A DNA stretch of 50,855 nt, from positions 1 through 50,855 of the forward strand of contig JAAYDF010000192.1 in assembly GCA_012729395.1 (NCBI GenBank). Reading direction: 5' to 3'. The position numbers and the translations under genes are program-made. Positions 1 to 50,855 of the stretch are shown here, piece by piece (positions within the stretch are counted from its first letter, which is position 1; every line of letters starts with the position of its first letter). The stretch is from Phycisphaerae bacterium (GTDB lineage: Bacteria > Planctomycetota > Phycisphaerae > UBA1845 > PWPN01). A model generated the notes under the pieces. The model saw only the letters and a program-made list of their open reading frames with translations. It was not told the DNA's origin and did not search any database.

Positions 1-92
1 ATGAGCCAAATGCGTCCCAGGATTCTTCCTTGCAGGCGATGCGGGCCTGATGCTGTCGTGTGAATCGTCGCCTGACCGCTGTTCAGCCGAGT

Positions 93-857
93 TCATCGGT
101 TCTCCAACCTCCCGAGCAAACGCAGGAAACCATCCAGTATGGTGATGGGATGAGGTGGGCATCCCGGCACGAACAAATCGACCGGCACGCATGAGGCCGC
201 ACCGCCCAGACACTCATCATGGTCGGCGTAAGCACCTCCCGAGATCGCGCAGGCCCCCACGGCAATCACCAGCTTCGGCGCGGGTACTGCCGCGTAAGTC
301 TTCATCAGTGCGAGCTTCATGTTCGCGGTGACCGGCCCAGTGACCACGAGCCCGTCCGCGTGGCGGGGTGAGGCCACAAACTCGATGCCGAACCGGCTCA
401 GATCGAAAACGATCGTGCTGAGTACGTTCAGGTCCGCTTCGCACGCGTTGCAGCCGCCCGCGCTCACCTGCCGCAGTTTGAGCGATCGGCCGAACAGCCG
501 ACGCGATTTCTCGTCCAAGGCCCTGGCCAGGCGGTAAGCCGACCCGCTCACGACCAGATCATCCCGATCTCGTGTGGCCAGTCGGTGTTCATGGGTCAAG
601 GTGATCGCGCCGGCCGGACAGGCCTCGACGCAATCCCCACAGAACAGGCATCGCCCCAGGTCAAAGGCCAGACCACTCCCGTCTCGACGGATGGCCTGGG
701 TCGGACACACACGAACGCAGCTCTCACAGCGTTCGGTGCACTTGGACGCATCGATCGCGGGCCGACCTCGGAGCCGGTCCGGCAGGATGGGCTCGGCATC
801 CGGGTAGCCGACCGTCCGATGTTTCTGTCGAAGTCGAGCCGCGAAGACTTTCAGCAT
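93..857 (-). CDS. Ehr complex ferredoxin / small-subunit fusion (HyfH-HyfI-like)
   Basis: A 254-residue iron-sulfur subunit that should pass electrons inside a membrane-bound hydrogenase-related complex. Residues about 35-85 form a two-cluster ferredoxin domain: C40-C44-C47-C51 (first spacing Cx3C) and C70-C73-C76-C80, each followed by Pro. Residues about 120-250 are the NuoB/HyfI-like small subunit, with C136 and C139 in GGCNACE, C203 in GACAISGG and C233 in PGCPPHP as ligands of the proximal [4Fe-4S] cluster. An upstream in-frame ATG at 911 would overlap the previous gene. I chose the ATG at 857 because it has AGAGG five bases ahead and lies 8 bp after the previous stop. It is the last gene of the operon. 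In Hyf/Hyc systems the ferredoxin and small subunit are usually separate proteins, so this is a fusion. Confidence 0.88.
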   Translation of the reverse strand: MLKVFAARLRQKHRTVGYPDAEPILPDRLRGRPAIDASKCTERCESCVRVCPTQAIRRDGSGLAFDLGRCLFCGDCVEACPAGAITLTHEHRLATRDRDDLVVSGSAYRLARALDEKSRRLFGRSLKLRQVSAGGCNACEADLNVLSTIVFDLSRFGIEFVASPRHADGLVVTGPVTANMKLALMKTYAAVPAPKLVIAVGACAISGGAYADHDECLGGAASCVPVDLFVPGCPPHPITILDGFLRLLGRLENR

Positions 858-865
858 AGCTACCT

Positions 866-2389
866 CTACAGGTCGTGTCCGCAATAGGACAGGTTGAAGC
901 TCTTGTTGCACAACGGAAAGTCGGAGATCTGCTGGTCGCGGAGGGCCATCGCCAGCCCCATCCAGTTGTGGAAGGACGGATCCACGATCTTGTATCGCGC
1001 CAGTCGGCCGGCGTCGTCCGTCAAGGCGACGTGGCAGATTTCCCCACGCCAGCCCTCGATGAGGCTCGCCGTGATGCGCGACGGCGCCAAGGGCCCCAGC
1101 AAGTCACGGGTCCGGCTGGCCGGGAGCGAGCGAACCTGCTCGTCAATGAAGGCCAAGGATCGCTGGATTTCCAACCACCGCACGAAAGCTCGGGCGAAGA
1201 CGTCGCCGGTGTCCGCGGTCGAAACGGGAATGTGGGCGAATTGGTAGATGCCCGTCGGAAACTCGCGCCGGATGTCGCGTTCCAGGCCGCATGCCCGCGC
1301 GGCTACACCGACCAGCCCCAGCTCGATCGCCCTGTGCCGCGACACCGTTCCGGTCTCCTGAAACCTGCTCATCACGGAGGGCGTACTCCACAGCAACTCA
1401 ACCGCCTCGGTGACGTCGCGGCGAGCGGCTCTTAGTCGCTCCAGGAACTGCTGGCGACGAGCCTCGTCGAGATCGAAAGCGACGCCGCCCGGTCGGATAA
1501 GCCCGCGACCAAATCGGCTCCCGCAGATCAAGGCACTCATGTTGAGAAAGTCACCGCGGATGCGGCCGCAATACGACGACGTCGGCAGAAAGCCGATATC
1601 CCCGGCGAGCGCCCCGAGGTCGCCGGTGTGGTTGGCCAGCCGTTCGAGTTCGAGAGCGATCGCCCGAATGACCTGGGCGCGCGCCGGCACCCGAGAACCC
1701 GCCAAAGATTCCACCGCCTGGCAGTAGCATGTCGCGTGGCCGATCGACGTGTCGCCAGCGAGAGTCTCCATATAGTGAATGGTCCGTGCCGTGGGGCCGC
1801 CCGGCACGGCGCGTTCCACCCCGCGGTGCTGGTAGCCCAAAGAGATCTCGAGGTGGTAGACGTTCTCGCCGTGGCATTGAAAGCGGAAGTGGCCCGGTTC
1901 AATGATGCCGGCATGCACGGGCCCGACCGCGACTTCGTGCACCTCCTCGCCTTCGACCTCGAAGTAGTCCGTCACGCAGGGCTCGATGGCGGCTTCGGCA
2001 GGACGCCGCCACGCGTCGTGCCCCGGGCGATACGAGCGGTGAAACCGGATCGGCTTGAGCCAGGGATGACCTTGCGGTCGAACGCCCCATTGTTCGGCGA
2101 TCTCACGCTCGAACCAATGGGCGGCAGGACAATCGTGGGTCAGGGCGGGATACTCCTCCTCGACTTCAGTGGCACATATCTCAATCATGCCCGTCTCGGT
2201 GTGAGCCACGACGCCGATCAGTCGCACACGCGATTCCCCGGTGGGCATCCCGAACAGAGCCGTCAGCCTCGCTCCGCCTTGCACACGATCAATCAACGCA
2301 TCGCGAAACTCGGCGACCGTCAGGACAGGAACGCCGTCTGTTCGAGCCGATTCACCGTTGCGCAGAGCAAGACAAGCCACTTGGGCCAT
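866..2389 (-). CDS. Ehr complex large subunit (NuoC-NuoD / HyfG-like), without Ni-Fe ligands
   Basis: A 507-residue soluble subunit. The N-terminal 150 residues resemble NuoC/HycE-N (HWFEREIAEQWG), and the rest is NuoD/hydrogenase large-subunit-like (HLEISLGYQHRGVE, ELERLANHTGDLG). True [NiFe] hydrogenases carry CxxC motifs near each end of this domain. Here the first site reads AGDTSIGHATCYCQAVE (only CxC, at 221 and 223) and the C-terminal site reads DPSFHNW (470-476). The nickel centre therefore cannot be built in the normal way, which places the complex with energy-converting hydrogenase-related (Ehr) complexes of unknown substrate. ATG 2389 is preferred over GTG 2392 because GGGAGG sits six bases before it. 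The start overlaps the stop of the preceding membrane subunit (TGATG), suggesting translational coupling. Confidence 0.88.
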   Translation of the reverse strand: MAQVACLALRNGESARTDGVPVLTVAEFRDALIDRVQGGARLTALFGMPTGESRVRLIGVVAHTETGMIEICATEVEEEYPALTHDCPAAHWFEREIAEQWGVRPQGHPWLKPIRFHRSYRPGHDAWRRPAEAAIEPCVTDYFEVEGEEVHEVAVGPVHAGIIEPGHFRFQCHGENVYHLEISLGYQHRGVERAVPGGPTARTIHYMETLAGDTSIGHATCYCQAVESLAGSRVPARAQVIRAIALELERLANHTGDLGALAGDIGFLPTSSYCGRIRGDFLNMSALICGSRFGRGLIRPGGVAFDLDEARRQQFLERLRAARRDVTEAVELLWSTPSVMSRFQETGTVSRHRAIELGLVGVAARACGLERDIRREFPTGIYQFAHIPVSTADTGDVFARAFVRWLEIQRSLAFIDEQVRSLPASRTRDLLGPLAPSRITASLIEGWRGEICHVALTDDAGRLARYKIVDPSFHNWMGLAMALRDQQISDFPLCNKSFNLSYCGHDL

Positions 2390-3864
2390 CACAAGCCTCC
2401 CAGAGCTTTCGCGGCTCGATCAAGCAGATCCAGCAACGGGGCGGGAATCCAGATTCCCAGGCCCAGCACAACCATTCCCAGTAACGCGGGAGGAATCAAC
2501 GACAGGACAGGCTCGCGGCCTGGCTGATTCTCCAATGTCCACGAGGACCGCCCGTAAGCCATCCGCAGAAACACGCCCGCCATGCCGACGAAGATGATCC
2601 CCAGGAAACCCAGGTACAAAACGGCGACCGCGACGCGACCCTGCTCCAAGGCCGACTTGAGCACGATGAACTCGCTGAGAAACGTACCGAACGGAGGAGT
2701 GCCGGTAATCGCCAGGAACCCCGCCAGCCAGAGTGCCGCCGATACCGGAAGCGCACACAACGCCCCTCGAATGTCCCGGCAGGACTTGGTCCCGTAGACG
2801 CTCAGGATGTTGCCCGCGATCAGGAACAGCATGGCCTTGGTAAGCGAGTGATTCACCGCGTGGAGCATGGCCCCGAAAGCTCCAACTCCCCCCAAGCCCA
2901 CACCCAGTGCGAGAATGCCCACGTGCTCCACGCTGGAATAGGCCAGCATGCGCTTGTAGTCCTGCTGACCGACAATGAAGACGGCAGCCACACCCATCGA
3001 GATGAGGCCTAGAAGAACCAGCATCTCCTGTCCAAACGCCGCGCAATCAGCGGCCGCAAGCACCTGGTACGCCCGTAGAATGCTTAAAAACGCACAGTTC
3101 AGTAGGGCGCCGGAGAGCAGTGCGGATACAACCGCCGGAGATTCGCTATGTGCGTCGGGCAGCCAGGTGTGCAGCGGGGCCAATCCCATCTTGGTGCCGT
3201 AGCCGACCAGCAGGAAGACAAACCCGAGCTTGAGCCATGCGTGGTCGAGCTGTGATCCTCGTCGCACCAGCTCGTCGGTGAGCAGCGAGACGGTGGCCCC
3301 GGTCGAGTCCGTGGCGGATACGGCGACCAGGAAGATCCCGAGAAGCGCCAAGGCGATCCCGACCGAGCAGATCAACAGGTACTTCCAAGTCGCCTCAAGC
3401 GAGCGATGATGCCGGTGATAGTAAATCAGGGGAGCGCTCGCCAGTGTCGTCGCCTCCACCGCGACCCAGGTCAAGCCGAGATGGCCGCTCAGGCTCACCA
3501 GCGTCATCATGGCAAGGAAAAGCAGAAGGCAGCCGGTGAACACCGCCTCGGGAGCGTTGACGAAAAGGAATCCGTCTTCGAAATCCTTCCGCCGCCCCGG
3601 TGCTTCGCGGCGAAGGTAGCCGATGCCGTAAAAAGAAGCCGTGAGAAAAAGCACGCTGGTGATGCTGAGGAAAAGCAGCCCCAACTCGTCCAGCCTCAGC
3701 AAGCCATCCAGGGCAGGACTCGGCGGACACAGCCAAGCCCGTGTGGTCAGCCCGGCGTGTGCCAAGGCCACCGCGAGCAGCAGCGCTCGGCGCATCCCAT
3801 CAGGCCGGATCACAAACGCCGTGAGCCCGGCCAGCCCAGGGATAAGAAATAATGCCGCCACCAT
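2389..3864 (-). CDS. Ehr complex antiporter-like membrane subunit (HyfF/NuoN-like)
   Basis: A 491-residue polytopic membrane protein of the NuoL/M/N (Mrp antiporter) family, most like HyfF. It should form one of the proton- or sodium-pumping channels. Visible features are about 13-14 hydrophobic segments, the conserved core around GYGTKMGLAPLHTWLPDAHS, and the following lysine/histidine region AMLHAVNHSLTKAMLF, which are the ion-channel signatures of this family. The ATG at 3864 has AGGA seven bases upstream. The gene follows the HyfE-like gene by a few bases and overlaps the large-subunit gene. Which ion is moved cannot be told from sequence alone. Confidence 0.85.
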   Translation of the reverse strand: MVAALFLIPGLAGLTAFVIRPDGMRRALLLAVALAHAGLTTRAWLCPPSPALDGLLRLDELGLLFLSITSVLFLTASFYGIGYLRREAPGRRKDFEDGFLFVNAPEAVFTGCLLLFLAMMTLVSLSGHLGLTWVAVEATTLASAPLIYYHRHHRSLEATWKYLLICSVGIALALLGIFLVAVSATDSTGATVSLLTDELVRRGSQLDHAWLKLGFVFLLVGYGTKMGLAPLHTWLPDAHSESPAVVSALLSGALLNCAFLSILRAYQVLAAADCAAFGQEMLVLLGLISMGVAAVFIVGQQDYKRMLAYSSVEHVGILALGVGLGGVGAFGAMLHAVNHSLTKAMLFLIAGNILSVYGTKSCRDIRGALCALPVSAALWLAGFLAITGTPPFGTFLSEFIVLKSALEQGRVAVAVLYLGFLGIIFVGMAGVFLRMAYGRSSWTLENQPGREPVLSLIPPALLGMVVLGLGIWIPAPLLDLLDRAAKALGGL

Positions 3865-3868
3865 CCAT

Positions 3869-4513
3869 TCATTCCTTCAACTGGGACAACTGATCGGTGT
3901 CGATGTGGTCGAACTCCCGGCTGATATGGAAGATCGCAATGCCCATCACGAACACCGCTACGAACACGTCGAGCAGGATGCCCATTTCCACGAGGAACGT
4001 CGCCTGCCGAGCAAGCCCGACGCCGAACACGAAAATGCCGTTCTCCAGCGCCAGATAGCCGAGCACTTGAGTGACCGCCTTGCGCCGGCTGACAATCAGC
4101 AGTAGGCCGATCAGAATGGCGTGAAATGCGGTCGGCACCAGCAACGGCGAAACGCCGGCGTCCAGATGCGGCAGACGACCGGTTAGCCATATGGCGAAAG
4201 GTAATGCCAGTGAACCGATCAGCAGCGACGAGGCGAACCCGACGAACGGCTCGACCTCCTGCCTGATAGCAGCCTCTCGGATCGCCCTCTTCAACAAGCG
4301 AGGGAATACGAAACCCTTGATCGCGACCGTGCCGGCCACAAGAACCAGTACGTGCAAAGACAGCTGCTCCCGCTGCACGCCGATGGTGATGAGCCCAAGA
4401 AGCACGCCCTGCAAGGCCATGACGCGAATGCACGTCCCCAACGAACTGAGCCCCGTCAAGGCCAGGTTGGTCAGAACCACGGTGATCAAGATCACGTCTG
4501 TCCACACTTGCAT
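3869..4513 (-). CDS. Ehr complex membrane subunit (HyfE-like)
   Basis: A 214-residue membrane protein with about six hydrophobic segments. Its second half resembles NuoK (small channel subunit), and its length and the sequence LGYLALENGIFVFGVG match HyfE. It should sit between the large antiporter-like subunits in the membrane arm. The ATG at 4513 lies 4 bp after the HyfC-like stop and the stop lies 4 bp before the HyfF-like start, so the genes are tightly packed in one operon. Confidence 0.82.
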   Translation of the reverse strand: MQVWTDVILITVVLTNLALTGLSSLGTCIRVMALQGVLLGLITIGVQREQLSLHVLVLVAGTVAIKGFVFPRLLKRAIREAAIRQEVEPFVGFASSLLIGSLALPFAIWLTGRLPHLDAGVSPLLVPTAFHAILIGLLLIVSRRKAVTQVLGYLALENGIFVFGVGLARQATFLVEMGILLDVFVAVFVMGIAIFHISREFDHIDTDQLSQLKE

Positions 4514-4517
4514 GCCG

Positions 4518-5429
4518 TCACCTCAGTACCAGGACAAGCGCAATAATCGCAATCGCGCCGGCTCCAACGAGCATCTGCGGAACCCGCAAAAGCCGAAGCC
4601 GGGCCATCATCGATTCAATGACCCCGATCACGATTGCCAGCAACAGCATGCCCACGAGAAAAGCTGCGATATCCATCATCGCCCACCCGGTCCGCAACGG
4701 CATGCAGAGCCCGACCAGCAGGGCGCCAAATACCCATAGCTTCAATGCGGCCGCATAAAGGATGAACGCCAGATCCGGCCCGCTGTAATCGAGGACCATG
4801 ACTTCGTGGATCATGGTCAGCTCCAGGTGCGTGTTGGGATCGTCCACGGGAATGCGAGAGTTCTCCGCGAGGCAGACCACCAGCAGGGCGGCCGATACCA
4901 TGGCGAGTGTCGGACCGGCCTGCATCCATACGCCGAAGGTGATTGAAGAATAGATCCCTGAGAATGAAATGCTGCCCGAATGGCGAGCCAGCGTCGCCAT
5001 CGACAGCATCAGTACCGGCTCGACCAAGGCCGAGAACTGCACCTCGCGGCTGGCCCCCATACCCTCGAAGCTCGAGCCGGTGTCCAAGGCCCCAAGCACC
5101 GTGAAGAAACGCATGAGTCCAAGCACGTAGGCAAAGAGGATGATGTCGCCCGGGAAGGCCAGCATGGCCTGAACGCTCCCAATGGGCAGGAGGGCCAAGG
5201 CTACGACTACCGCCGACAGACCGACAAGCGGTGCCAACCGAAAAACAAGCGTTGTCGTCCCGCTGTAGACCGCGCCTTTGCCCAGCAGCTTGGCCAAGTC
5301 ACGGTACGGCTGAAAAACCGATGGACCACACCGCCCCGCGAACAGAGCCTTCACCTTGTTGATGACCCCCCGCAACAACGGGGCCAGCATCAAGGCCAGC
5401 ACAGGTTGGCACAAACCAATGAATCGCAT
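4518..5429 (-). CDS. Ehr complex membrane subunit (HyfC/NuoH-like)
   Basis: A 303-residue NuoH/HyfC-family protein, the membrane anchor that joins the peripheral iron-sulfur arm to the ion-pumping arm. Recognisable parts are KALFAGRCGPSVFQPYRDL near residue 30, the loop FEGMGASREVQFSALVEP near 130, and the acidic segment PVDDPNTHLELTMIHEV near 195, all typical of NuoH-type subunits. About eight hydrophobic segments are visible. In complex I this subunit lines the quinone cavity; whether a quinone binds here is unknown. It sits 4 bp after the HyfB-like gene. Confidence 0.86.
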   Translation of the reverse strand: MRFIGLCQPVLALMLAPLLRGVINKVKALFAGRCGPSVFQPYRDLAKLLGKGAVYSGTTTLVFRLAPLVGLSAVVVALALLPIGSVQAMLAFPGDIILFAYVLGLMRFFTVLGALDTGSSFEGMGASREVQFSALVEPVLMLSMATLARHSGSISFSGIYSSITFGVWMQAGPTLAMVSAALLVVCLAENSRIPVDDPNTHLELTMIHEVMVLDYSGPDLAFILYAAALKLWVFGALLVGLCMPLRTGWAMMDIAAFLVGMLLLAIVIGVIESMMARLRLLRVPQMLVGAGAIAIIALVLVLR

Positions 5430-5433
5430 GGTC

Positions 5434-7428
5434 CTATTCCAGCTTCCACAGAAGCAGAGCCAGTAGCGTCAGGGCAATGTACAAGACGTATATCTGCACC
5501 CGGCCGTGCTGGAGCCACCGCAGCCTGGAAAGCAGCCATCCGACACTCCGGAACATCGGGCGGTAGAACTTCTCCCGGCAGACATCGTCCGTGTGCGTGA
5601 CCAGCGAGGCGGATGCCGGGAAAAAATCGACAGGAGGAGCAAGCTTTGTGTGAGTTTGCAGAAATACCCGGAAGAACCATGTCAGCGGCTGGGCAAACGA
5701 CGATGCGGTGTACTGCATGCGAGCGGTTGGCCGGGCGTAGCCACAATCCCAGGTGACTGTGCTGGATACATCCCGGCCAGCAAGCAGCCACCTGCGAAAG
5801 ACCATCAATCCGCCAGTGAGCACCAGCAGGACTATGCTGGCTGCGACCACCGCACTGAGAATCTCACGCGGGCCGGCCATCGTCGCACGGATGCTCTCGC
5901 TCGGCATGCCGGCAACCACCGTAATCGCCGGCGCCATCGCCACGATGACGAATGGACCCAGTAAGCCGATGGCTGCGCATCCAGCAGCCAGGACCAACAT
6001 CGCCAGACGCATCAACCCGCCGCACTCGTGACTGCCGGCCGCCTGGGCCGACCGCGGCTCGCCCAGGAAAACCGCGCCAAACGCCTTGGTGAAGCACGCC
6101 GATGCCAGACCGCCGATCAACGCCAACCCGACAACCACACCCACAACTAGCGGCAGATGTGAGCCGGTCGCCCACCTCACCCCTTTCAGTGCCCCAAGGT
6201 AGATCAGCAGCTCGCTCACAAAACCATTCAGTGGCGGCAACCCGCAGATCGCCACCGCCCCGACCAGGAACGTCCAACCAGTCCACGGCAGCCGCTTGAG
6301 AAGGCCCCCCATGCGATCAAGTTCCCGGCTCCCAGTCCCGTGCAGCACCGCTCCCGCCCCCAGGAACAGCAAACCCTTGAAACACGCATGATTGAGCACA
6401 TGCAGCAGCCCGCCGCCGAAGCCCAGCACCGCCATCGGAGTCGACTGCAGGCTCAGGCCCAGCAGCCCCGTCCCCAGACCCAACGCGATGATCCCGATGT
6501 TCTCAACGCTGTGGTATGCAAGGAGTCGCTTGAGGTCGTGTTGCGCCAAGGCAAACAAAACGCCCAGTACGCCGGACACCAGCCCAATGCCGATCAACAG
6601 CAAGCCCCACCATGCCGGCGGTGGCCCGAGAAACGTCAGCGTTCGCAGAAGACCGTAAATCCCGGTCTTGATCATCACACCCGACATGACCGCCGACACA
6701 TGACTCGGTGCCGCCGGGTGGGCCTCGGGCAACCATACATGAAGAGGCATGAATCCGGCCTTCGTCCCAAACCCCACCACCGCCAGGACGAGTATCAGAC
6801 TCGCGTGAGCGACCGGCTGGCTCATGCTACCGAAGCTCGCGAAGTCCATGGATCCTGACGCCCGCCCCAGCAGGATGAACATCGCCAGCAGAAACGCCGT
6901 CCCCAGATGAGCGGCCACCAGATACGTCCAGCCCGCCCGCCACGCACCCTCATCTTCGTGCTCGAAGGTCACAAGGAAGAAGGACGCCAGCGACATGATT
7001 TCCCACGCGATCAGAAACAACACGGCGTTCTGGGCGGTCACGACCACGACCATGCTGCCGACCAGCAGGTTGAAGAAAAACCAAGGTGGCCCGAGCGACC
7101 GCCGTTGGCGGTAAGACTGGAGGTACTCGGCCCCGTAGATCGCCGCCAAGCCGCACAGAGAGTAGATCGCGACCAAAAAGAGCGAGGCAAGGGCGTCCAA
7201 AACGAAAACGCAATCACCCAAAGGCATCGACCATGCCAGTCGAAGAACCTCCGCCGGCTGACCGAGGAGCACTCTAACCGAAGGCACCAGGCCCAGACCG
7301 CAACCGATCACCGTTCCCACACAACCCATAGCACTGGCCACCCGAGGCCAGCGAGAAACCAGCAGCGCGATCAGCCCGCTTGCAACCATCAGGCCGACAC
7401 TCGTCATGAGCAGGCAGATGTTCGTCAC
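5434..7428 (-). CDS. Ehr complex large antiporter-like membrane subunit (HyfB-like)
   Basis: A 664-residue membrane protein of the NuoL/HyfB type with roughly 16 hydrophobic segments. The channel core is clear: FGTKAGFMPLHVWLPEAHPA followed by HDLKRLLAYHSVENIGII and HVLNHACFKGLLFL, each carrying the conserved Lys/His/Glu residues of Mrp-type channels. The C-terminal part (WDCGYARPTARMQYTASSFA) is also typical of HyfB. The start is GTG 7428, sharing four bases (GTGA) with the stop of the upstream regulator gene, so the regulator and the complex are co-transcribed and probably translationally coupled. Confidence 0.87.
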   Translation of the reverse strand: MTNICLLMTSVGLMVASGLIALLVSRWPRVASAMGCVGTVIGCGLGLVPSVRVLLGQPAEVLRLAWSMPLGDCVFVLDALASLFLVAIYSLCGLAAIYGAEYLQSYRQRRSLGPPWFFFNLLVGSMVVVVTAQNAVLFLIAWEIMSLASFFLVTFEHEDEGAWRAGWTYLVAAHLGTAFLLAMFILLGRASGSMDFASFGSMSQPVAHASLILVLAVVGFGTKAGFMPLHVWLPEAHPAAPSHVSAVMSGVMIKTGIYGLLRTLTFLGPPPAWWGLLLIGIGLVSGVLGVLFALAQHDLKRLLAYHSVENIGIIALGLGTGLLGLSLQSTPMAVLGFGGGLLHVLNHACFKGLLFLGAGAVLHGTGSRELDRMGGLLKRLPWTGWTFLVGAVAICGLPPLNGFVSELLIYLGALKGVRWATGSHLPLVVGVVVGLALIGGLASACFTKAFGAVFLGEPRSAQAAGSHECGGLMRLAMLVLAAGCAAIGLLGPFVIVAMAPAITVVAGMPSESIRATMAGPREILSAVVAASIVLLVLTGGLMVFRRWLLAGRDVSSTVTWDCGYARPTARMQYTASSFAQPLTWFFRVFLQTHTKLAPPVDFFPASASLVTHTDDVCREKFYRPMFRSVGWLLSRLRWLQHGRVQIYVLYIALTLLALLLWKLE

Positions 7429-8138
7429 TTGTCACCACCCGCGGCCGATGCTGTGGGAGCCATGCCGGCAAGATCGGACTCAATCCGAGCGATCTCGGCG
7501 AGAATGTCGCCCCGAGAGCCCTGGTCCCTGAGCAGCTGCTTCAGTGACGGTTCGCGGAGAGCGAATGACAGCAACGACAACATCCGCAGGTGCGAACGAA
7601 CGGTCGGGCTGATCATCGCAAATAGCGTGTGCACCGGCTGGGCGTCGATCGCCTCAAACTCGATCGGCCGCTCCAGAAAGCACAGGGCGACCATGGGTTG
7701 GGTCACATGCAGAATGACCGGGTTCCGCACGTGCGGGATGGCGATGCCATCCCCGATGCCCGTTGATCCGAGCGACTCACGCGCGAGCAACACCTGGTAC
7801 AGAAACTCACGGTCTACGCCATCCGGTAGCCGCAGCACCTCGACGACAGACTTGAGGGCGGAAGCCTTGTCATCCCCCTCAATCCGATAGAACACGCCTC
7901 CCGCTTTGAGGGCCTCCGACAGCTTGCAGGGCTCAGACCCGGCGCTCTCCGGCTCCGCGAACATCTCGGCCGAGAGGTTCATCCGCCTTGACGTTGCCCA
8001 TTCAAGAAGTTCAGTGCGATTGAATTTGAACTGGTCGCCGATCCGGTAGACAGGAAGAGTCCCCTGGTCGATCCACCGGTAGATGGTGCGTTCCGAAACA
8101 CTCAAGAGCGATGCGACATCTCTAACCGTTAGGTTCAT
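7425..8138 (-). CDS. HTH (excisionase-type) - PTS EIIA(Ntr)-like regulator heading the Ehr operon
   Basis: A 237-residue two-domain protein. Residues 3-50 are an excisionase/MerR-like DNA-binding fold (TVRDVASLLSVSERTIYRWI ... YRIGDQFKFNRTELLEW). Residues about 70-220 are a PTS EIIA type-2/Ntr domain with the phosphorylatable histidine in GIAIPHVR (His136). EIIA(Ntr) proteins are phosphate-accepting sensors that report on carbon, nitrogen or potassium state; here one appears wired directly to DNA binding. The ATG at 8138 has GGAGG seven bases upstream. A longer frame to 8204 would start inside the promoter and is rejected. No EI, HPr or transporter EIIB/C genes are nearby. Inference: it senses energy or nutrient state and controls the operon, possibly through the repeat at 8169-8194. 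Confidence 0.85.
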   Translation of the reverse strand: MNLTVRDVASLLSVSERTIYRWIDQGTLPVYRIGDQFKFNRTELLEWATSRRMNLSAEMFAEPESAGSEPCKLSEALKAGGVFYRIEGDDKASALKSVVEVLRLPDGVDREFLYQVLLARESLGSTGIGDGIAIPHVRNPVILHVTQPMVALCFLERPIEFEAIDAQPVHTLFAMISPTVRSHLRMLSLLSFALREPSLKQLLRDQGSRGDILAEIARIESDLAGMAPTASAAGGDK

Positions 8139-8168
8139 TGAACGCCTCCGTCCGCCATCTTCGCCATG

Positions 8169-8194
8169 ATGCGTCATATTATGAAGTATGCGTC
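8169..8194. promoter_or_regulatory. possible operator: direct repeat around the -10 box
   Basis: The heptamer ATGCGTC occurs at 8169-8175 and again at 8188-8194 (19 bp start to start, about two helical turns), flanking the -10 element of the Ehr promoter. The spacing would suit a dimeric DNA-binding protein. The first gene of the operon encodes such a protein, so autoregulation is a reasonable guess. No experimental support. Confidence 0.4.
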
Positions 8195-8204
8195 GGCGTG
8201 TCAA
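8176..8204 (-). promoter_or_regulatory. sigma70-type promoter of the Ehr operon
   Basis: On the minus strand TTGACA (8204-8199) is followed by a 17-base spacer and TAATAT (8181-8176). Transcription would start near 8169, about 30 bases before the regulator's ATG at 8138. The -35 box is perfect and the -10 matches 4 of 6. Confidence 0.6.
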
Positions 8205-8252
8205 TACAAGTCATCGCACATTCTGCCCAACGTCTGGTGAGCCACGCCAGGG

Positions 8253-8281
8253 TTGACAGAAGTCGTCCTGGGCTGGAGAAT
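8253..8281 (+). promoter_or_regulatory. sigma70-type promoter of the S41 protease gene
   Basis: TTGACA at 8253-8258, a 17-base spacer, and GAGAAT at 8276-8281 (4 of 6). The expected start is near 8288, about 34 bases before ATG 8322. A TTG codon at 8253 that would lengthen the protease frame is the -35 box itself, which argues against the longer reading. Confidence 0.6.
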
Positions 8282-8321
8282 CCGTTCTTTGCCCTGCCCA
8301 CCGTGGGAGTCCTCATCGGAG

Positions 8322-9659
8322 ATGCCGAAACGTAACATCGTCTGGTTGATCGTCGGGGCGGTCATTGCCGTCCTGTTGTGGAAGGTTCCCGAGACCCGGA
8401 TTCGTCGGGACACCATCTACAGCAAATTCAGCCCGCTGCTCGATGTGCATGTGCAGGTGGCCAAGCACCACGTCGAGGAGGTCGACGACCAAGACCTGCT
8501 GCGCGGCGCGATTGACGGCATGCTCAGCCGTATCGACCCCTACAGCGCCTACTTCACCGAGGAGGAGTACAAGGAGTTCGAGAAACGTACTCAGGGCCGC
8601 TTCTCAGGCATCGGTGTCCATGTGGCTATCACGCCCGGACACGGTTTGGTTGTGGTGAGCCCCATCGAGGGCAGCCCGGCCTTCCGGGCGGGCCTGCGAA
8701 CCAATGACCTTATCACCCATGTGGATGGGACTCGGACTATCGGCCTGTCGCTCGACAAGTGCGTGCGTATGATCAGTGGCGAGCCGGACACCCAGGTCCA
8801 ATTGACCATTCAGCGTTCCGGCGTGGAAGACCCTTTCGATGTCACCATCGTCCGCGGGATGGTGAATGTGCCTTCGGTTCGCGGTTGGGCCCGCACCGCC
8901 GATTTCACCTGGGACTACCTCATCGACTCCGAAATGCGGATCGGTTATGTGCGTATCCTCAGTTTCGAGGGCCGAACGGCCGAGGATTTCCGGGAGATCG
9001 TCGACGACCTCTACAACCAACACCAGATTCGCGGTTTGATACTCGATGTCCGCGACAACCCGGGAGGATTGCTGAGCGAGGTCGTCGAGATCGCCGACCG
9101 CTTCATCACCGAGGGGCTGATCGTCAGCACCAAGGGGCGGGAGGCGCCGCCCGTCCCCTATCGAGCCAACGCCCAGAACGCCTATCCTCGTCGTCCCATG
9201 GCCATTCTGGTCAATGCCGGATCGGCCAGCGCTTCCGAGATTCTTGCCGGTGCTCTGCGGGATCATGGCCGGGCGGTGGTCGTCGGCGAACGGACCTTTG
9301 GCAAGGGCTCCGTGCAGAAGATTCTCCAGGTCGAGAACAACCACGGGTTGATCAAGCTCACCACGGAGTACTACTATCTGCCCAACGGAGAACGTATCCA
9401 CGGCAAAGGTATCGCTCCGGACCACATCATCGACCTGACCCCGGATGAACGCACCCGTCTTCTGGAGTCCTGGATGGCGGTTTACTCCGCGACGAGGCTG
9501 CCCACGACGACACAGGCGGCGACCTCCTCCGCGCCAGCCACCGAGCCCGCCGAGGAACGCTTTGAGATCACCCTGGATCGCCAACTGATGGAAGCTCTGA
9601 ATGTGGTGCGTGCTCAGATCGAGACCCCACAGGAGCCCGTCCCCGGCGTCAACCCTTGA
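8322..9659 (+). CDS. S41 family C-terminal processing peptidase (CtpA-like)
   Basis: A 445-residue periplasmic, membrane-anchored serine protease. Residues 5-22 form an uncleaved signal or anchor helix, about 90-180 a PDZ domain (GSPAFRAGLRTNDLI), and 200-370 the tail-specific protease core. The Ser-Lys dyad is visible as Ser303 in NAGSASASEI and Lys328 in RTFGKGSVQ, with the usual 25-residue spacing and Gln332 four residues on. Family members cut proteins near their C-terminus, often in envelope maintenance or signalling. The C-terminal 60 residues are Thr/Ala/Pro-rich. ATG 8322 was chosen over TTG 8253 because the latter overlaps the promoter. It is transcribed away from the Ehr operon. Confidence 0.88.
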   Translation: MPKRNIVWLIVGAVIAVLLWKVPETRIRRDTIYSKFSPLLDVHVQVAKHHVEEVDDQDLLRGAIDGMLSRIDPYSAYFTEEEYKEFEKRTQGRFSGIGVHVAITPGHGLVVVSPIEGSPAFRAGLRTNDLITHVDGTRTIGLSLDKCVRMISGEPDTQVQLTIQRSGVEDPFDVTIVRGMVNVPSVRGWARTADFTWDYLIDSEMRIGYVRILSFEGRTAEDFREIVDDLYNQHQIRGLILDVRDNPGGLLSEVVEIADRFITEGLIVSTKGREAPPVPYRANAQNAYPRRPMAILVNAGSASASEILAGALRDHGRAVVVGERTFGKGSVQKILQVENNHGLIKLTTEYYYLPNGERIHGKGIAPDHIIDLTPDERTRLLESWMAVYSATRLPTTTQAATSSAPATEPAEERFEITLDRQLMEALNVVRAQIETPQEPVPGVNP

Positions 9660-9845
9660 TCGCGGCTCGTGTCAGTCGGCTTGGCGGATGGGCCATGCCG
9701 CAGGTTCAACAACTGGGCTACGCGCCCACCATTTCGCCCGCGGGCATATTCTGACCTGGGTGACCGCAATGGCTGCCATCTGTAACTCCACAGGCGAAAA
9801 TATGTTACCGACAGCTAAGCCCTGCATGGAAAAGGTGTCGATAAC

Positions 9846-9875
9846 TTGATTCGGCACCTGTGTCTAAGGTAGACT
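9846..9875 (+). promoter_or_regulatory. possible promoter of the secreted coiled-coil protein gene
   Basis: TTGATT (9846-9851), an 18-base spacer and TAGACT (9870-9875, 4 of 6), about 60 bases upstream of ATG 9945. This is a moderate match only. The rest of 9660-9944 shows no clear terminator or gene. Confidence 0.3.
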
Positions 9876-9944
9876 TGACTCGGCCTGCAGGCAGATGAAA
9901 CTGAACGAGGTGATGCAGGCCTCTGCAGCGAGGCTCGTCAGGCG

Positions 9945-11405
9945 ATGGCACAAAGTCTCTGGGCTTGGTGGCGGCGAAAACGGGGTTTCCCTGTAGGCGC
10001 GGCGGCAGCCTTCGTTCTCGCGGCGGCAGTTCCGGTTTCGGCACAGTACCTGGGTACCCGCTCCTATGCGAACCGGCCGTCTTTGAGCCCCCCGAGCAAG
10101 AAGCTGACCAACGAGTTCGGTCGGGTCGGCTCGCGGTTGGGCGGGAATTATGCAGGCACGCCCGGGCGTTCGCCCGGCAACGTGGCGATGACCACCATCG
10201 GCGGCGATCTCCCGCAAACGGGGTTCTCGGGTTCGCGAGCAGGTGCCGCCAGGCAGCAAGGCCAAGTTGGATACCAGCCTTCGAGTGCGCGGTTGCTGGC
10301 TGGGGGAAGGGGCGGTTCGCAGTTGACGGCTCAGGCGTCCTGGTTGCGGTATGCCCGGCCTGGCACGCTTTTGCAGCGCGTTCAGAACACGGCGTTTCTC
10401 GGTGCGTCTCCGACTGGCGCTCGCTGGCAGGGGGCTTTCGACCGCGATACCACGCGGCTGGGAAGTTGGGGTGCTCCTGAATTGCTGGCTCGTCGTGCCC
10501 AAGCCGAATCGCAGCTCGATTTGCCGCCCGTCGGCGAGGCTTCGTCCGCGGTTGAGTCGACGCCCGCGCCCCGTCTGACGATGGAGCAAGTCATCAAGAA
10601 TCGCCTGGACAGTCGGGGCGAGATGTATGAGGCTCGCGCGCGCGAAGCTTTCAAGGCGGGTCGCTACCAGGAGGCAGTGAGTCTGCTCTCATTGGCGGAC
10701 ACGACCGCCCTGGGCGACCCGAAGCGCAGGATCCCGCTGAAGCTTGCCTTGGTTTATGCGCATATGGCGGCCCGGGAGTTTTCGGAATCCCTGAATGCCC
10801 TGTTCTGGGTGTTGGGTGAGGTGGGGGAGGACGGTATTGGGGATGCGGCGGCGGTGTTCAACCGATTTCGCGATGTGCGCGGGACGCTGTATGCCGATCC
10901 TGGGGATTATGCTGCGCACGCGGAGCTGGCAGATCGGTTTGCGGTTTCGCAGTTGCGTGATCCCACATTTCGGGCTTTGCGGGCGATGGCTGCTTGGGGC
11001 AGGGGGGATGTGAACAGGGCGATCCCGGTCGCTCGCGAACTGGCGGAAGAGGTGCGGAGTCCCATCGCGGAGCTTGGCGCTCAGGCGGCAGCCGCCAAGC
11101 AAGAGGCAGAGACCGCCCGCAGTCGTGTGGATGAAGCCCGCCGGCTGCTTCGGGAGGCTCAGGATCCGGACGTGGCTCAGGCGCAGGTGACTGCGGCGCG
11201 TGAAGCCATGGATGTCTCGTTAAACGCGGGTGTGCGGGAATCGAAGATCCGGGAGCAGGAACGCAAACTGCAGCCCTGGGCCAGACTTCAAGTGATTATG
11301 GAGCAGGCTGCGCAGGCCGGTCTGCCGGTGGAAACGGAAGGAAGCAGCAGTCCGACTGAAACCGGGACGGTTCCCAGTGAATCGCCTGTACCGGTTTCGC
11401 CCTGA
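9945..11405 (+). CDS. secreted protein of unknown function with TPR-like and coiled-coil regions
   Basis: A 486-residue protein I do not recognise as a named family. A signal peptide is clear (basic WRRKRG, hydrophobic AAAAFVLAAAVPV, cleavage near SAQ). The next 150 residues are Gly/Ser/Arg-rich and low in structure. Residues about 220-375 look like helical TPR-type repeats (AREAFKAGRYQEAVSLLSLA, LALVYAHMAAREFSESLNALF). Residues about 380-450 form an Ala/Glu/Arg-rich coiled coil, followed by a Ser/Thr/Pro tail. It could be an envelope scaffold or assembly factor. The next gene begins about 160 bp downstream, so co-transcription is possible but not certain. Confidence 0.75.
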   Translation: MAQSLWAWWRRKRGFPVGAAAAFVLAAAVPVSAQYLGTRSYANRPSLSPPSKKLTNEFGRVGSRLGGNYAGTPGRSPGNVAMTTIGGDLPQTGFSGSRAGAARQQGQVGYQPSSARLLAGGRGGSQLTAQASWLRYARPGTLLQRVQNTAFLGASPTGARWQGAFDRDTTRLGSWGAPELLARRAQAESQLDLPPVGEASSAVESTPAPRLTMEQVIKNRLDSRGEMYEARAREAFKAGRYQEAVSLLSLADTTALGDPKRRIPLKLALVYAHMAAREFSESLNALFWVLGEVGEDGIGDAAAVFNRFRDVRGTLYADPGDYAAHAELADRFAVSQLRDPTFRALRAMAAWGRGDVNRAIPVARELAEEVRSPIAELGAQAAAAKQEAETARSRVDEARRLLREAQDPDVAQAQVTAAREAMDVSLNAGVRESKIREQERKLQPWARLQVIMEQAAQAGLPVETEGSSSPTETGTVPSESPVPVSP

Positions 11406-11569
11406 GCCAATTTCAGCTCTCCTTTGAGACCGCTTCTGCGACAGGGGGGCAAGGATGGCCACGACGGGTGGGCTCCGAATGCTGCTGTGTCACGGGGTCT
11501 CGTTTGCCTGGAATCATCCTCGCGTCTGCGGGTTGATTCCGTGAGGCGATGGCCTGATAGTTGACGACG

Positions 11570-13561
11570 ATGAGCGATCGTGTTGAGACATCCAACGGCG
11601 AGTGGCGTCCGAATCTACGTTTATGGGGTTCGGTGCTCGCCCACGCGTTGATCTTCTCGATCAGCCTGCTGGTTTCGTTCAGCCTGGCGCACAATTTCCG
11701 TGGGTTTGGCGAGTGGCTGGTCATCGAGTATCTGACTTACTTGCCGCTGACATTGGTGGTCAAGCTCTCGGTTTTCGGTGTCAGCGGTTTGTACCGGGAT
11801 TCGTGGCGTTACGTCGGTTTGCGTGATTTGTTCGCCATTACCCGGGCCTCTCACATTGCCATCTTCATTTGTGTGGCGGTCTACTACCTAAGCCAGAAAC
11901 TATGGGTGGGTTACCTTGCGGTGGACAAGGGCTACTGGGTTCCCAGCCAGGTTTTCCTGTTGGACTGGATGTTCACGATTGCGATGGTGTCCGCCGCTCG
12001 GGTGGCCTACCGGTTCTATTTCGAGGAGCTCAGGCCTCTGAGCGGCACGACGCAGGTCCGTCTGCTGATCGTGGGTGCTGGTGATCTGGGGGACTCGATT
12101 CTTCGGGAGCTGATGCGTGCCGCCGAGGCGCGGTACCAGGTGGTAGGTTTTCTGGATGACGACGAGCGTAAACAGGGCGGGCGCATTCGCGGCATCGAGG
12201 TTCTGGGGGGCACGCAGGACATTCGGCGGATTTGTGAACGGCATGATGTGGATGAGGTACTGATCGCTCTTCAGGGCGTCTCGCAACGACAAGTACGGCG
12301 TCTGATTGTGCTGTGTCACGGCATGAACTTGCGGTTCCGCACGGTTCCTGCGGTCAGCGACGTGATTGAGGATCGCGTGCAGGTCAGCCAGATCCGCCCT
12401 GTGGATATTGAGGATTTGCTTGGCCGGGAGGCGGTCACTCTCGATACGCAAGCGATCGGGGACTACATCCGCGGCAAAGTGGTGATGGTGACAGGTGCGG
12501 GCGGCTCGATCGGGTCGGAGATGTGTCGGCAGATTGCCCGCTTCCAACCCAAGAAGCTGTTGCTTGTGGAGCGTATGGAGAACGCTCTGTTTGAAATCAA
12601 TCGCGAGCTCGAGCGGAGCTTCCCCGACTTGTCGCGGGTTCCCTGTGTGGCCGACATCAGCGACGCGGCTCGTATCCGGCAGATTCTGCGCCGGGAGGGT
12701 CCGACGGCTGTTTTTCACGCGGCCGCGCATAAGCACGTTCCCATGATGGAATGGAATCCCGGCGAGGCGATCAAGAACAACGTTTTGGGTACGCGCGCCT
12801 TGGCGGACGCGGCCTCGGAGACGGGGGTCGAGAAGTTCGTCATGATCTCGACGGACAAGGCGGTGAACCCGACGAGCGTCATGGGTTGTACCAAACGTAT
12901 CGCGGAGATGTACGTGCAGCAGCTCAGCGGCGCGGTTGGCAGCAGCACGGAGTTTGTCACCGTCCGTTTCGGCAACGTGTTGGGCAGCAGCGGCAGCGTG
13001 GTGCCGATTTTCAAGGAGCAGATTGCCCGTGGAGGGCCGGTTCTCGTCACTCATCCGGAGATGGTGCGTTACTTCATGACCATCCCCGAGGCTGCCCAAC
13101 TGGTGCTCCAGGCTGGAGCGATGGGCAAGGGCGGCGAGATATTCCTGCTGGACATGGGCGAGCCGGTGAAGATTCTCCAACTGGCCGAGGATCTCATCAC
13201 CCTGAGCGGTCTTCGTCCGCATGAGGACATTGAGATTCGGTTCACTGGCGTTCGGCCGGGGGAGAAGCTGTTCGAGGAGCTCTCGATCAGTGGTGAGGAT
13301 GCCAGCCAGACCTCGCACCCGAAGATCGGGACGATTCGCAAGCGTCCGGAGGATTTCGCACGGGTCTGTGAGTGTATTGGCCGGTTGCGGGAGATGGCGG
13401 ACACTGCGACGGTGATCGAGATTCGTCAAGCTCTGCAGGATACTGTTCCGGAGTACCATCCTTCGGTTCCTGAGCCCGTTTCGGCGTCTGCCCAGTCGCC
13501 CTCCGTTGCGTCAAGCCGGGACAAGGCGGCGTCGTCCGCTTCGGCGGTCCCGGTGGAGTAG
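11570..13561 (+). CDS. membrane nucleotide-sugar 4,6-dehydratase (CapD/WbpM/PglF family)
   Basis: A 663-residue polysaccharide biosynthesis protein. About four membrane helices occupy residues 17-145, followed by a first Rossmann domain (LLIVGAGDLGDS, 165-176) and a second catalytic SDR domain from 303 (VVMVTGAGGSIGSE). The catalytic region has ISTDKAVNP (Thr428-Asp429-Lys430) and a Met438-x3-Lys442 motif in place of the usual YxxxK, as in WbpM and PglF UDP-GlcNAc 4,6-dehydratases. The product, a UDP-4-keto-6-deoxy sugar, feeds O-antigen, capsule, or glycoprotein sugars such as bacillosamine. ATG 11570 is preferred over TTG 11561. murD starts 14 bp after the stop. The nearby flagellin makes flagellar glycosylation possible but unproven. 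Confidence 0.85.
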   Translation: MSDRVETSNGEWRPNLRLWGSVLAHALIFSISLLVSFSLAHNFRGFGEWLVIEYLTYLPLTLVVKLSVFGVSGLYRDSWRYVGLRDLFAITRASHIAIFICVAVYYLSQKLWVGYLAVDKGYWVPSQVFLLDWMFTIAMVSAARVAYRFYFEELRPLSGTTQVRLLIVGAGDLGDSILRELMRAAEARYQVVGFLDDDERKQGGRIRGIEVLGGTQDIRRICERHDVDEVLIALQGVSQRQVRRLIVLCHGMNLRFRTVPAVSDVIEDRVQVSQIRPVDIEDLLGREAVTLDTQAIGDYIRGKVVMVTGAGGSIGSEMCRQIARFQPKKLLLVERMENALFEINRELERSFPDLSRVPCVADISDAARIRQILRREGPTAVFHAAAHKHVPMMEWNPGEAIKNNVLGTRALADAASETGVEKFVMISTDKAVNPTSVMGCTKRIAEMYVQQLSGAVGSSTEFVTVRFGNVLGSSGSVVPIFKEQIARGGPVLVTHPEMVRYFMTIPEAAQLVLQAGAMGKGGEIFLLDMGEPVKILQLAEDLITLSGLRPHEDIEIRFTGVRPGEKLFEELSISGEDASQTSHPKIGTIRKRPEDFARVCECIGRLREMADTATVIEIRQALQDTVPEYHPSVPEPVSASAQSPSVASSRDKAASSASAVPVE

Positions 13562-13575
13562 GCAGGAGGACCGAC

Positions 13576-14925
13576 ATGACGGCTTCGAGTCTGGCAGGCG
13601 TTCGGGTTGTGGTGATGGGTTTGGGGCACTTCGGGGGTGGCATCGGCGTCGCGCGGTGGCTGGTTGAGCAAGGTGCGCGAGTCACGGTCACCGACCAAGC
13701 TTCACCTGATAAGCTGGCCGACAGCGTGCGGCAACTTGAGGGTTTGCCTGTCCAGTTTCGGTTGGGTGGACACGACGTAGCCGATCTGGAAGATTGCCAA
13801 CTTCTGGTCGTGAGCCCGGCTGTGCCGAAGGATCGCTCCCCTTTCGTGGCGGAAGCTGTTGCCCGTTCGATTGCCATCACCAGCGAGATGAATCTGTTTC
13901 TGGAGCGATGTCCGGTCAAGCGGGTCATCGGGGTGACGGGTTCGGCGGGCAAGAGCACGACGACGGCGATGCTGGGGGCGATTTTGCGGGGTGCGGCGGA
14001 GGCTTTGGGTGCCCCGCATGTGTTTGTGGGGGGGAATATTGGGCAGTCGCTGCTGGCGGAATTGCCGCGGATGGATGCTCGCGACGTGATCGTTCTGGAG
14101 CTGTCGAGTTTTCAGCTTGAGGATATGGCGGCTCTGCCCTGGAGTCCGCCGCTGGCGGTTATCACCAACCTCCAGCCCAATCACCTGGACCGCCACAAGA
14201 CGATGGAAGCGTACGCTGGGGCGAAGCTGAACATTGCCCGGTACCAATCCGCGGACGGGCGGGTCTTTGTTCGTGAGGGCGACGAAGTTGTGGCCGAGCA
14301 GGTGCGGGCGATTGGTGCGGGTGATCGTCTTGTGAGGTTCGCGTTTGATTCCAGATGGAGTGATGTTCTGCGGTTGCCGGGCCGGCACAATCGCGACAAT
14401 GCGGCGGCAGCTATTGCTGTATGTCACCACCTTGGGGTGGACGACGCGCTGATCAGGCGAGGTTTGGCCGATTTCCACGGGCTTGAGCATCGTCTGGAGT
14501 TTGTGGCGGAGCGTGGCGGGGTACGTTACTACAACGATTCGAAATCGACCACGCCGGCTTCGGCGGAACTGGCCTTGGAGTCTTTCGAGGCTCCGGTGAT
14601 CATGTTGGTGGGTGGCGGGGACAAGGGGATGTCGTTTGATGGGCTGGCGGCTCGTTTAGCGGCGGTGGCGAAGGCGGTGGTGTGTTACGGCCAGACGGGG
14701 CCGGCCATTCATCTTCGGGTACGTCGATCCCTGGCTGAAGCTGGCGGGACAATCCCTGTAGAACTCGCCACGGATTTTGGGCGAGCCGTGGATTTGGCTC
14801 GTGGGTTGGCGTTGCCGGGGGATGTGGTGGTTTTGTCGCCGGCGTGCACGAGCTACGACATGTTCGCCAACTACGAGGAACGGGGCGAGACCTTCCGTCG
14901 TTTGGTTCGGGCGATGCCGGTTTGA
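13576..14925 (+). CDS. murD: UDP-N-acetylmuramoyl-L-alanine--D-glutamate ligase MurD
   Basis: A 449-residue cytoplasmic Mur ligase that adds D-glutamate to UDP-MurNAc-L-Ala in peptidoglycan synthesis. The N-terminal Rossmann-like domain begins at VVVMGLGHFGGG. The ATP loop is GVTGSAGKSTTT (119-130), the middle domain holds NHLDRHKTMEAYAGAK, and the C-terminal domain begins near FHGLEHRLEF with YYNDSKSTTP. Length is normal for MurD. GGAGG lies upstream of ATG 13576, and the gene follows the dehydratase gene by 14 bp. No other mur, fts or mra genes are in the window, so murD is outside a dcw cluster here. Its presence supports a peptidoglycan wall, as expected for Phycisphaerae. Confidence 0.92.
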   Translation: MTASSLAGVRVVVMGLGHFGGGIGVARWLVEQGARVTVTDQASPDKLADSVRQLEGLPVQFRLGGHDVADLEDCQLLVVSPAVPKDRSPFVAEAVARSIAITSEMNLFLERCPVKRVIGVTGSAGKSTTTAMLGAILRGAAEALGAPHVFVGGNIGQSLLAELPRMDARDVIVLELSSFQLEDMAALPWSPPLAVITNLQPNHLDRHKTMEAYAGAKLNIARYQSADGRVFVREGDEVVAEQVRAIGAGDRLVRFAFDSRWSDVLRLPGRHNRDNAAAAIAVCHHLGVDDALIRRGLADFHGLEHRLEFVAERGGVRYYNDSKSTTPASAELALESFEAPVIMLVGGGDKGMSFDGLAARLAAVAKAVVCYGQTGPAIHLRVRRSLAEAGGTIPVELATDFGRAVDLARGLALPGDVVVLSPACTSYDMFANYEERGETFRRLVRAMPV

Positions 14926-14938
14926 GGGGGGGGCAGGA

Positions 14939-14957
14939 CTTGCCGATGTCCGGCAAG
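14939..14957 (+). terminator. possible weak terminator hairpin after murD
   Basis: CTTGCCG (14939-14945) pairs with CGGCAAG (14951-14957) around a 5-base loop, 14 bases past the murD stop. No T-run follows, so intrinsic termination is uncertain. Confidence 0.35.
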
Positions 14958-15008
14958 AGTTGCGCGGTTCTTGCCGGTCGAGGGATGAAGCCTCTCGCGT
15001 GAACTACC

Positions 15009-15032
15009 CAAATTAACATTTCTTGTAATTTG
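15009..15032. promoter_or_regulatory. possible activator site (inverted repeat) for the sigma54 promoter
   Basis: CAAATTA (15009-15015) and TAATTTG (15026-15032) form a perfect inverted repeat with a 10-base gap, in a patch much richer in A+T than its surroundings. It ends about 70 bp before the -24 box, a normal distance for an enhancer-binding protein of the FlrC/FleQ/NtrC type. Confidence 0.45.
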
Positions 15033-15100
15033 TTTTCTAGCAAAGAGTTAAGGCGATTTTGCCTTCTGGGCTGATTAAGCAATTTGCGTGCCGTGCGGGT

Positions 15101-15116
15101 TTGGCACGCTTGTTGC
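15101..15116 (+). promoter_or_regulatory. sigma54 (RpoN) promoter of the flagellar operon
   Basis: TTGGCAC-N5-TTGC: GG at 15103-15104 and GC at 15115-15116 with the required 10 bases between them. This matches the -24/-12 consensus TGGCAC-N5-TTGC completely. Transcription would begin near 15128, about 390 bases before flgF. RpoN control of rod and hook genes is well known in several flagellated phyla. Confidence 0.75.
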
Positions 15117-15516
15117 GAGAGAGCTGGGCCGTGAGGTTCTGACTGGCTCGCTCGGCGGTGAATGGATGCGCCTGCCGGGTGGGTGTGGGAGCGGCTCGAT
15201 GGACGTGTCTGCGACGCAAGTGGCAAGGGAGTGCCCGATGGGCGGGGTGGAATGGATCACCCTGGGCACGCGGATCCTGCGGACGGCGTCGTTGGCGGCG
15301 GCGATTCACTTGCAGGAGCAAGTGGGGCTGCGGCCGAACCGTCTCGCGGGGGGCGATGTGCAGCCCCGGCAGACACCCCAGCCATTGAGCCCTGACTAGG
15401 GAGTGTTCTGGAACCATGCCACGTCGGCTGATGCCGGCTTGGCGGCCAGGCGGGTTGGCGCCGGGGCCACAGGGGGAAGGACACCGGTTCGAGGATCGCT
15501 GAGGACGGACGGCACG

Positions 15517-16278
15517 ATGTTGTACGGGATGTATTTATCCGCAGGTGGTTTGTTAGCGAATCAGTACCGCATGGAGGTGCTGGCAAACAACCTGGCCAAC
15601 ACGGACACGGCCGGCTTCAAGCAGGATCTGACGGTGGTTCGGGAGCGGATGATCGCTTCGCGGGAGCGTCTAGCCGGTCTGGGGGCCGGTGATCGAGGCT
15701 TGGACGGGATGACCGGTGGTTCTCTGGTTGCTCCGACGCATACGGCCTTCGAGCAGGGCGCGATCGAGAAGACGGGGAACCCACTGGACGCGGCGTTGCA
15801 GGGCGAGGGTTTCTTCCGGGTGGGCACGTCCACGGGAGAGGCATACACACGGGACGGCCGTTTCGTCCGCAGCGATACGGGGGAACTGGTCACGGCGGCG
15901 GGTGCCCATCCGGTTCTGGATTCGAGTGGGTCGCCGATAGTGATCCCGGCCCAGGCGAGCGGGCAGGTCCGGATCGACGGGAACGGTGAGGTGAGGGCGG
16001 GCGACCTGGTCTGCGGGACGCTGGGAGTGGTCGGCTTTGAGGACAAGGCGATGCTCCGGAAGGTGGGTGGCAATTTATTCGAGCCGCTGGGTGGCGAGCC
16101 GGTCCGTGTGGATCCGAACCTGGTGTCTGGAGCGGTTGAGAAATCCACGGTCGATCCGGTGCATTCGATGGTCTCGATGATCGAGGTCAGTCGGGCGTAT
16201 CAAGCCAACGCGACGCTGCTGGGGCTGGCGGACACGACGCTGGGTCGGGCGGTGAACGATGTTGGGCGAGTTGGTTAA
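15517..16278 (+). CDS. flgF: flagellar basal-body rod protein FlgF
   Basis: A 253-residue rod protein of the FlgF/FlgG family, built into the proximal rod of the flagellum after export through the type III apparatus. The N-terminal rod motif (MEVLANNLANTDTAGFKQD), the central YTRDGRFVRSDTGELV and the C-terminal helix (MVSMIEVSRAYQANATLL) are all present. It is shorter than the neighbouring FlgG, and its order before flgG fits FlgF. ATG 15517 starts exactly at the conserved N-terminus; an upstream GTG at 15403 would add 38 unlikely residues. It is the first gene after the sigma54 promoter. Confidence 0.88.
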   Translation: MLYGMYLSAGGLLANQYRMEVLANNLANTDTAGFKQDLTVVRERMIASRERLAGLGAGDRGLDGMTGGSLVAPTHTAFEQGAIEKTGNPLDAALQGEGFFRVGTSTGEAYTRDGRFVRSDTGELVTAAGAHPVLDSSGSPIVIPAQASGQVRIDGNGEVRAGDLVCGTLGVVGFEDKAMLRKVGGNLFEPLGGEPVRVDPNLVSGAVEKSTVDPVHSMVSMIEVSRAYQANATLLGLADTTLGRAVNDVGRVG

Positions 16279-16299
16279 CGCGACGAGGTGAGGTAAGCG

Positions 16300-17112
16300 A
16301 TGGCGATAGCCGCGATGCATGCCGCTGCGACCGGGATGAAGGCCCTCGACACGAAGTTGAATGTCGTGGCCAACAACCTGGCGAACATCAACACGGTGGG
16401 GTTCAAGCGGTCGCGGACCAACTTCGAGGATTTGCTGTATCAGGTTCGCCGGGAGCCTGGGGCGAGGGACTTCAACGACGAGCCGATTCCCCACGGCATC
16501 CAAGTGGGGCTGGGTGTGGCGGTGTCGGGTACGCAGTTGAGTTTCCAGTCCGGCAGCGTGGACCCGACGAATCGCCAGCTGGACTTGGCCATCCAGGGCG
16601 AGGGCTTCTTCCAGGTTCGGACGATCTACAACGGGCAGGAGCTGATTGCGTATACGCGGGCGGGGAATCTGGTTCGGAACGCGAACGGCAACCTGGTTTT
16701 GGCGAACAGCGAGGGAGCGATTGTCGAGCCGGCGATCACCATTCCGCAGGATGTTGCTGAGGACGGCATCGTGATCGCCAACAACGGTCAGGTTTCGGTT
16801 CGGCAGCAGGGCAACAACCAGCTGAATCAGATTGGGCAGCTCGAGCTGGCTCGATTCGTGAATCCTGAGGGGCTGCTGTCGATTGGGAAGAACCTGTACA
16901 TCGAGACGGATGCCTCGGGAGCCGCGATCACGGGGAACCCTCTGCAGGAGGGATTGGGTGATTTGCGGCAGGGTTTTCTCGAGGGCAGCAACGTGGAGCC
17001 GGTGCGAGAGTTGGTGGATTTGATCTTCACGCAGCGAGGTTTCGAGATGAACTCGCAGTCGATCCAGAGTGCGAACGAATCGTTGCAGGTGGTGACGAAT
17101 CTGCGGAGGTAG
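16300..17112 (+). CDS. flgG: flagellar distal rod protein FlgG
   Basis: A 270-residue distal rod protein. It shows the family start (MAIAAMHAAATGMKALDTKL), the rod motif NVVANNLANINTVGFKRSRT, the middle segment LAIQGEGFFQVR, and the C-terminal VEPVRELVDLIFTQRGFEMN helix that packs inside the rod. Length is close to the usual 260. The gene begins 21 bp after flgF and clearly shares its transcript. A 176-bp gap follows before flgA. Confidence 0.94.
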   Translation: MAIAAMHAAATGMKALDTKLNVVANNLANINTVGFKRSRTNFEDLLYQVRREPGARDFNDEPIPHGIQVGLGVAVSGTQLSFQSGSVDPTNRQLDLAIQGEGFFQVRTIYNGQELIAYTRAGNLVRNANGNLVLANSEGAIVEPAITIPQDVAEDGIVIANNGQVSVRQQGNNQLNQIGQLELARFVNPEGLLSIGKNLYIETDASGAAITGNPLQEGLGDLRQGFLEGSNVEPVRELVDLIFTQRGFEMNSQSIQSANESLQVVTNLRR

Positions 17113-17288
17113 GCGAGGGGAGACAGGCAAGGAGTGAGGAAGCTGGTTTTCCGAGAGGGCGGGCATGGTGTGCCGGCTGTAACGGCTCGGTGATTCAGAG
17201 GAGGTAGCGCCGCAAGGATAGACGAGGCAGCAAGACACACGCGGAGTCGTGCAGGTGGCTTGGAGCTGAAACGGCGCGGAGGTCGTCG

Positions 17289-18500
17289 ATGCAGGATGCA
17301 GCACGAATAACAGTGAGAAGGAGTACGAACAGCCGATCTTGGGTTACGGATCGAGCGGCCGGAACGGTCGCGTGGCTGGTCGCCGTCGTGCTTCTTCAAC
17401 CCGCTTGGGTAGAAGGATCGGAGGCTTCGGCTCGGGGAGGGAGCGAAGGCTCGTCGGAGACCGTGGTTCGTCTTCATGCGACCGCTTTGGTGACCGGCAC
17501 GGAAGTGACGCTGGCCGATGTGGCCGATCTTCAGGGTGACGCGGCGCGGTTGGCGGGGTCGTGGGTTGTGGCGGCGGCGCCGGCGGACGGCGGCTCGAAG
17601 CTTGTCACCCTGGATCATGTCCAGCAAATGCTGGGGCAGCGCGGCGCGAACCTTTCGTCCTGGCTGTTTCGCGGGGCGAGCCAATGTCTCGTCAGTCGGC
17701 CGGAGTACACCCGTGCCGGCTCTGCGGTGCGTGTGTCGCATCCCTCTTCGATTCAAGGGCCGTCGTCGTTGGCCCATTCCGCGCCGACGGCAACGCAGAC
17801 CTCCGAAGAAGCGGCTTCCGTCTCACCGGAGAGTCTCGAAGGTCACCTGCGAGGGCATCTGGCGGCCCGGTTGGCGGGGCTTGGCGGCAAGCCGGTCGTT
17901 CAGTTCAGCCCGGCGATGCACAATCTCCTTTCGCTCACGGAACCCACCTACCAGTTTCGTATTGCCGACCGCGGCGACCGGCTGCTGGGCCTGTTGTCGC
18001 TGGAAGTCACGATTCACGAGGGCGAGGAGCTCAAGCAGGTTGTTCCGATGCTGGTGCAGGTGTCGTTGAGCAAGCAGGTGGTGGTAGCGGCTCGGCAAAT
18101 CAACCGGAGCGAGGTGATCGGGCCGCAGGATCTGACCCTGGCGGAGCGGGTGTATGAACGGCCGGAGGACGTGGGGATCAACGAACCGGCCAAGTTGGTT
18201 GGCCAGCGGATCAAGCGATTTGTCCAGGCCGGCGAACAGGTATCGGTCCGTGATGTTGAGCCGATGCCGCTGGTTTCGCGGAATGATCTGGTCACGGTGA
18301 CCATCCGGCGGGGCCATGTGGTGATCCGCGGGGTGGCCAAGGCGATGTCCACGGGGAGCTACGGTGCAACGGTCACGCTGAAGAACGAGATGTCCCGCGA
18401 GACATTCAGTGCGGTGGTGACGGGGCCGAGGACGGCGGAGGTCGAATTGGGCGGCTCGAGTGCGTTGGCCTCGGCTATGGACAGAGAGGTGGCACCATGA
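17289..18500 (+). CDS. flgA: flagellar P-ring assembly chaperone FlgA
   Basis: A 403-residue exported chaperone needed to assemble the FlgI P-ring in the periplasm. A signal or anchor helix lies near residues 25-45 (GTVAWLVAVVLLQPAW). The C-terminal 140 residues carry the SAF/FlgA domain (VVVAARQINRSEVIGPQDLT ... VGQRIKRFVQAGEQVSVRDV ... VRNDLVTV-type beta strands). It is much longer than enteric FlgA (about 220), because of an N-terminal domain resembling a second SAF-like segment (LVTGTEVTLADVADLQGDAA). GGAGG lies seven bases before ATG 17289. Its stop overlaps the flgH start by four bases (ATGA). Confidence 0.87.
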   Translation: MQDAARITVRRSTNSRSWVTDRAAGTVAWLVAVVLLQPAWVEGSEASARGGSEGSSETVVRLHATALVTGTEVTLADVADLQGDAARLAGSWVVAAAPADGGSKLVTLDHVQQMLGQRGANLSSWLFRGASQCLVSRPEYTRAGSAVRVSHPSSIQGPSSLAHSAPTATQTSEEAASVSPESLEGHLRGHLAARLAGLGGKPVVQFSPAMHNLLSLTEPTYQFRIADRGDRLLGLLSLEVTIHEGEELKQVVPMLVQVSLSKQVVVAARQINRSEVIGPQDLTLAERVYERPEDVGINEPAKLVGQRIKRFVQAGEQVSVRDVEPMPLVSRNDLVTVTIRRGHVVIRGVAKAMSTGSYGATVTLKNEMSRETFSAVVTGPRTAEVELGGSSALASAMDREVAP

Positions 18501-19279
18501 GGCGAGCGGACGCGAGCGTGGTTTCGCAAAGCATGGTTGTTCTGGCGTTGCTGTGCGTGGTTTGGCCGGCGGGTGTGTGGGCACAGAGTTCGTCGCTGTT
18601 TCGACCGCCGGTCGATCGATCGGCTGGGCAGGACATGACCGGCTATCCGAGTGAGGTGGCTTCGGCGGCGGATCCTGGGTTTGTGGCGATGCCGCCGCGG
18701 GAGACGTCACGGCCGGCCACCCGGGCCATCGAGCGAATGAGCCTCATTGCCGTGCCCACCGTACCGCCGCGGAAGTTCAAGGTGCACGATCTGATCAACA
18801 TCATCGTTCGCCAGCAGAAGAAGTACGAAGGCGACGGCAAACTGGACACGAAGAAGCAGTGGGATGTGGCGGGGAAGCTGGAGGATTGGTTCCGGTTCTA
18901 TCCTGGGAACAAGCTGGGGCAAGACCAGTTGAGCAATGGCGATCCGGGCTTTGACTTCAAGTTCGAGAATAGGCTCAAGACGGATGCCGAGAGCGAGCGT
19001 GAGGACAAGTTCGTCACGCGGATTGAGGCGACGATCATCGACGTGAAGCCGAACGGCAACCTGGTGATCGAAGCTCAGTTGAGGCAGGAGCACGACGAGG
19101 AGCAGTTCACGCTGACGCTGACGGGCGTGTGCCGAAGCGAGGATGTGACCCCGGACAACACGGTTCTCAGCTCGCAGATCGCTGAGTTGACGTTGGTGGA
19201 GAAGAACCAAGGGGCGGTTCGGGACTCGACGCGGCGTGGATGGATTCCGCGGACGTTGGATTGGCTGCGGCCGTTCTGA
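18497..19279 (+). CDS. flgH: flagellar L-ring protein FlgH
   Basis: A 260-residue outer-membrane ring protein. Recognisable family parts are KVHDLINIIVRQQKKYEG, the middle segment with WDVAGKLEDWF, FVTRIEATIIDVKPNGNLVI, and TPDNTVLSSQIAELTLVEKN near the C-terminus. The signal peptide (VVLALLCVVWPAGVWA) ends in an AxA-like site. I see no lipobox cysteine, although enteric FlgH is a lipoprotein, so this ring protein may not be lipidated. The presence of L- and P-ring genes indicates a Gram-negative-type envelope with an outer membrane. Overlaps flgA by four bases. Confidence 0.9.
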   Translation: MRRADASVVSQSMVVLALLCVVWPAGVWAQSSSLFRPPVDRSAGQDMTGYPSEVASAADPGFVAMPPRETSRPATRAIERMSLIAVPTVPPRKFKVHDLINIIVRQQKKYEGDGKLDTKKQWDVAGKLEDWFRFYPGNKLGQDQLSNGDPGFDFKFENRLKTDAESEREDKFVTRIEATIIDVKPNGNLVIEAQLRQEHDEEQFTLTLTGVCRSEDVTPDNTVLSSQIAELTLVEKNQGAVRDSTRRGWIPRTLDWLRPF

Positions 19280-19324
19280 GGCATGGCTCTTTTGGGTGGT
19301 TGAGAGTACGTGGTGGAGATTGTG

Positions 19325-20485
19325 ATGAGCGTCGTTGGACCGACAACGCGAATACGAAGATGGCTGCCGGTGTTGGCGGTTCTGGTCGGTTCGGGCACCG
19401 CGCTGGCCGTGCCGAAGATCGGGGACATCACGCACCTGCAGGGTTCGCGGACCAACAAGCTGATGGGTCTGGGTCTTGTGGTGGGGCTGCCGGGTACGGG
19501 CGACGGCGGGAAGTATGCTCCGACCATCCAGCACCTGGCGATGCTGCACAAGAACTTTGCCAGTCCGGTAGTCAGCGCGGAGGCTCTGCGGGAAGCGAAG
19601 AACGTGGCCATCGTTCAGGTGGAGGCGACGTTGCCGCGTGATGGTGTGCGTGAGGGGGATCGGGTGGATGTGGTGGTGAGCAGTTTGGGGCCGGCCAAGA
19701 GTCTGCGGGGCGGGCGGCTGTTGCTGGCGCCTTTGGTGGGTCCGAATCCCGACGATTCTCGTGGGGTGATGGCTTTGGCGAGCGGTCCGGTGCAGGTTGA
19801 GGATCCTGAGGTGCCGACGGTAGCCCGCGTCAGTCAGGGCGCGACGCTGGAGCAGGACTGGATACACACCTACGTCGTGCTGGGTCGCGAGTTGCCGGCC
19901 CCCGTGCGTGCACACGAAGGGATTCGCCTGGATGAGCCGTATGTGACGCTGGTCATCGGCGAGCCGCATGCGGAGTTTGCCATCGCCTACACGATCGCCC
20001 GCACGATCAATAGCGAGGTTGAGGTTGGGACTGGTGGGACGAGTGAGCCGATCGCCATCGCGATTGATCCGCGCACGGTGGTCGTGCGGATTCCCGCGGC
20101 CGATCGGGCCAACCCGGCCGCGTTCCTGTACCGGGTCAATGGCTATCAGTTGATCATGCCGTTGACGGAGGCGCGGGTCACCATCCACCGGGCGTCGGGC
20201 ACGATTGTTATCAGCGGCGACGCGGAGATTTCGCCGGCGGTTATCAGCCACAAGGGGCTGACCATCACCACGGTGGTGCCGCCCGTGCGCCCGACGGCGG
20301 AGAACCCGCAGATGGTGACCCAGCAGTTCGTGGCCATCGACCCGGAGAACAAAGGCGGGGCCAAGCTGCGCGACTTGGTGGATGCGTTGAATCAGCTTCG
20401 CGTGCCCGGTTCGGACCGGATCACGATCATCCAGAAGCTGCATGAGATTGGGCGGTTGCACGCGACGTTGATTGTTGAGGATTAA
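19325..20485 (+). CDS. flgI: flagellar P-ring protein FlgI
   Basis: A 386-residue periplasmic ring protein around the rod. After a signal peptide (LPVLAVLVGSGTALA), the mature chain begins with VPKIGDITHLQGSRTNKLMG and continues with GLGLVVGLPGTGDGGKYAPT, GDRVDVVVSSLGPAKSLRGG and GRLHATLIVED at the end, all hallmark FlgI segments. ATG 19325 has GGAG eight bases upstream and is preferred over GTG 19310. flgJ begins 12 bp downstream. Confidence 0.94.
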   Translation: MSVVGPTTRIRRWLPVLAVLVGSGTALAVPKIGDITHLQGSRTNKLMGLGLVVGLPGTGDGGKYAPTIQHLAMLHKNFASPVVSAEALREAKNVAIVQVEATLPRDGVREGDRVDVVVSSLGPAKSLRGGRLLLAPLVGPNPDDSRGVMALASGPVQVEDPEVPTVARVSQGATLEQDWIHTYVVLGRELPAPVRAHEGIRLDEPYVTLVIGEPHAEFAIAYTIARTINSEVEVGTGGTSEPIAIAIDPRTVVVRIPAADRANPAAFLYRVNGYQLIMPLTEARVTIHRASGTIVISGDAEISPAVISHKGLTITTVVPPVRPTAENPQMVTQQFVAIDPENKGGAKLRDLVDALNQLRVPGSDRITIIQKLHEIGRLHATLIVED

Positions 20486-20497
20486 GGAGGCTCACGG

Positions 20498-20788
20498 ATG
20501 AGCATGACGGACATGCAATTGACGCCGACCGCGGTAGCGACCGCCGGTCCGCAGCAGCGGAGAGCGATGCTTCGCCAGGCGGTCGACGAGGTTGTAGGTG
20601 CGACCTTCTACGCACCTCTGATGAAGATGGCCCGGGACAACCCATTCAAAGGGGAGATCGGGCATGGTGGCCGCGGTGAGGAGATCTTCGGTGCTCAGTT
20701 GGATATGGAGTTGGCCCGGCGGGCCTCACACGCATCGAACAACACGCTGAGCGAAGCGATCGCGCGGCGATTGGAGAAGGCGCTGTAA
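20498..20788 (+). CDS. flgJ: FlgJ-like rod-binding protein (rod-binding domain only)
   Basis: A 96-residue protein equal to the N-terminal rod-binding domain of FlgJ (LRQAVDEVVGATFYAPLMKM, LDMELARRASHASNNTLSEA). The peptidoglycan hydrolase domain of enteric FlgJ is missing, as in many phyla, so a separate wall-cutting enzyme must open the path for the rod. AAGGAGG precedes ATG 20498. It sits between flgI and a FlgN-like chaperone with only a few bases on either side. Confidence 0.85.
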   Translation: MSMTDMQLTPTAVATAGPQQRRAMLRQAVDEVVGATFYAPLMKMARDNPFKGEIGHGGRGEEIFGAQLDMELARRASHASNNTLSEAIARRLEKAL

Positions 20789-20790
20789 TC

Positions 20791-21309
20791 GTGGCAAGAA
20801 CAAACACCGACAATCTGGCCCGGGATTTGGGACGTCTGCTCAACGAGCTGATGGGTTTGCATGCCGAGCTGGCCATGCACATGCGTACCAAGCTGGATGC
20901 GATCAAGCGGGCGGACACGGATCAGATCACGGCGATCACGGCTCGCGAGCTGGTTCTGGCCGACCGGGTGCTGGAGCGGGAAGGTTTGCGAAGACAGATG
21001 ACTCGGCAACTGATTGCCGGGTTGGGCGTGGGGGACAAGCTTGAGGAACCCGTGCGGCTGACCGTGCTGGCGGACTATCTGCCCGAGCCGGGACGCAGCC
21101 AGGTTCTGGTGGCGGCGGCGGGCCTGCGAGAGAGGGTGCACGAGGTCGAGCGGCTACGGGTGACCAGTTCTCTGATCACGCAGGAGATGCTCAAGCACCT
21201 CGGCGAGGTGATGACGGCGATGCGGTCGGGTGGCCCGAGTGATGCTTATGGGCGGGGCGGGAAGCGGCAACGGTCCGGCGGAGCTCATGTATTTGAGGCG
21301 GTAGGGTAA
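20791..21309 (+). CDS. flgN: FlgN-like export chaperone for hook-filament junction proteins
   Basis: A 172-residue, almost wholly helical protein with the heptad pattern of FlgN (LARDLGRLLNELMGLHAELA, ERVLEREGLRRQM-like helices, LGEVMTAMRSGG). FlgN keeps FlgK and FlgL unfolded and delivers them to the export gate, and flgK and flgL follow directly. The start is GTG 20791, two bases after the flgJ stop, so translation is probably coupled. Sequence similarity in this family is weak, so the call rests on helix pattern, size and position. Confidence 0.75.
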   Translation: MARTNTDNLARDLGRLLNELMGLHAELAMHMRTKLDAIKRADTDQITAITARELVLADRVLEREGLRRQMTRQLIAGLGVGDKLEEPVRLTVLADYLPEPGRSQVLVAAAGLRERVHEVERLRVTSSLITQEMLKHLGEVMTAMRSGGPSDAYGRGGKRQRSGGAHVFEAVG

Positions 21310-21312
21310 GCC

Positions 21313-23025
21313 ATGGGTCTGGTCAACGGTGCATTACAGATTGGGCGAAGTGCGCTGCTGGCGTACCAAAGCGCTCTGCAGGTTGTGGGGCAGAACGTTT
21401 CGAACGCCGGCACGGACACCTACGCCCGACAGACGCCGTTGTTGTCGTCGAACACAGGTGTCGTGCTGCCCGAGGGCTTCATGCCTGGCGGCGGGGTGAC
21501 GCTCAGCACGTTGCGACGCAACGTAGACGCATCGCTTGATGGCCGGCTTCGCGTGGCTCTCGGTGACCAAGCCGACGCCTTGATTCAGCAGCAGGCCCTG
21601 GGCCGTATCGAGTCGGTGCTCAACGAGCTGTCGGACAGCGACTTGTCCTCGCTGATGCAGGAGTTCTTCAACAGTTTCAGCACGCTTCAGAACACGCCGC
21701 ACGATCTGGGCGCCCGGGGCATGGTCATCACCGCGGGGCAGACGCTGATCAGCGAGATCCAGCGGCAGCGCGTCGAGGTGTTGGCCCTGCGTGATGAGCT
21801 CAACGCCGACACGGAGTCGTCCGTGCAACGGGCCGATCAGCTGGCCGCCGAAATCGCCGATTTGAACCGCCAGATAACCAGTATCGAGAGTCCCGGCACG
21901 GGAGCGGCGGCGGCGCTGCGCGACAAGCGTGATGTGCTGCTTCGCGAGTTGGGCGAGATCGTCCAGATTCAGGTCCGTGAGCAGCCCGACAACGGCGTGA
22001 ACGTGTACATCGGCAACGAGCTGTTCATCTCGGGCGGGATCAACCGCGGGCTGACTACGACCCTGGAAACGGTTAATCAGGAGCCCCGGGTGGTTGTACG
22101 GTTTGCGGACAACAACCGTGAAGTCAGCCTGACGGGCGGGGAGTTGGCGGGGCTCGCGACGGCTCGCGACGTGCACGTGCTCGGGCATGTCGATGCACTG
22201 AACGGCCTTGCCCGGGCCCTGATCAACGAGGTCAACAAGGTTCACGCCAGCGGGCAGGGTCTCAATGGGTTCGAGTCGGTGACTGGAGCGATTGACGTAC
22301 TGAGATCCGACGTGGCCCTGAACAGCGCCAATGCCGGGTTGCAGCTTACGCCGCGGAACGGTTCCTTCGTTCTCTACCTGACCAACACGCAGGTGTCGCC
22401 GCCTTCCAGGGTGGCCACCACGATCACGGTGAATCTCAGTGGTGTCGGAGCTGGTGAGACCCTGGATTCGCTGGCCGCCAAGATCGATGCCGTGGACAAC
22501 ATCACCGCGGAGGTGACGGCGGACAACAAGCTGAAGTTGACGGCCGCGGACGGTTGCGAGATCAGCTTCGGCGAAGATAGTTCTTACGTTCTGGCGGCCT
22601 TGGGGATCAACACGTTTTTCACCGGGACGAACGCCCAGGATCTCTCGATCAACCCGCTCCTGGTCAACAACCAGAACTTGCTGGCGGCGGCGACACAGCA
22701 CACGGAGGGGGACGGGAGTAACGCGGGCGCTCTGGCAGCCTTGGCGACGACATCCCTCACCGGCCTGCGGGGGCAGAGCCTGAGCAGCTACTACGCGGCG
22801 ATCGCGTCCGACGTCGCTGTTCGCTCGGCCGCCGCCAGCGCCGGGGTCGAATCCGCCGGCGCCATCACCTCCGCTCTCACTTCGCAGCGAGAGGCGATCA
22901 GCGGCGTGAGTCTGGACGAGGAGACGATATCCATGCTTCGGTTTGAGCGGGCTTTCAGCGCCGCCGCCCGATACACGACGGTCGTGGACGGGCTACTGCA
23001 GGAACTGCTGGCGATTGTAGCATAG
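21313..23025 (+). CDS. flgK: flagellar hook-associated protein 1 FlgK
   Basis: A 570-residue hook-filament junction protein. The N-terminus (LQIGRSALLAYQSALQVVGQ then NVSNAGTDTYARQTPLL) and the C-terminus (VSLDEETISMLRFERAFSAA) are the coiled D0/D1 regions of HAP1. The segment DISLNPLL-like region after FFTGTNAQDLSIN and one Flagellin_IN-like stretch (TTITVNLSGVGAG) lie in the exposed middle. Length is within the usual range. The gene follows flgN by 3 bp and precedes flgL by 8 bp. Confidence 0.92.
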   Translation: MGLVNGALQIGRSALLAYQSALQVVGQNVSNAGTDTYARQTPLLSSNTGVVLPEGFMPGGGVTLSTLRRNVDASLDGRLRVALGDQADALIQQQALGRIESVLNELSDSDLSSLMQEFFNSFSTLQNTPHDLGARGMVITAGQTLISEIQRQRVEVLALRDELNADTESSVQRADQLAAEIADLNRQITSIESPGTGAAAALRDKRDVLLRELGEIVQIQVREQPDNGVNVYIGNELFISGGINRGLTTTLETVNQEPRVVVRFADNNREVSLTGGELAGLATARDVHVLGHVDALNGLARALINEVNKVHASGQGLNGFESVTGAIDVLRSDVALNSANAGLQLTPRNGSFVLYLTNTQVSPPSRVATTITVNLSGVGAGETLDSLAAKIDAVDNITAEVTADNKLKLTAADGCEISFGEDSSYVLAALGINTFFTGTNAQDLSINPLLVNNQNLLAAATQHTEGDGSNAGALAALATTSLTGLRGQSLSSYYAAIASDVAVRSAAASAGVESAGAITSALTSQREAISGVSLDEETISMLRFERAFSAAARYTTVVDGLLQELLAIVA

Positions 23026-23033
23026 AAGGTGGG

Positions 23034-24983
23034 ATGATGGCTGTGACGCCGATCAACCTGACGCGCATCAGCGACAACATGCGAACCCTTTCGCTGCTGA
23101 GCTCGCTGCGCAACAACACCTTGCAGATGTATCTGGACCAGAACAAGCTGGCCAGCGGCAATCGTCTGAACGCTCCCAGCGAGAATCCGGCTCTTGCGTC
23201 GCGGGCGATGTATCTCAGCGAGTTGCTCGAGCGTCAGGACCAGATCCTGGCCAACATCAGCCATGCGGACAGTATGCTCGCGGTCACGGATTCCGCCATC
23301 GGCGAGGTCAACTCCCTGCTGATCGAAGCACACGACATCGCCCTGACGATGGTCAGCACCACCAACAGTTCCGAGGAGCGTCAGGCGGAAGCTCAGCTTG
23401 TGCTGGGCATCATCGACCAGCTCGTGACCGTGGGTAATCGCCAGTACGGCAGTGTCTACCTGTTCGGTGGGCAACGGACCCAACAGGCACCGTTCACTCA
23501 GAATCATGGTGTGGCGGAGTATCGCGGTGACCTGGGGGCCTTGCGATCCCGAGTGGATTACGGTCAGGATCCGATCATCAACCTGACGGGTGCGGAGCTG
23601 TTCGGTGCCCTGGCGGGCGGAATGCAGGGGTTTGTGGATCTTGATCCGGCCTTGACCTGGGATACCCGGCTGGTGGATGTGACCGGCACCGGTTCGCAGG
23701 CCATCCGGACCGGCACGGTTCGCGTGACCTTGAGTGAACCGGCGGTGAGCTTCGTCGCGGATCTGTCCGGTGCCGACACGGCGGGAGACGTCATCGACCT
23801 GCTCAACCATGCGGCCGAGGAGGCCGGTCTGACCGTCGGGCCGGGAGCTCAGTTCAACGCGTCTTTCAGCGCGGCTGGCAATGGGTACCAGATCAGCGCG
23901 GGCTCGGGCACGGTCACGGTCTCCGACGTGGGCGATGGAGTGACCGCTCGCGACCTCGGGCTCCGAGGCAGCGACGCCACCATCGTGGGTGCGGATTTGC
24001 GGCCCCGGCTGACCGCCTTGACCACGATCGGCTCGCTTTTTGGCGGCACCGGCGCCGGGCTTGGTTCCATCCGCATCGAGAACGGTCACATGGCCGCGGA
24101 TATTGACCTGAGCGATGTGAGCACGATTGGCGAGCTGCTCAATCGGATCAACACGGCCGGTGTGGATGTGCAGGCGCGCATCAACGACGCCAGCACCGGA
24201 ATTGACGTGCTCAACCTGGCCTCCGGGCTGCAGATGAAGATTGGTGAGAACGGGGGCAACACTGCCGGGCTGCTCGGCATTCGCTCGATGCACGCGGGCA
24301 CGCGGCTCAGCACGCTCAACCAGGGCCGCGGGGTCCAGATCCGGGAGGGCCACGACGATCTCTGTATCCGGACCAAGAGCGATGTGGCGTTCAACGTCAA
24401 TCTGGATGGGTGTGAGACGATCGGCGACGTGCTCGATCGCATCAACGGCGCCGCCAGTGACGCGGGCGTGAATGTGACCGCCTCCTTGGCGTCGGTGGGG
24501 AACGGTATCAGCATCGTGGACAACACCGGTGGGCCGAATGATCTCCGCGTCGAGCGGGCCGACCTGTCCTACGCGATTGACGGACTGGGGCTGAACAAGA
24601 CTACGAGCGAAAACGAGATTGTTGGGGATGACACTTCGGGCATCGTTCCGGAGAGCGTCTTCAGCGCTCTGCACGATCTGTACTGCGGTCTGATGAGCGA
24701 TGACGAGATCAAGATCAGCGATGCCGCCACGCGGATCGAGAAGTTCATGACTCGGGCAAGCCAGTTGCAGGGTGAGGTGGGAGCGCGCTCGAAGGCGATG
24801 AGCACGCGGTTGAACTTTACGGAGGAAGCGGTGACGTCCACGCGGGCGTTGCTGAGCGAGGTGAAGGATTTGGACTACACCGAGGCCGTCACGCGATTTC
24901 AAACGGCCCAGACGACGTTGCAGGCCAATTTGCTGACGGGCTCGCGATTGATGCAGATGTCGCTGATGAACTTTCTCCAGTGA
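23034..24983 (+). CDS. flgL: flagellar hook-associated protein 3 FlgL, with three inserted IN repeats
   Basis: A 649-residue HAP3, about twice the enteric length of 317. The N-terminal flagellin-like domain (NTLQMYLDQNKLASGNRLNA, residues 28-47) and the C-terminal helix (YTEAVTRFQTAQTTLQANLL) are normal. The extra length is an exposed insertion holding three related units at about 226-310, 344-417 and 440-520. Each has a segment like STIGELLNRINTAG or ETIGDVLDRINGAA followed by a GIxVxNxxxG-like strand, resembling Flagellin_IN motifs. Two adjoining ATG codons (23034, 23037) could start translation. FlgL joins the hook adaptor FlgK to the flagellin filament. Confidence 0.9.
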   Translation: MMAVTPINLTRISDNMRTLSLLSSLRNNTLQMYLDQNKLASGNRLNAPSENPALASRAMYLSELLERQDQILANISHADSMLAVTDSAIGEVNSLLIEAHDIALTMVSTTNSSEERQAEAQLVLGIIDQLVTVGNRQYGSVYLFGGQRTQQAPFTQNHGVAEYRGDLGALRSRVDYGQDPIINLTGAELFGALAGGMQGFVDLDPALTWDTRLVDVTGTGSQAIRTGTVRVTLSEPAVSFVADLSGADTAGDVIDLLNHAAEEAGLTVGPGAQFNASFSAAGNGYQISAGSGTVTVSDVGDGVTARDLGLRGSDATIVGADLRPRLTALTTIGSLFGGTGAGLGSIRIENGHMAADIDLSDVSTIGELLNRINTAGVDVQARINDASTGIDVLNLASGLQMKIGENGGNTAGLLGIRSMHAGTRLSTLNQGRGVQIREGHDDLCIRTKSDVAFNVNLDGCETIGDVLDRINGAASDAGVNVTASLASVGNGISIVDNTGGPNDLRVERADLSYAIDGLGLNKTTSENEIVGDDTSGIVPESVFSALHDLYCGLMSDDEIKISDAATRIEKFMTRASQLQGEVGARSKAMSTRLNFTEEAVTSTRALLSEVKDLDYTEAVTRFQTAQTTLQANLLTGSRLMQMSLMNFLQ

Positions 24984-25278
24984 CGGTCTGCGGATGGGTG
25001 GTGGAGAGGGAAGATCGAGTTGTGGAGGGTGGAGGCAGACCGGAGGAGGCGAGGGGCGCATCACCAAGCTGTGCTTGACCCCGCAGCGTGGTGGTGAAAC
25101 TGATTGCCCGGCACGGGTGTGTCGGGTCGCGATCAGGAGGACGCAGGCAGGTTGCAGGCCACAGGAGGTGGTTGCTCGTGACGGATGGACCGGGAGCTAC
25201 GGATGGCCCCGACCGGTGCGAGCGACAGGTCCGCAGTCGGCCAATCGGTTCAGGAAGGGTCAGCAAGGAGTCGTCGCG
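24984..25278 (+). promoter_or_regulatory. GGA-rich leader of fliW
   Basis: The 295 bases between flgL and fliW hold well over a dozen GGA trinucleotides, dense in the first 70 bases (for example TGGAGGGTGGAGGC). GGA is the core of CsrA binding sites, and csrA lies just downstream. No gene or terminator was seen. CsrA binding here is inference. Confidence 0.35.
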
Positions 25279-25731
25279 ATGATGATTGAAACGTCGCGCT
25301 TCGGGCCTCTGGAAGTGGATGAGAACCGCCTCATTCATTTTCCCAAAGGGATTCTGGGGTTTCCGGATCAGTTGGCGTACGCCCTGATCCAGACGGCGGA
25401 GGAGAGTGGCTTCTATTGGCTGCAGGCCGTCGGACGGTCGGATCTGGCCTTCGTGGTTTGTGATCCGCGGCTGTTCGTTCCGGACTATGTCGTCCCGGTG
25501 AAACTGGACGATCTGGCCCAGATCGGCCTGTCGGACCCGTCGGTAGCCCAGGTGTTCATCATCGTGAACAAGGTGGACAACATCCTGACCGGCAACCTGC
25601 AGGGGCCGTTGGTGGTCAACGTGGAGACGCGCGAGGCTCGGCAGCTGGTCCTCTCGGACCGCCGATACTCGACTCGGCACCCGTTGATGAACCTCAACGC
25701 CCGAGCCCAAGCGGTCAGTAAAACCGCGTAG
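25279..25731 (+). CDS. fliW: flagellar assembly factor FliW
   Basis: A 150-residue protein that binds flagellin and, when flagellin is exported, binds CsrA to relieve translational repression of flagellin. Family marks are IETSRFGPLEV at the start, LIHFPKGILGFPDQ near residue 15, FYWLQAVGRSDLAFVV, and GPLVVNVETREARQLVL near the end. AAGGAG eight bases upstream fixes ATG 25279; a longer open frame from 24994 has no FliW similarity in its extra part. csrA and flagellin follow, as in Bacillus and epsilonproteobacteria. Confidence 0.92.
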   Translation: MMIETSRFGPLEVDENRLIHFPKGILGFPDQLAYALIQTAEESGFYWLQAVGRSDLAFVVCDPRLFVPDYVVPVKLDDLAQIGLSDPSVAQVFIIVNKVDNILTGNLQGPLVVNVETREARQLVLSDRRYSTRHPLMNLNARAQAVSKTA

Positions 25732-25962
25732 ACGCCGGACTTACGGACACGGCCCTTTTGTTGTTCGTCCGGCGGGCCGCCGAGGCGTTACAATGGGAGA
25801 TAAGGCCGGTGTCCGGCGTCGCAAGAGGATGCTCGCCCCGGAGGCGAACGGTGTGGCCCGCTCAGTGCCTGCCACACGTGTGTGCCGATTCAACGTTCGT
25901 CGAGGTTCCGGGTGCGGCTTGGATATCTGTGAGCATCGGCATGGCCAAGGAAGGAGCCGAGG

Positions 25963-26214
25963 ATGTTGGTGCTATCAAGACAACGCGATCAGACAATCAT
26001 GATCGGTGATAATATCGAGATCACGGTCGTGGATATTCGCGGTGACAAAGTACGATTGGGGATCACAGCTCCCGGCGAGATCTCCGTCCATCGCAAGGAA
26101 GTGTACGAGGCGATCAAGCGCGAGAATCGCGCTGCCGCCGCAGTGACGCCGGATGACATAGCGCAGGTAGCAAGCGTTTCAACGGACCGTGCGGAGGCCA
26201 CCAAGAGAGGTTAG
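25963..26214 (+). CDS. csrA: carbon storage regulator CsrA
   Basis: An 83-residue RNA-binding translational regulator. The first 55 residues are a complete CsrA core (MLVLSRQRDQTIMIGDNIEI, GDKVRLGITAPGEISVHRKE), including the HR pair of the RNA-contact strand. The C-terminal tail of about 25 residues is longer than in enteric CsrA, as is common in FliW-regulated CsrA. An AAGGAAGGAG stretch precedes ATG 25963. It sits between fliW and flagellin, so its expected targets include the flagellin leader downstream. Confidence 0.94.
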   Translation: MLVLSRQRDQTIMIGDNIEITVVDIRGDKVRLGITAPGEISVHRKEVYEAIKRENRAAAAVTPDDIAQVASVSTDRAEATKRG

Positions 26215-26319
26215 GCGCTCCGCGGCTCCGGCGGCCCGGGCCAACTGGCCGGCCGGACGCCGGAGATACCCGTCAAGAAGACGGGCGTATAGCCAAAGAA
26301 CAATCAAGGAGGATTGCAC
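26215..26319 (+). promoter_or_regulatory. flagellin leader with hairpin and candidate CsrA sites
   Basis: The 105-base leader contains a 6-bp hairpin CCCGTC/GACGGG (26269-26274 with 26280-26285, loop AAGAA), two GGA motifs in GCCGGACGCCGGAG upstream of it, and the ribosome site AAGGAGGA (26306-26313), which itself holds two GGA cores. This mirrors the two-site arrangement known for CsrA repression of hag in Bacillus. Binding has not been shown here. Confidence 0.5.
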
Positions 26320-27759
26320 ATGGCTAGGATCAACACAAACGTACCGGCCATCGTCGCCCAGCGAACACTGAAAACCACTCAGCGTGATCTTCAGATCTCA
26401 TTGGAAAGACTTTCCAGTGGTCTGCGTATCAATCGTGGGGCGGACGATCCCGCCGGACTCATCAATTCGGAGAGCCTTCGGGCTGAAATCTCCGGAGTTC
26501 AGAAAGCGGTCAGCAACTCCCAAAGAGCGATGAACATCATCGCCACCAGCGAAGGGGCGCTCAACGAAGTGGCCTCGTTGCTGATCGACATCCAGGGGCT
26601 CATTGTCGAAATCGCCAATGATGCCGCCATGTCGGACGATGAGAAACGGGCCAATCAGTTGCAGATCGACTCGGCTATCGAGTCCATCACCCGCATCGCC
26701 GACACGACCACCTTTGCCGGACGCAAGCTGCTCAACGGCTCGTTGGACTACATCACCAGCGGGGTGCAGGCTTCCGCCCTGGCGTCGGTAGCCATTACCG
26801 GGGTCCAGTTCGGGACTTTCAGTTACGTTCCCGTTGAGGTTGCGATCACCACGTCGGCCCAGAAGGCGGAACTGCAGTTCCGCAACAGCATGGCCACTGA
26901 GAACGTGACGGTGGTGGTCAACGGCAACAAGGGGACGACCACCCTGCAGTTCCAGGCGAGCCAAGCCGTTTCAGCCATGCTCTTCGCGGTCAATCTCGAA
27001 AGCCTGGCGACCGGGGTCGAGGCCTACTACATCAACTCCGCCAACCCCGCCAGCGGGATCGCCTTCCGCAGCGTGGGTTACGGGTCTGAGCAGTTTGTCT
27101 CTATCCAGGCCCTGCACAACGGGGTGTTCGCGCTGACCGACGCGGACGGTGATGCCCGTATCCGCGACGAGGGCCGCGATGCTTCGGGTACGGTCAATGG
27201 TGCCGGCATCACCGGACGCGGGCTGGACATGATCCTGAACACCCGCACCCTGGATCTGCAGTTCACCCTGAACGAGGCCATGGGGCTGGGATCGACGAGC
27301 TTCGTCATCACCGGTGGCGGGGCGTTGTTCCAGCTCGGGCCGAGCGTCAATACCAACCAGCAGGTCAACATTGGCATCCAGTCGATCGCGGCCACTCGGT
27401 TGGGCGACGCCAACCTGGGGTATCTCAGTCAGATCGTCGAGGGCGGTCAGTTCGAGGTCTCACGCAGCACCGAGAACGCCCACCAGTCCTCGCTGATTGT
27501 GGAGCGGGCCATTCGTCAGGTGGCTGTCCTGCGAGGCCGGCTTGGCGCGTTCGAGCGCAACGTGCTCGCAACCAACGTCAACTCGCTCACCATTACCCTG
27601 GAGAACCTGATGTCCAGCGAGTCGAGTATCCGCGATACCGACTTCGCCTACGAGACCTCGCGGTTGACCCGGGCCCAGATTCTGGTCAACGCGGGAACCA
27701 GCGTCCTGTCGATCGCCAACACGACTCCGCAGAGCGTACTGGCTCTTCTTGGCGGATAG
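26320..27759 (+). CDS. fliC: flagellin FliC
   Basis: A 479-residue filament protein. The N-terminal D0/D1 region (ARINTNVPAIVAQRTLKTTQ, then LSSGLRINRGADDPAGLINS) and the C-terminal region (TDFAYETSRLTRAQILVNAG, ending ALLGG) are complete. The middle is a variable, Gly/Ala/Thr-rich surface domain. ATG 26320 follows AAGGAGGA by six bases. It is the last gene of the plus-strand flagellar cluster and is followed by a long hairpin. The separate, structured leader suggests control of its own through CsrA/FliW. Confidence 0.95.
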   Translation: MARINTNVPAIVAQRTLKTTQRDLQISLERLSSGLRINRGADDPAGLINSESLRAEISGVQKAVSNSQRAMNIIATSEGALNEVASLLIDIQGLIVEIANDAAMSDDEKRANQLQIDSAIESITRIADTTTFAGRKLLNGSLDYITSGVQASALASVAITGVQFGTFSYVPVEVAITTSAQKAELQFRNSMATENVTVVVNGNKGTTTLQFQASQAVSAMLFAVNLESLATGVEAYYINSANPASGIAFRSVGYGSEQFVSIQALHNGVFALTDADGDARIRDEGRDASGTVNGAGITGRGLDMILNTRTLDLQFTLNEAMGLGSTSFVITGGGALFQLGPSVNTNQQVNIGIQSIAATRLGDANLGYLSQIVEGGQFEVSRSTENAHQSSLIVERAIRQVAVLRGRLGAFERNVLATNVNSLTITLENLMSSESSIRDTDFAYETSRLTRAQILVNAGTSVLSIANTTPQSVLALLGG

Positions 27760-27793
27760 GTGACGGCTTTCGACGTGTCGTCTTATCGCCGTG

Positions 27794-27832
27794 AGTCGGT
27801 CCGGTCGGGCGCCTAGCCCGGCCGGGCCGACT
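27794..27832. terminator. long hairpin between convergent flagellin and O-antigen-ligase genes
   Basis: A 17-bp stem (27794-27810 with 27816-27832, 2 G-U pairs in the plus-strand RNA) around the loop GCCTA, 34 bases after the flagellin stop. No clear T-run follows. Its place between convergent genes suits a bidirectional terminator or mRNA 3'-end stabiliser. Confidence 0.55.
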
Positions 27833-27847
27833 GCATGCGCCGTTCAC

Positions 27848-27874
27848 AACCCGCGAGGGCTGAAGCCCGCGGTT
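27848..27874. repeat. short GA-centred palindrome (REP-like)
   Basis: GGGCT-GA-AGCCC (27857-27868) with imperfect flanking pairing (ACCCGCG left, CGCGGTT right). The dinucleotide-centred layout matches three palindromes at 45835-46031. Confidence 0.45.
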
Positions 27875-27964
27875 CGTCATCCACCATGGGGCATTCTGGG
27901 TTGGTGAGCAGGCGAGGTGCCAGCGCTTCGCCGGGACGACGGATACATCATGGCGCGAGTTGCT

Positions 27965-30900
27965 CTATGGGGCCACGCCGGTCGAGGGGGCGGGCATGCC
28001 AAAGCCGGGCGGTGGCAAGACATTCGACGGTGCGGCCCTGTCAGGCTCGGGCTCGGGTTGGTCGGCGGGTTGTGTCGCCAGCCGGCTCTCCAAGTGGGCC
28101 CGCAGTCTCGGGCTTTCAGGGAAACGCTGCAGCAGGGCTTGGGCCGCCTGGTAGACAAGCTGGGTTTCGCTTGCGTGTTGCTCAGCGATTTCCAGATGGC
28201 GGATGACGTCATCCTCGCGATTGTCGCTCGCGGCCAGGTAGGCAGCCAAGAGATGGCTTTCCACATGGTCCGGGAGAAGCTCGAGATTCCGGTGTAGGCG
28301 ATCCGCAAACCAAGTCGGGCGTTCACTGGGCGCGAAAGCGTAGCCGAAGATACGGCACAGCTCGTGACAGCCCAGCCCGACGAGTCGGTCGAGCGTTGCT
28401 GAGGGCATGTCGGGTGCGAGCGACAGAAGGCGGCCGCGAGCCGATGCCTCGTCACCTTCCGCCAGCAGGAGAAGCGCCTCTGCGCGAACCAGTCGGCCAT
28501 ATCGCCAGGATCCGGGCTTGGCCGGGTCGCGGGCCATGGCTTCCTGCCATACCGCTCGGGCACGCAACGGCCGTTCGTCGGGGTAGCCCAGCAGCAGGTA
28601 GTTGGCTTGGTCGATCAAGGCGTTGGAGACCGCGGCGGGGAACCGATCGACAATGAACTCAGAGGCTTGTGCCGCCAATGCCGCCAGAGCGGCGGCTTCG
28701 GGCAGCTGGCGGTTGAGTTTGAAGGCTCGGGCGGCCAGACGCAGCGATTCCGGCAGGTAGGGGTCGGGCCATGCTTCGGTGCCACCCGACTGTAGGGCCA
28801 GTCGGGCCTGTTCCCCCAGATGGTTCAGCAGCGGTTCGCAGTCGCGCTCTTGCAGGACTGCGGCGATCGCCAACTCGAACTCGCCAAAAAGATCCACGCG
28901 CATATCGCCGTCAAACATGGAGAAGCCCGGCGGCGGTTGTTGCAGGGACACCGGTCCGCTGCGAAGTGGTGGGCGGAGAATATCCACCCTCTTTTCAATC
29001 GGTTCGTCGCCGGACAGCTCGAACAGTTGCAGCGCGACTTGCGGGTCCAGCGGGTTACGAGCGTATTCGAGCATGGTCAGATCGCGAGCCGCGGCCAGGT
29101 AGGATCGCGCCTCCGGTCGGAGCCCCAAATGCTGCTCCACCTCTTCCATCTGCTGTTTGAGCAAGAGGACCGCCGCCATGTGTCCGGCCACCTTGGGGTA
29201 CCCCGGCATCAGCTCGAGCAGTCGTTGCCCGCTGGCCATGCACACTTGGGCGTATTGGGTCAGGGCTTGGGAGTCTTCCTGGGTCAGCTCCAGAATATGG
29301 TTACCGGGCGCGGCGTCGCCGGGCAGACGGGCGAGCATCGAGCGAAGCCGACCGAAGCGATCTTCCGCCGCCAGGTAGGATGCCAGGTTCAACTGGTATT
29401 CCGCCGACAGGCGAGCCTCGACAGAGAGGCGGCCGTGTCGAGCTTCCTCGGCGCGCTCCAACGCCTGCTCCCATTGGCCCCGCTCCATCAGGGGGGTGAC
29501 TTCACGATCCGCCAGGGCTCCCTGCCAGTCCTTGTTGGCCACGGCCATCACCGTGCCGCCCGCGATCACCGCCCCGACGAGCACGGCCGTTCGACCGATC
29601 GGGTGGATGGCCGCGGTGGTTTCGCCTTTCGGTCGCTCCGCACGGTACAAGGCCCAGATCAGCCCGATGGTGGTGTAGAAGATCGCCGGCAAGCCGGGCA
29701 TACGCAGCCCGACGTCCGTGGCCTCGCACACGACGATCGCTCCGAACCCTGCCAGCAGCCCGAAGCACAGCCATCGGTCGCCCGGCTGTCGCGCACGGTG
29801 CATGGCCATCGCTCCGCACGCCCAGGTCGCCGCCAGTCCCACCGCCGCCAGGGCAAGCCCGATCAGGCCCAATTCCGCCAGGATTTCGATCCATTCGTTG
29901 TGTGCGTGCCCCATCAAATCGCCCGTGAAGACCAGCGGGTGATCCTGGGCATCGGCGCTGGCTCGTTGCTGAACGAGAAGGATGTATGCCGCCTGACCGT
30001 GGCCGACCAGCGGCCGGGCTTGGAACATGTCGAGGGCGTAGGACCATGCGAAGACGCGGAGCATCACCGTCTCCATCCGCCCGGTGACCAAGCCCGGCCA
30101 TCCGCAGCCCCGCACAAGCATCACCGCCGCCAGCGCCAGAACCAGCACGCCGACGAGGATTGCCCGCCGATGCCTCGGCCACAGCAACGCCCCCAGTGCC
30201 AGCATGGAACCGATCAGCAGCCCCAGCAGCGGTCCGCGTGAGCGCGTCCATGCGAAGGCCCAACAGAGGATGATCATCGCCGCGACCGACAAGCCGGCCA
30301 CCAGCCACAATCCACGGTGTGGGTGGGCGGCGGGTGTGGCGCTCTGCACGTTCGTGCCGACCACGTCCGCGGCGTTGGCGGGTGAACGCGGTCCGCGCCA
30401 TGCTACCGCGAGAGCATGCAACAAGCCCGCACACGCCAGCGTGATGCCCGGCAACAGGCAGGCGGCCATGAAGATGGGGTTGCCGATCGGGAACTTCAGT
30501 CGTTGGTATGGGTTTCGCTCGATGTGGTACCAGATGCCGATGGCGGCGGAAATGACCAGCACGACCACCATGGCCAGAGTGGCCCGGAGAGCGCCCCGCC
30601 GGTCCAGGCCATAACCCAGGGCGACCGCCCAACTGACCGCGATCAAATGCCTGACGCCCTCTCCGAATGCCGCCTGAGGCCATGGGGCCCACAGGGCGCT
30701 GAGCATGGCGAACAGAGCCAAGCCGATGAACGCCGTCTGGGCCAGGACTGCCGCCGAGAGCGGCAAGAACGACCGTCGGGTGACCGAGCCGTCACGCGTC
30801 GCGGCCGAGACCGTCGCTCGCTTGTCCACCTCCAGAAGCCACTCTTCGCGCTGGCGAAGCCGTGCACGCCACGCCGCCGCCGACGCGACGATCGCCGCGG

Positions 30901-31162
30901 CAGTGCCCAGGTACTGAACCAGCCATTTGATCTCCACCCCCTGGCGTGTCGGGTACTGGAAATCCAGGGCCATCAGCCTGGTCAATACACGCAGCAGCGA
31001 GCCGCGGGCCCATGCCTGGTGTCCCTCCTCCACCCCTTCCCCGGCACTGAGAAGCAGGCAGCATCCCGCCACCGTCGCCGCGACCAGTACGACCATGACG
31101 CGGTTAGCCATCGGGGGAGCTTCTGCGAGGGTTTGGTCCTGCTCGTCACGGGTTGTGATCAT
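27965..31162 (-). CDS. O-antigen ligase (Wzy_C/PglL-like) membrane protein with TPR domain
   Basis: A 1065-residue protein. The N-terminal 530 residues hold about 11-12 membrane helices and the O-antigen ligase signature GHAHNEWIEILAELGLIG in the large periplasmic loop region. The C-terminal half is soluble and helical with TPR-like repeats. This family transfers finished glycans from a lipid carrier onto lipid A or, in PglL/TfpW-type members, onto proteins. ATG 31162 is chosen because it shares four bases (ATGA) with the stop of the upstream adenosyltransferase gene; a longer open frame to 31447 would overlap that gene fully. It runs convergent with flagellin. Whether the acceptor is a lipid or a protein is unknown. 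Confidence 0.8.
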   Translation of the reverse strand: MITTRDEQDQTLAEAPPMANRVMVVLVAATVAGCCLLLSAGEGVEEGHQAWARGSLLRVLTRLMALDFQYPTRQGVEIKWLVQYLGTAAAIVASAAAWRARLRQREEWLLEVDKRATVSAATRDGSVTRRSFLPLSAAVLAQTAFIGLALFAMLSALWAPWPQAAFGEGVRHLIAVSWAVALGYGLDRRGALRATLAMVVVLVISAAIGIWYHIERNPYQRLKFPIGNPIFMAACLLPGITLACAGLLHALAVAWRGPRSPANAADVVGTNVQSATPAAHPHRGLWLVAGLSVAAMIILCWAFAWTRSRGPLLGLLIGSMLALGALLWPRHRRAILVGVLVLALAAVMLVRGCGWPGLVTGRMETVMLRVFAWSYALDMFQARPLVGHGQAAYILLVQQRASADAQDHPLVFTGDLMGHAHNEWIEILAELGLIGLALAAVGLAATWACGAMAMHRARQPGDRWLCFGLLAGFGAIVVCEATDVGLRMPGLPAIFYTTIGLIWALYRAERPKGETTAAIHPIGRTAVLVGAVIAGGTVMAVANKDWQGALADREVTPLMERGQWEQALERAEEARHGRLSVEARLSAEYQLNLASYLAAEDRFGRLRSMLARLPGDAAPGNHILELTQEDSQALTQYAQVCMASGQRLLELMPGYPKVAGHMAAVLLLKQQMEEVEQHLGLRPEARSYLAAARDLTMLEYARNPLDPQVALQLFELSGDEPIEKRVDILRPPLRSGPVSLQQPPPGFSMFDGDMRVDLFGEFELAIAAVLQERDCEPLLNHLGEQARLALQSGGTEAWPDPYLPESLRLAARAFKLNRQLPEAAALAALAAQASEFIVDRFPAAVSNALIDQANYLLLGYPDERPLRARAVWQEAMARDPAKPGSWRYGRLVRAEALLLLAEGDEASARGRLLSLAPDMPSATLDRLVGLGCHELCRIFGYAFAPSERPTWFADRLHRNLELLPDHVESHLLAAYLAASDNREDDVIRHLEIAEQHASETQLVYQAAQALLQRFPESPRLRAHLESRLATQPADQPEPEPDRAAPSNVLPPPGFGMPAPSTGVAP

Positions 31163-31734
31163 GGTCTCTCTTCCGACTCGCGTGTGCGGGGGGGCGTCCA
31201 GGATACGTCGGGTATGCCGTCGGCAGCATTCGCCTGTCGGGCCCAGGCGAACAACAGATCCCCAAGCCGGTTCAGGTAGATGATCACCAGCTCGCGTACA
31301 TCCGCGATTCGCCGCAGACTCACGACGCCCCGCTCCGCCCGGCGGCAACAGGTCCGAGCCACGTGTAACCTGGCCGAGGCGTCCGATCCACCGGGCAAGA
31401 TGAATTGCCGCAGGGGCGGCGTTCGGTCCACCGCCTCGTCGATCCAACCTTCCAGTCGGGTGATCGCCTCGTCTGGCAGCAGCCGGATGCCGGCCGCCGA
31501 CCGGGTCTGCCCCGGCATGGCCAACTCCGCCCCCAGGGTCAACAGATCATCCTGGACGCGAGCCAGCCGGTCCGCCAGATCGGCCTCGATTTCGCCGCAG
31601 CGGCACCAACCCAGCAGGCTGCCCAGCTCGTCCAAGCCTCCGTAAGCCTCCACGCGCGGATCATCCTTGGGAACCCGGCTGCCGTCAAACAGAGAGGTCA
31701 TCCCGGCATCACCGCCACGCGTGTAGAGTCTCAT
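31159..31734 (-). CDS. ATP:cob(I)alamin adenosyltransferase (PduO-type)
   Basis: A 191-residue cytoplasmic enzyme that makes adenosylcobalamin from ATP and cob(I)alamin. It shows RLYTRGGDAGMTSLFDGSRV, KDDPRVEAYGGLDELGSLLG and the C-terminal RRAERGVVSL with YLNRLGDLLFAWAR, all typical of the PduO trimer family (ATP-binding and subunit-interface residues). ATG 31734, with AAGG about seven bases upstream, starts exactly at the conserved region; ATG 31767 is an alternative. It overlaps the O-antigen ligase gene by four bases, an unusual functional pairing. Confidence 0.88.
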   Translation of the reverse strand: MRLYTRGGDAGMTSLFDGSRVPKDDPRVEAYGGLDELGSLLGWCRCGEIEADLADRLARVQDDLLTLGAELAMPGQTRSAAGIRLLPDEAITRLEGWIDEAVDRTPPLRQFILPGGSDASARLHVARTCCRRAERGVVSLRRIADVRELVIIYLNRLGDLLFAWARQANAADGIPDVSWTPPRTRESEERP

Positions 31735-31868
31735 AGGTCGCCTTTCTTGTCGAACCGGCGATCGCATTATAGCCTGACGCCCGCCCCGAGTGCAGGCGGG
31801 AGTGCGGTGACAGGGCATGCCTTGGTCCTGGCCGCGCGAGAACCTGGCCCGAGCGAAGAGGGGGAATC

Positions 31869-32624
31869 ATGATGCCCGGATATCTTGTCGCGGCTGCCGT
31901 AGCTGGGCTTCTGACCATTCTGACCTACGCGCTGGGCTACCGTCGCTCCGCCCGACGCTACGACATCATCGTCGAGGTGCCCACGGTGCAAGCCCGCGAC
32001 GTGCCCGGCCTGGGGGCCGCGATGGTCGAGGTCAAAGGCCGGGCTCTGGTCGACGAGCCGCTCACCTCCGACCTGGCCAGGCTGCCGTGCGTGGCCTTCG
32101 ATTGCCAGGTCACCGAGCACTGGACCACCACCCGCACCAAACGAGACTCCAAAGGCCATACTCGCATCGTCACCGAACACCATAGCGAAACACGCTACGC
32201 CAACAGCGGCCGGATCAGCTTCCAAGTCGAGGACGACTCCGGCCGGGTGACCGTGCAGCCCGACGGGGCGTCCGTCGACATGTTGGACGGGCTCGCCTTG
32301 GCGGACATACGCAAGCCGCTGCCGGATAGTCCCGCCTACGGGCTGTGCCCGCACCATCTCTGCGGACACCTGTCCTATCACGAGCAGATCTTCCCGGTCG
32401 GCCAGCAGGCTTATGTCCTTGGGCAGGTCAGTATCGATCATGACATCGTGCGCCCCGAGGCGGTCAGCCGACCGTTCATCATCAGCCACCACGACGAGGC
32501 GGTGCTTGTCCATCGCGCTCGCTGGGGCAAACGCGTTTACGGGGCGATGATGTTCCTTCTTTTCGCCGCGGCCTTTGTCCTGCTTGGCTTGGGCTTGGGT
32601 ATCATCCGCGAATGGTGGGATTGA
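31869..32624 (+). CDS. GIDE (MULAN-like) domain membrane protein
   Basis: A 251-residue protein with a membrane helix at residues 4-24 and another near 225-247. Between them lies a soluble domain resembling the GIDE/BAM domain found in the mitochondrial ubiquitin ligase MULAN: VEVKGRALVDEPLTSDLARL, PCVAFDCQVTEHW, a basic loop with TRTKRDSKG, and VGQQAYVLGQV followed by FIISHHDEAVLVH. The RING finger of the eukaryotic protein is absent. Bacterial and archaeal GIDE proteins have no settled role. It is convergent with the next gene and divergent from the adenosyltransferase gene. Confidence 0.72.
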   Translation: MMPGYLVAAAVAGLLTILTYALGYRRSARRYDIIVEVPTVQARDVPGLGAAMVEVKGRALVDEPLTSDLARLPCVAFDCQVTEHWTTTRTKRDSKGHTRIVTEHHSETRYANSGRISFQVEDDSGRVTVQPDGASVDMLDGLALADIRKPLPDSPAYGLCPHHLCGHLSYHEQIFPVGQQAYVLGQVSIDHDIVRPEAVSRPFIISHHDEAVLVHRARWGKRVYGAMMFLLFAAAFVLLGLGLGIIREWWD

Positions 32625-32751
32625 GATCGCCCGTCAGAAGTGCGTTCAGGTCCGCGATGGTGTGGGAGCGATGGGTTTGCACCATCATCAGCCGGATCCG
32701 CCCGTGGGTGTGCCCGTCCCCATGGCGACCGGGAGGCCAGTGACGCCCCGC

Positions 32752-34416
32752 TCAATTGCCTTCGTTGGATGTCTCCGTCGGGTTGTGTGATTCAGCAGGA
32801 AGAGTGCTTCGGAAGCAATCCACTACGTCGGCGTCCTCGGGAGAGTACCAATCGAGGTGTGACCAAGTCTCCGCGGCTTGTTCGCGTTGTCCGGTGAAAT
32901 GCTGCACAAAACCCAGCACCAGCAGGATGTCCGGATGCTCCGGGTCGTGGCGCAGGGCGTCGACGAGCTGGGCCCAGTGCGCCTGGAGATCTTCGATCCT
33001 TCCATAACGCTCGCGCAAGTCGAAGTCCGAATGCACGACCTCGCAGAGCCGACGAACCGCGCGGCGAATCGCCAGGGCGGAGACCTCGTAGTCGCCGGTG
33101 GCGAACCGGGCAACCGCGTAGGCGAGTATGCCATCGACGTTCTCGGGGTCTTCGAGCATGACCTGGAGAAATGCTCTCGCCGATGCCTCGTAGCCGCCCT
33201 GCGTGAACGCCGCGATCCCTTCGGACATCAGGCCGTAGAGCCGATCTTCTGCCGCCCGGCCATTGCCCAGCGAAGGCGTGGGCAGAGCGACCGCATGGAG
33301 CCCGGCGTTTGCGTACGCGGGCGGCGCCGCTTGCGGGCTCGCGGGGGGGGAGGTGTCGGGTGTGCGGATGACCGTCTCCTGAGGCACATCGGCCGGCGAC
33401 TGGACCACCTGGGGTTGCGATACCACGACTGTCTGCTGGACTACCGTCGGAGCGACCATGACCGGGGCGGGGCCGAAGTACGGCCGGTAGTAGGGCGGGC
33501 ATTGTCGCTGGCTGAAGTAGAAGCCAAAGCCAGGGCGAGCATGGCTGACCTGTGGCCCCCGCGAGGGGTCCGTCTGGAGCTCGATAGGAACGGCTGATGT
33601 CTGGGGTAGCCAGCCTGGCCCGCCGATGTCGGGGAACTGGGTGACAGCCGCACTGTCGTTTCCGACCGTGATGGAGGATCCGGGTTGCCTGCGCTCGACG
33701 AGCACGTTGGCGGAACGAGACCGCCCCGACGAACGAGCTGACCGGTTTCTGGCGGTTTGCGTCGGTTGCGGTACCACGCTGGCGGAAGGCACGACCACTG
33801 ATTCACCTTGTGGCCTGCGGGTCGAGATGAGAACCGGCGGAGTACTCTCCTGAGAGCCGGTCGGCGACCTGAATGCTCCCGGACCGCCAACCTTCGAGTC
33901 GGCGTGTTCCAGAGCCGCGGTCTGTCCCGTCTGTCGCCCGGTCTTCGCGACCGATCCCGAGCGTTGAAGCCGCGGAGGAACATAGCCCAGTCGGCGTGTA
34001 TCGCTGCGCGACGGGGGCGTGCGGGAAGCACTGCTTCTGAGAGTGGGAGCTGTGCGCTGCGCGGCCGGTGACGGCACGCCGACCACTGGGCCGGGCACGC
34101 CGACCACTGGGCCGGGCACGCTGATCGCGGGGCCGGGCGCGCTGATCGCGGGGCCAGGCGCGCTGATGCCCGGTCTGGCGACCCGCACGACGGGCCGGGG
34201 AACGCTCACCGCGGGCCGTGGCACCTGTATGGTCGGTCTGGGTACGCGCACCGCAGGGCGAGGAACACTCACCACCGGCCGTGGTGCGACTCTCGTCGGT
34301 CGAGCAGTCGGCCTGGACGACCTCGGGGCCCTGTCCTGTGCGAAGGCATCTCCTGCCAGCAGGACCCATGCGGCTCCAAGCCAAAAACTCCCCCGGATGA
34401 TATGTCGGATCGCCAT
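32752..34416 (-). CDS. secreted proline-rich protein with C-terminal TPR domain
   Basis: A 554-residue exported protein of unknown function. A signal peptide is clear (SFWLGAAWVLLAGDAFAQ). Residues about 35-110 form ten heptads of the type VxVPRPV / ISAPGPA, coded by a 21-bp tandem repeat. A Ser/Arg/Pro/Thr-rich stretch follows to about 300, then a Tyr/Pro-rich segment (FYFSQRQCPPYYRPYFGP). The last 190 residues are TPR-like (GGYEASARAFLQVMLEDPEN, LVLGFVQHFTGQREQAAETW). ATG 34416 has AAAGGA ahead; the open frame to 34539 adds a basic segment that would bury the signal. A cell-surface or periplasmic scaffold is a fair guess. Confidence 0.75.
   Translation of the reverse strand: MAIRHIIRGSFWLGAAWVLLAGDAFAQDRAPRSSRPTARPTRVAPRPVVSVPRPAVRVPRPTIQVPRPAVSVPRPVVRVARPGISAPGPAISAPGPAISVPGPVVGVPGPVVGVPSPAAQRTAPTLRSSASRTPPSRSDTRRLGYVPPRLQRSGSVAKTGRQTGQTAALEHADSKVGGPGAFRSPTGSQESTPPVLISTRRPQGESVVVPSASVVPQPTQTARNRSARSSGRSRSANVLVERRQPGSSITVGNDSAAVTQFPDIGGPGWLPQTSAVPIELQTDPSRGPQVSHARPGFGFYFSQRQCPPYYRPYFGPAPVMVAPTVVQQTVVVSQPQVVQSPADVPQETVIRTPDTSPPASPQAAPPAYANAGLHAVALPTPSLGNGRAAEDRLYGLMSEGIAAFTQGGYEASARAFLQVMLEDPENVDGILAYAVARFATGDYEVSALAIRRAVRRLCEVVHSDFDLRERYGRIEDLQAHWAQLVDALRHDPEHPDILLVLGFVQHFTGQREQAAETWSHLDWYSPEDADVVDCFRSTLPAESHNPTETSNEGN
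34078..34287. repeat. 21-bp tandem repeat, ten copies, inside a coding region
   Basis: Ten in-frame 21-bp units; the first two (34078-34098, 34099-34119) are identical and the third and fourth differ by one base, while later units are more divergent. They encode the proline heptads of the secreted protein. The gradient of identity suggests recent duplication at the low-coordinate side. Confidence 0.85.
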
Positions 34417-34745
34417 GAGAGTGCGTCCTTTCCGGTAGAGGAACTGCCGCGGACGAAGGGCGGTGGGCGCGATGCGCAAACGAACGTGCCGGCCGGCTCG
34501 CCCTCCCTGGAGTCTAAGGGCACCGGAATGCGTGGACAAGCTCCCCGCGGGCGGTTGCTGCCCACGTGTCCTCTATAAGACAGACCCGCCTCACGCCGGT
34601 TGGTTAGGGCATTTCACTCAAAACCGCGTCTGCCCCACCTGGGCCACGCCGTCCGGCAATCCCGTGGCGCGATTGCCAGCCGGCGGCGAGCAACCTGGTA
34701 CGGCTCGACCGCATGGTCCTTGGCCTGGTTACCGCCGTGCGGAGC
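34417..34745. other. 329-bp gene-free region
   Basis: Lies between the TetR gene's 3' end and the start of the proline-rich protein gene (both minus strand). I see a ribosome site next to 34416 and a weak minus-strand TATAGA-like -10 near 34573-34578 without a matching -35, and nothing else. Confidence 0.4.
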
Positions 34746-35351
34746 TCAAGATCCGTGGTCCCGGGTCAGAAGCTCAAGCAGCAGGCGAATGGTCCCCTGG
34801 GTGAATTCCATGCTGGCGTGGCTGGGGATGCTCAGCGGCCGGATCATGGCAAAGCCGACGGCCGCGTGGATGATCTGCCACGCCAGCCACTCAGGGGGCA
34901 CGTCATTGCGGATTTCACCCCGGCCTTGGGCCTCGGCCATCACCGAGGAGAGCGATTTCACGTATCGCTCATAGTGGTCGCGGATGGCCTCTTGTATCGC
35001 CGGCTCGGCCAGTTCTGTCGAGGCATGGAAGAGCAGACGGTAGACCCCAGCCGTCCACGGGTCCGACGTCGCCGGGTTCTGGTAGAGCAGGATGCTCAGC
35101 TTGTCGAGCGGCGATTCCATGCCCTGTGTCGCCCGTTGCCAATTGCTGAACACCTCATCGCCCACCTTCTCGATCAGGGCGATGAACAGGTCGTGCTTGT
35201 TCCGAAAGTGGCGGTAGATGATCGGTTCGGACACGCCGGCCTCGGACGCGATCATAGCCGTGGTTGTGCCCCGGTAACCGTGCTGGGCAAAACACTGAGC
35301 CGCGGATTCGAGAAGCTGCTTACGGCGGTCGGGGGCTTTCATTCGGGCCAT
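34746..35351 (-). CDS. TetR/AcrR family transcriptional regulator
   Basis: A 201-residue regulator. The N-terminal DNA-binding domain is typical (LLESAAQCFAQHGYRGTTTA, SEAGVSEPIIYRHFRNKHDL, residues 14-58). The remaining helical ligand domain is variable and gives no clue to the inducer. ATG 35351 or ATG 35342 may be used; neither has a strong ribosome site. No efflux pump or metabolic operon lies next to it, so the target is unknown. Confidence 0.88.
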   Translation of the reverse strand: MARMKAPDRRKQLLESAAQCFAQHGYRGTTTAMIASEAGVSEPIIYRHFRNKHDLFIALIEKVGDEVFSNWQRATQGMESPLDKLSILLYQNPATSDPWTAGVYRLLFHASTELAEPAIQEAIRDHYERYVKSLSSVMAEAQGRGEIRNDVPPEWLAWQIIHAAVGFAMIRPLSIPSHASMEFTQGTIRLLLELLTRDHGS

Positions 35352-35402
35352 GCGAACATTGTAATCGCGTGGCGACGTGACTCCAACGGCGTGGATGTCG
35401 GG

Positions 35403-36023
35403 TTACGGCAGCTCGGGCGGACGGGCGCGGCGCTCCCGCTCAAAAGCCTGCATCCGTGCGGTTTGGGCCTCGGATTGCTCGCGGAACTCGGCGGATGTCA
35501 TCCACTGTGTCCGGATCTTGCCCTTCTCGTAGAGAATGGTCGCTCGCCCGTTCTCCTTGAGATGCAGCATGACCTCCGGGGAATAGGCGATGAACATCGG
35601 TTCGGTGGTCTGGCTGGCAAAATAACGATCCGAAGAAGAGAGGAAAAGCGTCACATCGCTACTGACAGGTTCAGGCAGGTCGCCGGGGAGATGGCCCCAT
35701 GTATCCAGGTGGGCCTGGAGCTTAGCCGCCGGACCAGCCAGCAGCCGGAGGCTTTCCTTGACAGCCATCTCGTCGCGCCGCCACGTGACTAGAAAGGACA
35801 GCAGAACTGCCGTCACCGCAAGCATGGCTGTGGTACGGAACACCCATTGACGTCGCTGCCGTACCCGACTGGCCAGCATCTTGTTGCCCATGGAAGTCGA
35901 AGACACGTCCAGGTGTGCCGGCCTCGGCCGCGATGAGTCGGTCTTTGTGGACGTGAACGGAGCTTCCGGCCCGCCTTCGAGCCGGGTTTCCGGGGAACTG
36001 GAATGGCCGTGGGTCGTGACCAT
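35403..36023 (-). CDS. single-pass membrane protein of unknown function
   Basis: A 206-residue protein I do not recognise. An N-terminal hydrophilic tail of about 60 residues, rich in Ser/Thr/Pro, is followed by RVRQRRQWVF and one membrane helix (TAMLAVTAVLLSFLVTW, near 65-82). The rest is predicted outside the cytoplasm, with a segment that could bind a partner (PEVMLHLKENGRATILYEKG). The C-terminal 40 residues are charged and helical (REQSEAQTARMQAFERERRA). ATG 36023. The gene stands alone, 51 bp downstream of the point where the TetR gene begins on the same strand. Confidence 0.6.
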   Translation of the reverse strand: MVTTHGHSSSPETRLEGGPEAPFTSTKTDSSRPRPAHLDVSSTSMGNKMLASRVRQRRQWVFRTTAMLAVTAVLLSFLVTWRRDEMAVKESLRLLAGPAAKLQAHLDTWGHLPGDLPEPVSSDVTLFLSSSDRYFASQTTEPMFIAYSPEVMLHLKENGRATILYEKGKIRTQWMTSAEFREQSEAQTARMQAFERERRARPPELP

Positions 36024-36168
36024 CTTACTGCTATTCTAGTCCGGATCCCCGGTCGCTGGCAAGAACGGGCGCCAAGGAGTGGTAGTCCAGGCATGGGCTG
36101 AGGACCGAATCAACCTGTTGATGGACGTGTCCAGGCGTGGGTGACGAACCGCAACAAGCTACCCTGGT

Positions 36169-36206
36169 CCCGGCAAGGAAGAACCACTTCTTGACGGGCG
36201 TGGCTC
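36169..36206 (-). repeat. diverged partial copy of the dispersed hairpin element
   Basis: Read on the minus strand, 30 of 38 bases match 44784-44821. Only the left half of the element is present here. Together the two copies support a dispersed repeat family. Confidence 0.5.
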
Positions 36207-36229
36207 TGCGTGGCGGCCGCCCACGCAGT
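36207..36229 (-). terminator. hairpin after the HAD phosphatase gene
   Basis: CTGCGTGG (36207-36214) pairs with CCACGCAG (36222-36229) around GC-rich inner bases, 9 bases past the stop of the minus-strand HAD gene. No T-run, so rated as possible. Confidence 0.4.
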
Positions 36230-36237
36230 CACACACG

Positions 36238-37080
36238 TCATGCCCCACGCAGGGCGACCTCGACAGCCGCCGCCACCCCGCCGGCGTCGTTGGAGGGGGC
36301 TTGCCACCGGGCAACCGCACGCACCGGTTCAACCGCGTTACCCATCGCGACCCCCAGCCCCGCCTGGCTGATCATCTCCACGTCGTTGACGTCATCGCCT
36401 ACCGCCACCACCTGGTCCGCGGACAGATCCCAAGCCCGCAGCAGTTGGGTGAGCCCGTGCCACTTGTTCACCTGGGGGGCGAAACACTCCACGACGTGCA
36501 GCCCGTAATTCGGGGCATAGATCGCGTTACACTTCAACTTGTCGGCCGGAAACTCGGCTTTCAGAGCCGCCAGCAGATCCTGCAGATGCTCCGGTCGTTC
36601 GATGACCCCGAGACGCACAACCGAGTGTTCGGACGGCCAACCGTTGGCCCGGCACACCCGGCAAGGCGTCTTCCGTACCCAGAGTTCACACGCCTCCGCA
36701 TGGCGCCGACCTGCAATCACCCGGTAGTCTACGCCCGCCTCGGTGACGTCGTATAGAGCCAGAATGGGATAGTCGCGTTCCTGAAAAAACGCGACCACAC
36801 GGTCCGCAAGAGAGGCGGGCATGGCTTCCCGCCCGATACTACGCCCGGTCCGTAGATCGCTCACGATGGCCCCGAACACGAATACCCCCGCGTCCAGTTC
36901 CAGTCCCAGTTGGTCGATCACTGGCCGGGCTTCGGTCAGTGACCGCCCGGTGCAAAGGCAAACGCGCAGACCGGCCTGGTGCGCTCGCTCCAGCGCAATC
37001 CGGTTGCACGACGGCAGCCTGCTGTGCGAATCCAGCAGCGTACCGTCGATGTCGACGGCCAGAAGTCGGTAGAGGTTCAC
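36238..37080 (-). CDS. Cof-type HAD-IIB family phosphatase
   Basis: A 280-residue soluble hydrolase, likely acting on sugar or nucleotide phosphates. All four HAD motifs are visible: AVDIDGTLLDS (nucleophile Asp10, Asp12), VCLCTGRS, the lysine in EVNKWHGL-like VNKWHGLTQLL, and VVAVGDDVNDVEMI with GLGVAMGNA. The cap region is of the C2/IIB type. Start ATG 37080 overlaps the stop of the upstream lipoprotein gene by four bases, so it ends a three-gene overlapping unit. Confidence 0.88.
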   Translation of the reverse strand: MNLYRLLAVDIDGTLLDSHSRLPSCNRIALERAHQAGLRVCLCTGRSLTEARPVIDQLGLELDAGVFVFGAIVSDLRTGRSIGREAMPASLADRVVAFFQERDYPILALYDVTEAGVDYRVIAGRRHAEACELWVRKTPCRVCRANGWPSEHSVVRLGVIERPEHLQDLLAALKAEFPADKLKCNAIYAPNYGLHVVECFAPQVNKWHGLTQLLRAWDLSADQVVAVGDDVNDVEMISQAGLGVAMGNAVEPVRAVARWQAPSNDAGGVAAAVEVALRGA

Positions 37081-37412
37081 TTGATCGTCCGGACGCGGAT
37101 TTCTTCAGATTCCCCGGGTTGGTTGACGTTGGGGCTCGTACCTTGCGTGCCGTGCTCGGGAGACTGCCAGGTCTTGCCGATCACCGCGTCATCCCTGAAG
37201 TAGACCATCGCGGTGACGCCGCGGTTCTCGTCGGAGTAGATCCACGTTTGCTCTGTTGTCTGCCAGGGCTCGCCCAGCGTGGCAGTGACCGCGTCGCTGT
37301 GCATTCCATCATGGATGGTCTGCCAACGCTCGAAAGTCAGCTTCTCCGCGCAGCCCGCCAGCAGCAAGCCGCACATGATGAGGCCAAGCCAGACTTTGAT
37401 ACGCGATTTCAT
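37077..37412 (-). CDS. small lipoprotein with SmpA/OmlA-like fold
   Basis: A 111-residue lipoprotein. The signal ends in the lipobox LLAGC (Cys21). The mature part has the pattern FERWQTIHDGMHSDAVTATL followed by GEPW and two beta strands (TWIYSDENRG, AMVYFRDDAVIGKTW), resembling the SmpA/OmlA (BamE) fold, which often binds other envelope proteins. Similarity is weak, so the fold call is inference. It overlaps both neighbours by four bases. Confidence 0.7.
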   Translation of the reverse strand: MKSRIKVWLGLIMCGLLLAGCAEKLTFERWQTIHDGMHSDAVTATLGEPWQTTEQTWIYSDENRGVTAMVYFRDDAVIGKTWQSPEHGTQGTSPNVNQPGESEEIRVRTIK

Positions 37413-37993
37413 GGAGTTCTTCCTGTTTGTGCGTCGCGGCCGTCCGGTATCCCGGTCAGCGACTCGCCGGGCAGATGGAACTCGAGCACGTGCTCATCCT
37501 GGATGGTCGTGTCCCACGGTGTCCGGTAACTGACGGTCAGAATGTACTTGCGGCCGGGCTGGACCGCGCCGGCGCCCTGAGTCCACGCAAGCTGGAACTC
37601 ATACATCTGCGCCCGCTTCCAGTGGCGCCGCACGTCTTCGGGATTGTCAATCATCTGGTCCCAGAACTCGAGCCGCTCCCCTTTGTGGTCCCCCGAGGCG
37701 TTCCTGTAACTCCACAGCTCGAAGTAGAAGAGCCCCACCGCCTTGACCGGGTCTCCAAACGGGTCCACCGGACGCACGACCGCCAGAATGCCATCCGGGA
37801 TTCGGTCTTCGTTGAAGCTCGCGATCTTGCTGAAGGGCTGGATGTGGACCTCATGCGGGAGCATCAGGGAGAGCATGGCCACCCGCTCGCTCTCGCGGGG
37901 AAGGTGATCCGGTCCGGTCGACCGACAGCCGGAACAGGCGGCACCGAGCGTCGCGGCCAGTCCCAACATCCACGCTGAACGGCACATCATCAT
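37409..37993 (-). CDS. lipoprotein of unknown function
   Basis: A 194-residue probable lipoprotein. The signal (SAWMLGLAATLGAACSGC) has cysteines at 20 and 23, either of which could be lipidated. The mature chain is a beta-rich domain (VVRPVDPFGDPVKAVGLFYF, RKYILTVSYRTPWD, TIQDEHVLEFHLPGE) resembling no family I can name. Three ATG codons in a row (37993, 37990, 37987) could start it; the longer frame to 38101 adds a non-signal segment. Head of a three-gene unit with the small lipoprotein and the HAD phosphatase, each overlapping by ATGA. Confidence 0.7.
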   Translation of the reverse strand: MMMCRSAWMLGLAATLGAACSGCRSTGPDHLPRESERVAMLSLMLPHEVHIQPFSKIASFNEDRIPDGILAVVRPVDPFGDPVKAVGLFYFELWSYRNASGDHKGERLEFWDQMIDNPEDVRRHWKRAQMYEFQLAWTQGAGAVQPGRKYILTVSYRTPWDTTIQDEHVLEFHLPGESLTGIPDGRDAQTGRTP

Positions 37994-38348
37994 GACTGCG
38001 GGATTGTAAAGACCGCCGCTCGGCGCTGTCAAGACAGCCCTCGGGGCACCGGAATCGCGGCGCCGTGACAGTGTCGAGTATGGCGATCCGCTGGAGGCCA
38101 AGTCAACTTGGTGAGCGATGTGCCCAGACGCACGAAGCCAACTGCGACAAACCGCCTTGGTCCTGGCAGCCGCTCTCCCCGGTCCCGTCGCGAACCCCGG
38201 GGGCGAAGTGGGTCCGATACACCGCCGGGGTGCCGGAATCAGCTACCTTGCGTCGGCAAAAATGGCAGCCATCCCCAAGCCAGGGGCGGTCCAGACCGAT
38301 ATGGAGGGTGTGTGAACGGATCACGACGCTTGCGCACAGGATGACGCC

Positions 38349-39287
38349 ATGCTCAACTTCGATTTTGCCCAACTGCCCGCCGACATGATGCAACTGCTGA
38401 TGTGTCGTGGTTCCGGCGACCCTCCCCTTCAGTGGCATGAGCATCAGAACACCCTGGCCAAGCGGAAACTCGATGAGATCGAGGATGCCCGGTTGTTCGG
38501 CTCGGCAGGAACCCGCAACGAGGCGGTCCAAGCCACCATTCGGGCTTTGCTCTTCCTCTGGACCGGTTGGACCGACGAGGCCAATATGCTTGCCCAGATC
38601 GCCCCGGCGAAGGAGCGGCTCTATATCACCGCTCTGTGCGCCCGGCATCGAGGGAAGGCGGACGTGGCCAAGGCAGCCTTCAAGAAGATGGAGGGGCACG
38701 GCATCTTCAAGCCGCTCGCCGAGCAGGTGCTCAAGGTCATCCGTCCCGACGCGGAAGCCGCCCTCAAACGCTTTCGCGACATCATCGAGCAGAACAAGGA
38801 GTGGGAGCCCTACGCGTTCATCGATCTCTATGAGCAAGCCCGTACGGGCAGGCTTTCTCAGGTGGCGTGGCAAGTGGTCGGACAGCTCCAGACCAATGAG
38901 TTCGAGCATCTGTTCAACCACTGCTTTGTGGCGTTGACCGGCCGCAGTGTGTTCAAGCGACGGGTGATCTCCGAGGCTGACGAGCAACGCCGCGAGCAGG
39001 ACTACCGCCGGCGAATGGCTGAACGCCGCAAGGAGGCGGAAAAACGCAGCCAGCGACAAATGAAGGAGCAGCAGTCGCCGCGCAAGAAAGAAGCTCCCGA
39101 GCCCGCCAAACCCGCGCCCCCGCACGATCCCCGGGCGAAGATCCTCTGTCCTAAGTGCGGCCAGCTCCTCTACTTGCCCGAGAGCTCGCGTGGCCGACCC
39201 GCCAAATGCCTCAAGTGCTCAGTGGTCTTCCTCGTGCCGCCCAAGAAGCCCGAAGCCAAAGCTCGCGGTCTCGTCGCGAGGAAGTGA
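38349..39287 (+). CDS. helical protein with C-terminal zinc ribbon
   Basis: A 312-residue protein of unknown function. Residues 1-200 are helical repeats (a TPR-like series such as ERLYITALCARHRGKADVAK). A long charged coiled coil follows (REQDYRRRMAERRKEAEKRS), then a Pro/Lys linker and a four-cysteine zinc ribbon at about 263-292 (ILCPKCGQLLYLPESSRG, then KCLKCSVVFLV), like the MJ0042 type. It is a likely cytoplasmic scaffold or nucleic-acid contact protein. ATG 38349 is used. Convergent with the CAP lipoprotein gene. Confidence 0.68.
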   Translation: MLNFDFAQLPADMMQLLMCRGSGDPPLQWHEHQNTLAKRKLDEIEDARLFGSAGTRNEAVQATIRALLFLWTGWTDEANMLAQIAPAKERLYITALCARHRGKADVAKAAFKKMEGHGIFKPLAEQVLKVIRPDAEAALKRFRDIIEQNKEWEPYAFIDLYEQARTGRLSQVAWQVVGQLQTNEFEHLFNHCFVALTGRSVFKRRVISEADEQRREQDYRRRMAERRKEAEKRSQRQMKEQQSPRKKEAPEPAKPAPPHDPRAKILCPKCGQLLYLPESSRGRPAKCLKCSVVFLVPPKKPEAKARGLVARK

Positions 39288-39474
39288 AACCACGTCCTCA
39301 GTGTGACAGCGATGGTCTCAGCATGTCGACACTGCTTGGCGTTCTGGCGTCGGGCTTGGTCATTGATTGGTCATTGGGCCTTTGGGCATTCGCCATTTTG
39401 CCCCGGGAGCCAAGCGGCCAGCGAGTTGCACCCATGTGATATTGGAGCGATTCACGCCCCATCGTGGTCGCCCC

Positions 39475-39490
39475 CCGTGGCGACCGGCGT
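39475..39490 (+). repeat. 16-bp sequence shared with 49698-49713
   Basis: The 16-mer CCGTGGCGACCGGCGT is found identically here and at 49698-49713, both in gene-free sequence. The surroundings share shorter pieces (GGTCGCCCCCCG). Likely remnants of the same dispersed repeat. Confidence 0.4.
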
Positions 39491-39551
39491 ATTCCTTGCG
39501 AGTTCGCGGGCCACCAGGGGTGGCGGCCGCTACGCCATTGCGTGAAATGCT

Positions 39552-40118
39552 CTAAGGCGGGTTGCCGAATTCGAGAACCCAGTACACCCCATACTGGCCG
39601 CCGGTGCGAATGCCCACCCCGACGTCTTGCCACTGGCTGGCGAGGATGTTCTCGCGGTGTCCTTGGGTGGAATGCATCCACTCGCTGACCACCTGTTCGG
39701 GTGATGTTTGACCGCCGGCCAAGTTTTCCCCGATGGCCAGGTAGATGTATCCCGCGTTGATGGCTCGATGACCTGGCCCCTCGCCGGTGTTCGGGTTTTC
39801 GTGAGCGAAGAAGCTGCCGGCGATCATCTCGCAAGCGTAGTCCTCGGCCATGCGATTGAGCAGGGGGTGCATTTGGACTTCGCCGATGCCGCGGCCGGTG
39901 CGTTCCAGGTTGACCAGCTCGATGACTTTGGCTCTTAGCGCGGTCTCATTGAGCGGTATGGCGCATTCGGTTGTGCCCCCGTGAATGCCCTGCACGAACA
40001 TGCTGGCGATCGGGGAGCCGGATGGAGTTCCGTCGGCTCCGGGGCACCCGACCAAGCATGGCAACAGGCCGCATAGGCCCGCCATGAGTGTCCAGATGAT
40101 TCGCTGGCGCCTGATCAT
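39552..40118 (-). CDS. CAP/SCP-domain lipoprotein
   Basis: A 188-residue exported protein with a CAP (cysteine-rich secretory/PR-1) domain. The signal ends in LPCLVGC, a lipobox with Cys25. The CAP core is visible: LRAKVIELVNLERTGRG, MAEDYACEMIAGSFFAHENP (with the conserved His), GENLAGGQTSPEQVVSEWMH, and GHRENILASQWQDVGVGI. Bacterial CAP proteins are often surface or sporulation-linked and of unknown chemistry. ATG 40118 is preferred over GTG 40130 for its ATG and GGAG spacing. Confidence 0.85.
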   Translation of the reverse strand: MIRRQRIIWTLMAGLCGLLPCLVGCPGADGTPSGSPIASMFVQGIHGGTTECAIPLNETALRAKVIELVNLERTGRGIGEVQMHPLLNRMAEDYACEMIAGSFFAHENPNTGEGPGHRAINAGYIYLAIGENLAGGQTSPEQVVSEWMHSTQGHRENILASQWQDVGVGIRTGGQYGVYWVLEFGNPP

Positions 40119-40220
40119 GGCCACAAACACTCCCCGGGCGTATCAGTCCTCTTCCCTCGATCGGCCGCGTGTCTGGGCAAGCGGGTAACCCCTCCATCGT
40201 GCGGAGGAAGCATCCACCTA

Positions 40221-40250
40221 AGTATACTCTACGGGGACATCGGCTGTCCA
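40221..40250 (-). promoter_or_regulatory. sigma70-type promoter of the CAP lipoprotein gene
   Basis: On the minus strand, TGGACA (40250-40245, 5 of 6), an 18-base spacer and TATACT (40226-40221, 5 of 6). The leader to ATG 40118 would be about 95 bases. Confidence 0.45.
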
Positions 40251-40482
40251 ATAGAAAAACTCCAACTCGTTTTGTTCGCGGAGGTTACGGAATAAATCGT
40301 GTGTGTCGGCAGGGGATGCGGCCCGAAGGGAGGCTTGGAACGCGCGACGCTTGAGAACGTAACGATCGCAATGCCAGCGAGTTGGCGACGGCACGGTCGA
40401 GCTCGCTGATGACTGGAGTGTGCGCCAGGCGGCCATTGCGGGAGAGATGAGCCAGTCACAAGGCACCTGTGCCAAGGGTAAC

Positions 40483-40505
40483 ACGGGTCCGCATATCGGA
40501 CCCGT
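40483..40505 (-). terminator. terminator hairpin after the GspE/PilB-like gene
   Basis: ACGGGTCCG (40483-40491) and CGGACCCGT (40497-40505) form a perfect 9-bp stem with loop CATAT, 26 bases past the gspE-like stop. A weak T-rich stretch (GTTACCC) follows on the minus strand. Confidence 0.55.
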
Positions 40506-40530
40506 AGGTACCCCTATGCACATGGGGAGG

Positions 40531-42240
40531 TCAGGCTTTGGTGACGCGGAGGACTTCTTCGGGCGTGGTCAGGCCGCTGCGGACCTTGTCCCACCCGTCC
40601 TCGCGGAGGAGTCTGAGGCCGTTCTGGCAGGCGGCCCGCTGGATCCGCCCGGAGGAAGCCCGCTGTACGACCAGCTCGCGGATTTCCTCGCTCATCATGA
40701 GCAATTCATAGATTCCCATACGACCCTTGTATCCGACGTGGCGGCACTCACGGCAGCCGCGACCGCGATAAAGCGGCTGGCCGGGCTCCAGTTTCAGGTC
40801 CGGAGGCAGGGCGGCGTAGTCGGGTTCGTAGGCTTCCTTGCAGTGTTTGCAGGTGGTTCGCACGAGCCGCTGAGCCAGGATGCCTTCCAGCGAACTGGAG
40901 ACCAGGAACGGTTCGACGCCCATGTCCAGCATCCGCGTGTTGGCCCCCGACGAATCGTTGGTGTGCAACGTGCTGAACACCAAGTGGCCGGTGAGTGACG
41001 CGTTGATTGCCACCTCGGCCGTCTCGCGATCGCGGATTTCGCCGACCAGGATAACGTCTGGGTCGTGTCGCAGGAACGACCGCAAAGCCCGCGAGAAACT
41101 CAACCCGATCTTCTCGCTGACCTGCACCTGGTTGATGCCTTCGAGGTAGTACTCGATCGGGTCCTCGACCGTGAGGATCTTGATTTCCTCGGAGACGATG
41201 GTGTGCAGCGCGGCATACAGGGTGGTTGTCTTACCACTACCGGTTGGGCCGGTCACCAGGATGATGCCGTGCGGTCGGGTAATCAGCGAGGTGAAGTTGT
41301 CGAGTACCTCGTCGGCCATGCCGAGCTGCTGTAGCGACAGGTTGATGGACTGCCGGTCGAGGATACGCAGGACGATGGCCTCGCCGTAACCCGTGGGGAT
41401 GACCGACACACGGAAATCGATCTCGCGTCCCTGGATGCGGGCCTTGAACCCGCCGTCCTGCGGCAGCCGCTTCTCCGCGATGTTGAGGTTGCTCATGATC
41501 TTGATGCGGCTGATGATCGCGGCCTGGAAGCGCTGGATCTGCGGTGGAACCACTTGGTTCTGGAGGACGCCGTCGATCCGGTAGCGCACGCGGAGATCGT
41601 GCTCGTAGGGCTCGATGTGGATATCACTGGCCTTGTCGCGGATGGCCTCGGCGAGGATCTCGTTGACCAGCTTGACGACCGTGGCCTCCTGGGCCATCTC
41701 GATGAGGTCGCCGTTCTCGTCGACGGACTCGCTGAGCAGCTCGATCTCGTCGTTTTCCTCTTTCTCCTCGATCATCTCGTCGATGGTCGAGCCGCCGACG
41801 CCGAAATGCTGCCGAATCAGCCGCTGAATCTCCGCCTCGCTGGCCAAGTAGGCCTCGACCCGCAGCCCGGTGAGCATGCGCAACTCATCGAAGGCGGTGA
41901 TGTCGTAGGGGTCGGCCGTGGCGACCTTCAGGCTGTCTTCGGTCTTCTCCAGGGGGATGAGCTGCCGCTTGTGGATCAAGCGCGTGGGCATCTCGCGCAG
42001 CAGGGCGAGATCGAGTTTGATCTCGGTCAGATCGACAACTGGGATGCACATCTGCTCGCCGAGAACCTTGAGAACCTCGCGTTCATCGACGAAGCCCATG
42101 CGAACGAGAATGCGGTCGATGCGGTCGTGTGGTCCTTTGCGCGCCGCCAGGGCCGCCTGCAGGTGGTCCGCGGTGATCTTGCCCCGCTCCAGAAGGATTT
42201 CCCCAACACTCACGGCTCGGTATCCTGTTTCACACGCCAC
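40531..42240 (-). CDS. GspE/PilB-type secretion or pilus ATPase
   Basis: A 569-residue AAA-type ATPase that powers type II secretion or type IV pilus assembly. It has an N-terminal MshEN-like domain (VGEILLERGKITADHLQAAL), the Walker A motif GPTGSGKTTT (331-340), an Asp-box region (ILTVEDPIEYYLEG), Walker B in DVILVGEIRDRETAE (395-409), a His-box (FSTLHTNDSSGA) and the tetracysteine zinc site (C464, C467, C496, C499). A 30-residue acidic insertion (EEKEENDEIELLSESVDENG) lies near 155-180. The start is GTG 42240 or GTG 42213. No pilin, PilC or GspD gene is in the window, so it is an orphan here. Confidence 0.9.
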   Translation of the reverse strand: MACETGYRAVSVGEILLERGKITADHLQAALAARKGPHDRIDRILVRMGFVDEREVLKVLGEQMCIPVVDLTEIKLDLALLREMPTRLIHKRQLIPLEKTEDSLKVATADPYDITAFDELRMLTGLRVEAYLASEAEIQRLIRQHFGVGGSTIDEMIEEKEENDEIELLSESVDENGDLIEMAQEATVVKLVNEILAEAIRDKASDIHIEPYEHDLRVRYRIDGVLQNQVVPPQIQRFQAAIISRIKIMSNLNIAEKRLPQDGGFKARIQGREIDFRVSVIPTGYGEAIVLRILDRQSINLSLQQLGMADEVLDNFTSLITRPHGIILVTGPTGSGKTTTLYAALHTIVSEEIKILTVEDPIEYYLEGINQVQVSEKIGLSFSRALRSFLRHDPDVILVGEIRDRETAEVAINASLTGHLVFSTLHTNDSSGANTRMLDMGVEPFLVSSSLEGILAQRLVRTTCKHCKEAYEPDYAALPPDLKLEPGQPLYRGRGCRECRHVGYKGRMGIYELLMMSEEIRELVVQRASSGRIQRAACQNGLRLLREDGWDKVRSGLTTPEEVLRVTKA

Positions 42241-42723
42241 GGTCCTCTGCGCTCCCTGCGTCTATCGCTTCTCGTTGTCGGGATGCGGCCTTCACGGGCC
42301 GGAGGGTCAGCCCTTGGCGGTCGACGAATCCGCCTGGGCGGACACTGGCGCGAAGTTCGCACCGCATCACACCGGTTGCACTTGCAGGAAAGGGCCCCCG
42401 GCGAGCGCACCTCCCCCGTCAACGCTTTGTACCGTTGCTGGGCGAGGCGGTTGCAGTTTTCGGCTCGAAACCGCAGATATTCCGCGGCACCCGGCGTCCC
42501 GTGGAGTTGGGCCGCGGCAAGCTGGGATCGGCACGGCACCTGCCTCCGATATTCAGCATAACATATGGCCCAAATTGAGGTTGCGGGCCGATAATCAGGG
42601 CCGAGAAGCCTGTGGGAAGGTGGAAGGTCCAGGCGTAAGGACCGCCCCTTTTCCGCGGATGCGTCGCGGACGGTCTGGGCAATTTTCGCCCGCGGCGTTT
42701 CGCGGCGTTCTCCGGGGGCGGGG
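42241..42723. other. 483-bp gene-free region
   Basis: Lies between the 3' end of the sucD-like gene and the start of the gspE-like gene, both minus strand. It holds an AT-richer patch near 42545-42600 that may contain the gspE promoter, and a hairpin-like GCGGTT...AACCGC around 42448-42475. Nothing firm. Confidence 0.4.
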
Positions 42724-43617
42724 TCATGCGGGTCGGATCATGCGGGCTGCTGTGGCCCCGATGTCCGCGGGGCTGGGGACGACGGCGATGCCCGCGGCCT
42801 GGAGGGCGGCGATCTTGCCGGCCGCGGTGCCTTCCCCGCCGGAGATGATTGCCCCGGCGTGTCCCATGCGTCGGCCGGGCGGGGCCGTCTGGCCGGCGAT
42901 GAAGGCCACCACCGGCTTGGTGACCTGGGCTTGGATGTACGCGGCAGCCTGTTCCTCGTCGCTGCCGCCGATCTCGCCGATGAGGACGATCACGTCCGTT
43001 TGGGCGTCGTTCTGGAAGAGTCCGAGCAGGTCGATGAAGTTGAGACCCTTGACGGGGTCGCCGCCGATGCCCACACAGGTAGACTGCGACAGACCCCGGG
43101 TGGTGCACTGCCAGACGGCCTCGTAGGTCAGGGTGCCGCTGCGGGAAATGAGGCCGACGTTGCGTGAGCCATCCTGTGGGGGTCGGTGGATGTAGCCGGG
43201 CATGATCCCGATCTTGCACTGGCCAGGGGTGATGATGCCGGGGCAGTTTGGGCCGATGAGCTTCGTGCCGGTCTCGTCGAGGTACTTGCGGAGGCGGATC
43301 ATGTCCAAGGTAGGGATGCCCTCGGTGATGAGCACGACCAGCGGGATGCCCGCGTCGGCGGCCTCCATGGCGGCGTCGGCGGCGAAGGCGGCTGGGACGA
43401 AGATCATCGTGGCGTTGGCCCCGGTCTCACGGACCGCGTCGTGGCAGGAGTTGAAAATGGGCAGGCCGTGCTCGCTGCGGGTGCCGCCTTTACCGGGCGT
43501 GACCCCGCCGACCATGGGGGTGCCGTATTCCATGCATTGCTGGGTGTGAAACGCCCCGGCTTTGCCGGTGATGCCCTGGCAGATGACCCTGGTATCGCGG
43601 TTGACGAGGATGCTCAT
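42724..43617 (-). CDS. sucD: succinyl-CoA ligase alpha subunit (SucD)
   Basis: A 297-residue subunit that binds CoA and carries the phosphohistidine in the succinyl-CoA/succinate step of the citric acid cycle. The CoA-binding start ([20 protein letters not shown]), [20 protein letters not shown], the middle [13 protein letters not shown], and the active-site [15 protein letters not shown] with His253 are all present. Normally sucC (beta subunit) precedes it in an operon; no sucC is within the window on either side. ATG 43617. Confidence 0.92.
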
Positions 43618-43854
43618 GGCTGCGTTCTCCGCCGGTGACTGCTGACCGAGACACCCGACATGGCCCGGATTCTACGGGTCGTCGCTCTCGGGGAACAGGG
43701 GCGGATCGATGCAGGCATGTGCTGGACTTCCGTCACGGTGGGCATACCATAGCAAGAGGGAACGTGTGTCACCCGCAGGTGGGGGCGACGAGTCCCTTGT
43801 CGCGGCTTATCAGGGCCGGTGCACACTGCACTCTATCATGGGTGGTCACCGCAC

Positions 43855-44736
43855 ATGCTCACGTTGACATTCCTGGGTGTCGGATCGGCGTTCGCCAAGC
43901 GCAACTACCATTCCAACCTGCTGATCGAGGCCTGGCATAAGGGGCCGGACCATCAGGATCGCCCCGACGACACGCTGCTTGTGGATTTCGGGAGCACCGG
44001 GCCGCTGGCCATGCATCAATTGATTGGGCAGCCCGGTTTCGCGTACCTGAACAGCCAGGGGCGGATCAACTACCCGGCCATTCATCGGGTGTTCGTGACC
44101 CACCAGCACGCGGACCACATCGGCGGGCTGGAAGAGATGGCCCTGATGAACGCCTACTTCTTCCGCGATACGGTCAAGGATCGGCCGTTCAAGCCACAGA
44201 TCATCAGCTCGTTGAGCATCCTGCTGAATCTATGGGACCAGTCGCTCAAGGGCGGGTTGAGCGCCATGGCGGGTCGGTACGCGTTGCTTCAGGATTACTT
44301 CTACATTCTGGCGCTGAATCCGAAGGAGCCGGGCAAGGACGGCTTCACCATGCTCAAGCGTTATCGGTTCGCGCTGTTTCCGACGGACCACATCCAGATC
44401 GAGCGCAAGTACGACTGGCCTTCGCACGGGTTGTTCATCGAGGACACGCAGACCGGGCGGTGCGTGTTCTTCTCGGGTGATACGCGGTTCGATTATGCCG
44501 CTTACGCCCGCATGATGGAACGGGCGGATGTGTGCTTCCACGAGGTGCAGTTGTTCGACGAGCCCACGCCGGTGCACTCGCTGGTAGGCGAGATGCGGAC
44601 GCTGCCCGAGCCGATTCGCCGCAAGACTTGGCTGTATCATTTCGGCGATGACTGGGATACCGGGCCGTTCGACTTTGTGCCGGATGAGTTCGCCGGATTC
44701 GCCACGCCCCAGCAGCGGTATCGGGTTCTGGACTGA
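43855..44736 (+). CDS. metallo-beta-lactamase-fold hydrolase
   Basis: A 293-residue hydrolase of the MBL (RNase Z/glyoxalase-like) superfamily. The metal motif is TQHADH-like THQHADHIGGLEE with His83, His85, Asp87 and His88. Further motifs are FFSGDTRFDY (metal Asp) and a C-terminal LYHFGDDW with histidine. It is closest to the 'metal-dependent hydrolase' group related to RNase Z, but the substrate is unknown. ATG 43855 begins with LTLTFLGVGSAF, the usual family start; the frame to 43819 adds an unlikely tail. Divergent from sucD. Confidence 0.8.
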   Translation: MLTLTFLGVGSAFAKRNYHSNLLIEAWHKGPDHQDRPDDTLLVDFGSTGPLAMHQLIGQPGFAYLNSQGRINYPAIHRVFVTHQHADHIGGLEEMALMNAYFFRDTVKDRPFKPQIISSLSILLNLWDQSLKGGLSAMAGRYALLQDYFYILALNPKEPGKDGFTMLKRYRFALFPTDHIQIERKYDWPSHGLFIEDTQTGRCVFFSGDTRFDYAAYARMMERADVCFHEVQLFDEPTPVHSLVGEMRTLPEPIRRKTWLYHFGDDWDTGPFDFVPDEFAGFATPQQRYRVLD

Positions 44737-44783
44737 GAGCGTTGACGAGAGGCCGTCGCGCCGCTCAGATCCTCACCCAATCG

Positions 44784-44848
44784 GAGCCGCGCCCGTAAGG
44801 AAGCGGTTCTTCCCTTTCGGCGCGACCGCTCCCTGACGGTCGCGGCTC
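44784..44848. repeat. dispersed imperfect-palindrome element
   Basis: A 65-bp near-palindrome: 44784-44807 pairs with 44825-44848 at 21 of 24 positions around a 17-base loop. A diverged half copy lies at 36169-36206 (30 of 38 identical). Such sequences recur through planctomycete genomes, as far as I recall, and here sit between convergent genes. Confidence 0.6.
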
Positions 44849-44876
44849 TGCTTGAGCGGCTTTGCTGGGTGTATTC

Positions 44877-45551
44877 TCATATATTCTCAGAGCTTTCTTC
44901 GGGTGTCTGTGGTGCGTTTGCTGGTTCACCCGTGATCGGCCAGGGCAGGCCGTACAACGTGCGCACGGCCTCGGCCAGCCGGCGCGGATTGCCGGTGGCG
45001 GGCGGCGCATCGTCGGAGGCGGTTGGGCGGGTCGGGCTGCTCGGGGACCGCGGTTGGCCTCGGCGAGAACGGGAATCGGAAGGTGCGTGGCGTTCGCCCG
45101 CCATGCCGCCGAGAATGGCGGCCAGGCGGGCCAACTCGGCCACGGTGAGTTGGGAGCCGGTCTCGCCCGCGAGGGCCTGGATGACGCGACTGAGGAGCAG
45201 AACCTGGCTGCCGGCGACCAAGCGGTGGCGGTAGTCTTCGGGCAGGCAGCCGACGACTCCGGCCAGGAGCTCGGACGCGGCCGCGGGGCGGACCAGTTGT
45301 TCGAGCTTGCGGGCGTAGCTTCGCAAGGCGGCCAGCGAGACCCCATAGCGGGCTTGGAGCTCGAACCGGGCGGCGATGGCTTCGAGCGTTGGGCAGTCGG
45401 CCGGCCGCAGCAGGATGGCCTGATCCAGTGGGCCGCGGATAGTCAACGGCACTTTACGGCAGACAGCCGACCGCCGGAGCACCTCCGGCAAAGGGTCGGT
45501 GTCCCGTTGAGCCGGCTGTTGAGGTTCCTTCTTGGTCTTGGTTGCTTCCAT
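44877..45551 (-). CDS. hypothetical protein with possible helix-turn-helix
   Basis: A 224-residue protein I cannot name. It opens with a Lys/Glu/Gln-rich tail, then a helical domain in which TLEAIAARFELQARYGVSLA and ALRSYARKLEQLV could form a helix-turn-helix, as in small phage- or transposon-linked DNA-binding proteins. Further helices reach about residue 150, followed by a Ser/Arg/Pro-rich linker and a short C-terminal piece. ATG 45551 is preferred to the upstream frame at 45665, which is low in complexity. No ribosome site of note. It lies in repeat-rich DNA and may be a young or horizontally acquired gene. Confidence 0.55.
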   Translation of the reverse strand: MEATKTKKEPQQPAQRDTDPLPEVLRRSAVCRKVPLTIRGPLDQAILLRPADCPTLEAIAARFELQARYGVSLAALRSYARKLEQLVRPAAASELLAGVVGCLPEDYRHRLVAGSQVLLLSRVIQALAGETGSQLTVAELARLAAILGGMAGERHAPSDSRSRRGQPRSPSSPTRPTASDDAPPATGNPRRLAEAVRTLYGLPWPITGEPANAPQTPEESSENI

Positions 45552-45834
45552 GGTTGCTGCCCCGCTGCCGGTGGGGGTTCCCGACGACCCCGCTCGCCAT
45601 CGTGCATTCGCCCCTTCGAGGGACTTGCCCAGAGAACACGTCGCCCGCCCCGATCCTTTCCGCAAGAAAGGGGCGGCACCCGCGGCCGACGTGGAACCAG
45701 ATCGGGTCGGCCGGCGTCCAATTGAGCAGAGGCGAGCGAGCCAGGAGGCGAGCGAGGAGAGCGTTCGTGTGGCACTGCCCTGTGAGCAGGTATGTGTTTA
45801 GCGCCCCTCCTGGATACTGTTGGTCCGCGCTAGG

Positions 45835-45852
45835 CCCGGCATTCATGCCGGG
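45835..45852. repeat. GA-centred palindrome, copy 1
   Basis: CCCGGCAT-TC-ATGCCGGG: 8-bp arms around a dinucleotide (GA on the minus strand). Same layout as copies 2 and 3. Confidence 0.55.
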
Positions 45853-45967
45853 TGGGTCGGGTTTGCCTGCCCCAATCGTCCAGCTCGCCTTGGCGAGGTT
45901 CTCGATGCATGGGTTTACCGGATCGCGGCACCGACTCGGCCTTCATGGCTCAAGCCGCCCATCGAGA

Positions 45968-45985
45968 ACCCCGGTGAACCGGGGT
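45968..45985. repeat. GA-centred palindrome, copy 2
   Basis: ACCCCGGT-GA-ACCGGGGT: 8-bp arms around GA. Similar in build but not identical to copies 1 and 3. Confidence 0.55.
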
Positions 45986-46013
45986 CGCGCATTGACCGAG
46001 CAGGCTTCGGAGA

Positions 46014-46031
46014 CCCGGCGTGAACGCCGGG
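46014..46031. repeat. GA-centred palindrome, copy 3
   Basis: CCCGGCGT-GA-ACGCCGGG: 8-bp arms around GA. Differs from copy 1 by one base in each arm. Confidence 0.55.
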
Positions 46032-46231
46032 CCTTGCGCGTGCTCTGCGGGACGCTATGCACGTACGTGAGCAGTGCTTCGGTGTAAGCCCTTGGTCGCG
46101 AGCAGATTCGCTCGGTCCGAGGCCGTCTTGCGAACGCCTCCGTTGGCTTGTGGTTGTGTATCAGTTGAAGGATATGGATTCCGGATGCATGTGCGGGGAC
46201 AATTGTCCGCGTCTATGACAAGGAGCCTGCG

Positions 46232-47788
46232 ATGAGAAGACATGGATTGGGTATGTGCCGAGTGGCGGTGACCACGTTCGTGGCTGTGCTGACGCTGGGA
46301 TGGGGCGGCATGCGGCCGGCGGTGTGGGCGGCGGAGGAGGGCTCGACAACCGCCCTGACCATCTACAGCTCCGCCCAACCGGGAGCCATTCCGCCGGAGT
46401 TATACACCGGAGGCATGCCCTTCCGCGGCCAGGTTCCGGGCTATGCCATGGTGCGGCACGAGCGGAGCATGGACTTGCCCAACGGACGATCCCAGGTGCG
46501 CTTCACCGACGTGGCCGCCCAGATCGACCCGACCACGGTATCGTTCGTGTCGCTCAGCGATCCGCAGACGCGGGTGCTGGAGCAGAACTACCAGTTCGAT
46601 CTGGTCAGTGGCGACAAGCTGATGGAACGTTACCTGGATCGGCAGATCACCGTGGACCAGATCACCGGCGACAAGGTGCAGACGTTCACCGGCACGTTGC
46701 TGAGTACGTCGGGCGGGGTGATTCTGCGGGGCGAGGACGGGCAGGTTCAAGTGGTCCAGAACTACGCGAACGTGCGGTTTCCTGAGTTACCCGGCGGGCT
46801 GATTACCCGGCCGACGCTGGTGTGGGAGGTGGCGACTGCCCAGCCCGGCCCGCACCGGACGCGGGTGACCTACCAGACGAGTGCGATGACTTGGTGGGCG
46901 GACTACAACCTGATCTTCGCCGAGGGTGCCGACGCCAACAGCGGGTTGCTCGACGTCGGGGCGTGGGTGAGCATCATCAACCAGTCGGGGGCGTCGTACC
47001 CGGACGCGCGGCTGAAACTGATTGCCGGCGACGTGCACCGGGCTCCGCAACCGCAACCCAAGATGATGCGGGCGCGCATGGCCCCAGAGGAGATGTCCCA
47101 GATGGTGGATGCCGCGGGCTTCGAGGAGAAGGCCTTCTTCGAGTATCATCTGTACACGCTGGGCCGGCCGACGACTTTACCGGACAACTCGACCAAGCAG
47201 ATCGAGCTCTTTCCCGTGGCCCGGCAGGTGCCGTGCGAGAAGGTGCTGGTGTACTACGGCCTCGATCAGGGTTTCCGCGGTTTCCTTCCCAGCCTGATAA
47301 CCGACCGCAACTTGGGCGCCCAGGGCAACAAGAAGGTGGACATCTACCTGCGGTTCAAGAACGAAGAGCAGATCGGCATGGGCATGCCCCTGCCGGCCGG
47401 CCGCATCCGGGTCAGCAAGCTCGACCCGGCCGACGATTCGCTGGAGTTCATCGGCGAGGATGCGATCGACCACACGCCGCGCAACGAGGAGGTGCTCATC
47501 AAGCTGGGCAGTGCGTTCGACGTGGTGTGCGAGCGGACGCAGCTCGACTTCCAGATCGACACCCGCCGCAGTTGGATGGAGGAGACGATCGAGATCAAGA
47601 TCCGCAACCACAAGACCGAGCCGGTGAAGATCATTGCCAAGGAGAACCTTTACCGCTGGGTCAACTGGGAGATTCAGCAGCCCACACATAAGTTCGAGAA
47701 GGCGGACGCCCGGACGATCCACTTCCCCGTCACCGTGGCCCCGGACGGCGAAGTCGTGATCCGCTACAAGGTGCGGTATACGTGGTAG
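46232..47788 (+). CDS. exported DUF4139 domain protein
   Basis: A 518-residue exported protein. A signal peptide ends near VWAAEEG (residue 33-35). The mature chain is beta-rich, with MDLPNGRSQVRFTDVAAQID and the duplicated TFTGTLLSTSGGVILRG-type strand near the front, and the DUF4139 core from about 200 (VTYQTSAMTWWADYNLIFAE, GLLDVGAWVSIINQSGASYP, ending VTVAPDGEVVIRYKVRY). DUF4139 proteins are widespread and of unknown role; 'mucoidy inhibitor A' relatives share this domain. AAGGAG lies six bases before ATG 46232. The gene is transcribed alone. Confidence 0.82.
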   Translation: MRRHGLGMCRVAVTTFVAVLTLGWGGMRPAVWAAEEGSTTALTIYSSAQPGAIPPELYTGGMPFRGQVPGYAMVRHERSMDLPNGRSQVRFTDVAAQIDPTTVSFVSLSDPQTRVLEQNYQFDLVSGDKLMERYLDRQITVDQITGDKVQTFTGTLLSTSGGVILRGEDGQVQVVQNYANVRFPELPGGLITRPTLVWEVATAQPGPHRTRVTYQTSAMTWWADYNLIFAEGADANSGLLDVGAWVSIINQSGASYPDARLKLIAGDVHRAPQPQPKMMRARMAPEEMSQMVDAAGFEEKAFFEYHLYTLGRPTTLPDNSTKQIELFPVARQVPCEKVLVYYGLDQGFRGFLPSLITDRNLGAQGNKKVDIYLRFKNEEQIGMGMPLPAGRIRVSKLDPADDSLEFIGEDAIDHTPRNEEVLIKLGSAFDVVCERTQLDFQIDTRRSWMEETIEIKIRNHKTEPVKIIAKENLYRWVNWEIQQPTHKFEKADARTIHFPVTVAPDGEVVIRYKVRYTW

Positions 47789-47800
47789 GTGGGGTGGGGC

Positions 47801-47894
47801 GTGATGAGTGATGGGTGATGAGTCATGAGTTGTGAGCGATAAGTGGTTAGGGAAGGTTTCTCGCTAAGTGTGAGAAGGAATGAGCGATAAGTGG
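47801..47894 (+). repeat. degenerate short repeats and a 14-bp direct repeat
   Basis: From 47801 the sequence is a run of GTGATGAGT-like units. TGAGCGATAAGTGG occurs at 47833-47846 and again, identical, at 47881-47894 (48 bp apart). Similar ATGAGTGATG-type runs are common between planctomycete genes, as far as I recall. Confidence 0.5.
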
Positions 47895-48176
47895 GAAGGA
47901 GGGGGGACGCCATCGGGAAGCGTGCAAGCCTTGCCACGGGCTTGCCGCTTCGCGGCGCATCGGACAACCCGCTCGGTCGCCGGATGTTCCCTTTCGCGGG
48001 ACACCCGCACCCCTTGGACCGGCGGGCGAGCGGGAATTGTCCCGCGAATTCTTCCGCAAACCTCGCCTTTCTCGCCGGCGGCTTGCCAACCGGGGTGACA
48101 CCGCGCTAAAGTAGCCCGTGATGAACTGCCTTTCGGACGCCGTCGGCACGCGGGTGCCCCGGCGTCCGGCAAGCAG
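47895..48176 (+). other. hairpin-rich leader before the O-acetylhomoserine sulfhydrylase gene
   Basis: Completes the gene-free stretch 47789-48191. Stems seen: GCAAGCC/GGCTTGC (47924-47945), GCCGC/GCGGC (47944-47956), GCGGGA/TCCCGC (48030-48045), and a long CGGACGCCG/CGGCGTCCG stem (48134-48168) with an inner GGCAC/GTGCC. None matches a SAM, SAH or cobalamin riboswitch consensus that I can recognise. It could be an unnamed RNA regulator or just repeats. Confidence 0.35.
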
Positions 48177-48191
48177 ATGGAGACCACGCTC

Positions 48192-49496
48192 ATGGCAGAC
48201 GCACCCTCGTACGGCATCGGCACGCGCTGCTTGCACGCCGGCCAGCAAGCCGACCCAACGACGACCGCCCGGGCGGTTCCGATCTACGCGACGACGAGTT
48301 ACGTGTTCCACGATACCGACCACGCGGCCAACCTCTTCGGCCTGCGGGAGTTCGGGAACATCTACAGTCGCCTGATGAACCCCACCAACGATGTGCTCGA
48401 AAAGCGCATGGCCGCCCTCGACGGCGGGGTCGGCGCCTTGGCGGTATCCAGCGGGCAGTCGGCAATCTACATCGCGATCCTCAACATTTGCCGTGCGGGG
48501 CAGAACTTCATCTCCGCCACCAGCCTTTACGGCGGCACGTGGACGCTGTTCACCCAGACCTTCCCCAAGCTGGGCATGAAGGCCAAGTTCTTCGATCCGG
48601 CCAAGCCGGCCGAGCTCAAGAAGCTGGTCGATAAGGATACCCGCTGCGTGTACCTCGAATCGCTGGGCAATCCCAAGAACGACGTGCCCGACTTCGCGGA
48701 GATCGCCCGCGTGGCCCACGAGCTGGGCTTGCCGGTGATCTGCGACAACACGGTCCTGACGCCCGTGCTGCTGCGGCCCTTCGAGCACGGTATCGACATC
48801 ACCGTGTACAGTTGCACGAAGTTCATCGGTGGGCACGGGCTGCACGTCGGCGGGTGCATCGTCGATTCCGGCAAGTTCGACTGGACGGCCGAGCCCGCGA
48901 AGTGGCCCGAGTTCACCGAGCCGGATCCCTCCTACCACGGCATGGTCTTCGCCGAGGCCCTCAAGCCGGTGGGCAACATTTCGTACATCCTCAAGTGCCG
49001 CACGCACTTTCTGCGCGACATGGGCAGTTGCATGAGCCCGTTTGCCGCGTTTCTGTTCATTCAGGGCCTCGAGACGCTGCACCTGCGCATGGCCCGGCAC
49101 TGCGAGAACGCGTTGAAGGTCGCCCGGCATCTGGCGGAGCACCCGGCCGTGTCGTGGGTGAACTACCCCGGCCTGCCGGACCACCCCTTCCACGCCGCCG
49201 CCCGCAAATACCTGCCCACAGGCTGCGGGGCGATCGTCGGCTTCGGCATTCAGGGCGGCATGGCGGCGGGCAAGAAGTTCATCAACTCAGTCAAGCTGAT
49301 GAGCCACCTGGCCAACATCGGCGACGCCAAGACGCTGTGCATCCACCCGGCCAGCACCACGCACTCGCAGCTCACCGAGGCCGAGCAGGCCGCGACCGGC
49401 GTCGTCCCCGAGTACGTCCGCCTCTCGATCGGCATCGAAGACGCCGCGGACATCCTCGCCGACATCGACCAGGCCCTCGCCGCGTCGCAGAAGTAG
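48192..49496 (+). CDS. O-acetylhomoserine sulfhydrylase (MetY-like)
   Basis: A 434-residue PLP enzyme of the Cys/Met metabolism family that makes homocysteine from O-acetylhomoserine and sulfide. It shows [67 protein letters not shown] and the PLP lysine in [11 protein letters not shown] (Lys210), plus the C-terminal [10 protein letters not shown] and [11 protein letters not shown]. Length and motifs fit MetY rather than the shorter cystathionine enzymes. ATG 48192 with GGAG nine bases upstream is preferred over ATG 48177, which abuts the leader hairpin. Confidence 0.9.
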
Positions 49497-49543
49497 GTCA
49501 GGACCACAGGCGTAGGTCATGACCACAGGAAACAGGTCAGGAC
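49494..49543 (+). repeat. three tandem copies of an AGGTCAGGACCACAGG-like unit
   Basis: Starting inside the metY stop region, AGGTCAGGACCACAGG, AGGTCATGACCACAGG and AGGTCAGGACCAAGG follow one another with about 19-20 bp spacing. Part of the gene-free stretch 49497-49865, which also holds the shared 16-mer at 49698 and no supported gene. Confidence 0.55.
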
Positions 49544-49697
49544 CAAGGTAACTTGTTGCTGTTCGTCACCAACGCGCCCCCATCGCCAGCGCCGGGGACG
49601 CCAGCCATGTACGCAAGGATGGCAACGCCGTAGCGGTCGCCCCCCGACTTCGGCGAGCTCCCTTGGGGTCTGAGCCTCAGGGTCGAAGACAGCCGAG

Positions 49698-49713
49698 CCG
49701 TGGCGACCGGCGT
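49698..49713 (+). repeat. 16-bp sequence shared with 39475-39490
   Basis: An exact 16-base match to the intergenic sequence at 39475-39490. The flanks differ, apart from the common GGTCGCCCCCCG nearby. Confidence 0.4.
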
Positions 49714-49865
49714 CTGGTTCGGCCACAACAAACGAACCTGGCCCGGTTTCCCCAGTAGGTCGATCGGCGAATCCGATCCCCGCGAGGGATCGATCGCAAA
49801 CGCAACTGGCATGGGGATAGTCCCCTACTTCTGGCAGCCGGCTACTCCGCATTTCCAGGTGCGAT

Positions 49866-50735
49866 TCAGGGCAACACGAAGTCTCCGCAACAACCGCAAG
49901 CCATTAGCCACCCGATCGCTACAGACGCAAGCGCAATCACCGGGATGAAGGCCTGCACCAATCTGAGGTTCCCTCCCTGTGGGACTCGAACACCAATTGC
50001 TCGCTCTATGCAGAGGGACCACCACAGAAGCATCCCCACGATCCAACCACACATCGAGGAATACACGATGAACTGGTAGCCAGCAGATTGCCCTGCAACC
50101 CAACCTATCAGCAGGCGTACAGGCAAGTAACTGACCGTTAGGATCAGGAAGCCACTATAGTAACTCAGCATGTACCACCAAGATAAGCTCGTCGGTGGTG
50201 TGCTATGAGGCGCCAGCCGGTTCCGAACCATGCCACCGAGAAGGACAGCGAGTGCCCCTTCGCACAAGATGGACCCAATAATCGTTGCCAAGGATGCCAC
50301 GGCAAAGATGAAGAGGCCAATCCCAAGACTTAGCGAGTCGGTCACGTCCACGGAGGCCAGAGAGCCCAGCAGTGTGATGAGAATCACCGCGATTCGGACG
50401 GTGATCCAGTAGCTCAAGGCCGAGCGGGCATCGAAGCGCCAGGGCATCTGGCGGGCGAACTCCGTGGGACGGAACCAAGTCATCCAGCAGACACGGAAGA
50501 AGCGGACGAGCAGGCCTCCCTGGCTGGGGTCGTCCCAGATGGGCACGGGGAACGGCTCGCCGGCGAGCATGCGCCGCATCAGGTCCGGGTCGAACGGTGT
50601 GTTGCATTCCGGGCAGCGGTTGTCGGCCAACCCGGTGAGGTTGTAGTCGCAGTTCAGGCAGCGCAGGCCGATGTCCTCGGCGGATGTCGAGAGGGACGCT
50701 TCGGAGGGTTCTGGAGTGTCGCCGGACCGGTCCAT
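49866..50735 (-). CDS. zinc-ribbon membrane protein (planctomycete-type)
   Basis: A 289-residue protein. Residues about 22-48 form a four-cysteine ribbon (LRCLNCDYNLTGLADNRCPE with CNTP following), a hallmark seen mostly in Phycisphaerae proteins. It is followed by five or six membrane helices in a Yip1-like layout (RFFRVCWMTWFRPTEFARQM precedes the first). The function is unknown; membrane organisation or regulation is a guess. ATG 50735 is preferred over GTG 50783. The protein is complete and lies just before the tandem repeat at the window end. Confidence 0.75.
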   Translation of the reverse strand: MDRSGDTPEPSEASLSTSAEDIGLRCLNCDYNLTGLADNRCPECNTPFDPDLMRRMLAGEPFPVPIWDDPSQGGLLVRFFRVCWMTWFRPTEFARQMPWRFDARSALSYWITVRIAVILITLLGSLASVDVTDSLSLGIGLFIFAVASLATIIGSILCEGALAVLLGGMVRNRLAPHSTPPTSLSWWYMLSYYSGFLILTVSYLPVRLLIGWVAGQSAGYQFIVYSSMCGWIVGMLLWWSLCIERAIGVRVPQGGNLRLVQAFIPVIALASVAIGWLMACGCCGDFVLP

Positions 50736-50792
50736 ATCCCAGCCAGTGTACGCCGCGTCGCCTTCGGCCACAACGCGAAACACTCAGAGCCG

Positions 50793-50855
50793 CTCGCTCG
50801 CGCTCGGGGCTCGTTGGGTTCCCACTCGCTCGCGCTCGGGGCTCGTTGGGTTCCC
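50793..50855. repeat. 32-bp tandem repeat running off the window
   Basis: A 32-bp unit beginning CTCGCTCGCGCTCGGGGCTC repeats at 50793-50824 and 50825-50855, where the window stops one base short of the second unit. More copies may lie beyond. Confidence 0.7.

Follow-up and report, generated by a model that had tools for sequence, protein, structure and literature searches.

How do bacteria control their energy-converting hydrogenase-related (Ehr) complexes? These complexes are common, and have been described as lacking NiFe-binding motifs and as being of unknown function (PMC10284858, PMC6349859). The question is raised by a stretch of 50,855 nucleotides from a Phycisphaerae bacterium (the window), in which a gene for a DNA-binding protein fused to an EIIA(Ntr)-like domain precedes hyf-type genes. 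The window is a whole contig, and the distal end of the operon is therefore cut off. The first-pass annotation had considered this protein the most likely undescribed control system in the window.

Regulator and operon in the window

The first-pass annotation described the protein as an excisionase-type helix-turn-helix (HTH) joined to an EIIA domain with a phosphorylatable His136. This was confirmed by Pfam, with HTH_17 and PTS_EIIA_2 both above their cut-offs, and by alignment to E. coli EIIA(Ntr) (PDB 1a6j), in which Arg57, His73 and His120 correspond to Arg120, His136 and His183 of the regulator (Table 1). His136 sits within GIGDGIAIPHVRN, and all three residues are invariant across 38 relatives. 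At the level of aligned residues, the active site of the EIIA domain is shown to be intact. Fold comparison of an AlphaFold2 model (mean pLDDT 87), which concerns the EIIA part only, gave EIIA(Ntr)/PtsN structures as the best matches (Z ~18). Because the protein missed the NCBIfam equivalog cut-offs for PtsN (69-70 bits versus 139 and 221 for TIGR01419 and PRK10896), its EIIA domain is, by sequence score, a relative of PtsN and not PtsN itself. The HTH matched the NCBIfam excise model (E 4.8e-15) and the BldC subfamily (E 3.5e-5), missing the cut-off of the latter (23.6 bits versus 77), and its sequence found only weak matches in the PDB (RacA, E 0.035).

Table 1. Coordinates of the features discussed, given as positions in the window
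Feature	Position	Strand	Basis
HTH-EIIA regulator gene (237 aa, ATG start)	7425..8138	-	ORF call, Pfam
HTH_17 (BldC/MerR-like) DNA-binding domain, residues 3-52	7983..8132	-	Pfam E 2.5e-15
EIIA(Ntr)-type domain PTS_EIIA_2, residues 77-217	7488..7910	-	Pfam E 6.4e-25; AlphaFold2 model compared with PtsN structures
His136 codon, predicted phosphorylation site	7731..7733	-	alignment, conservation
GGAGG ribosome-binding site of the regulator	8145..8149	-	sequence
-10 box TAATAT, spacer 17	8176..8181	-	sequence
-35 box TTGACA; in relatives, the GACA within it doubles as an operator half-site	8199..8204	-	sequence, register from relatives
Degenerate operator-like region	8163..8212	-	register from relatives; window copy weak
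hyfB-like Mrp/NuoL-type subunit	5434..7428	-	ORF call, Pfam/NCBIfam; 4-base overlap with regulator
hyfC-like (NuoH family)	4518..5429	-	Pfam
hyfE-like	3869..4513	-	Pfam/NCBIfam
hyfF-like Mrp-type subunit	2389..3864	-	Pfam/NCBIfam
hyfG-like large subunit (EhrL) without NiFe CxxC motifs	866..2392	-	Pfam, alignment
Fused ferredoxin and 20-kDa small subunit (HyfH/HyfI-like)	93..911	-	Pfam/NCBIfam

The four bases that the regulator had been said to share with hyfB are GTGA (7428-7425). Its reported place as first gene of an operon for an ion-pumping complex was likewise borne out, with hyfB, C, E, F and G and a fused subunit following it. Both CxxC motifs of HyfG have been replaced, the first by AGDT and the second by NLSYCG, in the window and in 71 aligned relatives (truncated or aberrant ends aside). 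This loss rules out a group 4 [NiFe] hydrogenase. Since HyfG lacks the NiFe ligands, the operon is assigned, from its encoded subunits, to an Ehr complex rather than a hydrogenase. The window combines Hyf-like subunits with antiporter-type proteins; described Ehr complexes likewise have membrane and large subunits of the Hyf kind that lack NiFe ligands (PMC10284858, PMC6349859).

Near the vacated NiFe site of HyfG/EhrL (866-2392), most of the 72 sequences conserve Cys residues in CNKSFNLSYCGHDL and, often, in AYCQ; these residues may mark a new site or a disulfide. The Ehr operon of locus L038 has a hypF-like maturation gene behind it (17018-19459), though the complex lacks NiFe ligands. Clustering of all ORFs from 94 loci revealed no recurring operon genes besides the regulator and the Hyf subunits. 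A link to the divergent S41 peptidase gene (8322-9659) was ruled out, as this gene does not recur beside the regulator in relatives. Its ORF was called from a TTG at 8253 (+), where a TTGACA promoter box begins; the true start is probably the ATG at 8322 (+).

The regulator has the fold and the active-site Arg, His and His of EIIA(Ntr)/PtsN, but differs by its HTH fusion; the ptsN of the host's hpf/HPr/EI cluster is a separate gene. PTS activators of the MtlR/LicR type contain PRD and EIIA domains. With these the regulator shares a DNA-binding domain, an EIIA domain and PTS phosphorylation (here predicted). Unlike them, it has no PRD (a Pfam scan gave HTH and EIIA alone), no sugar permease, and an ion pump as its predicted target. 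Chlamydial PtsN_2 and other HTH-EIIA proteins have the same two-domain architecture, and are not known to have a tie to Ehr.

Linkage of the regulator to Ehr operons across genomes

To delineate this linkage, 84,980 genomes were scanned with a protein alignment of the regulator, and the best 79 relatives were kept. In 76 of these 79, hyfB lies directly downstream on the same strand, and one of the three exceptions stops at a contig edge. The proposed tie to the Ehr operon thus stood, and the possibility that the regulator occurs mostly elsewhere, which would have spoken against it, did not hold. The operon behind these 76 relatives is the same hyfBCEFGI set as in the window. Regulator and hyfB are separated by a median of 0 bp, and 21 of 73 relatives show an overlap of exactly four bases (-4).

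The first-pass annotation had looked to Planctomycetota alone, which proved too narrow. By the labels of the 79 best relatives and the tree, Ehr-linked regulators span about ten phyla. The labels are Planctomycetota, Verrucomicrobiota, Lentisphaerota, Kiritimatiellota, Fibrobacterota, Spirochaetota, Latescibacterota, Acidobacteriota, Myxococcota, Thermodesulfobacteriota, Methylomirabilota and Omnitrophota; as many of the relatives are MAGs, individual assignments may be wrong. Across this range, one type of Ehr operon begins, as a rule, with the gene for the HTH-EIIA protein. Within Planctomycetota, 26 of 294 genomes contained a strong regulator match, 28 a strong Ehr large subunit and 21 both, versus 2.5 expected (hypergeometric p 1e-21, kinship uncorrected). 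Less favourable to a dedicated link, the large subunit was not found in 5 of the 26 regulator-bearing genomes, nor a strong regulator in 7 of the 28 Ehr-bearing ones, partly owing to broken contigs.

Ehr-linked regulators form one supported clade (98/95), separate from other HTH-EIIA clades. The wiring had been called uncommon, but HTH-EIIA fusions are widespread, and the host itself has a second one, which falls in a widespread paralog clade (100/100). The fusion itself is neither new nor rare. We found no paper tying an HTH-EIIA protein to Ehr or Hyf, and no description of a dedicated PTS-type regulator of Ehr complexes, in the open-access literature; subscription journals lay outside this scope, and absence is unproven. 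An operon-dedicated HTH-EIIA switch for Ehr, with its own candidate operator and found across phyla, appears undescribed in that literature.

Two regulators of the Ehr clade occur without Ehr (loci L055 and L074), one preceding a SulP anion permease and the other, in Singulisphaera GP187, a carbonic anhydrase gene. A plasmid collection yielded no full-length relatives, its matches being confined to the EIIA part.

A repeat element at regulator promoters

TGTCC repeats became apparent on reading the regulator upstream regions side by side. In 90 such regions, TGTC pairs at 10 bp occurred 40 times, versus 0.05 in dinucleotide shuffles, and GACA pairs at 10 bp occurred 33 times, versus 0.2. Distances from GACA to TGTC peaked at 26 and 36. 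The element consists of TGTCC direct repeats at an exact 10-bp spacing and an inverted GGACA pair that takes in the -35 box, with the consensus TTGACATTTATGGACA-N12-TGTCCAAAGATGTCCA. Relative to the -35 box, its half-sites are GACA at +2 (inside TTGACA), GACA at +12, TGTC at +28 (its first letter being also the final one of the -10 box) and TGTC at +38. The repeats overlap with both promoter boxes, -35 and -10, as well as with the start region.

Of 90 regulator promoters, 66 contained exact repeats and 81 contained them when one mismatch was allowed; 150-bp pieces drawn at random from the same loci gave a background of 1.0% and 6.6%, respectively. No exact repeats were found in the promoters of 21 paralogous HTH-EIIA genes or of four Ehr operons without a regulator. 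A search of 36 whole genomes with the four-part pattern and at most one mismatch yielded nine sites, all nine at a regulator promoter, 18-86 bp upstream of the gene. At most two mismatches gave 35 sites, versus 20 for a reversed-pattern control; the excess is 15, and 15 of the sites lie at the regulator promoter. Because all strong sites lie at the regulator promoter and the excess is matched by them, the element travels with the regulator gene. In the 36 genomes, and at the tested stringency, this promoter is its sole target.

The conserved and almost exclusive pattern is probably bound by the regulator. BldC, which has a related HTH, binds direct repeats head to tail (PMC5859096). The regulator shares its HTH family with BldC/MerR-like HTH_17 regulators, and its candidate operator resembles theirs in having direct repeats spaced by roughly one turn of the helix. 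In contrast, BldC is an HTH only and uses 9-bp repeats (PMC5859096), while the regulator described here has a 10-bp spacing, two inverted pairs and an additional EIIA domain.

The window's own copy of the element is weak. Its half-sites, GACT (8212-8209), GACA (8202-8199), TGAC (8176-8173) and TGGC (8166-8163), form two pairs at 10-bp spacing in the register of the relatives, with two mismatches in the downstream pair. In three siblings (L038, L039 and L071), TGTC stands at +18 and +28. For the window promoter, the case for an operator is one of kinship, not of its own letters.

A predicted autorepressor with PTS input

We estimate a probability of about 0.6 that the protein is a dedicated one-piece Ehr autorepressor whose EIIA domain reports the PTS phosphorylation state. 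That figure applies to the whole chain; the step of a dedicated local regulator is rated above it. The BldC/MerR-like HTH would bind the 10-bp-spaced direct repeats over both boxes (-35 and -10) and the start of its own promoter, and the bound regulator would repress the regulator-hyfBCEFGI transcript. The EI/HPr relay of the host would phosphorylate His136 of the EIIA(Ntr)-type domain, and the phosphorylation state of this residue would alter DNA binding, setting the number of Ehr ion pumps. We infer the binding, the sign of regulation, the phosphorylation and the signal, the binding being likened to the head-to-tail mode of BldC.

In the host, single genes for HPr and EI lie in one cluster with a separate ptsN (ptsN-HPr-EI, with hpf). 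HPr was found in 34 and EI in 33 of 35 regulator-bearing genomes. An EIIC permease was found in one of 18 such genomes and not in the host (one EIIC family searched). The host also encodes an EIIA fused to a Na+/H+ exchanger (G000 C59 871-2562, L176) and another fused to a universal stress domain (C203, L177). The presence of HPr, EI and ptsN, the rarity of EIIC and these fusions make a regulatory PTS feeding into ion transport plausible on independent grounds. In known PTS(Ntr) systems, the phosphorylation state tracks PEP/pyruvate and nitrogen status.

With regard to sign, the half-sites take in the -35 box and the start region, and promoter spacers are ordinary (16-18 bp), so that repression appears more likely than activation from site position alone. 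The regulator and its target do stand under one promoter, as might suit an activator of the operon, and relatives of MerR are activators that bind between -35 and -10. The ordinary spacers argue against classical MerR activation, however, and the hexamers are good (at least 9 of 12 matches in 69 of 87 promoters), which leaves an activator unlikely in our view. A further question is where the EIIA domain acts. EIIA(Ntr) acts on K+ transport systems by protein contact, and the domain might similarly act mainly on the assembled complex, with the HTH merely steadying its own level; hence the cotranslation. The conserved four-base overlap, the position in the same operon, the exchanger fusion of the host and the overlap of sister HTH-EIIA genes with ClC channel genes all fit this arrangement. 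The conserved operator-like element on the operon's own promoter instead indicates selection for transcription control, and we consider action mainly by contact to be improbable.

Two components of the autorepressor model have their own alternatives. That the repeats are bound by another regulator, with the HTH-EIIA protein binding elsewhere or nowhere, would agree with their lack, even with one mismatch allowed, in 9 of 90 regulator promoters. Yet they accompany the regulator gene even where it is not linked to Ehr (L055, L122 and L157), and are absent before paralogs and regulator-less Ehr operons, making a different binder very improbable. Neither EI nor HPr was found in one regulator-bearing genome (G080), as would be expected if the EIIA domain were a non-phosphorylated module for ligand binding or oligomerization. 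Against this, the three active-site residues are invariant and EI and HPr are nearly always present, and such a module seems quite unlikely.

For Ehr complexes, the regulator and its candidate operator provide a first handle on control. A dedicated regulator with likely PTS input would tie Ehr expression to the phosphorylation state of the regulatory PTS, and would suggest a purpose for EI and HPr in bacteria without a detected EIIC sugar permease. Together with its candidate operator, the regulator offers an assay feasible in a laboratory host.

Beyond Ehr, a sister HTH-EIIA clade (100/98; loci L161, L163, L164 and L166) comprises genes that overlap or abut a ClC-type channel gene, as seen in L161, L163 and L164. 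The TGTCC repeats are absent from the promoters of this clade. On a tentative and rather doubtful extension, HTH-EIIA proteins would make up a general class of local controllers that a phosphorelay drives and that act on genes for ion transport (Ehr, ClC, SulP and possibly carbonic anhydrase), each repressing its own operon and contacting its pump; where sugar PTS permeases are lacking, the PEP/pyruvate ratio would set ion pumping.

Six loci (L123, L124, L050, L065, L106 and L114) have a tandem of two HTH-EIIA genes, differing in subtype, ahead of hyfB; the pair may encode a heteromeric regulator. Many operons with such tandem genes also have two copies of hyfB.
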